Of a DNA stretch of 34,005 bases, positions 1 to 34,005 are shown piece by piece. How positions within the stretch are numbered: the first letter of the stretch is position 1; every line of letters starts with the position of its first letter. Origin of the DNA: Collimonas fungivorans (GTDB lineage: Bacteria; Pseudomonadota; Gammaproteobacteria; Burkholderiales; Burkholderiaceae_D); NCBI RefSeq assembly GCF_028292705.1, contig NZ_JAQGLV010000162.1:1-34005 (forward strand), in the 5' to 3' direction. A model generated the notes under the pieces. It was not told where the DNA came from, ran no database searches, and worked only from the letters and a program-made list of their open reading frames with translations. The translations under genes and the position numbers were made by a program.

Positions 1-221
1 TGACCGCCTTCTTCAGCGCCTTCGGCACCACGCTGAAACAGCGCTTCGCCGGCTGGAGCATCTTCCTGTTTTCGGCCGACCTCGGCTTGCCCAAGCTGCT
101 GCGCCTGAAAGAAGCGCGCAAGACGCCCTTCTTCAACGGCGCGCTGGAATGCCGCCTGTTCCGCTTCGACATGGTGGCCGGCTTCAACCGGCGCGAAGCA
201 GCCAAGCCAAAGGCAGAATGA
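1..221 (+). CDS. C-terminal end of a class I SAM-dependent RNA methyltransferase (RlmL/THUMP type), partial
   Basis: The gene starts before the window. Its reading frame begins at base 3 and gives 72 residues before the TGA at 219-221. The segment 'LKQRFAGWSIFLFSADLGL' followed by 'FFNGALECRLFRFDMV' resembles the C-terminus of the RlmL/YcbY-like 23S rRNA guanine-N2 methyltransferases, where the FNG-x-x-ECRLF stretch closes the Rossmann-like catalytic domain. The SAM-binding and THUMP regions would lie upstream and cannot be seen, so the exact RNA target is unknown. A strong hairpin terminator follows 32 bases after the stop, so this is the last gene of its transcript and not part of the iron block. 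Confidence 0.72.
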   Translation, partial: TAFFSAFGTTLKQRFAGWSIFLFSADLGLPKLLRLKEARKTPFFNGALECRLFRFDMVAGFNRREAAKPKAE

Positions 222-253
222 CCGCCCGCCGGCTTTCCTTGGCAAGGTTTTAA

Positions 254-284
254 TAAAACAAGCGCAATTTTTGCGCTTGTTTTA
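254..284. terminator. Intrinsic terminator after the methyltransferase gene
   Basis: A perfect 14-bp stem (254-267 with 271-284) with a 3-base loop. The arms carry A-runs and T-runs at both ends, so it could stop transcription in both directions. It separates the methyltransferase transcript from the iron block. Confidence 0.85.
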
Positions 285-441
285 CTTCTGGCAGCCCAGA
301 TCCCCGCATTTACCCCCACATCTCCCGAAAAAACAGCCTCCTCGGAAGCCGCCTTGCCCATGTGCATCATAGGCAAGGCGCGGCTGATATTTCCTGCTTG
401 ACATCTTTTCCAGATTACCCCAACAGATGCGCTAAAAACGC

Positions 442-470
442 TTGCATTCCCTGCTCAGGTGACGAATAAT
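442..470 (+). promoter_or_regulatory. Predicted sigma-70 promoter of hemP
   Basis: A -35 hexamer TTGCAT (442-447), exactly 17 bases of spacer, and a -10 hexamer AATAAT (465-470). Transcription would start near 477, giving a leader of about 30 bases before the hemP ATG at 509. The start region is overlapped by the Fur-like inverted repeat at 473-493. Further upstream, 350-380 holds a perfect 9-bp inverted repeat (CGCCTTGCC / GGCAAGGCG) without a T-tract; its role is not clear. Confidence 0.55.
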
Positions 471-472
471 AC

Positions 473-493
473 AAATACGAATTGTTCGCATTT
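473..493. promoter_or_regulatory. Fur-like operator before hemP
   Basis: An inverted repeat AAATACGAA-TTG-TTCGCATTT, with 8 of 9 arm positions complementary. Together with the preceding AATAAT and ACAAAT it forms a run of degenerate NAT-A/T-AT hexamers like those bound by Fur. It covers the predicted transcription start, which would fit repression when iron is plentiful. The match to the 19-bp consensus is only moderate, so the assignment leans on position and on the neighbouring genes. Confidence 0.45.
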
Positions 494-508
494 ACAGAAA
501 GGACTATA

Positions 509-706
509 ATGAGCCAGACGATACGACGCGAAACACAAGTTGAGAAAACCCCTGTGTCCAGCATCACGAAGTCAGTTGCATCAGCAGTCACGCGAATCAA
601 GAGCCAGGATCTGTTCAAGCAAATGCGCGAACTGGAAATTGATCACGGCGGCAGGATTTACAAGCTGCGGCTGACGCAATTGAACAAGCTGATCCTGACC
701 GCTTAG
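509..706 (+). CDS. hemP: Hemin uptake protein HemP/HmuP family
   Basis: A small basic protein of 65 residues. The ATG at 509 is preceded by AAAGGA at a good distance; the longer frame from 482 has no ribosome-binding site. The C-terminal half has the HemP-family pattern: 'DLFKQMRELEIDHGG' then 'YKLRLTQLNKLILTA'. Family members are short cytoplasmic proteins encoded beside haem or siderophore uptake genes; in some betaproteobacteria HmuP helps activate TonB-receptor genes. Here it opens a block containing bfd, tonB and exbBD, which supports a role in iron acquisition. The promoter and Fur-like repeat in front suggest iron repression. Whether it acts as a regulator or has another role is not shown by the sequence. 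Confidence 0.85.
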   Translation: MSQTIRRETQVEKTPVSSITKSVASAVTRIKSQDLFKQMRELEIDHGGRIYKLRLTQLNKLILTA

Positions 707-800
707 TTAGCTTTCATCGAGCACGGCGGTTTTTAATTGATCCAACACCAGCCCGCCCGCAGCAAGCGCCAGCCAGCGAGTTACTGATATAGGAGTGCTG

Positions 801-1121
801 ATGGTATCGGAGAAAATCAATCCGGCTTTTGTGGAGCCGAACGGTGCGCCGGCGCAGCCGGAGCTGCTGGTTTCGGCGGTGCTGCACCTGATGTCGCAGT
901 ACACCGCGAACAGCCAGGAAATCAGCGGTTGCGTCAAGCTGGCCTCGGTGATCGAGCGGCATTTGAAGGCGCTGGCGGATTTACCGAACCTGGCGCCGGT
1001 ATTGCGCGCAACCTGCCTGCAGTTGTCGGAGCAGTGGGGCACGGTGGTAGAGAGTACGATGCCGCGGCCTGAGAAGTACAGCCTGTTCAGCAGGTTCGGG
1101 GCCGCCAACCGGGTTTGTTAA
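801..1121 (+). CDS. Hypothetical protein in the iron block (106 aa)
   Basis: I do not recognise this family. The ATG at 801 is preceded by AGGAG (791-795) with a 5-base gap, which decides against the GTG at 795. The 106-residue product has no signal peptide or membrane segment. Residues about 20-85 look alpha-helical, with a hydrophobic heptad-like pattern ('LLVSAVLHLMSQY', 'CVKLASVIERHLKALADL'), and the basic tail ends 'YSLFSRFGAANRVC'. Cysteines occur singly (three in all, including the last residue), so a metal cluster is unlikely. It lies between hemP and bfd on the same strand, 94 bases after hemP, so iron-linked expression is a reasonable inference. A function cannot be given. Confidence 0.75.
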   Translation: MVSEKINPAFVEPNGAPAQPELLVSAVLHLMSQYTANSQEISGCVKLASVIERHLKALADLPNLAPVLRATCLQLSEQWGTVVESTMPRPEKYSLFSRFGAANRVC

Positions 1122-1146
1122 TGAAGCATGGCGCAGTAACGGCCAA

Positions 1147-1183
1147 CCGCCGCAAGAACATCTTTGTCGGCGGACTTTTATTT
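1147..1183 (+). terminator. Possible weak terminator or attenuator before bfd
   Basis: CCGCCG (1147-1152) pairs with CGGCGG (1168-1173). An inner AGA/TCT pairing is also possible, and ACTTTTATTT follows. It lies between the 106-aa gene and bfd, so it may lower read-through. The stem is short and the T-run is interrupted. Confidence 0.35.
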
Positions 1184-1220
1184 CTTAATCTGCCTTTTAA
1201 CCATGGCAGTGAGGTACAAA

Positions 1221-1451
1221 ATGATCGTTTGTATTTGCAATAACGTGTCGGATCGCAAAATCCGGCAGGCAGTCGATTCTGGCATGTCTTCCATGTCTGA
1301 ATTGCGCGAGAACCTGGGGATTGCCACCTGCTGCGGGAAATGCCATTCCTGCGCGAAAAGCGTATTGCGCGAATGCCTGGATAACCGGGCCCCGGCTGCC
1401 CTTCGCCATGTTCAAGCATTGGTATTTCAACAAAACATACAAGCTGCTTAG
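1221..1451 (+). CDS. bfd: Bacterioferritin-associated ferredoxin
   Basis: A 76-residue [2Fe-2S] protein of the Bfd family. It binds bacterioferritin and passes electrons to its haem so that stored Fe(III) leaves as Fe(II). The four expected cluster ligands are present: Cys4 and Cys6 in 'IVCICN', and Cys38 and Cys41 in 'CCGKCHSC'. That spacing matches the BFD-like Fer2 fold. Cys37 and Cys44 are extra. The ATG at 1221 has GAGG seven bases upstream; longer frames have no such signal. Genes for uptake (hemP, tonB) flank it and its partner bfr lies 2.2 kb downstream, so supply, transport and mobilisation of iron sit together. Bfd genes are commonly induced by low iron. Confidence 0.93.
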   Translation: MIVCICNNVSDRKIRQAVDSGMSSMSELRENLGIATCCGKCHSCAKSVLRECLDNRAPAALRHVQALVFQQNIQAA

Positions 1452-1474
1452 TACCCAGCGGGATCAGCGCAACC

Positions 1475-2155
1475 ATGTCGTCAGCAACAATCAGCTCCCC
1501 TGCGCTTGCGTGGAAAAAGATAAAACGCATCGGTCCCCTGGGGACGATCCTTCTGCTCCACGTCGCATTTTTCTGGGCCCTGGAAAGCGGCCTGATTCAC
1601 CAGGCCGCGCAAGCCGTGCCAAAGGAAATCTTCGCCAGCTTCATCACGCCGGAAAAAGCGCCTGAACCGACACCACCCAAACCGCAGCCGGAAGCACCGA
1701 AAACCGTCGCTGTCGTCAAGAAAAACATTACCCCGCCGCGCCCTACGCCGGTAGTCAACAATACCCCGTCGGAAACCGCCATTTCAGTACCGACGCCGGC
1801 GCCGCAACCACCCCAGCATGAGGAACCGGCAGCCGTTGCGCCGCCAGCGCCGGCAGCCGCCCCGCCCCAGCCGCGCACCATCACTTCCGGGGTCGAATAT
1901 ATCCAGCCGCCCGACGTGAAATATCCGGCGGCCTCCAAACGCATGGGCGAAGAAGGCAAGTCGGTGATCCGCGTCCTGATCAATGAAAAAGGCCGTGCCG
2001 AGCGCGTCGAGGTGCAAAAATCCTCCGGCTCCAGCCGCCTTGACGATGCCGCCAAACAGGCGGTAATGCGGGCTTTGTTCAAGCCCTACATGGAAGATGG
2101 CAAGCCGCTGCCGGTATTTGCCATCGTACCTATCAATTTCCAGTTATCCAATTAA
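1475..2155 (+). CDS. tonB: TonB energy-transducing protein
   Basis: TonB is anchored in the inner membrane, spans the periplasm and transmits energy from the proton gradient to outer-membrane receptors for siderophores and haem. The 226-residue product has the classical plan: a short cytoplasmic segment, one membrane helix at about 19-37 with the functionally important His (His29), a Pro/Lys- then Pro/Ala-rich spacer at about 58-135, and a TonB C-terminal domain at about 140-226 ('VKYPAASKRMGEEGKSVIRV', ending 'VFAIVPINFQLSN'). The ATG at 1475 lies 23 bases after bfd and has only a weak ribosome-binding site, so translation may be coupled. exbB and exbD follow directly and complete the complex. 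Confidence 0.93.
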   Translation: MSSATISSPALAWKKIKRIGPLGTILLLHVAFFWALESGLIHQAAQAVPKEIFASFITPEKAPEPTPPKPQPEAPKTVAVVKKNITPPRPTPVVNNTPSETAISVPTPAPQPPQHEEPAAVAPPAPAAAPPQPRTITSGVEYIQPPDVKYPAASKRMGEEGKSVIRVLINEKGRAERVEVQKSSGSSRLDDAAKQAVMRALFKPYMEDGKPLPVFAIVPINFQLSN

Positions 2156-2233
2156 TCAACGGCATCTCGGCGCTCCGCCGAGGCAGCCGCACTAGCCGCC
2201 GCACTCAATTTACAGATACAAGGGGAGTTCATC

Positions 2234-2974
2234 ATGGAAGTAAGTCCGTACGGATTGGAAGCGCTCTGGAGCCAGGGCGATTTCGTCATTAAAAGCGTCG
2301 CCGTGCTGCTGGTGGCGATGTCGATTGCATCCTGGTATGTGATCCTGACCAAGGCCCTGCAGATCCTGCGCTTCCAGCGCGCCGCGCACGCCGCCGGCCA
2401 TCAGTTCTGGGACACCACCAGCCTGCCGGAAGGCATCGCCACGCTGGGCACCGAGAATCCGTTTGCCGAAGTCGCCCAGGCCGGTGTCTCCTCGATGCGC
2501 CACCACGCCGCCCACAAGGGCCATTTGCACGATCAGCTGTCGGTCAGCGACTGGGTCACCCTGTCTCTGCGCCAAGCCATCGACGAGGTCTCAGGCAAGC
2601 TGCAGACCGGCATGGCGGTGCTGGCTTCAGTCGGCTCCACCGCGCCTTTTGTCGGCCTGTTCGGCACGGTCTGGGGCATTTACCACGCGCTGGTGTCGAT
2701 CGGCACTTCTGGCCAGGCCAGCATCGACAAGGTCGCCGGTCCGGTCGGCGAAGCGCTGATCATGACCGCCCTTGGCCTGGCCGTGGCGATCCCGGCCACC
2801 TTCGGTTATAACGCCTTGGTGCGCGGCAACAAGACCATCATCGCCAAACTGAATAAATTCGGCTTTGACCTGCACGCCCTGTTTGTTACCGGCTCCCGTT
2901 CCAGCAACAACGAGGCGGACCATGCCAACGGCACGAATAATGGCGCCAAGCTGGTCGCCGTGAAAGGTGCATGA
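2234..2974 (+). CDS. exbB: ExbB proton-channel subunit (MotA/TolQ/ExbB family)
   Basis: A 246-residue inner-membrane protein that forms the pentameric channel of the TonB-ExbB-ExbD motor. Three membrane helices are visible, at about 18-40, 127-155 ('GSTAPFVGLFGTVWGIYHAL') and 172-197 ('ALIMTALGLAVAIPATFGYNAL'). The last two are the conserved MotA/TolQ/ExbB region lining the proton path, and a large cytoplasmic loop lies between helices 1 and 2. The ATG at 2234 is preceded by AAGGGGAG. A perfect 7-bp hairpin without a T-tract (2166-2182) lies in the gap from tonB. It overlaps the exbD start, a sign of coupled translation. Pairing with TonB rather than TolA follows from the neighbours. Confidence 0.92.
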   Translation: MEVSPYGLEALWSQGDFVIKSVAVLLVAMSIASWYVILTKALQILRFQRAAHAAGHQFWDTTSLPEGIATLGTENPFAEVAQAGVSSMRHHAAHKGHLHDQLSVSDWVTLSLRQAIDEVSGKLQTGMAVLASVGSTAPFVGLFGTVWGIYHALVSIGTSGQASIDKVAGPVGEALIMTALGLAVAIPATFGYNALVRGNKTIIAKLNKFGFDLHALFVTGSRSSNNEADHANGTNNGAKLVAVKGA

Positions 2975-3390
2975 TGGGCATGGGTTCCCTGTCCGATTCG
3001 GACGACGATTTCAATCCGGAGATCAACACCACGCCGCTGGTCGACGTGATGCTGGTGCTGCTGATCATCTTCATCATGACCATCCCGGTGATGAACCATG
3101 CGGTAAAGATCGATTTGCCGCGCGCCACCAACCAGCCTGACCAGACCAGGCCGGAAAACATCAACCTGTCCATCGACGCCGACGGCAAGCTGTTCTGGAA
3201 TGACGAAGTGGTTGACCGCAACGAACTGAATGCACGGATAGCCGTTGCAGCGCAAAAGCAGCCGCAGCCGGAGTTGCATTTGCGCGCGGCGCGCACGGTG
3301 CAGTATGAAAAAGTGGCCCAGGTGATGGCAGCGGCGCAGTCCGGCGGCCTTGGAAAGATCGGCTTTGTCACCGATCCGGACGCCAAGTAG
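2971..3390 (+). CDS. exbD: ExbD biopolymer transport protein
   Basis: A 139-residue partner of ExbB. It has an N-terminal cytoplasmic piece, one membrane helix at about 22-43 and a periplasmic domain. The helix contains 'TPLVDVMLVLLIIFIM', with Asp25 as the membrane-embedded proton-carrying acid expected in ExbD/TolR. The first ATG overlaps the exbB stop by 4 bases. The next ATG, at 2974, is better spaced from AAAGG, so the true start may be one codon later. It is the last gene of the tonB-exbB-exbD unit and is followed by a hairpin terminator. Confidence 0.92.
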   Translation: MMGMGSLSDSDDDFNPEINTTPLVDVMLVLLIIFIMTIPVMNHAVKIDLPRATNQPDQTRPENINLSIDADGKLFWNDEVVDRNELNARIAVAAQKQPQPELHLRAARTVQYEKVAQVMAAAQSGGLGKIGFVTDPDAK

Positions 3391-3439
3391 GTACAGCACT
3401 CAATAAGCATTCGCGGCGGCCAGCCGCCGCCTTTGCAAG

Positions 3440-3471
3440 AGCCTGCCCATGTCGCCATGCGCAGGCTTTTT
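3440..3471 (+). terminator. Intrinsic terminator after exbD
   Basis: AGCCTGC (3440-3446) pairs with GCAGGCT (3461-3467), with a small inner ATG/CAT pairing, and is followed by TTTTT. It ends the tonB-exbBD transcript, so bfr needs its own promoter. Confidence 0.7.
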
Positions 3472-3503
3472 CTTGTCCGGGGCTATTGTACCGATGCACA
3501 AAT

Positions 3504-3522
3504 CACAATGAAAATGATTCGC
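3504..3522. promoter_or_regulatory. Fur-box-like site before bfr
   Basis: Bases 3504-3522 match the 19-bp Fur consensus at 13 positions by hand count; the core is AATGAAAATGATT. It lies about 165 bases before the bfr start. Bacterioferritin genes are often controlled by Fur or an iron-responsive RNA. I could not place a convincing -35/-10 pair here. Confidence 0.5.
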
Positions 3523-3582
3523 GCTACCTGATGATGAAAAAGCTTATCGCATGCGCTATCATGGCTGCGATTTCGGTTGAAA

Positions 3583-3596
3583 GTCGTTTAAACGAC
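3583..3596. repeat. Perfect 14-bp palindrome in the bfr upstream region
   Basis: GTCGTTTAAACGAC reads the same on both strands. It lies 90 bases before the bfr ATG. It could be a binding site for a dimeric regulator or a small RNA stem; neither is proven. Confidence 0.45.
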
Positions 3597-3685
3597 GCGC
3601 CGATCAAGTGAGAAGCCGGCATATAGTCCAGAAATCCCCCGACTTTATCGCTGCGCGCTCCGCATCCCATCATAGCGAGGTTCCC

Positions 3686-4156
3686 ATGCAAGGCGAAAAA
3701 CAAATCATCACGCTGCTCAACGCGCAGCTGACCAACGAACTGACAGCGATCAACCAGTATTTCCTGCATGCCCGCATGTACAAGCACTGGGGCCTGGAAA
3801 AGCTCGGCAAGAAGGAGTACGAAGAATCGATCGGCGAAATGAAGCATGCCGACAAGCTGATCGACCGTATCCTGATGCTGAACGGCTTGCCAAACCTGCA
3901 AGCGCTGCACAAGCTGATGATTGGCGAATCGACGCCGGAGATGCTGCAATGCGACCTGAAACTGGAGCAAGGCGCGCAAAAAACCGTCAAGGACGGCATC
4001 GCTGCTTGCGAAAAGGCCGGCGATTATGTATCGCGTGAGCTGTTCAAGGAAATCCTTGAAGATACCGAAGAACATATCGACTGGCTGGAAACCCAGCTCG
4101 ACCTGATCGACAAAGTCGGCCTGCAAAACTACCTGCAAAGCCAGATGGACGCTTAA
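3686..4156 (+). CDS. bfr: Bacterioferritin
   Basis: A 156-residue haem ferritin, close to the usual 158. It forms 24-subunit shells that oxidise and store iron, with haem bound between subunit pairs. The haem-ligand Met52 and ferroxidase ligands Glu18, Glu51, His54, Glu94 and His130 are all visible at the E. coli numbering ('[11 protein letters not shown]', 'IGEMKHADK', 'KLEQG', 'TEEHIDW'). Position 127, normally Glu in the E-x-x-H pair, is Thr here ('EDTEEH'). Neighbouring Glu128 or Glu129 might substitute. The ATG at 3686 follows GCGAGG. Its release partner bfd is upstream in the same block, and a strong terminator follows. A Fur-like site lies upstream. Confidence 0.95.
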
Positions 4157-4184
4157 ACCGGATCTACCCGGGGTACCAGGCTCG

Positions 4185-4216
4185 CGGCTTCCGATTCATC
4201 ATCGGAAGCCGTTTTT
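4185..4216 (+). terminator. Intrinsic terminator after bfr
   Basis: A perfect 11-bp stem CGGCTTCCGAT / ATCGGAAGCCG (4185-4195 with 4201-4211), a 5-base loop and TTTTT. It faces the convergent yggU gene and closes the iron block. Confidence 0.92.
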
Positions 4217-4243
4217 CTTTCCTCGGCCGCAGTTTGCTGATGT

Positions 4244-4564
4244 TTACTGCGCCAACGCCAGCAAACTGCGCATGACTGTTTCCGCCTTCAATGTCGGGCC
4301 AAGCGCCTCGACGATTTTGCGCCTGTTGGTATGACCATGGGTGACGATGACCTTGCTGCGCGGCACATCCAGCAGCTCCGCCAGATAGCGCACCAGCGCT
4401 TCATTCGCCTTGCCCTCGATGGGTTGCGCCTGCAGGCGCAGCTTGAGTACATTCTCCAGGGGGCCGATGATCTGGCTTTTCTTGGCGTTAGGCGTCACCT
4501 GCAGCGCCAGCCTGATGCCGCCGGCAATATCGGAGCACCATGCGGCGCCCGCCTTTTGGTTCAT
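4244..4564 (-). CDS. yggU: DUF167 / YggU family protein
   Basis: A 106-residue small cytoplasmic alpha/beta protein of the DUF167 (YggU) family. The family signature is clear: 'LALQVTPNAKKSQIIG', 'LKLRLQAQPIEGKANEAL', 'LAELLDVPRSKVIVTHGHTNRRKIVEA'. Its biochemical role is not established. The start codon overlaps the stop of yggT by 4 bases (ATGA), so the two are translated as one unit. The yggT-yggU pairing is widely conserved in proteobacteria, often near proC, but proC is not seen here. Confidence 0.9.
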   Translation of the reverse strand: MNQKAGAAWCSDIAGGIRLALQVTPNAKKSQIIGPLENVLKLRLQAQPIEGKANEALVRYLAELLDVPRSKVIVTHGHTNRRKIVEALGPTLKAETVMRSLLALAQ

Positions 4565-5103
4565 GCCACCGACATGATCAGGTAGATCACCAGCTGGTGC
4601 ACCACCCGCAGCAGTATCAGCGCTGCCAGCGGCGACAGGTCGATATTGCCGATCAGCGGGATGATTCTGCGCAAAGGCCGCAGCAGCGGCTCATTGAGTG
4701 CCCGTACAAAGGGTGCCAGGGGTGCGTTCGGATTCACCCAGCTAAAGATCGCCTCGATGATCAGCAACGCAATCAGTCCGTAGAATACCCACTGAAAAAA
4801 CAGCAGCGCCGACAGGCTGAAGATCAGCGAAGCACTCAGCGCCGACCTGACGCCCAGCTCCAGCAGGATGCAGATGACGGCAACCAGGGCCGCGCCTATC
4901 AGGCTGGCCCAGTCATAGCCGCCAACCCCCGGCAGCAAGCGCCGCAGCGGACGCACAGCCCAGTCGGACAAGGTAAAAATGAATTGCGCGAGCTGTTGCG
5001 GAGGCCGCACCCGCACCGCCTGGATCCAGAACCGAAGCAACAGGACACCGCCCAGGACGCTGGCGATGGTTTCGATAATCAAGGTGAAAATGTTCTGCAG
5101 CAC
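4561..5103 (-). CDS. yggT: YggT family integral membrane protein
   Basis: About 180 residues with two YGGT repeats, each made of a hydrophobic hairpin followed by an amphipathic 'RPLRRLLPG' / 'RPLRRIIPL' segment. I place the start at the GTG at 5103, giving 'MLQNIFTLIIETIASVL' after decoding; a GGAAAGGGAAA purine stretch precedes it and this gives the usual family length. The frame continues upstream to 5232, but that extension ('LSVNGLGRPGLTTARLNRCF') has no family resemblance. YggT proteins are inner-membrane proteins linked in some bacteria to osmotic tolerance or assembly of other membrane proteins; the role here is unproven. It overlaps yggU by 4 bases. Confidence 0.85.
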   Translation of the reverse strand: MLQNIFTLIIETIASVLGGVLLLRFWIQAVRVRPPQQLAQFIFTLSDWAVRPLRRLLPGVGGYDWASLIGAALVAVICILLELGVRSALSASLIFSLSALLFFQWVFYGLIALLIIEAIFSWVNPNAPLAPFVRALNEPLLRPLRRIIPLIGNIDLSPLAALILLRVVHQLVIYLIMSVA

Positions 5104-5366
5104 GGCGTGTTTCCCTTTCCAGATGAAGCAACGATTCAGGCGAGCCGTCGTCAATCCGGGACGACCCAGCCCATTTACTGATAACTTACCCGAATTCGGG
5201 TGCAAGATGTAGGGCCTGTGGGCGAGCGCCACGTTTCAAGAAAAGAACGGACTTACCAGCTGGCTATCGTAGCAGTTATTTCAGGTTCGCTGACAGGCCC
5301 GCGTGGCCGGGCGCCACACGCATCGCAGTTGTCTGCTGCGCCGATATCCGTAGCCCCAAATAAAAA
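5104..5366. other. Spacer upstream of yggT, with one perfect palindrome
   Basis: No gene is supported here. It holds the leader and presumably the promoter of yggT-yggU (minus strand). A perfect 14-bp palindrome ACCCGAATTCGGGT lies at 5188-5201, flanked by CTT and AAG-containing bases. I could not identify a confident -35/-10 pair. Confidence 0.5.
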
Positions 5367-5397
5367 CCCGCTGAAGGGCGCTAGGCCATTCAGCGGG
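5362..5397 (-). terminator. Intrinsic terminator after the H1-like gene
   Basis: On the minus strand CCCGCTGAA (5397-5389) pairs with TTCAGCGGG (5375-5367), followed by TTTTTA. It lies 40 bases past the stop of the H1-like gene. Confidence 0.85.
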
Positions 5398-5438
5398 CGA
5401 TATACCTGAACTGAATCAGGTAAGCCGACAAACGCTAA

Positions 5439-6077
5439 TTACGGGCGTGTGCCAGTTGGGAAAGGCCAGGCTGCTGCCGGGTTCAGCACGGTCGTTGCTG
5501 CTGGTGCCGCTGGCTTGGCTGCTGGCTTCTTGGCTGCAGGTTTCGCTGCGGCCTTTTTAACAGCTGGCTTGGCTGCAGCAGGTTTCGCTGCAGCTTTAGC
5601 TACTGGCTTTTTTGCTGCTGGCTTAGCCGCGACTTTCTTAACTGCCGGCTTTTTGGCCGCTGGTTTCGCTGCTGCCTTAGCAACCGGCTTCTTGGCTGCT
5701 GCTTTCTTCACTGCTGGCTTTTTGGCCGCAACAGCTTTCTTAGCAACCGGTTTCTTGGCTGCTGGTTTTGCTGCTGCTTTCTTAACTACTGGCTTTTTGG
5801 CCGCGACAGCTTTCTTAGCAACTGGTTTCTTAGCTGCTGGTTTTGCTGCTGCTTTCTTAGCTACTGGCTTTTTGGCCGCGACAGCTTTCTTAGCAACCGG
5901 TTTTTTGGCTGCTGGCTTTGCTGCTGCTTTCTTAGCTACTGGCTTTTTGGCCGCGACAGCTTTCTTAGCAACTGGTTTCTTAGCTGCTGGTTTTGCTTTA
6001 GCTGCTGGCTTCTTGGCCGGGGCTGCTTTCTTCGCAGCGGGTTTCTTCGCTGCGGGTTTCTTTGTTGCTGTTGCCAT
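5439..6077 (-). CDS. Histone H1-like nucleoid protein, Ala/Lys/Pro repeat type
   Basis: A 212-residue, extremely basic, low-complexity protein built from AAKKP/AVAKK/AAAKPA units and ending in the acid-free tail 'LNPAAAWPFPTGTRP', which is typical of H1-like proteins of Burkholderiales. Such proteins resemble the C-terminal tail of eukaryotic H1 and are thought to bind and compact DNA; no globular domain is present. The ATG at 6077 follows AAGGAG. Residues 32-106 are three near-identical 25-residue repeats, so length may vary between strains. It may work with the SWIB protein at 18320, whose N-terminus has the same composition. It is a single-gene transcript with its own terminator. AlgP-like naming would be an alternative. 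Confidence 0.88.
   Translation of the reverse strand: MATATKKPAAKKPAAKKAAPAKKPAAKAKPAAKKPVAKKAVAAKKPVAKKAAAKPAAKKPVAKKAVAAKKPVAKKAAAKPAAKKPVAKKAVAAKKPVVKKAAAKPAAKKPVAKKAVAAKKPAVKKAAAKKPVAKAAAKPAAKKPAVKKVAAKPAAKKPVAKAAAKPAAAKPAVKKAAAKPAAKKPAAKPAAPAATTVLNPAAAWPFPTGTRP
5760..5984 (-). repeat. Three tandem 75-bp coding repeats in the H1-like gene
   Basis: Bases 5984-5910, 5909-5835 and 5834-5760 each encode one 25-residue unit starting AKKPVAKKAVAAKKPV. The first two units are identical in protein; the third has Val for Ala at one site. A partial fourth unit follows. Identity at DNA level is also high, so slippage or recombination could change copy number. Confidence 0.85.
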
Positions 6078-6390
6078 TTTGTTTCTCCTTCACGTGATGG
6101 AAAAAATCAAGCTCCAAGTTGGAAACCCGACGAACCCATCGCGATGGGAACGGCGGATTATTCATCGGCGCAATCAACTCTGCTTGCGCTAATGAATTCG
6201 GCACCAGCTGAACTGCTCCATCCCCTCATTGATGCAGCACTTCAGCCATTATTGGTTAAGGTCCTTTCCCCAGCTTCCGGGCCGGGAGGAAGAATTCGCA
6301 TCACCTGTCGGCTGCGATCCTTAGCCAAAAAAACGCCAGCGGCTATGCCGGCGTCGGAATTCTGTTACAAAACGGTTAGTTTTTCCAAAG
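6078..6390. other. Spacer between the H1-like gene and the nrdB terminator
   Basis: No convincing gene. It contains the H1-like gene's leader, a perfect 14-bp palindrome CCCATCGCGATGGG (6135-6148), and a second minus-strand hairpin. In that hairpin 6354-6347 pairs with 6340-6333 (8 bp, one G-T pair) and a run of T follows (6333-6327). This looks like an intrinsic terminator with no obvious gene in front of it: either a backup terminator for nrdB or the end of an unannotated small RNA. An open frame on the + strand (6144-6413) has no family resemblance and runs through both hairpins. Confidence 0.5.
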
Positions 6391-6429
6391 AAAACGCCGC
6401 CAAACCCGACTGAATCGGGGTAAGCGGCG
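6391..6429 (-). terminator. Terminator downstream of nrdB
   Basis: On the minus strand CGCCGC (6429-6424) pairs with GCGGCG (6400-6395), with an inner CCCGA/TCGGG stem, followed by TTTTCTTT. It lies about 150 bases after the nrdB stop. The AT-rich stretch from 6430 to 6578 between them holds no gene that I can support. Confidence 0.7.
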
Positions 6430-6578
6430 ACAACAGATAAGTACGTTTCTGTCTTTGGCTATTCATTAAATTTGGAAATCACCTTTTAGTTTGCAGACTT
6501 TTTTATAGTACTAAGCGCTGCAGGTTTCCATTTACCTCGTCCATCCACTTCATTATTCTTGTCCGAGATCTGAAGCCT

Positions 6579-7748
6579 TTATTCCCAGTTCAGGGCACCG
6601 CCTGTTTGATATTCGATTACACGAGTCTCAAAAAAGTTGCGTTCTTTTTTCAGATCGATCATCTCGCTCATCCAGGGGAAGGGATTTTCTTCCTGAGGGA
6701 ACATCGGGTCCAGTCCGATCTGTTGCGCGCGGCGATTTGCGATGAACCGCAAATAACCTTTGAACATTGGCGCATTCAAACCGAGCACTCCACGCGGCAT
6801 TGTATCCTCTGCGTAGCGATATTCCAACTCTACTGCGCTTAAAAACAACGCTTTGATCTCATCGCGGAATTCCGGCGTCCACAAATGCGGGTTTTCCATC
6901 TTGATTGTGTTGATCAGATCGATCCCGAAATTGCAGTGCATCGACTCGTCGCGCAGGATGTATTGATACTGTTCCGCCGCGCCCATCATCTTGTTCTGGC
7001 GGCCCAGGGCAAGGATCTGCGTGAAGCCGACGTAGAAGAAAAGGCCTTCCATGATGCAGGCGAAGACGATCAGCGAGCGCAGCAATTTCTGGTCGTTTTC
7101 AGTAGTGCCGGTCTTGAATTCAGGATCGGTCAGCGTATTGATGAAGGGGATCAGGAACTCGTCTTTGTCGCGGATCGATTTGACTTCGTGATAGGCGTTG
7201 AAGATTTCCGCCTCGTCCAGGCCGAGCGATTCCACGATGTATTGGTAGGCGTGGGTATGGATCGCTTCCTCGAAAGCCTGGCGCAGCAGGTACTGGCGGC
7301 ATTCCGGCGCGGTGATGTGGCGGTAGGTGCCGAGCACGATATTGTTGGCGGCGAGCGAGTCGGCGGTGACGAAGAATCCCAGGTTGCGCTTGACCAGGCG
7401 GCGTTCGTCTTCGGTCAGGCCGTTCGGGTTCTTCCACAGCTCGATATCGCGCTGCATGTTGATTTCCTGCGGCATCCAGTGGTTGGCGCAGCCGGCCAGG
7501 TACTTGTCCCAGGCCCATTTGTACTTGAACGGCACCAGCTGGTTGACGTCGGTATGGCCGTTGATGATGCGCTTGTCCGCGGCATTGACGCGGTGCGTGA
7601 CATCGACTGCAGGTGCAGCAGCTGCCTGCCCCACCAATGCCGGGTTGAGAGCGGTATCGGACATCTGCGGACGCGCCGAAGGAGCAAATGCCGGTTGCGC
7701 CGGCCCGGTACGAGGGGCCGAACTTTTTTCTTCATCCCAGGAGAGCAT
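6579..7748 (-). CDS. nrdB: Ribonucleotide reductase class Ia, beta (radical) subunit
   Basis: A 389-residue small subunit that carries the diiron-tyrosyl radical and feeds it to NrdA for conversion of ribonucleoside diphosphates to deoxyribonucleotides. All metal ligands can be read: Asp130, Glu161, His164, Glu234, Glu268 and His271. The radical Tyr168 sits four residues after His164 ('EEAIHTHAY'). The C-terminal Tyr380 in 'RVIEYQTGG' fits the radical-transfer tail. The first 50 residues are a flexible Ala/Pro-rich extension. The ATG at 7748 has AAGGA seven bases upstream. It follows nrdA after 143 bases that contain a 90-bp inverted repeat. Two hairpins downstream could end the transcript. 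Confidence 0.96.
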
Positions 7749-7768
7749 TCTTTATTCCTTTATCTTTC

Positions 7769-7858
7769 GTAGGGTGGGCAACCTTGCCCACGCGTGGCTT
7801 CAAAACCGTCACCACGTTTGCTTCCGTAACGCGCGGGCAGAAAAACCGCCCACCCTAC
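7769..7858. repeat. 90-bp imperfect inverted-repeat element between nrdA and nrdB
   Basis: The ends GTAGGGTGGGC (7769-7779) and GCCCACCCTAC (7848-7858) are perfect 11-bp inverted repeats. Inside, GCCCACGCGT (from about 7786) pairs imperfectly with ACGCGCGGGC (about 7829-7838). The whole can fold into one long interrupted hairpin. GTAGGGTGGGC/GCCCACCCTAC ends are familiar from dispersed non-coding repeats of many bacteria, so I read it as a REP/MITE-like element. It carries no coding capacity. Within the nrdAB message it could affect the ratio of the two subunits. Confidence 0.75.
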
Positions 7859-7891
7859 TTTCTTTGCAATTGTTTCGTTATCTGACAGCTG

Positions 7892-10816
7892 TTACTGGCA
7901 AGCTTCGCACTCTTCGAACCCTGGATCGCCGGGACGCATGGTGCACGCCGGGCCATCCAGTTCCTGTGGCGCCGCTGCAACAGCAGCAGTGCCGTAAGTC
8001 GCCGCCGCACCGCCGCTGGCGCCGCCGTCTACCGACACGGCGTTCAGGGCGCCGGTCTTCGATGTCGACTTCTCGGTATGCGTCGCGCCAATGGTGCGCA
8101 GGTAATAAGTGGTCTTCAAGCCACGCAACCATGCCAGCTTGTAGGTTTCATCCAGCTTCTTGCCGGATGCGCCCGCCATATAGATATTCAGCGATTGCGC
8201 CTGGTCTATCCATTTCTGGCGACGCGACGCTGCTTCCACCAGCCAGGACGGCTCGACTTCGAATGCGGTGGCGTAGATGTCGCGCAGGTCTTGCGGGATG
8301 CGGTCGATCTTGGCCAGGCTGCCGTCGAAGTACTTGAGGTCGGAGATCATCACTTCGTCCCACAAGCCGCGCGCTTTCAGGTCGCGCACCAGGTATTCAT
8401 TGATTTCAGTGAATTCGCCCGACAGGTTCGATTTCACGTACAGGTTCTGGTAAGTCGGCTCGATACAAGCCGATACGCCAATAATGTTCGAGATAGTCGC
8501 AGTCGGCGCAATCGCCACGCAATTCGAATTGCGCATGCCGAATTCCTTGATGCGGCCGCGCAGTTCGGTCCAGTCCAGCGAAGCGGACATGTCCGCCTCG
8601 AGATAACCGCCGCGCTCTTCCGCCAGCAGTTTCAGGGAATCCTGCGGCAGGATGCCGCGGTCCCACAGGGAACCGCGATAGCTGCTGTAACGGCCGCGCT
8701 CTTCCGCCAGTTCAGTCGACGCCCAATAGGCGTGGTAGCAGACCGCTTCCATCGACTTGTCGGCAAATTCAACCGCTGCTTGCGAGGCGTAAGGCACGCG
8801 CATCATGTGCAGGCAATCCTGGAAACCCATGATGCCGAGGCCAACCGGACGGTGCCGCAAGTTGGAATCGCGCGCTTTCTTCACTGCATAATAGTTAATA
8901 TCGATCACATTATCCAGCATGCGCATCGCAGTATTGATGGTTTTCTGCAACTTGGCGCGGTCCAGCTGGCCGTCTTTCATGTGGGCCGGCAGGTTGACCG
9001 AGCCCAGGTTGCACACGGCGATCTCGGATTCGTTGGTGTTGAGCGTGATCTCGGTGCACAGGTTGGAGCTGTGGACCATGCCGACGTGCTGCTGCGGCGA
9101 ACGGATGTTGCATGGGTCCTTGAAGGTGATCCATGGATGGCCGGTTTCAAACAGCATCGACAGCATCTTGCGCCACAGGTCCAGCGCCTGAATCTTCTTG
9201 AACAGGCGCAGGTCGCCGCGGGCGGCCCGGGCTTCGTAGCCGGTATACGCTTCCTCGAAGGCCCTGCCGACCTTGTCGTGCAGGTCTGGCGCATCGCTTG
9301 GCGAGAACAGGGTCCACTCGCCCTTTTCCATGACGCGCTTCATGAACAGGTCCGGAATCCAGTTGGCGGTGTTCATGTCGTGGGTGCGGCGGCGGTCGTC
9401 GCCGGTATTTTTGCGCAGGTCGAGGAATTCCTCGATGTCCATGTGCCAGGTTTCCAGGTAGGCGCAGACCGCGCCCTTGCGTTTGCCGCCCTGGTTGACC
9501 GCGACGGCGGTATCGTTGACCACTTTCAGGAACGGCACCACGCCTTGCGACTTGCCGTTGGTGCCCTTGATATGGGCGCCCAGCGAACGCACCGGAGTCC
9601 AGTCGTTGCCCAGGCCGCCTGCATATTTGGCCAACAAGGCGTTTTCCTTGATCGCTTCGTAGATGCCGTCGAGATCGTCGGCCACGGTAGTCAGGTAGCA
9701 GGACGACAGCTGCGAGCGTTGCGTGCCCGAGTTGAACAGGGTCGGCGTCGAGCTCATGAAATCGAAGCTGGACAGCAGGTTGTAGAACTCGATGGCGCGC
9801 GCTTCGCGGTTGACTTCATTCAGCGCCAGGCCCATCGCTACCCGCATGTAGAACGCTTGCGGCATTTCGATGCGGATCTCGCGGACGTGCAGAAAATAAC
9901 GGTCGTACAGGGTCTGCAAGCCGAGGTAACCGAATTGCAGGTCACGCTCCGGCTTCAATGCTTCGCCCAGTGCTTTCAGGTCGAATTGCGCCAGCTTGGC
10001 ATCCAGCAAGTCGGCTTCAATACCCTTTTTAATAAATTTCGGGAAATATTCAAGATATTCCGCCGGCGCATCGGCTTGCGCCACTTCCTTGCCGAACACT
10101 TCCTTGCGGATCGTGTGCATCAGCAGGCGCGCAGTAACCGTGCTGTAGGCAGGGTCTTTTTCCATCAGCGCACGGGCTGCCAGGATCGCCGACTTGTGCA
10201 GTTCTTCGACCGGCACGCCGTCGTACAGGTTCTTGACGGTCTCGGCCAGGATGGCTTCAGCGTCGACGTGTTTTTCCAGGCCGATGCAAGCGGCGGTAAT
10301 CAGGCTGCGCACCTGTTCCATGTCCAGCACGCGGCGCTGGCCGTCTTCGGTCACGAACAATTCGGTGCCGGCTACGGTCGGCTTGGCGCCGGTCTGCTGC
10401 TGCGAACGCTCTTCCATGCGCTTGGCGCGGTACAGCACGTAGGCACGCGCCACGTCGTGCTCGCCGGAGCGCATCAGGGACAGTTCGACCTGGTCCTGGA
10501 TGTCTTCAATATGGAAAGTGCCGCCATTCGGCTGGCGGCGCACCAGGGCGGCGACGACGTTCGAAGTCAGCTGTTCGACCAGCTCGCGCACCCGTGCCGA
10601 TGCCGCACCCTGGCCGCCGTTGACGGCGAGGAATGCCTTGGTGACGGCGATCGAGATCTTGGACGGTTCAAAACCGACTACGGCGCCATTGCGGCGGATG
10701 ATTCGGTAGTCGCCGAAACTGCTGGATACCTTGACGGGAGAGCCGCTGCCGGTTGATGGCTGAACACCAGCGATGTCGGCTGATGATTTAACGGAAATTT
10801 CTTGAGTAGATTGCAC
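7892..10816 (-). CDS. nrdA: Ribonucleotide reductase class Ia, alpha (catalytic) subunit
   Basis: A 974-residue catalytic subunit that reduces ribonucleoside diphosphates using the radical supplied by NrdB. Two N-terminal ATP-cone domains are visible (about 36-133 and 151-243), for dATP/ATP control of activity; many NrdA proteins have only one. The barrel contains Cys373 ('SQLSSCYL'), the radical-site 'SNLCTEI' (Asn585, Cys587, Glu589) and Cys602 in 'VCNLGSVNLP', matching the catalytic set. The C-terminal pair Cys970/Cys973 ('CEACQ') is the swinging dithiol reduced by thioredoxin or glutaredoxin. The start is the GTG at 10816, with GGGAGG four bases upstream. A promoter with NrdR-like boxes lies about 390 bases upstream; nrdB follows. 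Confidence 0.96.
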   Translation of the reverse strand: MQSTQEISVKSSADIAGVQPSTGSGSPVKVSSSFGDYRIIRRNGAVVGFEPSKISIAVTKAFLAVNGGQGAASARVRELVEQLTSNVVAALVRRQPNGGTFHIEDIQDQVELSLMRSGEHDVARAYVLYRAKRMEERSQQQTGAKPTVAGTELFVTEDGQRRVLDMEQVRSLITAACIGLEKHVDAEAILAETVKNLYDGVPVEELHKSAILAARALMEKDPAYSTVTARLLMHTIRKEVFGKEVAQADAPAEYLEYFPKFIKKGIEADLLDAKLAQFDLKALGEALKPERDLQFGYLGLQTLYDRYFLHVREIRIEMPQAFYMRVAMGLALNEVNREARAIEFYNLLSSFDFMSSTPTLFNSGTQRSQLSSCYLTTVADDLDGIYEAIKENALLAKYAGGLGNDWTPVRSLGAHIKGTNGKSQGVVPFLKVVNDTAVAVNQGGKRKGAVCAYLETWHMDIEEFLDLRKNTGDDRRRTHDMNTANWIPDLFMKRVMEKGEWTLFSPSDAPDLHDKVGRAFEEAYTGYEARAARGDLRLFKKIQALDLWRKMLSMLFETGHPWITFKDPCNIRSPQQHVGMVHSSNLCTEITLNTNESEIAVCNLGSVNLPAHMKDGQLDRAKLQKTINTAMRMLDNVIDINYYAVKKARDSNLRHRPVGLGIMGFQDCLHMMRVPYASQAAVEFADKSMEAVCYHAYWASTELAEERGRYSSYRGSLWDRGILPQDSLKLLAEERGGYLEADMSASLDWTELRGRIKEFGMRNSNCVAIAPTATISNIIGVSACIEPTYQNLYVKSNLSGEFTEINEYLVRDLKARGLWDEVMISDLKYFDGSLAKIDRIPQDLRDIYATAFEVEPSWLVEAASRRQKWIDQAQSLNIYMAGASGKKLDETYKLAWLRGLKTTYYLRTIGATHTEKSTSKTGALNAVSVDGGASGGAAATYGTAAVAAAPQELDGPACTMRPGDPGFEECEACQ

Positions 10817-11204
10817 TGAGCCTCCCGAGACTGTGAAAGCAGGCGAAACAATTACGCCTGCTGTTATTAATTAGAACCTTGGAACCATTGATGGTTCATA
10901 TACTGTTATTACTGCATCAGCCAATGCTGTTCAGCTGTTGACCCAGCGACTGCCTGTCGGCAGGCGTTCGCGACCGATGCCCAAATCAAGATAAAAAGAG
11001 AAAAACCAGCGTTAAAAGAATGGTTGGCGAAGACCGCCAACAAACCCAGAGGCCGCTGAGCAGCCTGTCCGACACCTGCATTTATACTGACGTGAGTACA
11101 AAAACAAAACACCACATAGGTGGACAGACCATGCAAAGCAAACCAAGGACGAAATACGAGAAAAGACACTACAAACACTACATATAGTTCTCTGGATTTG
11201 ATTT
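10817..11204 (-). ncRNA. Long structured 5' leader of nrdA (predicted)
   Basis: If the promoter at 11211-11239 is used, the nrdA message starts near 11204 and has a leader of about 390 nt. No gene is supported in it. It is richer in A/T than the flanking genes and holds four perfect hairpins: 11041-11035 with 11029-11023 (7 bp, followed on the transcript by CATTCTTTT), one centred at 10958 (GCCTG-CCGA-CAGGC), 10897-10882 (GAACCAT with ATGGTTC, 2-base loop), and 10862-10855 with 10845-10838 (8 bp), just before the ribosome-binding site. I do not recognise a named riboswitch; the cobalamin B12-box GCCACTG is absent. Structure and function are inferred. Confidence 0.4.
11175..11190. promoter_or_regulatory. 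NrdR-like box 1
   Basis: ACACTACATATAGTTC matches the NrdR-box consensus (ACACTATATATAGTGT) at 13 of 16 positions. It lies just downstream of the predicted nrdA transcription start. NrdR is the zinc-finger/ATP-cone repressor of ribonucleotide reductase genes and usually needs two boxes about three helical turns apart. Confidence 0.6.
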
Positions 11205-11220
11205 TTACTAATTGTAGTAC
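11205..11220. promoter_or_regulatory. NrdR-like box 2, over the -10 element
   Basis: TTACTAATTGTAGTAC contains a perfect TACTA-ATTG-TAGTA inverted repeat and keeps the outer CTA...TAG core of an NrdR box (9 of 16 positions). Its centre is 30 bp from that of box 1, close to the usual three-turn spacing, and it covers the predicted -10 hexamer of nrdA. Confidence 0.5.
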
Positions 11221-11239
11221 CTAGAACTCGCCGATGCAA
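11211..11239 (-). promoter_or_regulatory. Predicted sigma-70 promoter of nrdAB
   Basis: On the minus strand: -35 TTGCAT (11239-11234), a 17-base spacer and -10 TACAAT (11216-11211), with transcription starting near 11204. The -10 lies inside NrdR-like box 2, as expected for a repressed promoter. Confidence 0.6.
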
Positions 11240-11279
11240 TCCAAAAGTACGATCTTTTTTATATACAAAAAGAGACTAA

Positions 11280-11921
11280 TCAATTGACTTTTTTGTCTAT
11301 GGCCGGAAAGCGCAGCGCAGGTTCGCCTGGCGATTTTGGTGCATGCCCGGCTAAGGCTTGCTGGTATTGGGTCCAGTCAAAAAACGGACCGGGATCGGTC
11401 TTTCTGCCGGGGGCAATATGCTCGTGTCCGGCGACCGCGGCGAGAGGGTAATGCAACTGCAAGGCATGGGTCAATGCCGCCAGCGCTCGATATTGCAGCG
11501 CGGAAAATTGTTCGAAATCGCTGCCTTCCAGCTCGATGCCGATTGAGAAATCATTGCAGCGCTCACGGCCTTCGAAACACGATGCGCCCGCATGCCAGGC
11601 CCTGTCGTTGGCGGAGACAAACTGGACTACCCCGCCATCGCGCAGTATCAGGAAATGGGAAGAAACCCTGAGCGGGCGCAGCTGTTCGAAATAAGGATGG
11701 GCGTCATAATCGAGGCGATTGCCGAACAGGTCGGCAATATAAGGGCCGCCAAACTGCCCTGGCGGCAGGCTAATGTTATGGATCACCAGCAGATCGGCGA
11801 CGCAGCCTTCCGGCCTGGCGTCGCAATTGGGGGAAGACTGGCGCACGACTTCATCGGGACGGCACCAGCCGTCTGCGCCGATTGCAAAACTTGGGGGAAG
11901 CGGTTTTTGCTGCTCCGTCAT
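11280..11921 (-). CDS. ampD: 1,6-anhydro-N-acetylmuramyl-L-alanine amidase
   Basis: A 213-residue zinc amidase of the amidase_2 family. It removes the stem peptide from anhydro-muropeptides during cytoplasmic peptidoglycan recycling and so keeps beta-lactamase inducer levels low. The zinc ligands fit: His48 in 'LLVIHNISLPPG', His166 and Asp176 in 'GHEHIAPGRKTDPGPFFDW'. The same segment carries the catalytic Lys174. There is no signal peptide, as expected for AmpD. It begins 12 bases after the pilR stop and is probably co-transcribed from the ypjD-pilS-pilR side. No ampR or ampE is seen. Downstream, an AT-rich weak hairpin (about 11253-11273) lies before the nrdA promoter. Confidence 0.93.
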   Translation of the reverse strand: MTEQQKPLPPSFAIGADGWCRPDEVVRQSSPNCDARPEGCVADLLVIHNISLPPGQFGGPYIADLFGNRLDYDAHPYFEQLRPLRVSSHFLILRDGGVVQFVSANDRAWHAGASCFEGRERCNDFSIGIELEGSDFEQFSALQYRALAALTHALQLHYPLAAVAGHEHIAPGRKTDPGPFFDWTQYQQALAGHAPKSPGEPALRFPAIDKKVN

Positions 11922-11933
11922 TATTACCTGGTC

Positions 11934-13412
11934 CTAATCTTGCTCGTGGATCGACAATCGTTGCATCCGGTAGCGCAGCTGGCGAAAACTGATGCCCAGC
12001 AAATCGGCTGCCTTGGTGCGGTTGAAATGCGTACGCGTCAACGCCTGCCGGATGACGTCGCGCTCGATATCGTCAAGATAGTCCGGCAGCGATGACGGCA
12101 GTTCGCCGCCATTCAATTGTACCGCCGTGCCGGGTGCAGCCGATTCCAGGTTCGCCGCCATGGACACGCCGGCAACCGCTGCGGCCTCGCTGTAGTGATC
12201 GGCCAGGTCCGGGATTTCCGCCGGCCGTCCCTGGCCGCCCTTCAAACCCAGATCCGCCACTTCGATTACGCCGTCGTTGGCAAACGCCAGCGCCCGCTCC
12301 AGGATATTTTCCAGTTCGCGCACATTGCCCGGAAACGCATAAGCGCAAAGCGCCGACAACGCCGCCGGCGCCAGCGTCACCTGTTCCGCCTGCGGTGTAA
12401 ACGTCGACAGGCGCGCCAGAATCGCTGCAACCAGCAGGCCGATGTCGTCCAGCCGCTCGCGCAGCGGCGGCAATTTTAATTCGATGACATTCAAACGATA
12501 GTACAAATCCTGGCGAAATCTACCTGATTCGACACACTCGGCCAGATTCTGGTGGGTGGCGCTGACCAGGCGGACATCTACCGCCTCCTCCACCGTCGCC
12601 CCGACCTTGCGCACACGGCGCTCCTGGATCGCGCGCAACAGCTTGACCTGCATCGCCAGCGGCAGGTCGGCGACCTCGTCCAGCAGCAAGGTGCCGCCGT
12701 TGGCGGCCTGGAAAAAACCGTCGCGGTCGTCGGCGGCGCCGGTAAACGCGCCTTTGCGATAGCCGAAGAACTCCGCTTCCATCAAGGCTTCCGGGATGGC
12801 GCCGCAGTTGACGGCGACAAACGGCTTGTCGGCGCGCGGACTGAGCGCATGGATATCGCGCGCCGCCAGTTCCTTGCCGCTGCCGGACTCGCCCGTGATC
12901 GCCACCGGCGCCATACTGCGCGCCAGGCGCACGATCTGGGTGCGCAGTTCCTGCATGGCGGCAGACTGGCCGATCAGGCGCAACGCCGAACCTGAGCCGG
13001 CGTTGCGCTTGGAATCCGCCGCCGGACGCTGGTTTTCCACCGGCTTGCCGACACGCAGCGCCGATTGCACCATCAGGCGCAGCTGGTCCAGCGCCACCGG
13101 TTTCGATAAATAATCGAAAGCGCCTGCCTTCAACGCCATGACGGCATTGTCGGCGCTGCCGTAGGCGGTGATCACGGCAATCGGTATGACCTTTTCGCCA
13201 GCGGTGACTTCGCGCACCAGCTCGATCCCGAGCCCGTCCGGCAGGCGCATGTCGGTCAGGACCAGCGCATAGTCGTTTTGCGCCAGATGGCTGCGCGCAG
13301 CGGACAGGCTGTCGGCGCTGTCGACATCCAGCCCCATCTTGACCAAGGCGATTTCCAGCAGTTCGCGCAGGTGCGCTTCGTCGTCAACAACCAGAATACG
13401 GGGTGAGCTCAT
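11934..13412 (-). CDS. pilR: Sigma-54-dependent response regulator, PilR type
   Basis: A 492-residue NtrC-family activator. An N-terminal receiver (about 5-120) has the phospho-acceptor Asp54 in 'VLTDMRLPDG' with acidic Asp10/Asp11 and Lys104. A central AAA+ domain (about 145-375) has Walker A 'GESGSGKE' (174-181), the sigma-54 contact loop 'GAFTGA' (221-226) and Walker B 'TLLLDE' (241-246). A Fis-type helix-turn-helix ('HFNRTKAADLLGISFRQLRYRM') ends the protein. The partner kinase pilS is immediately upstream with 24 bases between them. PilS-PilR pairs switch on sigma-54 transcription of type IV pilin genes. No pilin gene is in this window, so the target is inferred from family likeness. Confidence 0.9.
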   Translation of the reverse strand: MSSPRILVVDDEAHLRELLEIALVKMGLDVDSADSLSAARSHLAQNDYALVLTDMRLPDGLGIELVREVTAGEKVIPIAVITAYGSADNAVMALKAGAFDYLSKPVALDQLRLMVQSALRVGKPVENQRPAADSKRNAGSGSALRLIGQSAAMQELRTQIVRLARSMAPVAITGESGSGKELAARDIHALSPRADKPFVAVNCGAIPEALMEAEFFGYRKGAFTGAADDRDGFFQAANGGTLLLDEVADLPLAMQVKLLRAIQERRVRKVGATVEEAVDVRLVSATHQNLAECVESGRFRQDLYYRLNVIELKLPPLRERLDDIGLLVAAILARLSTFTPQAEQVTLAPAALSALCAYAFPGNVRELENILERALAFANDGVIEVADLGLKGGQGRPAEIPDLADHYSEAAAVAGVSMAANLESAAPGTAVQLNGGELPSSLPDYLDDIERDVIRQALTRTHFNRTKAADLLGISFRQLRYRMQRLSIHEQD

Positions 13413-13436
13413 GGCATTCGTCTTTTTCAGTCAGTT

Positions 13437-15167
13437 CTAATCAGGAGACACGGGGTCATGGGCAGCAAACGCAATAACAAAACGACCACTCACATGGCTG
13501 GAGTTCTGTCCTTGGACATCATGCCGGTATTCATAATCGAGCAACGCGCCGTTATTCAAGCATAACTCGCGCGCCAAAAACAAGCCCAGCCCGGTGCCCT
13601 TGCTGGAGGTGGTATAAAACGGCTCGAACAGGTGCGCCCGCACCGCCGGTGAAATCGGTTCGCCGTCGTCCTGCACATGCAGCTCCAGCCGCCCGGCGAC
13701 GCTGGACATGACCTGCAGGCGCATCCCGCCTGGCCCGCCGCTGGCGTAACGCACCGCGTTCGACAGCAGGTTGGTCACGACTTCACGCAGATGCAAAGGG
13801 TCGAACCAGACGCTCTGCCGGTCCGCGGCGTCGATCTGCAAATCGATCGCGGCCGGCGCCACCGCATGGGTCTGCCTGAAATCCCTGACGATATCCTGCA
13901 GCAAGGGCGCCAGCAAAATCGGTTCGAGTTGCCGCTGCGCCTTGCGCGACAGCTTCAGGATATCCTCAATCATGCGGTTCAGGCGCGCCACGTTGTCTTC
14001 GATGATGGTCAGCAGGCGCGCCTCCGCCTCGTCGGTCGCCTCTTCCGCCAGCAAGGTCGCGGCATAGGAAATCGACGCCAGCGGATTGCGCACCTCATGC
14101 GCGATGCTGGCGGTCAGGCGGCCCATGGCGGCGAGTTTGAGCTGCTGGGCCTGGTTCTCGATTTCACTGACATCCTGCAAAAAGATGACCGCGCGGTATT
14201 CGCTCAGCTCGCGCATCCTGACCGCGGCAAAGCGCACTTTCAAATGCGCCGCCAGTTCGCGCCGGCCGCTCCAGTCGATGGCGGCGGCGTCCTGCCCAAG
14301 GTCATCGGTATGCTTAATGGTGACGAATACCGCCTCGCCCACTGCCGGTGAAACCGCATGCGGCAGGTCGCTGACCCGCGATTCCCAGGCAAACAAGGCA
14401 TCGGTTATCGGCGCCAGCACCGCATAGTCGCTCAGCTTGTGCTGCTGTTCTTCGTCCGACAAGGACAGGCCCAGCATGCGCTCCGCCGCCGGGTTCGCCA
14501 TGATCAGGGTGCCAAGCGGATCGACTACCAGCAAGCCGTCGCCCATGTCCTTGATCGCGATGCGATTGATATCCATTTGCACCCGCAAGTCCCTGCCACG
14601 CTGGGTCGCCAGTTCCTCTTGCTTGATCAGCTTGTCGGCCAGCCGGTTGATGACAAGCACGGCAAAAAAGAAAGCGCCGCCATACAAACCGGCTTGCAGG
14701 GAGGAGGCGTCCGGCGCCGACTGCAGGATCTGGTAACCGCTTTCCGCTAGCAGCACCATGGTCGCAATCGAGACAAACAACAGCGCCACCAGCAGCGGCG
14801 CCAGGATGGCTGCGCCGGCCAGGGGAAACAGATACAGGATCGCCAGGCCACCCTTGGCGCCGCCGGCGCCTATATACAGGATAGACACCGCGATTATGTC
14901 GACCGTGATCGGCAGCACTATCTGCGCCATGTAATGGCGGTGGTAATAAGCGGTGACCAGCGTGAAGAGGGCCGCGCACAGCAGGTAGACGCTGCAGGTC
15001 TGCGGATTGGTAAACAGCTGCGAGAACCAGGTTTCGTTTTTGCTCTGGGTGCTGAGGTAAGCCAGCATCACCATCGCCACCACGATCCGGGTCACGTTGA
15101 AGGTCTGCAGCGTGCGCCAGAAAGTATCCGGTTTACCGTTCAGCGCAGTGGGGCTGGGGCTAGTCAT
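13437..15167 (-). CDS. pilS: Membrane sensor histidine kinase, PilS type
   Basis: A 576-residue sensor with about six membrane helices in residues 24-176, the PilS hallmark. A PAS domain follows (about 200-330, 'MGDGLLVVDPLGTLIMANPA'), then the HisKA dimerisation box 'ASIAHEVRNPLASI' with His357, and a HATPase domain with N-box 'VVTNLLSNAVRYA' and G-boxes 'VQDDGEP' and 'GTGLGLFLARELC'. It phosphorylates the adjacent PilR. The ATG at 15167 has no strong ribosome-binding site. A perfect tandem duplication of 11 bp lies 11 bases before the start codon. PilS kinases are known to sense pilin levels in the inner membrane; that function is assumed here. Confidence 0.9.
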   Translation of the reverse strand: MTSPSPTALNGKPDTFWRTLQTFNVTRIVVAMVMLAYLSTQSKNETWFSQLFTNPQTCSVYLLCAALFTLVTAYYHRHYMAQIVLPITVDIIAVSILYIGAGGAKGGLAILYLFPLAGAAILAPLLVALLFVSIATMVLLAESGYQILQSAPDASSLQAGLYGGAFFFAVLVINRLADKLIKQEELATQRGRDLRVQMDINRIAIKDMGDGLLVVDPLGTLIMANPAAERMLGLSLSDEEQQHKLSDYAVLAPITDALFAWESRVSDLPHAVSPAVGEAVFVTIKHTDDLGQDAAAIDWSGRRELAAHLKVRFAAVRMRELSEYRAVIFLQDVSEIENQAQQLKLAAMGRLTASIAHEVRNPLASISYAATLLAEEATDEAEARLLTIIEDNVARLNRMIEDILKLSRKAQRQLEPILLAPLLQDIVRDFRQTHAVAPAAIDLQIDAADRQSVWFDPLHLREVVTNLLSNAVRYASGGPGGMRLQVMSSVAGRLELHVQDDGEPISPAVRAHLFEPFYTTSSKGTGLGLFLARELCLNNGALLDYEYRHDVQGQNSSHVSGRFVIAFAAHDPVSPD

Positions 15168-15177
15168 GTGCGCCGTG

Positions 15178-15199
15178 TCTCATTCTTGTCTCATTCTTG
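15178..15199. repeat. Tandem 11-bp duplication just upstream of pilS
   Basis: TCTCATTCTTG occurs twice head-to-tail (15178-15188 and 15189-15199). A TC start of a third copy follows. It lies in the pilS translation-initiation region, so a change in copy number would alter the leader. Confidence 0.8.
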
Positions 15200-15287
15200 T
15201 CCCACAATGGATCGTGCAGCCGCAAGCCTGACGCGCTCAAGCGCCGGCTTCGACTGGAATGTGCATAACGGCTCAAGTGGGCAGGGT

Positions 15288-15557
15288 TCAGGTCGAATGC
15301 AGGCGACGGTGTTCCGCGCTGCAGAAAACCGCGCCGGAAGCATCGGCCATGGCCTCCGATGCCGGGAAATGCATGCCGCAATGGGCGCAAGCCACTATGG
15401 CTTCGGCCTGCGGCGAATCGCTGGCGGCGGAAGCCGCGGCGCCGCTGCTAAAGGTCGGCTCGCCTGGTGCGGGACGATTCTGGGTGAGGTTCTTTTTCAG
15501 GCGCTGCAGCCAGACGATGACAGCCAGGACGACGACAATCAAAATAATCAGTTTCAT
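15288..15557 (-). CDS. PP0621-family small membrane-anchored zinc-ribbon-like protein
   Basis: An 89-residue protein with one N-terminal membrane helix (about 2-18, 'LIILIVVVLAVIVWLQ'), a low-complexity Ala/Ser linker, and a C-terminal pattern Cys57-x2-Cys60 ... Cys79-x3-His83 that could hold one zinc ion. This layout matches the PP0621 family, named after a Pseudomonas protein; no biochemical role is known to me. The start overlaps the stop of the ypjD-like gene by 4 bases, so the two are coupled. pilS follows after about 120 bases. Confidence 0.75.
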   Translation of the reverse strand: MKLIILIVVVLAVIVWLQRLKKNLTQNRPAPGEPTFSSGAAASAASDSPQAEAIVACAHCGMHFPASEAMADASGAVFCSAEHRRLHST

Positions 15558-16363
15558 ACTAATACCCGATGCAACACAACTTCAAGCACAAAGCGGCTCC
15601 CTACATACGCCAATAACAAAACGGCAAATCCGGTCAGGGTAAAACTGAGCGCAGTGCGGCCGCGCCAGCCCTGCCACCTGCGGCCCGCCAGCAGCAGCCC
15701 GAACAAGGCCCATGACAACATGGTGAAAATGGTCTTGTGATCCCATTTGAAAGCCTTGTTGAACAGTTCTTCCGAAAACACCACGCCCGACAGCACCGTC
15801 AGCGTCAGCAGGAAAAATCCGAAAGCAATCAGGCGGAACAGCAGCTTTTCCATGGTCAGCAAGGCCGGCAACCGATCCAGCGCAACCCCGAACCAGCCGG
15901 CTTTCGCCCCGCCCGGCCGGGTATGCAGGCGCGACTCCTGCAATACCATTAGCACTGCGTGGAATGCGGCGATAGTCAGGGTGCTGTAGGCCAGGATGGA
16001 AATCACGATATGCCACAGGAACACCGGCGACTTGCCGTTCAGCGGCACCATATTGCCCGGGAATATGGCCGGCAGAATCGCCGCCAGCGCCGCCATCGGC
16101 AACACCAGGACCCGCAGGCCGTCCAAGGTATAGTTGCGGTTCTCCAGCCAGTAGGCCGCGACCGACACCCATAAGATGGCCGACAGCATCATCGAAAACC
16201 CGACCCGCAACTGTTCCGGCCCGACCACGTCGGACCACAGCACGCCGCCGTGCAGCACCCAGGCGGCGGCGACAACAATGGAAATGGTCTGGCGCCGGCT
16301 CGACGGCAAAAAGGTGCAGCCTATATATAGCAGCGCCACCAGAACGAAAAGATATGTTTGCAT
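15554..16363 (-). CDS. CcsA/YpjD-family inner membrane protein
   Basis: A 269-residue protein with about eight membrane helices and the cytochrome c assembly (CcsA/CcmC) family pattern: 'PVFLWHIVISILAYSTLTIAAFHAVLM' keeps His residues in paired helices, and 'SEELFNKAFKWDHKTIFTMLSW' stands where CcsA proteins have the Trp-rich haem-handling motif, though that motif is degenerate here. Its position back-to-back with ffh is that of ypjD in enterobacteria, so I favour the YpjD subgroup over a true system II CcsA. The start at 16363 has a weak ribosome-binding site; TGTAA-GT-TTACA lies directly before it (16366-16377). It may transcribe on into the PP0621-like gene, pilSR and ampD. Confidence 0.8.
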   Translation of the reverse strand: MQTYLFVLVALLYIGCTFLPSSRRQTISIVVAAAWVLHGGVLWSDVVGPEQLRVGFSMMLSAILWVSVAAYWLENRNYTLDGLRVLVLPMAALAAILPAIFPGNMVPLNGKSPVFLWHIVISILAYSTLTIAAFHAVLMVLQESRLHTRPGGAKAGWFGVALDRLPALLTMEKLLFRLIAFGFFLLTLTVLSGVVFSEELFNKAFKWDHKTIFTMLSWALFGLLLAGRRWQGWRGRTALSFTLTGFAVLLLAYVGSRFVLEVVLHRVLV

Positions 16364-16522
16364 CGTGTAAGTTTACAACATGTGGCGTCTGCGCGGCGTG
16401 CTCAAACAGCGCGGTTGACCAGCCCCGGTAAGGCGGGCCTTCATTTCTTGCATCTTGTACATCATCCGCGGCGATCCCGGACGCACGCCGCTATTCCCGG
16501 GTCAGCCGCGGCCAGCATCAGG

Positions 16523-16562
16523 TAAAATGGCTGTTTACATGCATTATCGTGGCCATTTTAAT
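16523..16562 (+). promoter_or_regulatory. Predicted sigma-70 promoter of ffh, with an overlapping inverted repeat
   Basis: -35 TTTACA (16534-16539), 17-base spacer, -10 TTTAAT (16557-16562): five of six matches in each hexamer. A perfect 9-bp inverted repeat TAAAATGGC / GCCATTTTA (16523-16531 with 16552-16560) brackets the promoter, and its right arm enters the -10. Transcription would start near 16569, about 70 bases before ffh. Confidence 0.6.
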
Positions 16563-16637
16563 GCGCGTCGGGGTGTTGCCGACGCAAAAACCGGGCCACA
16601 TTGACCCATCGCAGTTCTTCTGGAAACGCTGTTACCC

Positions 16638-18005
16638 ATGCTCGACAATCTGACCCAACGCCTCGCCAAAGTCGTCAAAACCATGCGCGGCGAAGCGCGC
16701 CTTACCGAAACCAATACTGCGGAAATGTTGCGCGAAGTGCGCCTGGCCTTGCTGGAAGCCGACGTCGCCTTGCCGGCGGTGCGCGAGTTCATCGCCAACG
16801 TCAAGCAAAAAGCGCTGGGCGAAGAAGTGATTGCTTCGCTGACCCCGGGCCAAGCCCTGGTCGGCGTGGTACAGCGCGAACTGGCCTCGCTGATGGGCGC
16901 CGACCTCGGTCCCGAGGCGTCGCAGCTGAATTTCGCCACCCAGCCACCGGCGATCATCCTGATGGCGGGCTTGCAGGGCGCCGGTAAAACCACCACCGTC
17001 GGCAAGCTGGCCAAATACCTGCGCGAACAAAAGAAGAAAAAAGTACTGACCGTTTCGGCCGACGTCTACCGCCCGGCCGCGATCGGCCAGCTGCAGACCG
17101 TGACCGCCCAGGTCGGCGCCGACTTCTTCCCCACCGCCACCACCGACAAGCCGGTCGAGATCGCTTTGGCTGCGCTGGACTATGCCAAGCGCCATTATCA
17201 CGATGTCCTGATCATCGACACCGCCGGCCGGCTCGGCATCGACGAAGCGATGATGAAGGAAATCAGCGCCATCCACGCCGCCGTCAAGCCGATCGAAACC
17301 CTGTTCGTGGTCGACGCCATGCTCGGCCAGGACGCCATCAATACCGCCAAGGCCTTCAGCGACGCCCTGCCGCTGACCGGCATCGTGCTGACCAAACTGG
17401 ACGGCGATGCGCGCGGCGGCGCGGCGCTGTCGGTCAGGCACATCACCGGCAAGCCGATCAAGTTCGCCGGCACCGCGGAAAAGCTGGACGGCCTGGAAGC
17501 CTTCGATCCGACCCGCATGGCCAACCGCATCCTCGGCATGGGCGACATCCTGGCGCTGGTCGAAGAAGCCCAGAAAGGCGTCGACGTCGCCGCGGCCAAG
17601 GACCTGGCGCACAAGATCAAGGGCGGCGGCAAATTCGACCTGAACGACTTCAAGGCGCAGCTCGGCCAGATGAAGAAAATGGGCGGCTTGTCCAACCTGA
17701 TGGACAAATTGCCGGCGCAATTCCAGCAGGCGGCAGGCGGCGCCAATATGGACCAGGCGGAAAAACAGGTGCGCCGGATGGAGGGCATCATCAACTCGAT
17801 GACTGCCCAGGAACGGGCCAAACCGGAGCTGATCAAGGCTTCGCGCAAACGCCGCATTGCCGTCGGCGCCGGCGTCCAGGTGCAGGAAGTCAACCGCATG
17901 CTGTCGCAATTTGACCAAATGCAGTCGATGATGAAAAAACTCAAAGGCGGCGGCATGATGAAAATGATGCGCGGCATGAAAGGCATGATGCCGGGCATGC
18001 GCTAA
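16638..18005 (+). CDS. ffh: Signal recognition particle protein Ffh (SRP54)
   Basis: A 455-residue GTPase that binds 4.5S RNA and signal sequences and delivers ribosomes to FtsY at the membrane. It has an N-terminal helical bundle (1-90), then the NG GTPase domain with P-loop 'GLQGAGKTTT' (111-120), 'DTAGRL' (194-199) and 'TKLDGDARGG' (252-261). The methionine-rich M domain (about 300-455) ends 'MMKMMRGMKGMMPGMR'. Length and order are standard. The ATG at 16638 has only a weak ribosome-binding site. It is divergent from the ypjD-like gene, with a good promoter between them, and is followed by a long perfect terminator. The 4.5S RNA gene is not in the window. Confidence 0.97.
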   Translation: MLDNLTQRLAKVVKTMRGEARLTETNTAEMLREVRLALLEADVALPAVREFIANVKQKALGEEVIASLTPGQALVGVVQRELASLMGADLGPEASQLNFATQPPAIILMAGLQGAGKTTTVGKLAKYLREQKKKKVLTVSADVYRPAAIGQLQTVTAQVGADFFPTATTDKPVEIALAALDYAKRHYHDVLIIDTAGRLGIDEAMMKEISAIHAAVKPIETLFVVDAMLGQDAINTAKAFSDALPLTGIVLTKLDGDARGGAALSVRHITGKPIKFAGTAEKLDGLEAFDPTRMANRILGMGDILALVEEAQKGVDVAAAKDLAHKIKGGGKFDLNDFKAQLGQMKKMGGLSNLMDKLPAQFQQAAGGANMDQAEKQVRRMEGIINSMTAQERAKPELIKASRKRRIAVGAGVQVQEVNRMLSQFDQMQSMMKKLKGGGMMKMMRGMKGMMPGMR

Positions 18006-18034
18006 ACACTGCGCCGCCACTCGCGCAGTACCCT

Positions 18035-18071
18035 GAAAAGCCTTGCAAGTCATTGACTTGCAAGGCTTTTC
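18035..18071. terminator. Intrinsic terminator after ffh
   Basis: A perfect 17-bp stem (18035-18051 with 18055-18071) with loop ATT. The arms begin GAAAAGCC and end GGCTTTTC, so it can work on either strand. Confidence 0.9.
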
Positions 18072-18319
18072 GTCAATTTACGACGATTGCGGGAAGCTGC
18101 TGGCCGGCGGCGCCGGGCATTTGTTACCTTGCCCGGATTCCGGCAACCCGCCGCAAAAGCCCGCCAACCGGGCGTTTCCCCCCTCATGCCGGGGGTTCCG
18201 CTTCCGTATCAAATCCCGCACAAACCCGCAAAAAACGCTTGCATCGCCAGGAAAAGCGCAACACTATTAGCGATGCGTGCTTGACGCATTTTTTCACTAT
18301 CCCTGAAGGAGGCTCAAAG
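18072..18319 (+). other. Spacer and leader before the SWIB gene, with a terminator-like hairpin
   Basis: No gene is supported. Near the end, ATGCGT (18273-18278) pairs with ACGCAT (18284-18289), followed by six T (18289-18294). This looks like a short intrinsic terminator or attenuator just 26 bases before the SWIB start. A TTGCAT (18239-18244) may be a -35, but the -10 is poor. A strong Shine-Dalgarno, GAAGGAGG (18305-18312), precedes the gene. Confidence 0.4.
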
Positions 18320-18694
18320 ATGGCCACAGCCAAAAAACCAGCAGTTGCAGCAAAGAAGCCAGCAGCGACCAAAGCAAAAGCAGCTCCGGTCAAAGCGGCA
18401 GCCAAGCCTGCAGTAAAAAAAGCCGACGCTCCGAAAGTAGCGCGCAAGCCTAACGCAGCATTCATGAAGGCATTGACGCCATCAGCTGTCCTGGCTGCTG
18501 TCGTTGGCGCGACACCGCTGCCACGCACTGAAGTCACCAAGAAGGTTTGGGAATACATCAAGAAGCACAAGCTGCAGAATCCGGAAAACAAACGCAATAT
18601 CATTGCTGATGAAAAACTGAAAGCTGTCTTTGGCGGCAAAAAAGAAGTGTCGATGTTTGAAATGACCAAACTCATTTCCGACCACTTGAAATAA
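18320..18694 (+). CDS. SWIB/MDM2-domain DNA-binding protein with H1-like N-terminal tail
   Basis: 124 residues. Residues 1-46 are a basic Ala/Lys/Pro tail ('TAKKPAVAAKKPAATKAKAA') like the H1-like protein at 5439. Residues about 47-124 are a SWIB (BAF60b) domain: 'FMKALTPSAVLAAVVG', 'KKVWEYIKKHKLQNPENKRN', 'IIADEKLKAVFGG', 'MFEMTKLISDHL'. In bacteria this domain is found mainly in chlamydiae and some proteobacteria, where it is linked to topoisomerase or chromatin condensation. Here it probably acts as a nucleoid protein; the target is unknown. The start follows GAAGGAGG, an unusually strong ribosome-binding site suggesting high expression. A terminator-like hairpin lies in the leader. Confidence 0.9.
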   Translation: MATAKKPAVAAKKPAATKAKAAPVKAAAKPAVKKADAPKVARKPNAAFMKALTPSAVLAAVVGATPLPRTEVTKKVWEYIKKHKLQNPENKRNIIADEKLKAVFGGKKEVSMFEMTKLISDHLK

Positions 18695-18743
18695 TGCTTA
18701 GGGCCTAGCTGGATTTTGTCCAACCCGCCGCCCTGAGTGCCAA

Positions 18744-18776
18744 ACAAAAACGCCCGCATCACGCGGGCGTTTTTGT
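18744..18776. terminator. Bidirectional terminator between the SWIB gene and the convergent secreted-protein gene
   Basis: ACAAAAACGCCCGC (18744-18757) pairs perfectly with 18763-18776 across a 5-base loop. T-runs lie on both strands, so it serves both convergent genes. Confidence 0.92.
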
Positions 18777-18795
18777 ATCCGCAGAATCCAGGACT

Positions 18796-19521
18796 TTAGT
18801 CGAGCAGATCCGAGTAGTCGATTTCCGCATAACCAGCCAGCGTCTTCCACGGCAACACCGGCGGCGCGGCGATCACGCTGACCGCAGTCTGGCGGCGCGC
18901 CATCCCATGCGCATCGAACGATTCCACCAGGCGCGGATACTGGCCCTTGACGTCCCAGCTGACCCGCACCGTCAATTCCCCACGCTTGCTTTCGTATAGC
19001 TGGACGCCGTCCTTGGCCGGACCGACGGCGCGCATGTTTTTCAGGCTCTGCGGATCGCTCAGGTAAAACGTGCTGCCCCAGTTGCCATTGAAACCGATAT
19101 TGCCGTAATACTGGGAGTCGACCTTGACGGTGCGGCGCTGGTGCCGCTCGATCAAACGCGCGTCCAGCGAACCGTCGGCCTGGCGGCGCACCCACATCGG
19201 CGAGCTGCCGGCATCCGGATGGTTGTGCCCGCTGTGATCGTGCTGATCGGCGGCGTCCGTGGTTCCGGCCGCAGTTTCAGCGACAGTCAGGCGCTCGGTC
19301 CATACCTGGTCGCTGCGCCGGTACAGGCGCTCGGTGAATGTCGTTTCGCGCTTGACGCCGTCACGTCCCAATACCATCGAATAGTGCTGCACCTGCAGGT
19401 TCTGGTCAGGCGCGCTGACCAGAACCTGCGCAGCGGCCAGCGCAGCCGGCAGCGGCGACAGCAGGACCAGTGCGGCCATCAGCTTACCGGCATCGTCCGC
19501 GATTTTTTTCAAGAAAATCAT
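18796..19521 (-). CDS. Unrecognised secreted protein with His-rich segment, beside alkaline phosphatases
   Basis: I do not recognise the family. The 241-residue product has a clear signal peptide: a basic start, a hydrophobic core at about 14-27, and likely cleavage after 'PLPAALA'. The mature part looks beta-rich ('YSMVLGRDGVKRETTFTERLYRR', 'TFYLSDPQSLKNMRAV', 'GELTVRVSWDVKGQYPRLVESF') and recalls periplasmic or lipoprotein-like folds. Residues 93-104 include His94, His96, His99 and His101 and could bind metal. It starts 63 bases after the upstream phosphatase gene on the same strand, with a hairpin between, so partial co-transcription is likely. Because alkaline phosphatases need Zn and Mg, a metal-related helper role is possible but only inferred. 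Confidence 0.8.
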   Translation of the reverse strand: MIFLKKIADDAGKLMAALVLLSPLPAALAAAQVLVSAPDQNLQVQHYSMVLGRDGVKRETTFTERLYRRSDQVWTERLTVAETAAGTTDAADQHDHSGHNHPDAGSSPMWVRRQADGSLDARLIERHQRRTVKVDSQYYGNIGFNGNWGSTFYLSDPQSLKNMRAVGPAKDGVQLYESKRGELTVRVSWDVKGQYPRLVESFDAHGMARRQTAVSVIAAPPVLPWKTLAGYAEIDYSDLLD

Positions 19522-19538
19522 TTTTCCACCAAAAGAAT

Positions 19539-19563
19539 TGCCGCCATCATTGCGATGGCGGCA
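19539..19563 (-). terminator. Hairpin between the soluble phosphatase gene and the downstream secreted-protein gene
   Basis: TGCCGCCATC (19539-19548) pairs perfectly with GATGGCGGCA (19554-19563). On the minus strand it is followed by ATTCTTTT only, so termination is probably partial; it may tune expression of the downstream gene. Confidence 0.5.
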
Positions 19564-19584
19564 TCGACATTACTAAAAAAAGGA

Positions 19585-21033
19585 TTACAAGCCAAGTGCG
19601 TTTTTCACTTTGCCAAACACCTTGATGTTTTCAAATGTACCCTTGAAGCTGTCGCTGCCGGCGCCAGCCGAGAACAGCATCACGTCGCCACCGCCGTGCG
19701 TCTCCGAACCGGGCGAGCCGGCAAAACGCACGCCGACCTGCTGCAGGTAGTCATCGGCTTCGGTATCGACATTGGTCAGGTCGCCGTCTTCCGGACGGCG
19801 CGGCGCGCTGCCGTTGCCGAACACCAGCGTGGTGTAGGGTTTGCCGTCGGCCGCCAGCGCCAGCTTGCCGTCGTAGTAGTTGGCGACCTTGCCCAGGATC
19901 GGGTTGCCGCGCTTGGGATAACCGTTGAAGCCGATCGCGTGATCGTGGTCGGCAGTCACCACTATCAAGGTGTCTTTCAGGTCGACCAGCTCCAGCGCCT
20001 TCTTGATCGCGGCATCAAAAGCCAGGGTATCTTCCAATGCGCGTTTGGCGTTGGTGCCGTGCAAGGCATGGTCGATGCGGCCGCCTTCCACCATCAGGAA
20101 ATAGCCTTTCGGATTTTTCTTGAGCACGCCGATGGCTTTTTCAGTCATCTCGGCCAGGCTTGGCTGGTTCAGGTTTTTCTTGACGCGGTCCAGTTCGTAA
20201 TCCATGTCGCTGGCGCTGAACAAGCCCAGCAGTTTGCTGACGCCGGCCGGATTGACGTTCTTCAGTTCGCTGCCCGACGCGACGTAGGTATATCCCGCCG
20301 CCTTGAACATGCCCAGCGCATCGAGCTCGTCGTTACGCTGGCTGCCCGGCGTGCTCTTCGGCAGGAAATGCCGCAAGCCGCCGCCCAGCAAGACATCGAC
20401 GCCATCCTTCAGCGCCGTGTTGTAGCGCGCCGCGCCCGGTGTCGCCTGTTCGGTGATGGTGTTGTAAGCATCGCGGTTGCAGACGTGGGAATACGTCGTG
20501 GCCGGCGTGGCATGGCTGATGCGGGTGGTGCTGACTGCGCCGACCGCCTTGCCCGCGCCCTTGGCCAGTTCCAGCAAAGTCTGCACCGGCTGGCCGTTGC
20601 CGGCCACGCAGGTGGAGTCAGCCTTGACTTGATACGGTTTGCCGTTGGCGTCGAAGGCACTGGTATCGGAAGACATGGAAATCACATCGTTCTTCATCTT
20701 GACGCCGGTCATGTACGCCGCCATCGACGGTGCGCTGTCGGTGGTCTGGGCATCCAGCGAGAAGGTCTTGACGCGCGCAGTGCGGGTCAAGGTCTCCATG
20801 GTCAGGCGCCCTGCTTCGCCATGGCCGTAGATGCGCGCCGCGGTGACAGTCACCGGGCCCATGCCGTCGCCCAGGAAGAAGATGACGTTTTTCGCGGCGG
20901 CAGCGTCGGCTGCCATGACGTTCGCGGTGAAGAGTAAAGACAGCGGCGTCAACGCGCACAGTGCGGCGCATTGGTAGATCCGGCGCTGGAATTGCTTGCT
21001 GCTTGGCTTATTGGCTGATTTCATCATTTTCAT
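19585..21033 (-). CDS. phoA: Alkaline phosphatase, soluble secreted paralogue
   Basis: A 482-residue enzyme of the PhoA family that hydrolyses phosphate monoesters in the periplasm. A long signal peptide ends near residue 41 ('LLFTANVMA'). Catalytic and metal residues can be followed: Asp56 ('FFLGDGMG'), nucleophile Ser100 in 'TTDSAPSMAAYMTG', Arg171 ('TTRISHATPA'), Glu316 and Asp321 with His325 in 'VEGGRIDHALH', Asp362/His363 in 'TADHDHA', and His446 in 'SETHGGGD'. 'GGRIDH' in place of the E. coli Asp-Lys pair places it with the His-type, often more active, enzymes. The ATG at 21033 follows AAAGGT. The lipoprotein paralogue ends 40 bases upstream on the same strand, so the two form an operon. 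Confidence 0.93.
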   Translation of the reverse strand: MKMMKSANKPSSKQFQRRIYQCAALCALTPLSLLFTANVMAADAAAAKNVIFFLGDGMGPVTVTAARIYGHGEAGRLTMETLTRTARVKTFSLDAQTTDSAPSMAAYMTGVKMKNDVISMSSDTSAFDANGKPYQVKADSTCVAGNGQPVQTLLELAKGAGKAVGAVSTTRISHATPATTYSHVCNRDAYNTITEQATPGAARYNTALKDGVDVLLGGGLRHFLPKSTPGSQRNDELDALGMFKAAGYTYVASGSELKNVNPAGVSKLLGLFSASDMDYELDRVKKNLNQPSLAEMTEKAIGVLKKNPKGYFLMVEGGRIDHALHGTNAKRALEDTLAFDAAIKKALELVDLKDTLIVVTADHDHAIGFNGYPKRGNPILGKVANYYDGKLALAADGKPYTTLVFGNGSAPRRPEDGDLTNVDTEADDYLQQVGVRFAGSPGSETHGGGDVMLFSAGAGSDSFKGTFENIKVFGKVKNALGL

Positions 21034-21072
21034 CTCTGACCTTTGTATATATTCGGCAAATTCGAAGCAGCA

Positions 21073-22515
21073 TCACAGGCCGACGGCTTTTTTCACCAGG
21101 CCGAACACCTCGGTGTTATCGAGCACGCCGCGGATATTCTCGGCCCCCAGTCCCTGTGCACCGATGAAGACGTTGGTGCCGCCGTGGGTTTCCCCGCCGG
21201 CTTCGGTCGGGATCACCGACTCTTGCATGTAGTCCTTGTCAGCTACCTGCATGTCGGACAATGCGCCACGCGTGGCCAGGTGGTTGGGGCCGTTGCCGAA
21301 ACCGATCACGGTGTAAGGGTTATTGTTGATATCGCGTTCAGGCTGGCCGGTAGCGACATTTTTCACCAGGCCGAGCACACCCGGCTCGCTGCTGGTGGTC
21401 TTGCCGGTGCGCTTGGCGTAGCCGTTCAGCAGGATCGAATGGTCATGGTCGGCGGTGACCACCACCAGGGTGTTTTTCAAGCCCGGATCGACTTGCTGCA
21501 TCTTGTCCAGCGCGACCTTGATCGCGTCGTCGAATGCAACGGTTTCCTGCAACGCGCGACGCGCATTGGTGGCGTGCAAGGCATGGTCGATGCGGCCGCC
21601 CTCCACCATCAGGAAGAAGCCGGTTTTCTTGCTGTTCAGCAGGTCGATCGACTTGCCCGTCATCTGCGCCAGGCTCGGTTCCTTGGCGGCGTCGCGGTCG
21701 AGGTCGTAAGTCATGTGGTCTTTGTGGAACAGGCCGACCACTTTCGGCGTTGCAGCGCCGATCTTGTCGAACTCGGCAAAGTTGCTGGCATAGGTATAGC
21801 CCGCCGCCTTGAATTCGGCCACCAGGTCGCGGCTGTCGCTGCGCTTGCTGTCGGCGTCGGCTTTCGGCAGGAAATGACGGCGGCCGCCGCCGAAAATGAC
21901 GTCGACGCCATCGTTCAGCTTGCTGTTGAAGCCGGCGCCCTTCGGCGTCAGTTGCGCGGCGATATTGTTTTCGCCGTCGCGGTGGCAGATGTGCGAATAA
22001 GTCGCCGCCGGCGTCGCATGCGTGATCCGGGTGGTGGTCACGACGCCGGTGCTGTAGCCCTTGGCCTTCATGATCTCCAGCAAAGTGTCAGCCGGTGTGC
22101 CGTTGCCGCCGGGGCAGGTGCTGTCGGCGCCGTTGACATAACTTTTGCCGCCGGCGTCGCGGGCGCTGGTATTGGCCGACATGGCAATCACTTCGTTGTT
22201 CGCCTTGACGCCGGTCATGTAGGCCGCCATCGACGGTGCGCTGTCGGTTACCTGGGCATCGTTGGAATAGGTCGTGACGAAACCGCTTTCCGGCAGGGTA
22301 TCGATGGTCAGGTCGCCCTCTTCGCCCACTTTGTAGATGCGGGCGGCAGTCATGGTAGTAATGCCCATGCCGTCGCCCAGGAAGAAGATCACATTCTTGC
22401 CCGGCTTGACTTCAGGCCGCTCGACCGGCACCTCGACCAGTGGATTGCTGGAACCGCTACATCCCACCAGCGCCATCGCTCCCGTGGCGGCGGCAATCAA
22501 AATACGTAATTTCAT
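21073..22515 (-). CDS. Alkaline phosphatase, lipoprotein paralogue
   Basis: A 480-residue paralogue of the next gene, with the same order of motifs: Asp48 ('FFLGDGMG'), nucleophile Ser92 in 'VTDSAPSMAAYMTG', 'TTRITHATPA', 'VEGGRIDHALH', 'TADHDHS' and 'GETHGGTN'. The N-terminus differs: a short signal with lipobox Leu-Val-Gly-Cys19 followed by Ser-Gly-Ser-Ser. The protein should therefore be lipidated and held in a membrane, probably the outer one because no Asp follows the Cys. The ATG at 22515 has GGAG six bases upstream. It is the first gene of the phosphatase unit; its upstream region has three TGTAA copies at about helical spacing but no clear Pho box. Confidence 0.92.
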   Translation of the reverse strand: MKLRILIAAATGAMALVGCSGSSNPLVEVPVERPEVKPGKNVIFFLGDGMGITTMTAARIYKVGEEGDLTIDTLPESGFVTTYSNDAQVTDSAPSMAAYMTGVKANNEVIAMSANTSARDAGGKSYVNGADSTCPGGNGTPADTLLEIMKAKGYSTGVVTTTRITHATPAATYSHICHRDGENNIAAQLTPKGAGFNSKLNDGVDVIFGGGRRHFLPKADADSKRSDSRDLVAEFKAAGYTYASNFAEFDKIGAATPKVVGLFHKDHMTYDLDRDAAKEPSLAQMTGKSIDLLNSKKTGFFLMVEGGRIDHALHATNARRALQETVAFDDAIKVALDKMQQVDPGLKNTLVVVTADHDHSILLNGYAKRTGKTTSSEPGVLGLVKNVATGQPERDINNNPYTVIGFGNGPNHLATRGALSDMQVADKDYMQESVIPTEAGGETHGGTNVFIGAQGLGAENIRGVLDNTEVFGLVKKAVGL

Positions 22516-22737
22516 TCATCGCTCCGTGTTGTCAATCAGAAACATGCAGTCATTTGTAATAATGTGTAACAACTGTAACCAGAAGTTATTACATGCTGAT
22601 GACGGAAGAGCATGGATCTTCAGAAAATGGGAGTCGCGACGGAAGATTGACCCGTGCAATGCCGGGGTCAATCAAAGGGGAGAAAGGGGAGTTGGGTGCT
22701 TGCTGCGAGCCGGCACAGCCGTTGGCGATGGAAATGT
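22516..22737 (-). promoter_or_regulatory. Upstream region of the phosphatase operon
   Basis: No gene. On the + strand TGTAA occurs at 22555-22559, 22565-22569 and 22574-22578, about one helical turn apart, 40-60 bases before the phosphatase ATG. This may be an operator, but the spacing and sequence do not fit the 11-bp-period Pho box. Nearer the transglycosylase end, TTGACCC (22647-22653) pairs with GGGTCAA (22665-22671). It lacks a T-run, so it is at best a weak terminator for the transglycosylase gene. Confidence 0.35.
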
Positions 22738-23376
22738 TTACTTGCGTGCTGATACCGTATGTATCGGCAGGTCGTCCTTGTATTCCCAGCGTTTCCACGC
22801 TGCCAGCACGGCATTGGGATACTCGGGACGGCCGCGGCTGCCGTTGTAGCGGCCGAGCGCGAGGTACAGGTTGCCCTTTTCCATGTCGATATACATGCGC
22901 AGGATAGAACAGCCGTAACGCAGGTTGGTCTGCATGTTGAACAGCTTGCTGCGGTCGGCGTCGCCGATCACGCGGGTCCAGAACGGCATCACCTGCATGT
23001 AGCCGTGGGCGCTGACGCTGGACAGCGCGTACTTGCGGAACGCCGATTCGACCTGGATCAGGCCCAGCACCATGCCTGGATCAAGGCCGGCGCGTTTGGC
23101 TTCATACCAGGCGGTTTCCAGGAATTCGATGCGCACCTGCGCATCCGGCAGCTTCTTCTTCAGGCGTTCCGACATTTCGCCCAGCCAGTACAGGTACTGG
23201 ATGCGCTGGTCGATTTCAGAGAATTGGGCTTTGGGGGGACGGGCGTCATTGATGGCGCGTGACAAAGCCAGGCGTACCGAATCCGCCAGCTCTTCTTCTT
23301 TTTGATTTCCGGCCTGCGCCATGCTGCAGAGCAGCAACAACATGGGCAACAAGCCAAGCCAACGAGACCAGCGCAA
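22738..23376 (-). CDS. Lytic transglycosylase with SLT domain
   Basis: A secreted peptidoglycan-cleaving enzyme of the soluble lytic transglycosylase fold. It cuts the MurNAc-GlcNAc bond with formation of an anhydro ring. From the TTG at 23376 the protein has 212 residues with a textbook signal peptide ('MRWSRWLGLLPMLLLLCSMAQA'-type, split here after AQA). The frame is open to 23421, but that earlier TTG has no ribosome-binding site and would spoil the signal. The SLT core shows the catalytic Glu in 'LIQVESAFRKYALSSVSAHG', then 'GYMQVMPFW' and 'ALGRYNGSRGRPEYP'. GGGGAG six bases before 23376 is the likely Shine-Dalgarno and lies in a perfect hairpin. It follows proS on the same strand. Confidence 0.85.
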   Translation of the reverse strand: MRWSRWLGLLPMLLLLCSMAQAGNQKEEELADSVRLALSRAINDARPPKAQFSEIDQRIQYLYWLGEMSERLKKKLPDAQVRIEFLETAWYEAKRAGLDPGMVLGLIQVESAFRKYALSSVSAHGYMQVMPFWTRVIGDADRSKLFNMQTNLRYGCSILRMYIDMEKGNLYLALGRYNGSRGRPEYPNAVLAAWKRWEYKDDLPIHTVSARK

Positions 23377-23382
23377 TCGATA

Positions 23383-23412
23383 CTCCCCAAAATACACTTT
23401 TATTTTGGGGAG
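23383..23412 (-). promoter_or_regulatory. Hairpin sequestering the transglycosylase ribosome-binding site
   Basis: On the minus strand CTCCCCAAAATA (23412-23401) pairs perfectly with TATTTTGGGGAG (23394-23383) across a 6-base loop. Outer ATACTC/GAGTAT bases can extend it with a small bulge. The 3' arm contains GGGGAG, six bases before the TTG start at 23376. No T-run follows, so it is not a terminator for proS. It could gate translation. Confidence 0.6.
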
Positions 23413-23461
23413 AGTATACAAAGAAAACGGCGCAAAAAACCAATCCGCCGCAAATCTGTTG

Positions 23462-25204
23462 TTATTGGGAAACTAGGCGAGCCTTGATGAAGCCTGCCAC
23501 GTCCGCCAGCGGCACCGTAGTTGCCTCGGTATCGCGCCGTCCCTGGTACTCCAGCTGGCCATCCTTGAGGCCGCGGTCGCCGATCACCACGCGATGCGGC
23601 ACGCCGATCAGTTCCCAGTCGGCGAACATCGCGCCCGGGCGCTCGCCGCGGTCGTCCAGGATCACATCGACGCCGGCAGCCAGCAAGGTGTCGTACAGCT
23701 TGTCGGTCTCGGCCTTGACCGCTTCGCTGCGGTCATAGCCCATAGGGCACAGGACTACTTCGAACGGAGCGATGGAGGTTGGCCAGATGATGCCTTTGTC
23801 GTCGAAATTCTGTTCGATCGCGGCGCCCAGGATGCGTGTGATGCCAATTCCATAACATCCCATCTGCAGCATCTGCGGCTTGCCGTTCTCGTCCAGGAAA
23901 GTCGCTTTCATCGATTCCGAATAGGCCGTGCCCAGCTGGAACACGTGGCCGACTTCGATCCCGCGCAAGATCGCCAGGGCGCCCTTGCCGTCCGGGGAAG
24001 GGTCGCCTTCCACCACGTTGCGGATATCGAACACCATAGGCTCGGGCAAGTCGCGGCCCCAATTGACGCCGGTGTAGTGGAAATCCACTTCGTTGGCGCC
24101 GCTGACGAAGTCATGCATGTTGGCGACAGTGACGTCCGCTACAACGGTAACCGGCTTCTTGGTATTGACCGGGCCAAGGTAGCCTGGCGGCGTGCCGAAG
24201 TACTCGACAATCTCCGGTTCGGTAGCAAAACGATAACCAGCCAGGCCCGGAATCTTGTTGGCCTTGATTTCGTTGAGCTCATGGTCGCCGCGCAGCATCA
24301 GCAGCCAGACCACCTTGCTTGCCGGCTCTTTGTCGGTTGCTTCTTTTTCAACAGTCAGCACGATCGACTTGATGGTTTGCGTCAAAGGCAGCTGCAGCAG
24401 CTCGGCTACCGCTTCGCATTTGGCCTTGCCCGGGGTCGCCGTCTTGGTCAGCGCCTGGGTTGCCGCGCCGCGAGTCGGATACAAAGGCAGGGACTCGGCC
24501 GCTTCCATATTGGCGGCGTAATCCGAGTTCGGGCAATACACGATGGCGTCTTCGCCGGTAGCGGCGATGACGTGGAATTCATGCGAACCGGTGCCGCCGA
24601 TGGCGCCGTTATCGGCCGCCACCGCCCTGAATTGCAGGCCGAAGCGGTTGAAAATGCGGACGTAGGCGTCGTACATGATCTGGTAGGACTGTTTCAGGCC
24701 ATCCAGGTCGCGATCGAAGGAATAGGCGTCTTTCATCGTGAATTCGCGTCCGCGCATCAAGCCGAAGCGTGGCCGGCGCTCATCGCGGAACTTGGTCTGG
24801 ATATGGTAAAAATTCACCGGCAGCTTGCGGTAAGAGCGCAATTCGGTGCGGGCGATGTCAGTAATCACTTCTTCTGAAGTCGGCTGGATGATGAAGTCTC
24901 GGCCGTGACGGTCCTTGACGCGCATCAGTTCGGCGCCGTATTTCTGCCAGCGCCCGGTTTCCTGCCACAGTTCGGCCGGCTGCACGACCGGCATCAGCAA
25001 TTCCACCGCCCCGGAACGGTTCATCTCTTCGCGCACGATGCTCTCCACCTTGCGGATCACGCGCAAACCCATCGGCATATAGGAGTAAATGCCGGAACTG
25101 ATGCGCTTGATCATGCCGGCGCGCATCATCAGTTTGTGGCTGACGATTTCTGCGTCGGATGGAGCTTCTTTGAGCGTGGAGATAAAAAAACGGGAGGCGC
25201 GCAT
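23462..25204 (-). CDS. proS: Prolyl-tRNA synthetase (bacterial type)
   Basis: A 580-residue class II aminoacyl-tRNA synthetase that charges tRNA-Pro. Class II motif 1 lies around '[22 protein letters not shown]', motif 2 in '[25 protein letters not shown]' (shown by FRDE and [10 protein letters not shown]), and motif 3 in '[17 protein letters not shown]'. A large insertion of about 180 residues between motifs 2 and 3 is the editing domain of bacterial-type ProRS, which clears mischarged Ala. A C-terminal anticodon-binding domain ends the protein ('[20 protein letters not shown]'). Length is normal. The ATG at 25204 has no strong ribosome-binding site. It is divergent from rppH, an arrangement seen in other Burkholderiales. 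Confidence 0.97.
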
Positions 25205-25489
25205 AACGATGAATTCTTTTTAAAAAGAGAGGGTTATAATCAACTCAATTTTAAAGGATTAGCTGGCTGATGCGCCTACTCTTTGCACAATTGATTGATG
25301 TTCTGGCCATTGTTGTTACTGGCAAGGACAGATTGCGCGCCTGATCGGGCGAGGACAGAGCTTTACGCCTAACCATGGCGGCTGCATGAACCTGTCCCGC
25401 AATGTTGACGGCAAGCAAGGAATCTAGCAGAACATCTAGCAAAATGCGCAGTAGAGCCGCCTGGCCGCAGAAAGTTTTGAGGTAACAAC
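25205..25489. other. Divergent spacer between proS and rppH
   Basis: No gene is supported. An AT-rich stretch (about 25205-25260) holds TATAAT at 25235-25240 on the + strand, but no good -35 at the right distance, so only a tentative promoter can be placed. Near rppH the 8-bp sequence ATCTAGCA is directly repeated (25422-25429 and 25434-25441). GAGG precedes the rppH start. Confidence 0.4.
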
Positions 25490-26065
25490 ATGCTTGACCG
25501 TGAAGGCTTTCGCCCGAACGTCGGCATTATCTTGCTCAACACCCAGAACGAAGTCTGGTGGGGCAAGCGCGTGCGTGAACATTCGTGGCAATTTCCACAA
25601 GGCGGTATCAAATACGGTGAAACCCCGGAGCAGGCAATGTTTCGCGAACTCGAGGAAGAGATCGGGCTGAAGGCGGAACACGTCAAGATCATCGGCCGCA
25701 CCCGCGACTGGCTGCGCTATGAAGTGCCCGATCATTTCATCAAGCGCGACGTGCGCGGACATTATCGCGGCCAGAAACAGATCTGGTTCCTGCTGCGCAT
25801 GGTGGGACGCGACTGCGACGTCAACCTGCGCCTCACCGAACACCCCGAATTCGACGCCTGGCGCTGGCATGATTACTGGGTGCCGCTGGATGTCGTGATC
25901 GAATTCAAACGCGATGTCTACCAGCGCGCCTTGCAAGAATTATCACGTTTCCTGACGCGCCCGCTGCAAAACGCGCCGCATCACGCCCGTCACCTGCGCA
26001 CCGGCCACGGTCCGCGCGCAGCGACGCAATCCCCTCCGGCCTGTGCCGAACCCGAAAAGAAGTGA
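25490..26065 (+). CDS. rppH: RNA pyrophosphohydrolase (Nudix)
   Basis: A 191-residue Nudix hydrolase that removes 5' phosphates from primary transcripts and so opens them to RNase E decay. The Nudix box is exact: Gly38-x5-Glu44-x7-Arg52-Glu53-Leu-x-Glu56-Glu57-x-Gly59-Leu60 in '[20 protein letters not shown]'. The N-terminus '[17 protein letters not shown]' and the '[10 protein letters not shown]' strand are diagnostic for RppH. The C-terminal 30 residues are a His/Pro-rich variable tail. The ATG at 25490 has GAGG upstream. The stop overlaps the region of the next gene's start, so a secreted CNP1-like protein is probably co-transcribed. Confidence 0.95.
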
Positions 26066-26073
26066 GTACCTCT

Positions 26074-26685
26074 ATGGCTTTTGCCTTTCGCGCCTTGCGT
26101 TCCCCCTCCGCTACAAACAAGCTGCTGCAGCTGCTGGCTGCCAGCCTGCTGTTGCTGGGCGCCGCCGCCCATGTGCATGCCGCCGGCGATCCGTTCAATC
26201 CCGGCGCCGGCGCGAGTTCGAGTAATTCAGGCATGCCCGACGATGATGACGACGACGGCAAATCCTGGCAAGAAGCCAAGTCCGAAATCCCGCCGCAGCC
26301 GCAAGCGGCCAACCTGGTGTCGTTCTATGTCAGCCCGACCGCCACCATGAATTTTTTCGTCGATGTCAATTCGATATCGGCCGGCAGCGACGGCGTGGTG
26401 CGCTACACGCTGGTCAGCAAGAGCCAGGGCGGCGCTGAAAACGTCAGCTACGAAGGCATCCGCTGCCAGACCTATGAGAGCAAGTCATATGCATTTGGCC
26501 AGAAAGACGGCAGCTGGTCGCGCGCGCGCCTGAGCGGCTGGAAACAGATCAGCGAATCGTCGGGAAACCGCCAGCATGCGGCCCTGGCCAAAGACTTTCT
26601 TTGCCAGGATGGCATGATAGCCGGCAAGGTTGAGGACATTCGCAGCAGGCTGCGCAGCAACCGCCCGATCAAACCGGGCAGCTGA
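26074..26685 (+). CDS. CNP1-like family secreted protein
   Basis: About 203 residues. A signal peptide with hydrophobic core 'LLQLLAASLLLLGAAAHVHA' is followed by a Gly/Ser then Asp-rich stretch ('MPDDDDDDGKSW'), and a domain with 'FFVDVNSISAGSDGVVRYTLV', 'YEGIRCQTYESKSYAFG' and 'FLCQDGM', which fits the CNP1-like family (named after a cryptic neisserial protein). Two Cys may form a disulphide. The role is unknown. The ATG at 26074 is chosen. A GTG at 26062, overlapping the rppH stop, would only add four residues and cannot be excluded. It shares a transcript with rppH and ends at a bidirectional terminator facing proB. Confidence 0.78.
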   Translation: MAFAFRALRSPSATNKLLQLLAASLLLLGAAAHVHAAGDPFNPGAGASSSNSGMPDDDDDDGKSWQEAKSEIPPQPQAANLVSFYVSPTATMNFFVDVNSISAGSDGVVRYTLVSKSQGGAENVSYEGIRCQTYESKSYAFGQKDGSWSRARLSGWKQISESSGNRQHAALAKDFLCQDGMIAGKVEDIRSRLRSNRPIKPGS

Positions 26686-26703
26686 GCCACCCCGCCCGCA
26701 TGT

Positions 26704-26738
26704 AAAAACGGCTCCTGCAATTTGCGGAGCCGTTTTTT
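26704..26738. terminator. Bidirectional terminator between the CNP1-like gene and proB
   Basis: AAAAACGGCTCC (26704-26715) pairs with GGAGCCGTTTTT (26726-26737), with inner GCAA/TTGC pairing. T-runs on both strands serve both convergent genes. Confidence 0.92.
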
Positions 26739-26765
26739 ATTGTCCAGGACTGCCGGTCTTGCTGC

Positions 26766-27884
26766 CTAGAGCAAGACCATGTTGTCCCGGTGGATCAATT
26801 CCGATTCTTCGACAAAACCCAGGATAGACTGGATCTCCGCCGACGGATGGCGCATGATGCGGCGCGCTTCCGAACTGGTGTAATTGCTGATGCCGCGCGC
26901 GATGGCGTGGCCATCGACATCGGTGCAGGTAATGACGTCGCCGCGGCCGAATTCGCCGGATACGGCGGTTACACCGATCGGCAACAGGGATTTGCCTTCG
27001 TTGCGCAGCTTTTGCACCGCACCGGCATCCAGCACTACCTTGCCGGCGGTTTTCAGGTGATCGGCCATCCACTGCTTGCGCGCGGTGAGCTGCGCGGTCT
27101 GCGCATTCAATTGCGTGCCGATGGCTTCGCCGCTGGCGAGCCGGGTCAGCACCGCATCTTCGCGGCCCCAGGCAATCACCGTGTGGGCGCCCGATGTGGC
27201 GGCGCGCTTGGCGGCCAGGATCTTGGTGATCATGCCGCCGCGGCCGATGCTGGTGCCGGCGTCGCCCGCCATCACTTCCAGCGCCGGATCGCCTGCCTTG
27301 GCTTCATGCACGAACTCGGCATTCGGGTCCTTGCGCGGATCAGCCGTGTACAAACCCTTCTGGTCGGTCAGGATGATCAGGGCGTCGCCTTCGATCAGGT
27401 TGGCGACCAGCGCGCCCAGGGTGTCGTTGTCGCCGAACTTGATTTCATCGGTGACCACGGTGTCGTTCTCGTTGATGATCGCCACCACGCCGAAGCGCAA
27501 CAGGGTGAACAGGGTCGAACGGGCATTCAGGTAGCGTTCGCGGTCGGCCAGGTCGGCGTGCGTCAGCAATACCTGGGCGGTGCGTATATTGTGGGCGCGG
27601 AAGCTGGTTTCATAGATCTGCGCCAAGCCCATCTGGCCGACGGCGGCGCAGGCCTGCAGTTCGTCGATGCTGGTCGGCCGCTTGTCAAAGCCGAGCCGCT
27701 GCATGCCTTCGGCCACGGCGCCGGAACTGACCAGCACCACTTCCTTGCCCATCGCCCGTAATTCGGCGATCTGGGCCGCCCATTTGGCGATAGCGCTGGC
27801 GTCCAGGCCCTTGCCGTCATTGGTCACCAGAGAAGATCCGACTTTGATAATGATGCGCTTGGCTTTTTGAATGACGGAATTCAT
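26766..27884 (-). CDS. proB: Glutamate 5-kinase
   Basis: A 372-residue enzyme for the first step of proline synthesis, ATP-dependent phosphorylation of glutamate. The amino-acid-kinase domain (about 5-255) shows '[18 protein letters not shown]', '[17 protein letters not shown]', '[12 protein letters not shown]', '[19 protein letters not shown]' and '[15 protein letters not shown]'. A C-terminal PUA domain (about 275-360) is present as in E. coli ProB. The ATG at 27884 has no good Shine-Dalgarno. It follows obgE in the same direction, but a good terminator lies between them, so it may depend on read-through or its own promoter. The obgE-proB order is common in betaproteobacteria. Confidence 0.96.
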
Positions 27885-27926
27885 ATTTTTATCTATCGTG
27901 CCTCGGCGACTGGCGAGGGTGGCGGG

Positions 27927-27975
27927 AAAAAAATAGACCGATGGCGAGAGAGATTGATTTCTCCGCAGCCATCGG
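27927..27975 (-). terminator. Terminator after obgE
   Basis: On the minus strand CCGATGGC (27975-27968) pairs with GCCATCGG (27945-27938). An inner GAGA/TCTC pairing is possible and a TATTTTTTT tract (to 27927) follows. It lies just past the obgE stop and before proB. Confidence 0.8.
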
Positions 27976-27989
27976 TGCCGGATACTGGC

Positions 27990-29296
<1,307 letters not shown>

Positions 29297-29298
<2 letters not shown>

Positions 29299-29326
29299 AA
29301 AGGCTCCACCAGCTGGCAGAGCCTTT
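29297..29326 (-). terminator. Terminator after rpmA
   Basis: On the minus strand AAAGGCTC (29326-29319) pairs with GAGCCTTT (29306-29299), with an inner CCAGCTGG palindrome, followed by TT. It closes the rplU-rpmA unit. Confidence 0.8.
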
Positions 29327-29372
29327 CGCAGCAAGGCTGACGCCTTGCCTGTGTCGACGGGCTTAAGGAAAC

Positions 29373-29630
29373 TTAAGCTGCTACGACAGTAACGTAGTTA
29401 CGCTGGGTAGCGCCCTTGGTTACGAATTGTACTTTGCCGGCGATCAGCGCGAACAGGGTGTGATCCTTGCCCATGCCGACATTTTCGCCCGGATGCGTCT
29501 TGGTGCCGCGTTGACGAATGATGATGCCGCCGGCGTTGATCGCCTGGCCACCGTAGACCTTGACGCCGAGTCGCTTTGACTCTGAGTCACGGCCGTTGCG
29601 CGTAGTGCCGCCGCCTTTTTTATGTGCCAT
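29373..29630 (-). CDS. rpmA: 50S ribosomal protein L27
   Basis: An 85-residue basic protein of the large ribosomal subunit whose N-terminus reaches the peptidyl-transferase centre. The signature '[22 protein letters not shown]' region, '[19 protein letters not shown]' and '[18 protein letters not shown]' are diagnostic. AGGAG precedes the ATG. It follows rplU by 51 bases and is followed by a terminator. Confidence 0.98.
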
Positions 29631-29681
29631 TTAAAACTCCTGGTATCTGGTTAAGTCAATCGACGCGATTAATTAACGTAA

Positions 29682-29993
29682 TTAAGCGTTAATCGAAACG
29701 ATTTGAATTTCGGTGTAATTTTGACGATGGCCTTGATGCTTCTGATAATGCTTACGACGACGCATTTTGAAGATCTTGACTTTATCGTGGCGACCTTGCG
29801 CCAATACCTTAACCGACACCGTAGCACCTTCGACCAGCGGTGCACCAAACTTAATGGTGTCACCAGCGCCAACTGCGAGCACTTGATCAATAGTGAGTTC
29901 GGTGCCAATGTCTGCAGGTATCTGTTCTATTTTAAGTTTTTCGCCGGCAACAATCTTATATTGTTTGCCACCGGTTTTTATGACCGCGTACAT
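29682..29993 (-). CDS. rplU: 50S ribosomal protein L21
   Basis: A 103-residue 23S rRNA-binding protein. The start is the ATG at 29993, with GAGG six bases upstream, giving the standard '[14 protein letters not shown]' N-terminus; the frame is open a little further upstream, but that adds residues not found in L21. The C-terminal '[20 protein letters not shown]' stretch is typical. It is the first gene of rplU-rpmA, with a strong promoter about 105 bases upstream. Confidence 0.98.
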
Positions 29994-30104
29994 ATGAAAC
30001 CTCATCGAAATGATTGAAGACTATTAAAAAAATTTCTTTCCTAAAACACCATATTCAGCGACGGAAAAGCATGAAATCGCTGGGCGGAATCGGGAGAACC
30101 TGAG

Positions 30105-30133
30105 ATTGTACATGGACTTGGCGCTTTCGTCAA
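30105..30133 (-). promoter_or_regulatory. Predicted sigma-70 promoter of rplU-rpmA
   Basis: On the minus strand: -35 TTGACG (30133-30128), a 17-base spacer and -10 TACAAT (30110-30105); five of six matches in each. The leader before rplU would be about 105 nt. A T-rich run (TTTTTTTAAT) lies near its end. Confidence 0.7.
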
Positions 30134-30254
30134 AATCTCTTGACAAGTGCGGAATTCGCCACAGTTCCGTACTTCCGCCGGGCAACCCCGGCCAAATCTT
30201 GCCGTACAGCCACTCACCACCGCAGTCTCACCAGCAGCACAGCGGCCTTTTTCA

Positions 30255-30260
30255 TATAAT
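30255..30260 (+). promoter_or_regulatory. Probable -10 element of the grxD promoter
   Basis: A consensus TATAAT (30255-30260) lies 33 bases before the grxD ATG. A matching -35 is not evident, so the call is tentative. Confidence 0.45.
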
Positions 30261-30292
30261 GGCGGTATTCTGAAACTTTTTAAGGTATTGCC

Positions 30293-30604
30293 ATGAGCGA
30301 TGTACAAGCGTGGATCAAGGAAACCGTGACCAGCAACCCGGTGGTGCTGTTCATGAAAGGAACCGCGCAATTCCCCCAATGCGGATTTTCCGGCCGCGCC
30401 ATCCAGCTGTTAAAGGCTAACGGTGCTGAAAACATCGTCACCGTCAACGTCCTGGAAGACCCGACTGTGCGCCAGGGCATCAAGGACTACTCCAACTGGC
30501 CGACCATTCCGCAGCTCTACGTCAACGGCGAATTCGTCGGCGGCTCCGACATCATGAACGAGATGTCTGACTCCGGCGAACTGAAAACCTTGCTGACGGC
30601 CTGA
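30293..30604 (+). CDS. grxD: Monothiol glutaredoxin (Grx4 type)
   Basis: A 103-residue CGFS glutaredoxin. Such proteins hold a [2Fe-2S] cluster with glutathione and hand it to target proteins rather than act as general reductants. The active site '[10 protein letters not shown]' places Cys30. '[19 protein letters not shown]' carries the cis-Pro and glutathione-binding features. AAGG lies seven bases before the ATG. ubiX follows after 8 bases, so the two are co-transcribed. It is divergent from rplU. Confidence 0.96.
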
Positions 30605-30612
30605 GACCCCAC

Positions 30613-31224
30613 GTGGTCTCATCCAGCCGCCCAGCTGCAGACGCCGGCCAGCCGCGCCGCCTGATTGTCGGCATTACCGGCGCCACCGGCGTGATTTACG
30701 GCGTGCGGCTGCTGCAGCTGCTGCGCGACATCCCCGGCGTCGAAACCCACCTGATGATTTCCGACGCCGGCGTGCTGAACCTGCACCAGGAACTGGAGAT
30801 GCGGCGCAAGCAAGTCGAGGCCCTGGCGCATGTGGTGCACAATGTGCGCGATATCGGCGCGGCCATCGCCAGCGGCTCGTTCCAGTCGGATGGCATGATC
30901 GTCGCGCCCTGCTCGATGAAAACCCTGGCCGCGGTCGCCAACGGCCTGTCCGACAACCTGATCACGCGCGCCGCCGATGTTGTCCTCAAGGAGCGCCGGC
31001 GGCTGGTCCTGATGGTGCGCGAAACACCGTTCAACCTGGCGCACCTGCGCAACATGACCAGCGTCACCGAAATGGGCGGCGTCATCTTCCCGCCGCTGCC
31101 GGGGTTTTACCACCGGCCGCAAAGCATTGCGGAAATGGTCGACCACACCCTGGGACGGGTGCTCGATCTGTTCGCTATCCAGCATGCACTGACGCCACGC
31201 TGGAATGGCTTGAAAGCCGATTAA
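30613..31224 (+). CDS. ubiX: Flavin prenyltransferase UbiX
   Basis: A 203-residue enzyme that joins dimethylallyl phosphate to FMN to make prenylated FMN, the cofactor of the decarboxylase UbiD in ubiquinone synthesis. Visible motifs: 'LIVGITGATGVIYGVRLL' (flavin-binding N-terminus), 'IVAPCSMKTLAAVANG', 'RRRLVLMVRETPFN' and 'PPLPGFYHRPQSI'. The start is taken as the GTG at 30613, with a weak ribosome-binding site, 8 bases after grxD. The first 14 residues look non-conserved, so a slightly later start is possible but no better codon with a signal is seen. A terminator follows immediately. Confidence 0.94.
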   Translation: MVSSSRPAADAGQPRRLIVGITGATGVIYGVRLLQLLRDIPGVETHLMISDAGVLNLHQELEMRRKQVEALAHVVHNVRDIGAAIASGSFQSDGMIVAPCSMKTLAAVANGLSDNLITRAADVVLKERRRLVLMVRETPFNLAHLRNMTSVTEMGGVIFPPLPGFYHRPQSIAEMVDHTLGRVLDLFAIQHALTPRWNGLKAD

Positions 31225-31254
31225 AAAAAGCCGGACAACTGCTCCGGCTTTTTT
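31224..31254. terminator. Bidirectional terminator between ubiX and the M61 peptidase gene
   Basis: AAAAAAGCCGGA (31224-31235) pairs perfectly with TCCGGCTTTTTT (31243-31254) across a 7-base loop. T-runs on both strands serve both convergent genes. Confidence 0.93.
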
Positions 31255-31269
31255 CCAACCCCGCCCTGC

Positions 31270-33138
31270 TTAACGTCCGCTGCGCCCGGCCAGCCATGCG
31301 GTGCGCAGCGCCGGCACCAGCGCCGGTTTTGCTTCTGCCTTCAGGCCGATTTGCGGTGCGCTATCCGCCAGCAACCTGACACGGAAAGTCATCAATTCAT
31401 CACGCCGGAAAGCATGGACGACCACGCTGTCGCCAACCCGGTAACGCACCAGCAGCGCATCCAGGCTGTTAGGCACACGGATGCCGTCGACCGCCACCAG
31501 CACGTCGCCCGCCGACAGACCGGCGCGATGGGCAGCGCCCCCTTCATACACATTGGCCAACTTGCAATCGCCGCCGTTGCGCGCGGTGCGCACGCCAAGC
31601 GATGGCTTGCCCGGCTTGCGGCTATCGTTGAGCACGATGCCGGTCGGCGCCAGCAATTTTGCCAGCGGCAAATCGTCGGTTGCGCGCACATAACGATCGA
31701 AGAAACGTTTCAGCTTGAGGCCGGTGACTTCATCGAACAGGGCTTCGACCGCAGCTTCGCTGACGCCGCGCCCGCTGAGGGCATTGCCGGCATAAAAATC
31801 GCGGCCGTATCTTTGCCATAAGGCGCGCATCACATCGTCCAGCGACCTGCGCCCCTTGGTCTCGCTGCGGATTGTCAGGTCCAGCGCCAGCGCTACCAGC
31901 GAGCCCTTGGTGTAATAGCTGACAATCGCGTTCGGCGCGTTTTCATCCTGGCGATAATATTTGACCCAGGCGTCAAAGCTGGATTCGGCCACGCTCTGTT
32001 TGTGCCGGCCGCTGCCGAGCAGCACGCCGTTGATGGTCTTTTCAATCAGCTTGAAATAGGCAGGCTGGTCAATCAGGCCGCTGCGCAACAGCATCAGGTC
32101 GTCGTAGTAGCTGGTGAAGCCTTCGAACAGCCACAACAGCGGCGTGTAATTCTCGACCTGCAAGTCATAGGGCGCAAACGCCGCAGGCTTGATGCGCTTG
32201 ACGTTCCAGGTATGGAAATATTCATGGCTGCACAGGCCGAGGAAGGTGCGATAGCCGTCGCTCATGTCCGCCTGTCCCTTGACCGGCAAATCGGCGCGCG
32301 CGCAAATCAGTGCGGTGGAGGCGCGATGCTCAAGACCGCCATAACCGTCGCCCACCGCCAGCGTCAGGAATACGTAGCGCTGCATCGGAGCGCGCTTGGC
32401 AAACTTGCTGCCGGCCGGTTCGAAGAAGCTGATTTGGGTTTCGCAGATCTTTTTCAGGTCGGCGCTCAGGCGCGCCAGGTCCAGGTTCGGCACATTGCCG
32501 GTAATTGCAATTTCGTGCGGCACGCCGTGCGCCTTGAAAGTCGCCAGCTGGAAGCTGCCCATTTCGACCGGATGGTCGATCAGCTCGTCGTAGTTGGCGG
32601 CGACATAGCTGCCGAAAGAGCCGCGCTTGGCTTTCAGCGTCGGCAGCGCGGTGGCGATGCGCCACGCTTCATACGCTTCGCCTTGCGGACGCTGGATATC
32701 CACGACGTGCGGCGCATTTTCCTGGCCGACCACGCGCAGGAATACGCTGGTGCCGTTGAAAAAACCATGGGTCTGGTCCAGATGCGCAGTGCGCACCGAC
32801 AGGTCCCATGCGTACACCAGATAGTGCAAGGTCAGCGGCCCGTCGCATGGCGCCGCCTGCCAGGAGTGCTTGTCGAGTTTCTTGAGGGCGATCTTGCGGC
32901 CGTTCGACTCGGCGCGGATCTGTACGATATTGCGTGCGAATTCGCGGATCATGTAGCTGCCCGGGATCCAGGCCGGCAAGGCGACGATCTGCCCCACCGC
33001 GGCCGGCTCGGCAATGCTCAGGGTAACGGCAAACAGATGGGCAGCGGGATCGGCTGCGATGATGCTGTAGCTGAGGCCGCCGCGGGCCGATTTGGCGACG
33101 GCTGACTTGGCGCCTGATTTTGCAGTACTTTTTTTCAT
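31270..33138 (-). CDS. M61-family metallopeptidase with PDZ domain
   Basis: A 622-residue glycyl-aminopeptidase-like gluzincin. An N-terminal beta-sandwich (about 22-200) contains 'ALPAWIPGSYMIREFARNI'. The catalytic domain has the zinc site His305-Glu-x-x-His309 ('CSHEYFHTWNVKRIKP') and the third ligand Glu339 in 'LLWLFEGFTSYYDDL'; 'GYGGLEHRAS' is the substrate-binding turn. A PDZ domain lies at about 510-595. No signal peptide is visible; the first 20 residues are instead a Lys/Ala/Ser tail ('MKKSTAKSGAKSAVAKSARG'), so it is probably cytoplasmic. GAGGA precedes the ATG. It starts 2 bases after the DUF3429 gene, so the two are in one unit. The natural substrate is unknown. Confidence 0.9.
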   Translation of the reverse strand: MKKSTAKSGAKSAVAKSARGGLSYSIIAADPAAHLFAVTLSIAEPAAVGQIVALPAWIPGSYMIREFARNIVQIRAESNGRKIALKKLDKHSWQAAPCDGPLTLHYLVYAWDLSVRTAHLDQTHGFFNGTSVFLRVVGQENAPHVVDIQRPQGEAYEAWRIATALPTLKAKRGSFGSYVAANYDELIDHPVEMGSFQLATFKAHGVPHEIAITGNVPNLDLARLSADLKKICETQISFFEPAGSKFAKRAPMQRYVFLTLAVGDGYGGLEHRASTALICARADLPVKGQADMSDGYRTFLGLCSHEYFHTWNVKRIKPAAFAPYDLQVENYTPLLWLFEGFTSYYDDLMLLRSGLIDQPAYFKLIEKTINGVLLGSGRHKQSVAESSFDAWVKYYRQDENAPNAIVSYYTKGSLVALALDLTIRSETKGRRSLDDVMRALWQRYGRDFYAGNALSGRGVSEAAVEALFDEVTGLKLKRFFDRYVRATDDLPLAKLLAPTGIVLNDSRKPGKPSLGVRTARNGGDCKLANVYEGGAAHRAGLSAGDVLVAVDGIRVPNSLDALLVRYRVGDSVVVHAFRRDELMTFRVRLLADSAPQIGLKAEAKPALVPALRTAWLAGRSGR

Positions 33139-33140
33139 TT

Positions 33141-33599
33141 CTATCCTCGAACGTTACCGGCAATCACGGTCAGCATCAGCGCCGCCACCGCCACACATGT
33201 CAATCTGAAACGCAATTCAATGAACCAGGTCGGCAAGCCGTACCATGGGAACAGGCGCTTGTCGGCCTGGTAAGCCGCGATAAACCCGGCAATCAGCAAG
33301 GCGAATCCGAAACCGCCGGCCATGGTCGAGAACCAGGCGATGCTGGTCGGCGCCACGCCCCAGATCAAGGCCTTTTTTGTCTGGTCAGCCGACAGGTCGG
33401 CCCGCAACACCACCGCGCCCCAGTGTATGCCGCCGAGAAAAGACAGGGCGGCGATGCCATAGGCCAGCTGGCCGCGGATAAAATCGCGCAGCCAGTCGGT
33501 GTTGACCAGCCAGCACGCCAGCGTCAGCAGCACGAACGGAATCAATCCGGCATAACCAAGTAAATGAATGATACGTTTGTTCAGGAAATGTGGATTCAT
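33141..33599 (-). CDS. DUF3429-domain integral membrane protein
   Basis: A 152-residue protein with about five membrane helices. 'ALSFLGGIHWGAVVLRAD' and 'LIWGVAPTSIAWFSTM' match the DUF3429 family, whose function is unknown. It sits directly upstream of the M61 peptidase gene with only 2 bases between them, so they are translated from one message. No targeting feature other than the helices is seen. Confidence 0.82.
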   Translation of the reverse strand: MNPHFLNKRIIHLLGYAGLIPFVLLTLACWLVNTDWLRDFIRGQLAYGIAALSFLGGIHWGAVVLRADLSADQTKKALIWGVAPTSIAWFSTMAGGFGFALLIAGFIAAYQADKRLFPWYGLPTWFIELRFRLTCVAVAALMLTVIAGNVRG

Positions 33600-33727
33600 C
33601 TGGAGGCTTTGTCAGGGAAAACAGCGCAGGTGACTAGCTGCGCAAAAAGACGATAGTGTAGCGGGATTGCGCCCGGCAGGCCCGGCCTCGGTCGCATGGC
33701 GTTGAAAAGAGCGGCGGATTGCGCGCT

Positions 33728-34005
33728 TCAGGCCGGGGATTGTCGTATATCGGCGACGGTGTCGATGTCTTGGTGGATGCCGGGATCGTCCACCGCTACT
33801 TCAACTACAGGATACGACTGCAATAGACTGCGGGCGCCATGGTCGCCTTGCAGCGCCAGCAGCTGCGGCAGATGCTGTCGGCTGAAGCCGACCGGATTGC
33901 CGCGCCGGCCGAGGCAGGTCGGCACCGCAATGCCGGCGCCTTGACGCAGCGCCGACGCCAGCGCCTGGATGGTCGCCGCCTGCACATAGGGCATGTCGGC
34001 CAAGG
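33728..34005 (-). CDS. MobA-like nucleotidyltransferase, C-terminal part (cut by window end)
   Basis: The gene continues beyond the window; 92 C-terminal residues are visible. 'LADMPYVQAATIQAL' is the metal-binding Asp-Met-Pro turn of the MobA-like NTP transferases. 'GRRGNPVGFSRQHLPQLLAL', 'GDHGARSLL' and 'VDDPGIHQDIDTVADI' are typical of the molybdenum-cofactor cytidylyl/guanylyltransferase (MocA/MobA-like) subgroup. It would transfer a nucleotide to molybdopterin, but without the N-terminal nucleotide-binding loop the substrate cannot be fixed. It ends 128 bases upstream of the DUF3429 gene. Confidence 0.72.
   Translation of the reverse strand, partial: LADMPYVQAATIQALASALRQGAGIAVPTCLGRRGNPVGFSRQHLPQLLALQGDHGARSLLQSYPVVEVAVDDPGIHQDIDTVADIRQSPA

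Follow-up and report, generated by a model that had tools for sequence, protein, structure and literature searches.

Why does the gene of a wall-cutting enzyme carry its ribosome-binding site inside a hairpin? The window analyzed here, a stretch of 34,005 nucleotides (nt) of Collimonas fungivorans (contig NZ_JAQGLV010000162.1, positions 1 to 34,005), contains such a gene downstream of proS, on the minus strand. The original prediction, made from the sequence of the window, read the hairpin as a possible translational switch, responsive for example to temperature or to a protein, that limits a lytic transglycosylase (LT). We studied the start of the LT gene, the hairpin in the window and in relatives, the predicted cost of opening the Shine-Dalgarno sequence (SD), and the sequence between proS and LT. 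The features are listed in Table 1.

Table 1. Features of the proS-LT region in the window (minus-strand features; positions are those of the window)
Feature	Position	Strand	Evidence
proS, prolyl-tRNA synthetase, gene upstream of LT	23462..25204	-	ORF; PF00587, PF04073, PF03129
Hairpin resembling a terminator, past proS; GCGGCG/CGCCGT stem followed by TTTTCTTT	23420..23451	-	Predicted folds (12 Collimonas leaders, L016)
TATACT, proposed -10 box; in most relatives, its ATACT is paired to an AGTAT next to the SD	23413..23418	-	Invariant in 12/12 Collimonas leaders; promoter role inferred
Hairpin 5' arm CTCCCCAAAATA; proposed discriminator in its first 6 nt, proposed +1 at A 23406	23401..23412	-	6-nt spacing constant in 12/12 leaders
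Hairpin loop AAAGTG	23395..23400	-	Sequence
Hairpin 3' arm TATTTTGGGGAG; contains the SD GGGGAG (23388-23383)	23383..23394	-	Sequence, opening energy
Exported lytic transglycosylase (LT), SLT domain, 212 aa, TTG start	22738..23376	-	PF01464; TTG in 17/17 leaders

RESULTS

The LT gene and its start codon

The PF01464 match agrees with the predicted wall-degrading lytic transglycosylase, and in a structure comparison the best-matching solved structures were soluble lytic transglycosylases. No NCBIfam model matched the protein at or above its cut-off. TTG 23376 had been proposed as the start codon. In the window, GGGGAG is followed on the minus strand by 6 nt and then by this TTG, and in all 17 leaders examined the start TTG lies 5 to 6 nt past GGAG, which upholds the proposed start. 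The alternative start TTG 23421 was rejected, because its distance from TTG 23376 differs by 1 nt among species and the reading frame is thus lost. After LT, two neighboring alkaline phosphatase genes (21073-22515 and 19585-21033, minus strand) were noted; both match PF00245 with 345.7 bits.

A perfect hairpin contains the SD

The leader hairpin CTCCCCAAAATA-AAAGTG-TATTTTGGGGAG (23412-23383, minus strand) was found as predicted, with a perfect 12-bp stem, a 6-nt loop, and the SD in its 3' arm. The view that it is not a terminator also held: it has no T-run, TATCGA comes after 23412-23383, and a terminator scan of positions 22600 to 23800 reported none.

The exact arms, with a loop of 3 to 12 nt, occur once in the genome assembly, which is 86.9% complete; at this completeness, a dispersed repeat was excluded. 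The rarity of a perfect repeat as such was discarded as an argument, since 434,005 bases contained 24 perfect repeats with arms of 12 bp or more and loops of 3 to 12 nt, 7 of them within the window. The unusual property is the location of the repeat over an SD, not the repeat itself. Further perfect inverted repeats of 14 to 17 bp with loops of 3 to 5 nt were seen at 18035-18071, 19395-19429, and 254-284.

A search with Rfam 15 at gathering scores yielded no match in window positions 20000 to 26000, and a known riboswitch or leader RNA family was therefore rejected for this range. The suggested control by a protein (or a ligand) was not borne out: besides the missing Rfam match, the leader extends only about 30 nt past the 5' arm.

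Opening the SD is predicted to be costly

At LT, the predicted cost of opening the SD was 14.7 kcal/mol, the highest among 246 genes (next value 9.5, 99th percentile 9.0, median 2.6 kcal/mol); the starts in this set are unverified and were chosen for having an SD, as our home-made gene caller selects, for each gene, the start preceded by the best SD. The cost in the window was 16.3, 14.5, 13.4, 12.1, and 10.8 kcal/mol at 5, 20, 28, 37, and 45°C, respectively. With 10.8 kcal/mol still to be paid at 45°C in the model, an RNA thermometer was rejected, and with it the temperature-responsive switch of the original prediction. These calculations support sequestration of the SD by the hairpin, which should block translation of LT.

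The opening of GGAG was then computed for all 17 leaders with 60 nt upstream and 20 nt downstream. The cost was 8 kcal/mol or more in 12 of them (10/12 from Collimonas and 2/5 from the genus g15, see below), and it exceeded the value obtained with shuffled upstream sequence (p<0.05) in 12 as well (nine Collimonas, three g15). When the inner part only was shuffled, p was above 0.05 in 7 of 13 leaders. The weak leaders were those of G010 (3.5 kcal/mol) and G092 (3.1 kcal/mol).

A hairpin over the SD is predicted in two genera

LT matches at a strict threshold were found in 14 of 15 Collimonas genomes, and the perfect form of the hairpin in 3 of these 14, namely, the window's genome, G003, and G012. 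Perfection of the repeat thus belongs to one small clade. The other Collimonas leaders mostly have an outer stem ATACTC/GAGTAT and an altered inner stem. L003 and L004 were left out as duplicates (their leader is that of the window from the terminator on), and so were L032 to L035, named Collimonas records with leaders of the same kind, identical to those of L009, L008, L011, and L010, respectively. In all 12 distinct Collimonas leaders the SD is paired in the predicted fold, with one SD G unpaired in G008.

The closest genus outside Collimonas by LT similarity is g15, represented by five genomes. Its arms are very different and yet fold over the SD, for example CCTCGGAAATC with GATTTTCCGAGG in L114; altogether, the SD is paired in the predicted folds of 17/17 distinct leaders of the two genera (12 Collimonas, 5 g15). 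Loss of the pairing in close relatives had been named as the result that would speak against the hairpin. The outcome was divided: the exact pairing is lost, but the SD is still covered by a predicted hairpin. Within the 5' arm of g15 we also noticed a separate palindrome (TTTCCGCGGAAA in L112, GGTTTCCGCGGAAACC in L116), possibly a DNA site or an additional fold.

Pairing is stronger between native than between swapped arms

Native inner arms paired better than inner arms swapped between leaders (P=0.0003 for 10 leaders, P=0.006 for 7), and native whole arms better than swapped whole arms (P=0.016 and 0.031, respectively). With g15 added to the 7 leaders, P was 0.00005, and for g15 alone it was 0.066; in all these comparisons, related leaders are treated as exchangeable and independent, while the tree shows their kinship. 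G014 and G004 were additionally left out of the swaps. The 7 leaders, one per group, were picked by eye before the tree was available, and two pairs of leaders in the sample (window and G008, G005 and G007) share clades.

Column-wise covariation was nearly absent in the two registers tried. In the window's register, 88.5% of the cells were paired (at most 57.1% when the columns were slid) and no pair had a double change; in the other register, 84.3% were paired and one pair had a double change, C-G to U-A in three leaders. Such covariation was therefore dropped as proof of structure. Because pairing is high but double changes are almost lacking, the structure appears to be kept mainly by register shifts and wobble pairs, and the evidence for selection on it is moderate.

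A decayed gene copy was informative. In G001, a 1.7-Mb genome of the same genus, locus L170 (G001:C3:15000-16200) contains remains of LT beside proS in three match pieces, two of them with stops. The -10-like CATACT, the 6-nt spacing, and AAAATAAA are still there, and the hairpin is gone; the GGAG sequences resembling an SD would open at a cost of 0.05 and 2.3 kcal/mol. This natural experiment, a single case, agrees with selection on the hairpin.

A promoter-like sequence adjoins the 5' arm

The 5' arm adjoins CTTTGTATACT, which is invariant in the 12 distinct Collimonas leaders. In every one of them, 6 variable bases, never more or fewer, separate it from a downstream AAAAT (AAAT in G006). 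TATACT, 6 nt, and an A-rich stretch correspond to -10 box, discriminator, and +1 purine of a putative promoter. The pairing partners of TATACT change from U-A to U-G in 4 of the 12 leaders and are broken in one, while TATACT itself does not change; pairing alone is thus insufficient to account for its invariance. No -35 box was visible for TATACT, and a consensus promoter scan reported none.

In other genera, ATACT was present in 14 of 59 spacers, some of which are from near-copy loci, compared with a mean of 1.7 after shuffling, and 14 was reached in none of 300 shuffles. AGTAT was likewise frequent there (12/59). The base after the 6 nt is not A in several of these loci. In g15, inspection by eye revealed a clear -10 inside the 5' arm in L016 only and none in the other four leaders. 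In L025, L072, L055, and L164, CATACT or GATACT is followed by 6 nt and then by ATG, a possible leaderless LT start in other genera.

Since the 5' arm overlaps the -10-like TATACT with its A-rich stretch 6 nt further on, the mRNA of LT's own promoter may not contain the block on the SD. For the window, RNA started at A 23406, without the CTCCCC part of the arm, had a predicted SD cost of 0.0 instead of 12.1 kcal/mol, or of 1.2 kcal/mol by a second calculation that counts different bases. The predicted cost fell with RNA from the proposed +1 in 13/13 leaders tested, which is no independent test, as removal of the 5' arm must lower it. The short RNA still costs 4.5 to 6.1 kcal/mol in L006, L011, L012, L015, and L016.

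A terminator-like hairpin lies between proS and LT

LT of the window lies 85 nt past the end of proS on the same strand. A same-strand proS was found beside LT in 148/148 loci, a set chosen through LT matches. The two genes are separated by an operon-like gap of less than 35 nt in 62 of 135 distinct loci. The Collimonas spacers measure 85 to 134 nt in distinct leaders other than L011 (G013), where 283 nt separate the genes.

Within the Collimonas spacer, a terminator-like hairpin is predicted in 12/12 leaders, in most of them as CGGCGC/GCGCCG followed by TTTTCTTT; in L013 and L015 the bases of the stem differ with pairing kept, and L016 has such a hairpin with other bases. The fold of the window is the weakest, and most relatives have a stronger one. 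The terminator scan, with its loop limit of 8, missed the hairpin at 23420..23451.

DISCUSSION

Our preferred reading, to which we give about even chances, is that the hairpin is a kept, transcript-selective translational lock. The promoter, the read-through, and the translation block are inferred parts of it. RNA reading through the terminator of proS would carry both arms, so that the SD would be buried and LT would not be made. RNA from LT's own promoter (-10 TATACT, +1 near A 23406) would begin after CTCCCC of the 5' arm. The stem that covers the SD could not form in it, and modest translation from the TTG would be possible. LT would in this way be insulated twice, by termination and by the SD hairpin, from the transcription of the housekeeping gene proS, and a plausible reason for the lock is the separation of a wall-cutting enzyme from such transcription.

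A transcript that always contains the lock has to be weighed against this. Transcription would come from upstream of the 5' arm, by read-through or from a promoter within proS. Translation would be kept low by the hairpin, or the hairpin would be opened by a helicase, a small RNA, a ligand, or temperature. The folding over the SD in all 17 leaders, the lack of a visible -35 box for TATACT, and the operon-like gaps in 62 of 135 distinct relatives fit this idea, which we nevertheless consider unlikely given the terminator-like hairpin between the genes and the conservation of TATACT beyond the needs of pairing; its temperature version has the remaining 10.8 kcal/mol at 45°C against it. Rather improbable, too, is an incidental pairing, in which the complementarity of a conserved -10 box to a conserved SD is a coincidence and their A- and T-rich neighbors pair by chance. 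The near lack of double changes, inner shuffles that are only suggestive, and 24 perfect repeats in 434 kb are what it would lead one to expect, but it is at odds with the first rank among 246 genes, the arm-swap test, the different arms that still pair in g15 (L114), and, in one case, the loss of the hairpin in the decayed copy of G001.

The dyad could also act as DNA, with a regulator bound over promoter and SD. It overlaps the proposed -10 box, and the short palindrome TTTCCGCGGAAA of L112 lies within a g15 5' arm; the half-sites, however, vary among species, and the arms have one-sided bulges, features more in keeping with RNA than with a symmetric binding site of a protein; we regard an operator as very unlikely. 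The idea of a remnant or atypical terminator draws on the presence of terminator-like stems among the perfect stems of such length in our sample. We give it hardly any credence, as the stem has no T-run, was unreported by the scan, and ends in the SD.

If the transcript-selective lock is real, a bacterial wall enzyme that could damage its own cell is shielded from upstream transcription at the level of translation in addition to termination, and one sequence is both promoter and anti-SD strand. Other genes whose -10 box is complementary to their own SD are easy to search for, and this kind of insulation could be general.

Among the matches listed in a search of the open-access literature, as far as their text was available, none described this arrangement for the gene of a bacterial transglycosylase. 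Related principles are known. In IS10/Tn10 and related transposase leaders, translation is blocked only in RNA from outside promoters; IS10/Tn10 is a mobile element, whereas LT is a single-copy cellular gene. RNA thermometers have their SD within a leader hairpin. The LT hairpin shares this placement but retains a predicted 10.8 kcal/mol at 45°C. The YjbJ motif WRC-39-1, a candidate RNA in the leader of a gene predicted to encode a lytic transglycosylase, differs from the LT leader: according to the available part of the source, it is confined to Streptococcus, lies about 30 nt ahead of the SD, and is not described there as burying it (PMC11109978).

The closest likeness is to gene e of phage T4. 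In the accessible portion of the source, long early transcripts of this gene fold over the SD and lysozyme synthesis is decreased 100-fold, the late promoters lie within the 5' strand of the SD hairpin, and the leaders of soc, 49, and I-TevI are grouped with that of gene e (PMC3014915). Judging from that portion, LT resembles gene e in the wall-cutting product and would resemble it in an SD buried in long RNA started upstream and, if the proposed promoter is real, in a promoter within the 5' strand of the hairpin. In T4, phage late promoters serve timing, and the arrangement was proven by mutants and mapped RNA ends, as described in the same portion (PMC3014915). LT, in contrast, is a bacterial chromosomal gene with a sigma-70-like box, known here from sequence and predicted folds. 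With somewhat less than even confidence, we propose that LT is a non-phage, chromosomal wall hydrolase gene with a lock of the T4 lysozyme kind, kept through Collimonas and present in another form in the neighboring genus, in which promoter and SD are mutually antisense and only the promoter-proximal RNA is translated.
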